From Bacillota bacterium (GTDB taxonomy: Bacteria; Bacillota_C; Negativicutes; Sporomusales; Sporomusaceae): DNA of 8,095 nucleotides. The number at the start of each line of letters is the position of its first letter. Position 1 is the stretch's first letter. The position numbers were made by a program, and so were the translations under genes. The stretch is taken from NCBI GenBank assembly GCA_023441125.1, contig JAEZQV010000051.1, positions 1 through 8,095 of the forward strand, in the 5' to 3' direction. This document shows, in pieces, positions 1 to 8,095 of the stretch. The notes below the pieces were generated by a model. It was given only the letters and a program-made list of their open reading frames with translations, was not told the origin of the DNA and did not search any database.

Positions 1-1
1 C

Positions 2-1207
2 TCCATGACACCGCTGTGGACCCGGCCCAAAAATGAAATATCATCTGAAGAATATCACCAGTTATATAAAAATCTGTTCCATGCCTGGGAAGATCCGCTG
101 GATATTATTCATTCCAAGGTGGAAGGCGCTGTGGAATACACCACCCTGCTCTATATTCCGGCGCAGGCCCCGTTTGATTTCTATCAGCGTGAAGCCACCA
201 CCGGCATCAGACTATATTCCCGCAACGTATTTATCATGGACAATTGCCAGGATTTGCTGCCGGAATATTTACGCTTTGTCAAAGGTCTTGTCGATTCCCC
301 CGACTTTTCCCTTAATATTTCCCGCGAGCTCCTGCAGCAAAGCCAGCAACTGAAGCTTGTCGGCAAAAACCTGGAAAAAAGCATTTTAAAAGCTTTGGAG
401 ACGATGCTGACCAAAGACCGTCCTAAATACGAGAAATTCTGGCAGGAATATGGCCGGGCTGTCAAAACAGGCGTATATGCTGATTATCACAGCCGGGACA
501 AACTCAAGGACCTGCTGCTCTTCCCTTCCTCTCACTCGGAGGAACTTACGACAATACAGGACTATGTCAGCCGTATGCCGGCAACGCAAAAAGTTATTTA
601 CTATGCCACCGGCAAAGACCGGGCGGCCGTTGAACGGTTGCCCCAGATGGAAATCCTCAGGGAAAAAGGCATTGAAGTTCTCTATCTCTTTGACCGTGTA
701 GACGAATTTGCGATTGATGCGATGCACGAATACAGGGAAAAGAAATTCCAGTCTATTAGCCGGGGCGATCTGAACTTGGACGATATTGGCTCTGAGGGCA
801 GTAAACAAGAGGTCGAGGAACTGGCCAAGGAAAATGATGCGCTTATTAAAGCCGTAAAAGAACAATTACAAGGTAAAGTGGCTGATGTGAAAATCAGCAA
901 CCGCCTTAAGTCCAGCGCGGTATGCCTGGTGAGCGGCGACAGCGGCATTAGCCTTTCGATGGAGCAAATTCTCGCAGAAATGCAGAAGACTACGTTTAAA
1001 GCCAGCCGTATTCTGGAACTGAACCCGGAGCACGAGCTTTTCAGCGTTCTTAAAAATCTGTTTGCCACAGCCCCGGATTCCGAAGCCTTCAAGGATTACT
1101 GCGAATTGCTTTATGGTCAGGCCTTGCTTTTGGAGGGCCTGACGCCGGAAGATCCGGTCAGCTTTGCCAGCAAAGTGGCCGGCTTAATGGCGCGTGGCAG
1201 TAAATAG
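2..1207 (+). CDS. htpG: Molecular chaperone HtpG (Hsp90 family), 3' part; 5' end outside window
   Basis: Cytosolic ATP-dependent Hsp90-type chaperone. Only the middle and C-terminal domains are present, about 400 residues of a protein normally near 620-640. The N-terminal ATPase domain lies beyond the left edge, and the reading frame is open to the edge, so the ATG at position 5 is an internal methionine. The visible part opens with the start of the Hsp90 middle domain (TPLWTRPKNEI), followed by EYTTLLYIPAQAPFD, YSRNVFIMD and LPEYLRFVKGLVDS. Next comes the NISRELLQQ loop; its arginine (about residue 107 from position 5) is the family's gamma-phosphate-sensing residue. After that, DYVSRM, KVIYYATG, KGIEVLYLFDRVDEFA and a C-terminal dimerisation region ending ILELNPEHELF...DPVSFASKVAGLM. 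There is no eukaryotic EEVD tail, as expected for bacteria. The gene ends just before a strong terminator, so it closes its transcription unit. Identification is by motif recall and is very secure. Confidence 0.97.
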   Translation, partial: SMTPLWTRPKNEISSEEYHQLYKNLFHAWEDPLDIIHSKVEGAVEYTTLLYIPAQAPFDFYQREATTGIRLYSRNVFIMDNCQDLLPEYLRFVKGLVDSPDFSLNISRELLQQSQQLKLVGKNLEKSILKALETMLTKDRPKYEKFWQEYGRAVKTGVYADYHSRDKLKDLLLFPSSHSEELTTIQDYVSRMPATQKVIYYATGKDRAAVERLPQMEILREKGIEVLYLFDRVDEFAIDAMHEYREKKFQSISRGDLNLDDIGSEGSKQEVEELAKENDALIKAVKEQLQGKVADVKISNRLKSSAVCLVSGDSGISLSMEQILAEMQKTTFKASRILELNPEHELFSVLKNLFATAPDSEAFKDYCELLYGQALLLEGLTPEDPVSFASKVAGLMARGSK

Positions 1208-1216
1208 TTAGCAAAG

Positions 1217-1257
1217 ATCCGCCTGCCCTTTATTTATAAGGCCGGCGGATTTTTTTT
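1217..1257 (+). terminator. Rho-independent terminator of htpG
   Basis: ATCCGCC (1217-1223) pairs perfectly with GGCGGAT (1244-1250). GCC/GGC (1225-1227 with 1240-1242) extends the stem past one mismatch. A run of eight T follows (1250-1257). It begins 10 nt after the htpG stop. In the reverse direction the tract after the stem is poor in U, so it should act mainly on the plus strand. Confidence 0.9.
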
Positions 1258-1350
1258 GCCCTGAGAGCTTGGTTTCCTCCTGACAAGCTCACCCACTGAA
1301 ATTATCCGGTCCTCTAATTGAGTGCCAGCGTATTTCGCCTGCAGAAACTG
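1258..1350. other. Non-coding gap between two terminators, with a 7-bp hairpin
   Basis: No credible gene is seen here. The only structure is a perfect inverted repeat, GAGCTTG (1265-1271) and CAAGCTC (1284-1290), with a 12-nt loop. Read on the minus strand the loop carries AGGAGGAAA, a Shine-Dalgarno-like and CsrA-like GGA sequence, but no start codon follows at a usable distance. A minus-strand open frame crosses the region, but it would have to read through both flanking terminators, so it is not called. Confidence 0.4.
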
Positions 1351-1373
1351 AAAAACGGCGGTGAATACCGCCG
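1351..1373 (-). terminator. Rho-independent terminator of the 45-residue CGGCGG-tail gene
   Basis: Read on the minus strand, CGGCGGT (1373-1367), a 4-nt loop and ACCGCCG (1362-1356) form a perfect 7-bp GC-rich stem followed by TTTTT (1355-1351). It lies about 43 nt after the stop of the gene ending at 1416. Confidence 0.85.
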
Positions 1374-1415
1374 CTTCGGGGAAAAATAGAATGGAGATTG
1401 ACCTATGCGAGAAGA

Positions 1416-1553
1416 CTACCGTTTGCCACCGCAGCCACCACAATTTTTTTCATTGCGGCGGTCTTCTACATTGGCTAACTCACGCGCGAACTCAAGGTTT
1501 TTTTTATCCTTTTGGTCACAGCACTGTTCGTTATTCCGGTTTTGCTTGCTCAT
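1416..1553 (-). CDS. Small uncharacterised protein with CC and C-terminal CGGCGG motif (45 aa)
   Basis: Unrecognised 45-residue charged, soluble protein beginning MSKQNRNNEQCCDQ and ending EKNCGGCGGKR. It has an adjacent cysteine pair at residues 11-12 and a CxxC inside CGGCGG at 38-43. The middle (about 18-36, KKNLEFARELANVEDRRNE) is strongly helical in character. Four cysteines at the two ends of a helix suggest metal or cofactor binding, which is inference only. The start is supported by GGAGGTGA at 1558-1565, well spaced from ATG 1553. The gene sits between two minus-strand terminators (1626-1654 upstream, 1351-1373 downstream), so it is probably a unit of its own. The paired signals make it a real gene despite its size; function unknown. 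Confidence 0.75.
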   Translation of the reverse strand: MSKQNRNNEQCCDQKDKKNLEFARELANVEDRRNEKNCGGCGGKR

Positions 1554-1625
1554 AGTATCACCTCCAGCACTATTGTGTCCTTATCGCAAATTATTTATAG
1601 TTGGGTATTATTGTATAGCGGGAGC

Positions 1626-1654
1626 AAAAAAACCGCCAACATTTGTTAGCGGTT
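1626..1654 (-). terminator. Rho-independent terminator of the 8-cysteine small gene
   Basis: On the minus strand AACCGCTAAC (1654-1645), loop AAAT, GTTGGCGGTT (1640-1631) forms a 10-bp stem that is complete if one U-G wobble is allowed. The T run at the end of the stem continues to 1626. It starts 20 nt after the stop of the gene at 1675-1812. Confidence 0.88.
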
Positions 1655-1674
1655 CTGTGCATCTAACGAATTAC

Positions 1675-1812
1675 TTATTTTTTTTCCGGCTCCCTCATGC
1701 AAAAAACTTTGTTTTCGCGTTCGCGGTGGAAATTGATGCACTCACAGCATTTGCCATGCCGTTCACAGTCCGATTTAGGGCAGGTACAGTTTTCTTCGTT
1801 ACAGTTTGCCAT
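1675..1812 (-). CDS. Cysteine-rich small protein, DUF6485-like (45 aa)
   Basis: A 45-residue protein with eight cysteines (residues 4, 9, 11, 16, 22, 23, 25, 38). The central pattern is CTCPKSDCERHGKCCEC followed by INFHRER. As I recall, this C-x-C...C-x-R-H-G-K-C-C-E-C...HR layout matches small uncharacterised proteins of anaerobic bacteria grouped as DUF6485. The cysteine and histidine content suggests a metal site (zinc or iron), but no function is established. The start is clear: AGGAGGG at 1819-1825, 6 nt before ATG 1812. It lies 84 nt downstream of the P1 peptidase on the same strand with no obvious terminator between, so co-transcription is possible. A terminator follows directly. Confident that it is a gene, moderately confident of the family. 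Confidence 0.85.
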   Translation of the reverse strand: MANCNEENCTCPKSDCERHGKCCECINFHRERENKVFCMREPEKK

Positions 1813-1896
1813 GAATATCCCTCCTGAATTTATGTACTTTACTCTAGCTTAGATATTCAGCACCAAGCCGTATTCTCCTGCTAAACCAGACGGTAA

Positions 1897-2880
1897 TCAA
1901 TCTTCTTTTACCAGCCCAGCTGCCCCCGGCACCCCGTGTAATGTTCCGGCATGCCTTACACCGCTGACAATGGCCTGTTCCATGGCCCTTACGGCCATGG
2001 TGCCTACCCGGTTCAGATCGGCTGCCACCTCGGCAGTAGCCAGCGTAAAGACGGTATCGCCGTCCTGGCTGGTGTGTACCGGCCGAATGACACGCGCATA
2101 AGCGTCCTGGGTCAGTGACGCCAGTTTGTTAGCCTGGGGCTTGGTTAACCGGGCATTGGTGACAATGGCGCCGATGGTGGTGTTTTCCAGGGCAGGCCTG
2201 GCTGGCAGAGCCGCCGCCGCTGTCATTATATAGTTTTCGGTATTGAGAAAGGTTTTTTTATCTTCTTGCAGCGCTCCGGCCAAAATGGCGCCGGTAACGG
2301 GGTCAATCACATCGCCCCATGCATTTACCGCCACGATGGCGCCGACATATAGATCTTCCCGTTGGTAACAGCAGGAACCAAGACCGCCTTTCATGGCGTA
2401 AGCCATTCCTTTGAGCTTGCCGACTGTGGCTCCCGCACCCGCACCGGTATTCCCATCGGCCCAGGGAAGCTGCCGGCAGGCATTGTCGCAAGCTTGATAA
2501 GCCATGCGTTGGTCCGGTCTGACCTTAGCATCGCCAAAAGCCAGGTCAAACAAAATGGCCTGCGGCACAATCGGCACTTTCGTTACCCCCACGTCGAACC
2601 CGAGCCCTTGCTCCTCCAAAAATTGCATTACCCCGCCGGCGGCATCAAGACCAAACGCGCTGCCGCCGGCCAGCAGCACGGCATGAATACGTTCCACCGT
2701 GTTTTCAGACCGCAGTAAATCCGTTTCCCTTGTGCCGGGAGCGCCGCCGCGCACGTCAACGCCGCCAACGGCTCCCGCCGGCTTGTCGCAAAGGATAACG
2801 GTACAGCCTGTCCCGGCAACTAAATCGTGACTGTGCCCTACTCTGATGGCCGGTATGGCGGCAAAGTCGACCTTTTTCAA
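1897..2880 (-). CDS. P1-family peptidase (DmpA/NylC-type L-aminopeptidase/D-esterase), TTG start
   Basis: A 327-residue N-terminal-nucleophile hydrolase, usual size for MEROPS family P1. These enzymes are made as one chain that cuts itself before a Ser or Thr; the new N-terminus is the nucleophile acting on N-terminal residues of peptides, esters or amides. Here the cut would fall in ENTTIGAIVTNA, between Asn233 and Thr234, giving chains of about 233 and 94 residues. This is the Asn-Thr arrangement of nylon-oligomer hydrolase NylC. The DGD at 273-275 fits the acidic pair used in NylC. Other family motifs: VGH near the start, GGAPGTRETDLL (45-56), LAGGSAFGLDAAGGV (70-84), GNTGAGAGATVGK (143-155). 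No signal peptide, so cytoplasmic. The start is TTG at 2880, set by AAGGAGGA at 2889-2896, 8 nt away. The natural substrate cannot be told from sequence. Confidence 0.92.
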   Translation of the reverse strand: MKKVDFAAIPAIRVGHSHDLVAGTGCTVILCDKPAGAVGGVDVRGGAPGTRETDLLRSENTVERIHAVLLAGGSAFGLDAAGGVMQFLEEQGLGFDVGVTKVPIVPQAILFDLAFGDAKVRPDQRMAYQACDNACRQLPWADGNTGAGAGATVGKLKGMAYAMKGGLGSCCYQREDLYVGAIVAVNAWGDVIDPVTGAILAGALQEDKKTFLNTENYIMTAAAALPARPALENTTIGAIVTNARLTKPQANKLASLTQDAYARVIRPVHTSQDGDTVFTLATAEVAADLNRVGTMAVRAMEQAIVSGVRHAGTLHGVPGAAGLVKED

Positions 2881-3063
2881 AGCACGGTTCCTCCTTCTGT
2901 TTAATGATTAAGTGACATTTCTTCAGTACCTGTGCGTTTTCCTGTGCAAGGTCCGGGTAATTACTGTCAGCTGGATATTTTTTTACCTGTGGCCAATAGC
3001 AATTTTATCCCGGGCTGTCACATTTTTGTCAAACTTTCATGGTATTCTTTGGATAGTCGATAG

Positions 3064-3129
3064 CCGGTACCGGTTTATATTGGAAAAAGTATTGCGAGCA
3101 ACCGGTTGCCGCGATCGCCAGAATATAAT
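3064..3129 (+). promoter_or_regulatory. Putative promoter and two palindromic operators upstream of the beta-barrel gene
   Basis: A perfect -10 hexamer TATAAT lies at 3124-3129, 26 nt before the start codon of the gene at 3156. No good -35 box sits at the normal spacing. In its place is a perfect 12-bp palindrome GCAACCGGTTGC (3098-3109), centred about 33 bp before the expected start of transcription. A second perfect palindrome, CCGGTACCGG (3064-3073), is centred 35 bp further upstream. The arrangement suggests activator-dependent or repressor control. Functional assignment is inference. Confidence 0.45.
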
Positions 3130-3155
3130 TATGTTTTGTTTGAGGAGGATACATT

Positions 3156-3683
3156 ATGAAAAAGAAAGTTTTGACTGCGCTTACAGGTGCTATGCTGGCC
3201 ACCAGTGTTGCTATGGCCGCGCCGATTACCGATTTAGACAAAGGCCAGAGTGTAATCGGCTATAATCACTACGATCTGGATATTAGCGGGGATACTGTTG
3301 ATAACGATAGTTTTTCCCTGGAAAATGCCCTTACCAATAACCTCATTGTCGGTGTGGAGCGCAACTCGTTTAATGATGCCAAAGCAACCGATGTGTATGC
3401 CCAATACAAGCTCGACCCTAATTTCCGTCTGATTGTCGGCAACCGGGATTATAGCGACGGCCCCAGCAAAATGTTTTACGGCCTTGGGGCTAAAACCAGC
3501 CTGGCTCCCAAAGTGGACGGTTATGCCTCGGTGATAACCAACAGTATTGTAACCGAATGGCAGGCGGGCCTGGCTTATCAGATAAACCATCAAACGGCGC
3601 TGAATCTGGGCTACAAGTCTTCGAAGGAAGACGGCTTCGCCAGAGCGGATGGCCTGGGCTTTGGCGTTGGCATCAAGTTCTAG
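3156..3683 (+). CDS. Exported beta-barrel outer-membrane protein, small (175 aa)
   Basis: Residues 1-22 form a Sec signal peptide (KKK, then a hydrophobic stretch, cleavage expected after AMA before APITDL). The mature part of about 153 residues is made of short alternating-polarity strands rich in Gly, Tyr, Asn and Asp, such as SVIGYNHYDLDI, NLIVGVERNSF, TDVYAQYKL, FRLIVGNRDYSD, KMFYGLGAKTSL, WQAGLAYQI, TALNLGYKSS and a last strand LGFGVGIKF. Ending in Phe with alternating residues is the signal read by the BAM assembly machinery. About eight strands can be counted, so it is probably an OmpA/OmpW-sized monomeric barrel. This is structural reading, not a named family match. AGGAGG at 3143-3148 supports ATG 3156. 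It is a single gene, ended by a strong hairpin. It implies an outer membrane, hence the Negativicutes assignment. Ligand or role unknown. Confidence 0.85.
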   Translation: MKKKVLTALTGAMLATSVAMAAPITDLDKGQSVIGYNHYDLDISGDTVDNDSFSLENALTNNLIVGVERNSFNDAKATDVYAQYKLDPNFRLIVGNRDYSDGPSKMFYGLGAKTSLAPKVDGYASVITNSIVTEWQAGLAYQINHQTALNLGYKSSKEDGFARADGLGFGVGIKF

Positions 3684-3727
3684 CTTTCTCATAGTACCGG
3701 ACCATTTTTGACTGCCGGGAAGCTTCA

Positions 3728-3770
3728 CAGTAAGAAACCCCTTTGCCTTGGGCAAAGGGGTTTCTTACTG
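3728..3770. terminator. Bidirectional terminator, 20-bp perfect stem
   Basis: The arms 3728-3747 and 3751-3770 are perfectly complementary over 20 bp with a 3-nt loop. The core is AAACCCCTTTGCC with GGCAAAGGGGTTT. On both strands the GC core is followed by TTTCTT, so it can stop both the beta-barrel gene (+) and the convergent zinc-ribbon gene (-). Confidence 0.88.
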
Positions 3771-3775
3771 CGCGT

Positions 3776-3928
3776 TCATTTACCGACACAGCCAAACTGA
3801 CCGGGTTCTTGCGCCACCGTAACCAGCGTGTCTTTACTGCCGCATTTTTCGCAGGTTTCCGGCTTTTGTCCGGCCGCAGCCTTGTGCATGAAGCCGCAAT
3901 GGGTACACTTGTACAATAAATCGGCCAT
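3776..3928 (-). CDS. Rubredoxin-like zinc-ribbon protein (50 aa)
   Basis: A 50-residue protein with two CxxC knuckles: KCTHCGF (C8, C11) and TCEKCGS (C26, C29). This is the spacing of the rubredoxin-like domain found alone or at the C-terminus of rubrerythrins. It should bind one zinc or iron through four thiolates. It lacks the YxCxxCGYxYd and PxxWxCPxCG signatures of true electron-transfer rubredoxin, so a structural zinc site is more likely. A fifth cysteine (C47) lies near the C-terminus. ATG 3928 is preceded by AAAGGAGG, with AGGAGG at 3938-3943, 9 nt upstream. A promoter at 3958-3986 and the shared hairpin at 3728-3770 make it a monocistronic unit. Role unknown; such proteins are frequent in strict anaerobes. 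Confidence 0.85.
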   Translation of the reverse strand: MADLLYKCTHCGFMHKAAAGQKPETCEKCGSKDTLVTVAQEPGQFGCVGK

Positions 3929-3957
3929 TCACCCTAACCTCCTTTCAAATTGGCTTA

Positions 3958-3986
3958 CTTATACCTATTCTGCCGTACCCCGTAAA
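3958..3986 (-). promoter_or_regulatory. Candidate sigma-A promoter of the zinc-ribbon gene
   Basis: On the minus strand, TTTACG (3986-3981), exactly 17 bp, then TATAAG (3963-3958). Transcription would begin near 3951, about 23 nt before the ATG and just upstream of the Shine-Dalgarno site. The -35 box is only a partial match. Confidence 0.5.
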
Positions 3987-4007
3987 TATGTTTCGTGAAA
4001 ATAATAA

Positions 4008-4529
4008 TTACTGGGTCCGGAAATCGCGCGGCAATTTGATGGAGCCGGTATGCGGCCGCTTGGGCCCGGGTTCATAGGCTAAGCAGCGTACCGCTTTGCC
4101 GTCAGCAGGCTTGCCGGCTGGCTGTGTAAAATTTTGCGCAAAATGCTGGCAGTGGTTCCCGGCTTTAAACAGGCACCCCGGGCAATCGGCAGTTTGCATT
4201 ACTATTCCCTGCCGGGCTGATAGTAGGAACTGGCGGGCATTTGCCAGTTCACTGACATATTCGTTGATCAGCCTGGTCAGACCTGGCGTCGCCAGACAAT
4301 TTAATTTTTGCAGGCTTTTCAGGGCTCTGTCCAGTTCAATCTCATCGAGCTTTACATCGGGAATTTGGGCCAGTAATGCCGGATCAGCAGTCAAGGTTTT
4401 CAGCTTCTCTTTGGCTTGCAGGGCATTAGAGCCGAGATAAAGGGACGTGTTTTGCGGCAGTCTGGTTGCCGGATTATAGACGCTGTCTTTCAAATAGAAG
4501 GTGCCGTTTTTTCGCAGTTCAATATACAT
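4008..4529 (-). CDS. Uncharacterised protein with four-cysteine C-terminal motif (173 aa)
   Basis: Not a family I can name. Residues 1-35 (MYIELRKNGTFYLKDSVYN) look like a short beta-hairpin module. They loosely resemble the N-terminal leader of some IS4/IS1634-type transposases, but no transposase catalytic domain follows. Residues 37-105 are helical and leucine-rich. The C-terminal third holds CPGC (C116, C119), then HCQH (H126, C127, H129) and C149, a CxxC-x7-C-x21-C pattern suited to zinc or an iron-sulfur cluster. An in-frame ATG 39 nt further upstream exists, but AGGGAGG lies 7 nt before ATG 4529, so the shorter start is chosen. It is transcribed from a near-ideal promoter overlapped by the 27-bp repeats. 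It may therefore be tightly regulated, possibly by itself; that is speculation. Confidence 0.72.
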   Translation of the reverse strand: MYIELRKNGTFYLKDSVYNPATRLPQNTSLYLGSNALQAKEKLKTLTADPALLAQIPDVKLDEIELDRALKSLQKLNCLATPGLTRLINEYVSELANARQFLLSARQGIVMQTADCPGCLFKAGNHCQHFAQNFTQPAGKPADGKAVRCLAYEPGPKRPHTGSIKLPRDFRTQ

Positions 4530-4559
4530 CGCAATGCCTCCCTTGCTGATCAAACTTGC

Positions 4560-4586
4560 TATAATCACATTTTAAATATGAGTCTA
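4560..4586. repeat. Operator-like inverted repeat A (degenerate right arm)
   Basis: Left arm TATAATCACA (4560-4569) is identical to units B and C. A 7-bp spacer is followed by TATGAGTCTA (4577-4586), which matches TGTGATTATA at 7 of 10 positions. It would lie within the leader of the minus-strand transcript. Confidence 0.65.
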
Positions 4587-4603
4587 AAAATCTATAAAAT
4601 CAA

Positions 4604-4630
4604 TATAATCACAAATAAACTGTGATTATA
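4604..4630. repeat. Operator-like inverted repeat B
   Basis: TATAATCACA (4604-4613), 7-bp spacer, TGTGATTATA (4621-4630): perfect 10-bp arms, 12 bp if the flanking A/T pairs are counted. It starts 44 bp after unit A and reaches the -10 box and expected start point of the minus-strand promoter. Confidence 0.85.
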
Positions 4631-4658
4631 TTATACCATTATCCCCTTATAATCACAA
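4630..4658 (-). promoter_or_regulatory. Strong sigma-A promoter of the 173-aa gene, overlapped by repeats B and C
   Basis: On the minus strand, TTGTGA (4658-4653), exactly 17 bp, then perfect TATAAT (4635-4630) with an extended TGG in front. Transcription should begin near 4623, giving a leader of about 94 nt. The -35 box lies inside the left arm of repeat C and the -10 box abuts repeat B, so a protein on these repeats would block the polymerase. Confidence 0.7.
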
Positions 4659-4674
4659 TCGAGATGTGATTATA
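4648..4674. repeat. Operator-like inverted repeat C
   Basis: TATAATCACA (4648-4657), 7-bp spacer, TGTGATTATA (4665-4674). The pairing extends through flanking CCT/AGG to 13-bp arms (4645-4677). It starts exactly 44 bp after unit B and covers the -35 box of the minus-strand promoter. Confidence 0.85.
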
Positions 4675-4751
4675 AGGCGCCTTTCTGTCACCCTCTTTTA
4701 TCAGGTAAGTTAGCCAGTTATTTGGGAACACTAATGCCGGAGGTGAATGAT

Positions 4752-4946
4752 TTGCAAAATAATACAGCTGCTGTCAGCGGCTCCCGGCGCGATAAAGTAG
4801 CGCCAAGTGAAGCTGATATGGCACAAAGAATTGAAACTCCGACGCAGGCGCGTTCCCGGCAACCGGCCGGTACAGCTTCCACGGCCAATCGCTCTTACCC
4901 AGAAGCTTTGGCCCGCGGTATGGAGACTCCCGCTGACGCCGAATAA
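4752..4946 (+). CDS. Small disordered hypothetical protein, TTG start (64 aa)
   Basis: Unrecognised 64-residue hydrophilic protein, MQNNTAAVSGSRRDKVAPSE at the start, rich in Ala, Thr, Pro, Arg and Glu, with no cysteine or membrane segment. It is probably disordered. It contains an imperfect internal duplication, AQRIETPTQA (about residues 24-33) and ARGMETPADA (about 54-63), both with R-x-x-E-T-P or R-x-M-E-T-P. The start is taken as TTG 4752 because GGAGGTGA (4739-4746) is ideally spaced. An in-frame ATG at 4734 and a TTG at 4722 lie upstream of or inside that site. It diverges from the 173-aa gene across the repeat array and is followed by a strong hairpin. The composition is somewhat like small spore proteins, but no SASP signature is present, so that name is not given. 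Confidence 0.6.
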   Translation: MQNNTAAVSGSRRDKVAPSEADMAQRIETPTQARSRQPAGTASTANRSYPEALARGMETPADAE

Positions 4947-4968
4947 CCTTAGCCGGTAGCTGCCGGCA

Positions 4969-5016
4969 CAACCCCAGGCCCTTTTATCCGCTCCGGGGAT
5001 AAAGGGCCTGGGGTTG
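4969..5016 (+). terminator. Large hairpin terminator after the 64-aa gene
   Basis: CAACCCCAGGCCCTTT (from 4969) pairs with AAAGGGCCTGGGGTTG (ending 5016). ATCC/GGAT continues the stem after a single bulged T. The stem is about 20 bp. The tract after it (TTTA) is short, so termination may be partial and some transcription could reach the hydrolase at 5097. Confidence 0.7.
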
Positions 5017-5096
5017 TTTAACACGGTAACCGTTTGGTACCGCAGTGAATACAATATTCTGGAACTGAACGAACTTAGGTTAGGGGGCAACAAGGC

Positions 5097-5909
5097 ATGG
5101 GATATTATATCAAAGCCGAAAAGAATGTAAAGTTGTATATAGAGGACCTAAACCCGGAAGGCTGTGAAACCATCCTGTTTATTCACGGCTGGCCTGCCAA
5201 CTCCAGGATGTTTGAATATCAGTTTAACCAGCTGGCCCTGCGGGGACACCGCTGCATTGGCGTTGATGCCAGAGGCTTCGGCAAGTCAGACAAACCTTTG
5301 GACGGCTACTCTTATGACCGGCTGGCTGACGATATCCGCTGTGTAGTCGATGCACTTAATCTCCAGGAAATAACGTTAGCCGGGCATTCTACCGGCGGGG
5401 CGATTGCCATTCGCTATATGGCCCGCCATAACGGCCAGGGGGTAGCTAAATTAGCCCTGTTTGCCGCCGCCGCGCCCAGCCTTATCCGTCGTCCTAATTT
5501 CCCCTATGGACTTTCCCGCGATGAGGTCGTGAAGCTTATTGAGCAGTCTGCAACCGACCGCCCGGCTATGCTCCGGGGGTTTGGCGAAATCTTTTTCTTC
5601 CAGCAGGTTACGCAGCCTTTTGCGGAATGGTTTTTTCAGTTAGGACTGGAAGCTGCCGGCTGGTCGACACTAGCCATTGCCCATGCCTGGCTGGAGGAAG
5701 TGTTATTTGACGACCTGGAAGAAATCCATGTGCCCACTTTAATACTGCATGGTATTCATGACAAGGTTGTTCCTTTCCAGTTAGGCGAAGTGCAACATCA
5801 GAGTATTAAGGACTCTGTGCTGATTCCGTTAAAATTTGGCGGCCATGGCTCTTTTTATGATGAACGGGAAAAATTCAACAAAGAATTGATTCGCTTTATC
5901 GAGGAATAA
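5097..5909 (+). CDS. Alpha/beta-fold hydrolase (270 aa)
   Basis: A soluble serine hydrolase of the alpha/beta-hydrolase superfamily, non-heme haloperoxidase/arylesterase-like subgroup, at the usual length. The oxyanion-hole motif HGWP is at 30-33. The GVDARGFGKSDKP strand-loop is at 55-67. The nucleophile elbow GHSTGG places Ser98. The acidic residue is Asp222 in LILHGIHDKVVP, and the catalytic histidine is His250 in GGHGSF. The cap region (about 135-205) is rich in Phe and Trp (EIFFFQQ, EWFFQ), suggesting a hydrophobic pocket. No signal peptide. The substrate cannot be inferred; esterase, lactonase or perhydrolase are all possible. Shine-Dalgarno support is modest (AGGGGGC, then AAGG near the ATG). 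It ends 2 bp before the stop of the convergent LysM gene, with no hairpin between them. Confidence 0.93.
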   Translation: MGYYIKAEKNVKLYIEDLNPEGCETILFIHGWPANSRMFEYQFNQLALRGHRCIGVDARGFGKSDKPLDGYSYDRLADDIRCVVDALNLQEITLAGHSTGGAIAIRYMARHNGQGVAKLALFAAAAPSLIRRPNFPYGLSRDEVVKLIEQSATDRPAMLRGFGEIFFFQQVTQPFAEWFFQLGLEAAGWSTLAIAHAWLEEVLFDDLEEIHVPTLILHGIHDKVVPFQLGEVQHQSIKDSVLIPLKFGGHGSFYDEREKFNKELIRFIEE

Positions 5910-5911
5910 TT

Positions 5912-6211
5912 TTACTTAACCCAGTAGTTTATTGTCAGCTTGTCACCCGGATGGATATCTCCCGGCTGGCGACCGGCAAATACATTTTGGTTAATCTCAA
6001 GTATCCCATGATAAAATTCACGGATGTCTCGTGGGCCATAGGTGTTTTTCCGGATAAATTGCTCGGATATTTGCCATAAGGTATCACCGCCTTTAACTGT
6101 GTAGATCTCAGACACAAGCTGGCCTTGGGATTGGCTGCTGCTGCCGTAGCCAGCCATCGCTACACAGAATAAAGCCACAATGAATAACTGTTTCAGCATG
6201 GTGATCAACAT
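5912..6211 (-). CDS. Exported LysM-domain protein (99 aa)
   Basis: A short secreted or membrane-anchored protein with one LysM peptidoglycan-binding domain. Residues 1-20 (MLITMLKQLFIVALFCVAMA) are a signal peptide or N-terminal anchor. A Ser/Gln linker (22-32) follows, then the LysM domain from about 36 to 95: YTVKGGDTLWQIS at the front and IHPGDKLTI at the end. Between the halves is a longer connector than in standard LysM (IRKN...GPRDIREFYHGILEINQN). As I recall, that is the style of the YneA-like and spore/cell-envelope LysM proteins of Firmicutes. No catalytic domain is attached. The ATG at 6211 is chosen because GGAGG (6222-6226) lies 10 nt upstream; the frame is open further upstream to 6316, but those starts have no ribosome site. 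No LexA box was seen upstream, which speaks against an SOS-controlled YneA. Confidence 0.85.
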   Translation of the reverse strand: MLITMLKQLFIVALFCVAMAGYGSSSQSQGQLVSEIYTVKGGDTLWQISEQFIRKNTYGPRDIREFYHGILEINQNVFAGRQPGDIHPGDKLTINYWVK

Positions 6212-6329
6212 GGTGAATCTGCCTCCAGTCGGTAAAATGAATTGTCCGGCAATTGGACTGCTTGTACATTCTATGACTGAACGCAGCAATTCATACCATA
6301 TTAATTTACATACCACCGTACGAATAATT

Positions 6330-6345
6330 AATAATAAATATTATT
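6330..6345. repeat. AT-only inverted repeat upstream of the 51-aa gene promoter
   Basis: AATAATA (6330-6336), 2 bp, TATTATT (6339-6345), directly upstream of and touching the -35 box. It could be an operator for a Fur-family regulator or simply an AT-rich UP element; the sequence alone does not decide. Confidence 0.35.
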
Positions 6346-6372
6346 TACAATTGACTATCTTAATTGTATAAT
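6344..6372 (+). promoter_or_regulatory. Strong sigma-A promoter of the 51-aa membrane protein, inside an inverted repeat
   Basis: TTTACA (6344-6349), exactly 17 bp, TATAAT (6367-6372). Transcription should start near 6379, about 46 nt before the ATG. The inverted repeat TACAATT (6346-6352), 9 bp, AATTGTA (6362-6368) spans both boxes, which is the usual place for a repressor site. Confidence 0.72.
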
Positions 6373-6424
6373 AAAGTCAAGGTATAGATTTCCTTTTTTA
6401 AGCAACATGTAAAGGATGATTGGT

Positions 6425-6580
6425 ATGGCAAACGCAACGTGTTATGATAAAGATTGTGATTATGAAGTCACAGAAGCGGAAGAAACTAAATTTGTCGGTG
6501 ATTTTATATTAACTGCCGGAACCACTGTCGCCACCCTGTTCCTCTTGCTGGCATTGCTGTTGCATTCCGCCTTATTTTAA
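6425..6580 (+). CDS. Small single-helix membrane protein (51 aa)
   Basis: Unrecognised 51-residue protein. Residues 1-24 are polar and acidic with two cysteines (C6, C11: ATCYDKDCDYE). Residues 26-51 form one strongly hydrophobic helix (DFILTAGTTVATLFLLLALL to the end), so it should insert in the membrane with almost nothing beyond the helix. ATG 6425 is preceded by AAAGGATG (6411-6418). The excellent promoter at 6344-6372 and the hairpin at 6628-6666 frame it as an independent unit. It diverges from the LysM gene and converges on the Nramp gene. Small proteins of this shape often modulate a membrane partner, but nothing here identifies one; coupling to the neighbouring metal transporter is speculation. 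Confidence 0.7.
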   Translation: MANATCYDKDCDYEVTEAEETKFVGDFILTAGTTVATLFLLLALLLHSALF

Positions 6581-6627
6581 CCGGGAGTATACTTATACTT
6601 GACAGGTTTCTGTGATTTATCGCTAAG

Positions 6628-6666
6628 TAAAGCAGCCTTTAAACTGATTGTTTAAGGGCTGCTTTA
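6628..6666. terminator. Hairpin terminator between convergent 51-aa and Nramp genes
   Basis: TAAAGCAGCCTTTAAAC (6628-6644) pairs with GTTTAAGGGCTGCTTTA (6650-6666) around a 5-nt loop: 17 pairs, one of them G-U. The U content after the stem is modest on both strands, so efficiency is uncertain, but the position between two converging genes fits a shared terminator. Confidence 0.65.
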
Positions 6667-6698
6667 GTATTTGGTACTCCTCCGCCCTTTTTTTAATG

Positions 6699-7955
6699 CT
6701 ATAACCCGAGGATATCAAGCAGCAGCCAGATATTTAAGCCGGTAACAATCGCCGCGATAATCAGTAGTATGCTTTTAAGCAGCGGTGTATTGGCGTATTT
6801 GCCCATTACTTTTGTTGAGGAAGTCAGATATATCTGCAAAAAGATGGTAAAGGGCAACTGAATGCTCAGGATAATTTGTGATATCACCAAGCCGGACAAA
6901 GGATTGGTAATAAAAAAGATAACCAGTACCGCGCAGGCGTAAGTAACAAGCACACCCCAGCGGGTGTGTATATCCTTGATATTATAGGGTTCACGGTAGA
7001 GACCGGCAAAAATAGATCCAGCCGCCATGCCGGCCGTACTTGTGGACGAAAAACCGGAGAACAGTAAAGCCAAGGCAAATATGTAAGCAGCCGCCTGGCC
7101 TAATAAGGGACTCAGAATGCTTTGAGCCTGTTCCAGGGTATCCACGTGCAGGCCGTATTTGAAAAAGGTGGCGGCAGCCAGGATAATCATAGCGCTATTA
7201 ATTGCCCAGCCGATCGACATGGAAAAAAGCGTATCCAGGAACTCATAGTTAAGCTGTCGTTTGATAACCGCTTCATCGGCCAAATTCCATTGTCTGCTTT
7301 GGATAATCTCAGAGTGAAGAAAAAGATTATGGGGCATAACCACTGCGCCCAGTACACTCATAATGATCGGCAGCGATCCTGGCGGAATACTGGGGGTTAC
7401 CGCGCCGGCAGCGGCTGTTGGCCAGTCAACACTGGCCATCGATAATTCTATCAGAAAGGAAAAGCCAATTAAGGATACAAAGCCGATAATCCACTTTTCC
7501 ATGCGGCTGTAGGAATTGGTCCATAGTAAACAACCGGCTGTTACAGCAGCCGCCGCCGAACCGACAGGCAAAGGAACGGAAAAAAGCATTTGCAAAGCAA
7601 GCGCCATCCCCAGGATCTCGGCCACCGCCGTTGCAATTGCCGCTCCCATGGCTGAGCCCAGAACCAGCCGGGTCACCCAGCAAGGTAAAAACATAGTTGC
7701 CGCTTCTGACAAACAGTAGCCGGTGGCAATGCCTAAATGAGCAACATTATGCTGCAGAATAATCAGCATAATCGTAGATAAAGTAACCATCCACAGTAAG
7801 GAATAGCCATAATCTGAACCGGCGGCTATATTGGCCGCCCAGTTTCCGGGGTCAATAAACCCGACGGTGACAAAAATCCCCGGACCTAAATATTTCAATA
7901 ATTCCCTGGCTTTGATATCAGGCCGGTGAATCTTGCGCGGAATCATCCAGTTCAA
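6699..7955 (-). CDS. mntH: Nramp-family divalent metal (Mn2+/Fe2+) transporter, TTG start (418 aa)
   Basis: Proton-coupled importer of manganese and ferrous iron in the inner membrane, normal length for bacterial Nramp, with about eleven hydrophobic segments. The two metal-site motifs are intact: DPGN in helix 1 (D35-N38, within GFIDPGNWAANIAAGS) and MPHN in helix 6 (M207-N210, within GAVVMPHNLFLHS). The Met in helix 6 argues for a transition-metal transporter rather than the Mg-type Nramp relatives. Other family stretches are LGIATGYCLSEA (74-85) and SGFSSTSTAGMAAG (300-313). The start is TTG at 7955, 8 nt from AGGAGGT (7964-7970); the ATG three codons later is too far from it. No manganese riboswitch was recognised upstream, but a TTAG/CTAA palindrome is present at 8063-8077. 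The symbol is a family-level assignment; metal preference is not proven. Confidence 0.9.
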   Translation of the reverse strand: MNWMIPRKIHRPDIKARELLKYLGPGIFVTVGFIDPGNWAANIAAGSDYGYSLLWMVTLSTIMLIILQHNVAHLGIATGYCLSEAATMFLPCWVTRLVLGSAMGAAIATAVAEILGMALALQMLFSVPLPVGSAAAAVTAGCLLWTNSYSRMEKWIIGFVSLIGFSFLIELSMASVDWPTAAAGAVTPSIPPGSLPIIMSVLGAVVMPHNLFLHSEIIQSRQWNLADEAVIKRQLNYEFLDTLFSMSIGWAINSAMIILAAATFFKYGLHVDTLEQAQSILSPLLGQAAAYIFALALLFSGFSSTSTAGMAAGSIFAGLYREPYNIKDIHTRWGVLVTYACAVLVIFFITNPLSGLVISQIILSIQLPFTIFLQIYLTSSTKVMGKYANTPLLKSILLIIAAIVTGLNIWLLLDILGL

Positions 7956-8062
7956 GCTGTGATACCTCCTATAACCATAAAATAATTTAGCTGCAGTAAT
8001 TTTTCCTTGCGCTGATAAAGTATATTCTCCGGCAGGTAATTGTTTTCCTCCGGTATTGATAT

Positions 8063-8077
8063 TTAGTTAATAGCTAA
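8063..8077. promoter_or_regulatory. Palindrome upstream of the Nramp gene, possible metalloregulator site
   Basis: TTAGTTAATAGCTAA is a 15-bp palindrome with a single mismatched pair, about 110 bp before the Nramp start. TTAG...CTAA ends are seen in DtxR-family (MntR/IdeR) boxes, which often control Nramp genes, but the centre does not match a consensus I can state. A weaker imperfect hairpin (CCGGCAGG with CCTCCGG, about 8033-8053) lies between it and the gene. No clear promoter was found. Confidence 0.3.
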
Positions 8078-8095
8078 TTTCGCACAGCATTCCTC

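What the first reader, a model, noticed from the sequence alone, without database searches (positions are those of the whole stretch)
4560..4674. Three 27-bp inverted repeats at an exact 44-bp period between divergent genes
Units A, B and C start at 4560, 4604 and 4648. Each is TATAATCACA, 7 bp, TGTGATTATA. B and C have perfect arms; A keeps a perfect left arm and 7 of 10 bases on the right. The spacers differ in sequence but are all 7 bp, so the arms and geometry are what is kept. The array overlaps the -35 and -10 boxes of a near-consensus minus-strand promoter and lies between a 173-aa unknown protein and a 64-aa unknown protein. The arms resemble CRP half-sites turned inside out (TCACA then TGTGA), and I know no standard regulator with this box. 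This looks like a cooperative operator for an undescribed regulator.
Basis: partly seen in the sequence, partly recalled or inferred. Interest (0 to 1): 0.72.

Follow-up and report, generated by a model that had tools for sequence, protein, structure and literature searches.

The report
Self-control switch of Sporomusa protein
Three mirror-image DNA sites sit across the start switch of one uncharacterised gene, recur with nearly the same layout before that gene in related bacteria, and are probably where the gene's own protein binds to turn itself down; the protein matches no described family.

Summary
In detail: three 27-bp dyads at 4560, 4604, 4648, exact 44-bp period. Among 380 Negativicutes genomes 9 carry a close relative of the 173-aa gene; all 9 have such dyads across a promoter TTGTGA-17-TAnAAT. 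Arms differ by lineage (TATAATCA or TANACTCA) yet stay mostly symmetric. A two-unit array pattern hits that promoter in 8 of the 9 genomes and otherwise 4 genomes with 2-3 mismatches; the reversed control hits 3. So the array belongs to the 173-aa gene; the divergent 64-aa ORF looks incidental. Three distant relatives (two sharing only the N-terminal domain) have a dyad ending on their start codon. Protein residue 2 follows operator position 5: Tyr with A in 20 of 24 half-sites, Asn/His with C in 37 of 38. Best reading: an autorepressor operator read by the protein's N-terminal domain, predicted as three strands plus helix, without Pfam or NCBIfam match. Binding is inferred, not shown. Side finding: a serine-recombinase element splits spoVK in many Negativicutes and sometimes carries this gene.

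The parts
4648..4674 (-).
   Evidence: palindromic unit 1 (8-10 of 10 arm positions paired) at this place in 7 of 10 loci; in L019, L024, L025 only 2, 5, 3 positions pair and essentially the TTGTGA half remains
4653..4658 (-). -35 box TTGTGA
   Evidence: TTGTGA-17-TAnAAT in 10 of 10 loci
4630..4635 (-). -10 box TATAAT, last base shared with unit 2
   Evidence: TATAAT in 7, TAAAAT in 2, TACAAT in 1 of 10 loci
4604..4630 (-).
   Evidence: unit 2 recognised in 10 of 10 loci (weakest L024, 6 of 10 positions paired)
4560..4586 (-).
   Evidence: recognised in 10 of 10 loci, in L017 by eye with one extra spacer base; 43 instead of 44 bp from unit 2 in L019
4537..4544 (-). Ribosome-binding site (AAGGGAGG) of the 173-aa gene
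   Evidence: read from sequence
4008..4529 (-). 173-aa gene: conserved N-terminal domain (residues 1-47), helical middle, C-terminal part with four invariant Cys (C116, C119, C127, C149)
   Evidence: no Pfam or NCBIfam family at E<=0.1
4734..4946 (+). Divergent small ORF (70 aa from ATG; 64 aa from the TTG at 4752); probably incidental
   Evidence: two database proteins, one identical (P0033) and one relative (P0034)

Best explanation
The array is the operator of the 173-aa gene and the 173-aa protein is most likely the repressor that binds it (negative autoregulation). A dimer would hold each 27-bp dyad, one N-terminal domain per TATA(C/A)TCA(C/T)A half-site. Unit 1 covers the -35, unit 2 the -10/start region, unit 3 the leader, so occupancy blocks RNA polymerase; three sites at a fixed 44-bp step would sharpen the response. 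The four-cysteine tail may bind metal or an iron-sulfur cluster and set binding strength. SHOWN: the dyads, their conservation, the conserved promoter, the near-restriction of the array to this promoter in the genomes searched, dyads at the start of distant relatives' genes, the residue-2/base-5 correlation. INFERRED: binding, repression, dimer per dyad, cooperativity, sensing.
For: 10 of 10 loci (window plus 9 genomes) carry dyads at the same place relative to a conserved promoter. A leave-one-out matrix finds a dyad in the last 200 bases before the start in 13 of 13 family genes, with 0 of 300 shuffles reaching the score for any; the 10 close loci supplied the matrix for each other, so the independent tests are the 3 distant ones. 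Pattern search of 380 genomes: arrays at the 173-aa promoter in 8 of 9 carriers, single 2-3-mismatch hits in 4 other genomes, 3 genomes for the reversed control. All 8 zero-mismatch single sites that one search lists lie in these arrays (list cut). Distant relatives keep the same half-site. Residue 2 separates operator classes; in the 10-locus tree the N2/C-type L017 groups with the Y2/A-type window and L025 (support 0.94). Unit 1 and most of the first arm of unit 2 lie upstream of the predicted start, so, if that start is right, an RNA function cannot explain them.
Against: No binding or expression data. No significant fold match for either model; the full 173-aa model is moderate (pLDDT 69, pTM 0.45). 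The residue-2 correlation rests on 13 related loci with weak tree support elsewhere (0.45-0.86); two half-sites in Y2 genomes (window unit 3, L024 unit 2) carry C and the Y2 protein L098 goes with G. Unit 1 is not palindromic in L019, L024, L025. The step is 29 bp, not 44, in the two Sporolituus genes. G305 is missed and G303 found only with 2 mismatches, as weak as some non-carrier hits. The loose single-site pattern exceeds its control (115 against 73 places over 9 genomes), so extra weak sites are not excluded.
Confidence: 0.68

Rival explanations
1. The array is a transcriptional operator of the 173-aa gene, but another, unlinked regulator binds it; the 173-aa protein does something else.
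For: Conservation and placement show an operator, not who binds it. The protein has no recognised DNA-binding domain by Pfam.
Against: A separate regulator with essentially one target gene would be unusual (general knowledge). Dyads also sit at the start of distant relatives' genes in other genomes, and operator base 5 follows residue 2 of this very protein.
Confidence: 0.17
2. The 173-aa protein is a recombination accessory factor (excisionase or directionality factor) of the spoVK serine-recombinase element, and the dyads are mainly its sites.
For: In G304 and G094 gene and recombinase lie between the spoVK halves; in G299 and G300 they lie together next to the spoVK C-half; G301 has a recombinase remnant beside the gene.
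Against: Only 6 of 26 genomes with the recombinase have the gene; G298 and G305 keep gene and array without an orthologous recombinase; in G297 and G303 the gene lies about 9-10 kb outside the element; the array is registered to a promoter.
Confidence: 0.07
3. RNA-level control: hairpins in the leader (attenuation, RNA-protein switch).
For: The region folds far better than shuffles (z -5.8 on the minus strand), as any DNA palindrome would. Unit 3 lies in the predicted leader.
Against: Unit 1 and most of the first arm of unit 2 precede the predicted start; no Rfam match; no terminator-like site; spacers vary between loci.
Confidence: 0.05
4. A dispersed repeat (REP or MITE type) or chance.
For: The bare 18-base site occurs in 8 stretches of genome contigs and 7 of viral contigs.
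Against: The fetched stretches around those sites hold no family member above threshold; arrays are promoter-bound in 8 of 9 carrier genomes and near control level elsewhere; 0 of 200 shuffles.
Confidence: 0.03

Closest known systems
Autoregulated repressors with conserved inverted repeats in their own promoter (the principle I take Snowprint to use; PMC10858194, abstract and outline seen)
   Same: Conserved dyads upstream of the gene in relatives, over the promoter
   Different: Here the protein has no known DNA-binding family, three dyads at 44-bp steps, and no other conserved target was found
CRP/FNR operators (recalled: TGTGA-N6-TCACA)
   Same: TGTGA and TCACA words
   Different: Opposite order, 7-bp spacer, longer arms; most relatives have CTCA(C/T)
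Beta-sheet DNA-binding domains: AP2/ERF, integrase arm-binding domains (recalled)
   Same: Predicted three strands followed by a helix in the first 47 residues
   Different: No sequence or significant structure match was found here
Sporulation gene-intervening elements skin, SP-beta/spsM, gin (PMC5595907, passages seen; the others from listings)
   Same: Large serine recombinase element splitting a sporulation gene, sometimes carrying the 173-aa gene
   Different: Target is spoVK; the array is not part of its core

Membership tests
Autoregulatory operator | Dyads overlap the promoter of the regulator gene and are conserved with it | tested here: met
   10 of 10 loci
Autoregulatory operator | Array essentially confined to that promoter | tested here: met
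   8 of 9 carriers hit, only at this promoter; 4 other genomes with 2-3 mismatches against 3 for the control; not testable in the window's own genome
Autoregulatory operator | No further single sites in the genome | tested here: inconclusive
   115 places against 73 for the control in 9 genomes; list cut in G301, and G303-G305 not shown
Autoregulatory operator | Encoded protein binds the dyads | not testable with these tools
   only indirect:
CRP/FNR site | TGTGA-N6-TCACA order and spacing (recalled) | tested here: not met
   TCACA-N7-TGTGA
AP2/arm-type beta-sheet DNA-binding domain | Three-stranded sheet plus helix matching solved members | tested here: inconclusive
Described protein family | Match to a curated Pfam or NCBIfam model | tested here: not met
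   window protein; 33 members against Pfam give only weak scattered hits, best E 0.0024 to PG_binding_1; P0035-P0037 best E 0.036. NCBIfam was run on the window protein only
Recombination directionality factor of the spoVK element | Constant partnership with the recombinase | tested here: not met
   6 of 26 recombinase genomes carry the gene; 6 of 9 gene carriers have the orthologous recombinase
RNA leader element | Match to a described RNA family | tested here: not met
   0 matches at gathering scores

The most novel reading that the evidence does not exclude
A new class of bacterial repressor: a three-strand-plus-helix DNA-reading domain without helix-turn-helix, whose second residue chooses base 5 of each half-site (Tyr for A, Asn/His for C), joined to a four-cysteine metal or iron-sulfur sensor, and controlling essentially only its own promoter through a 44-bp-phased triple operator.
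Probability: 0.3. Interest if true: 0.66.

Novelty: new variant of a known kind. Interest (0 to 1): 0.52.

Why it matters
It pairs an undescribed protein family with its probable operator in Sporomusa and yields sharp tests: a one-residue swap at position 2 should switch preference at one base pair. A protein reading DNA from its first strand would add to the few beta-sheet readers (recalled). Why a protein would control only itself, and what its four cysteines do, is open.

Tried and rejected
Window genome: none held. Exact-site scans of genome contigs and viral contigs: 8 and 7 stretches; several sites are followed by T-runs as in terminators (L003-L006), others lie inside ORFs of viral contigs (L011, L012, L015); no family member above threshold in those stretches. 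Homologues in viral contigs (113-aa and profile queries), phages (173-aa query) and plasmids (113-aa query): none; plasmid DNA search of 4000-4990: none. PHROGs: nothing below E 0.089. Structure searches of both models: no match at E<=0.001 in PDB, nor for the second model in the viral library; VIA second looks gave middling Z, for the N-part to ribosomal or pre-ribosomal chains. Sequence search of PDB: best E 0.058, not meaningful. In G308 a pattern with 7-base spacer gives 2 places, one at each relative's gene (one at its start, one at the other's 3' end), control 1. RDF idea rejected as above. Papers: listings of searches (15 of 97, 15 of 49, 8 of 367, 8 of 18 shown; 0 papers) showed no description of this operator or protein; the 4 papers holding both arm words concern, by title, HIV antibodies, maize microRNA, breast cancer and starter-culture prophages, and were not opened. 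P0034 was not followed.

Full report
OBSERVATION. On the minus strand the order is unit 1 (4674-4648), unit 2 (4630-4604), unit 3 (4586-4560), then the ribosome site and ATG at 4529. The promoter TTGTGA-17-TATAAT lies at 4658-4630: unit 1 contains the -35 and unit 2 follows the -10. A start near 4623 (inferred) puts unit 1 and most of unit 2's first arm outside the RNA.

WHOSE OPERATOR. The 173-aa protein has 32 database homologues, from Sporomusa where an organism is named. Among 380 Negativicutes genomes 9 carry a close relative; a profile adds 2 genomes (3 places) with distant relatives, 11 in all. Upstream of all 9, in the gene's orientation, are dyads of the same build. An automatic scan for 27-mers with at least 7 of 10 paired positions finds two or more units in register in 9 of the 10 loci; in L024 unit 2 pairs at only 6 positions. 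Unit 1 to unit 2 is 44 bp in 7 of 7 loci with a palindromic unit 1; unit 2 to unit 3 is 44 bp in 9 of 10 and 43 in L019 (for L017 the left arm of unit 3 was counted by eye, its spacer being one base longer). The promoter is kept in 10 of 10. In L019, L024 and L025 unit 1 survives only as the half that is also the -35. Neighbouring genes, named by eye except spoVK and recombinase (tblastn), differ: LysM protein and HtpG, LexA, spoVK, a serine recombinase. The array therefore goes with the 173-aa gene, not with the divergent 64-aa ORF, which has one database relative besides itself.

PRIVATE OR REGULON. A two-unit pattern with the 44-bp register, 3 mismatches allowed, hits 12 of 380 genomes: 8 of the 9 carriers, only at this promoter, and 4 others (G121, G136, G141, G291) once each with 2-3 mismatches; the reversed control hits 3 genomes. 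G305 is missed, consistent with its 43-bp step and lost unit 1; G303 is found with 2 mismatches, no better than two of the others. The looser single-site pattern gives 115 places against 73 for the control in 9 genomes (its table was cut within G301, so G303, G304 and G305 were not shown). All 8 zero-mismatch places listed lie in the arrays; of 8 one-mismatch places listed, 4 do.

WHO BINDS. Two Sporolituus proteins (L099, L100) match the profile only over residues 1-51 and 1-57; L098 of G296 matches over 1-120. In each a dyad ends on the start codon. L099 and L100 have a second unit 29 bp further up (counted from the sequence), lying between plausible -35 and -10 boxes. With a matrix trained on the 10 close loci L099, L100 and L098 score 27.3, 19.1 and 16.3, and 0 of 300 shuffles reach them (for L098 the best shuffle, 15.7, came close). 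Half-site base 5 is A in Y2 proteins (20 of 24; 2 C, 2 G) and C in N2/H2 proteins (37 of 38; 1 T); left out of that count were unit 1 of L019, L024 and L025 and unit 3 of L017. Residue 2 is the only residue of positions 1-47 that separates A-type from C-type proteins fully; up to residue 110 the others are 48, 50 and 93. In the 10-locus tree L017 (N2, C-type) groups with window and L025 (Y2), so the pair may have changed together more than once; with 13 loci this is suggestive only.

PROTEIN. Residues 4-47 are the most conserved part and C116, C119, C127, C149 are invariant in 33 sequences. Models give strand-strand-strand-helix, then helices (pLDDT 69, the Sporolituus relative P0037, pLDDT 91.8). 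No Pfam, NCBIfam or significant PDB match. A beta-sheet reader is thus a hypothesis from topology. The Sporolituus proteins lack the cysteine tail.

ALTERNATIVES. An unlinked regulator, RDF, RNA hairpins and a dispersed repeat are weighed in the rival list. The gene sits in or by a spoVK element in several genomes, but 20 of 26 recombinase genomes lack it.

LITERATURE. Searches showed nothing on this protein or operator; listings were cut and only titles and abstract starts were seen, except passages of PMC5595907 and the abstract and outline of PMC10858194.

VERDICT.

Noticed in passing
both halves: L029, L127-L132, L135, L137, L138, L139; one half: L030, L031, L123-L125, L133, L134, L136; none in reach: L126: A ~507-aa large serine recombinase lies by or between two halves of spoVK split at about residue 188, a skin-like element in Negativicutes. 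Recombinase in 26 of 380 genomes at E<=1e-130; of 20 of these examined, 11 show both spoVK halves, 8 one half, 1 none in the stretch fetched. spoVK is whole in G305, G298, G301. Searches (cut listings) showed no paper with spoVK as the interrupted gene. Excision in sporulation is not shown.
   Followed up: partly
L034:2852-5368 (G094): In G094 the stretch between the spoVK halves also holds genes that look like thiG, thiH and thiE (names recalled from their sequences), i.e. thiamine genes.
   Followed up: no
G299 C4:442892 and 734633: The two spoVK halves lie about 292 kb apart on opposite strands, suggesting a rearrangement after insertion.
   Followed up: no
L026:5432, L026:5504, L033:6209: LexA-box-like sequences (motif recalled) between the 173-aa gene and a LysM protein gene that resembles YneA (recalled); a LexA-like gene is near in L027 and L033.
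   Followed up: no
L119 (G308 C17:56590-56616): A further family-like dyad at the 3' end of a Sporolituus relative's gene; may be a terminator.
   Followed up: no
L020, just upstream of unit 1: A stretch GCTGATATGGCACAA matches the window's small divergent ORF (near 4813) but on the other strand relative to the 173-aa gene; remnant or chance.
   Followed up: no
L002:2712: An exact site at the start of an IS607-like resolvase gene (resemblance recalled), shortly after a TATAAT-like box.
   Followed up: no
window 3776-3928 (-): 50-aa zinc-ribbon protein directly downstream of the 173-aa gene on the same strand, weak rubredoxin-like matches below the curated cut-offs; whether relatives have it there was not tested.
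   Followed up: no
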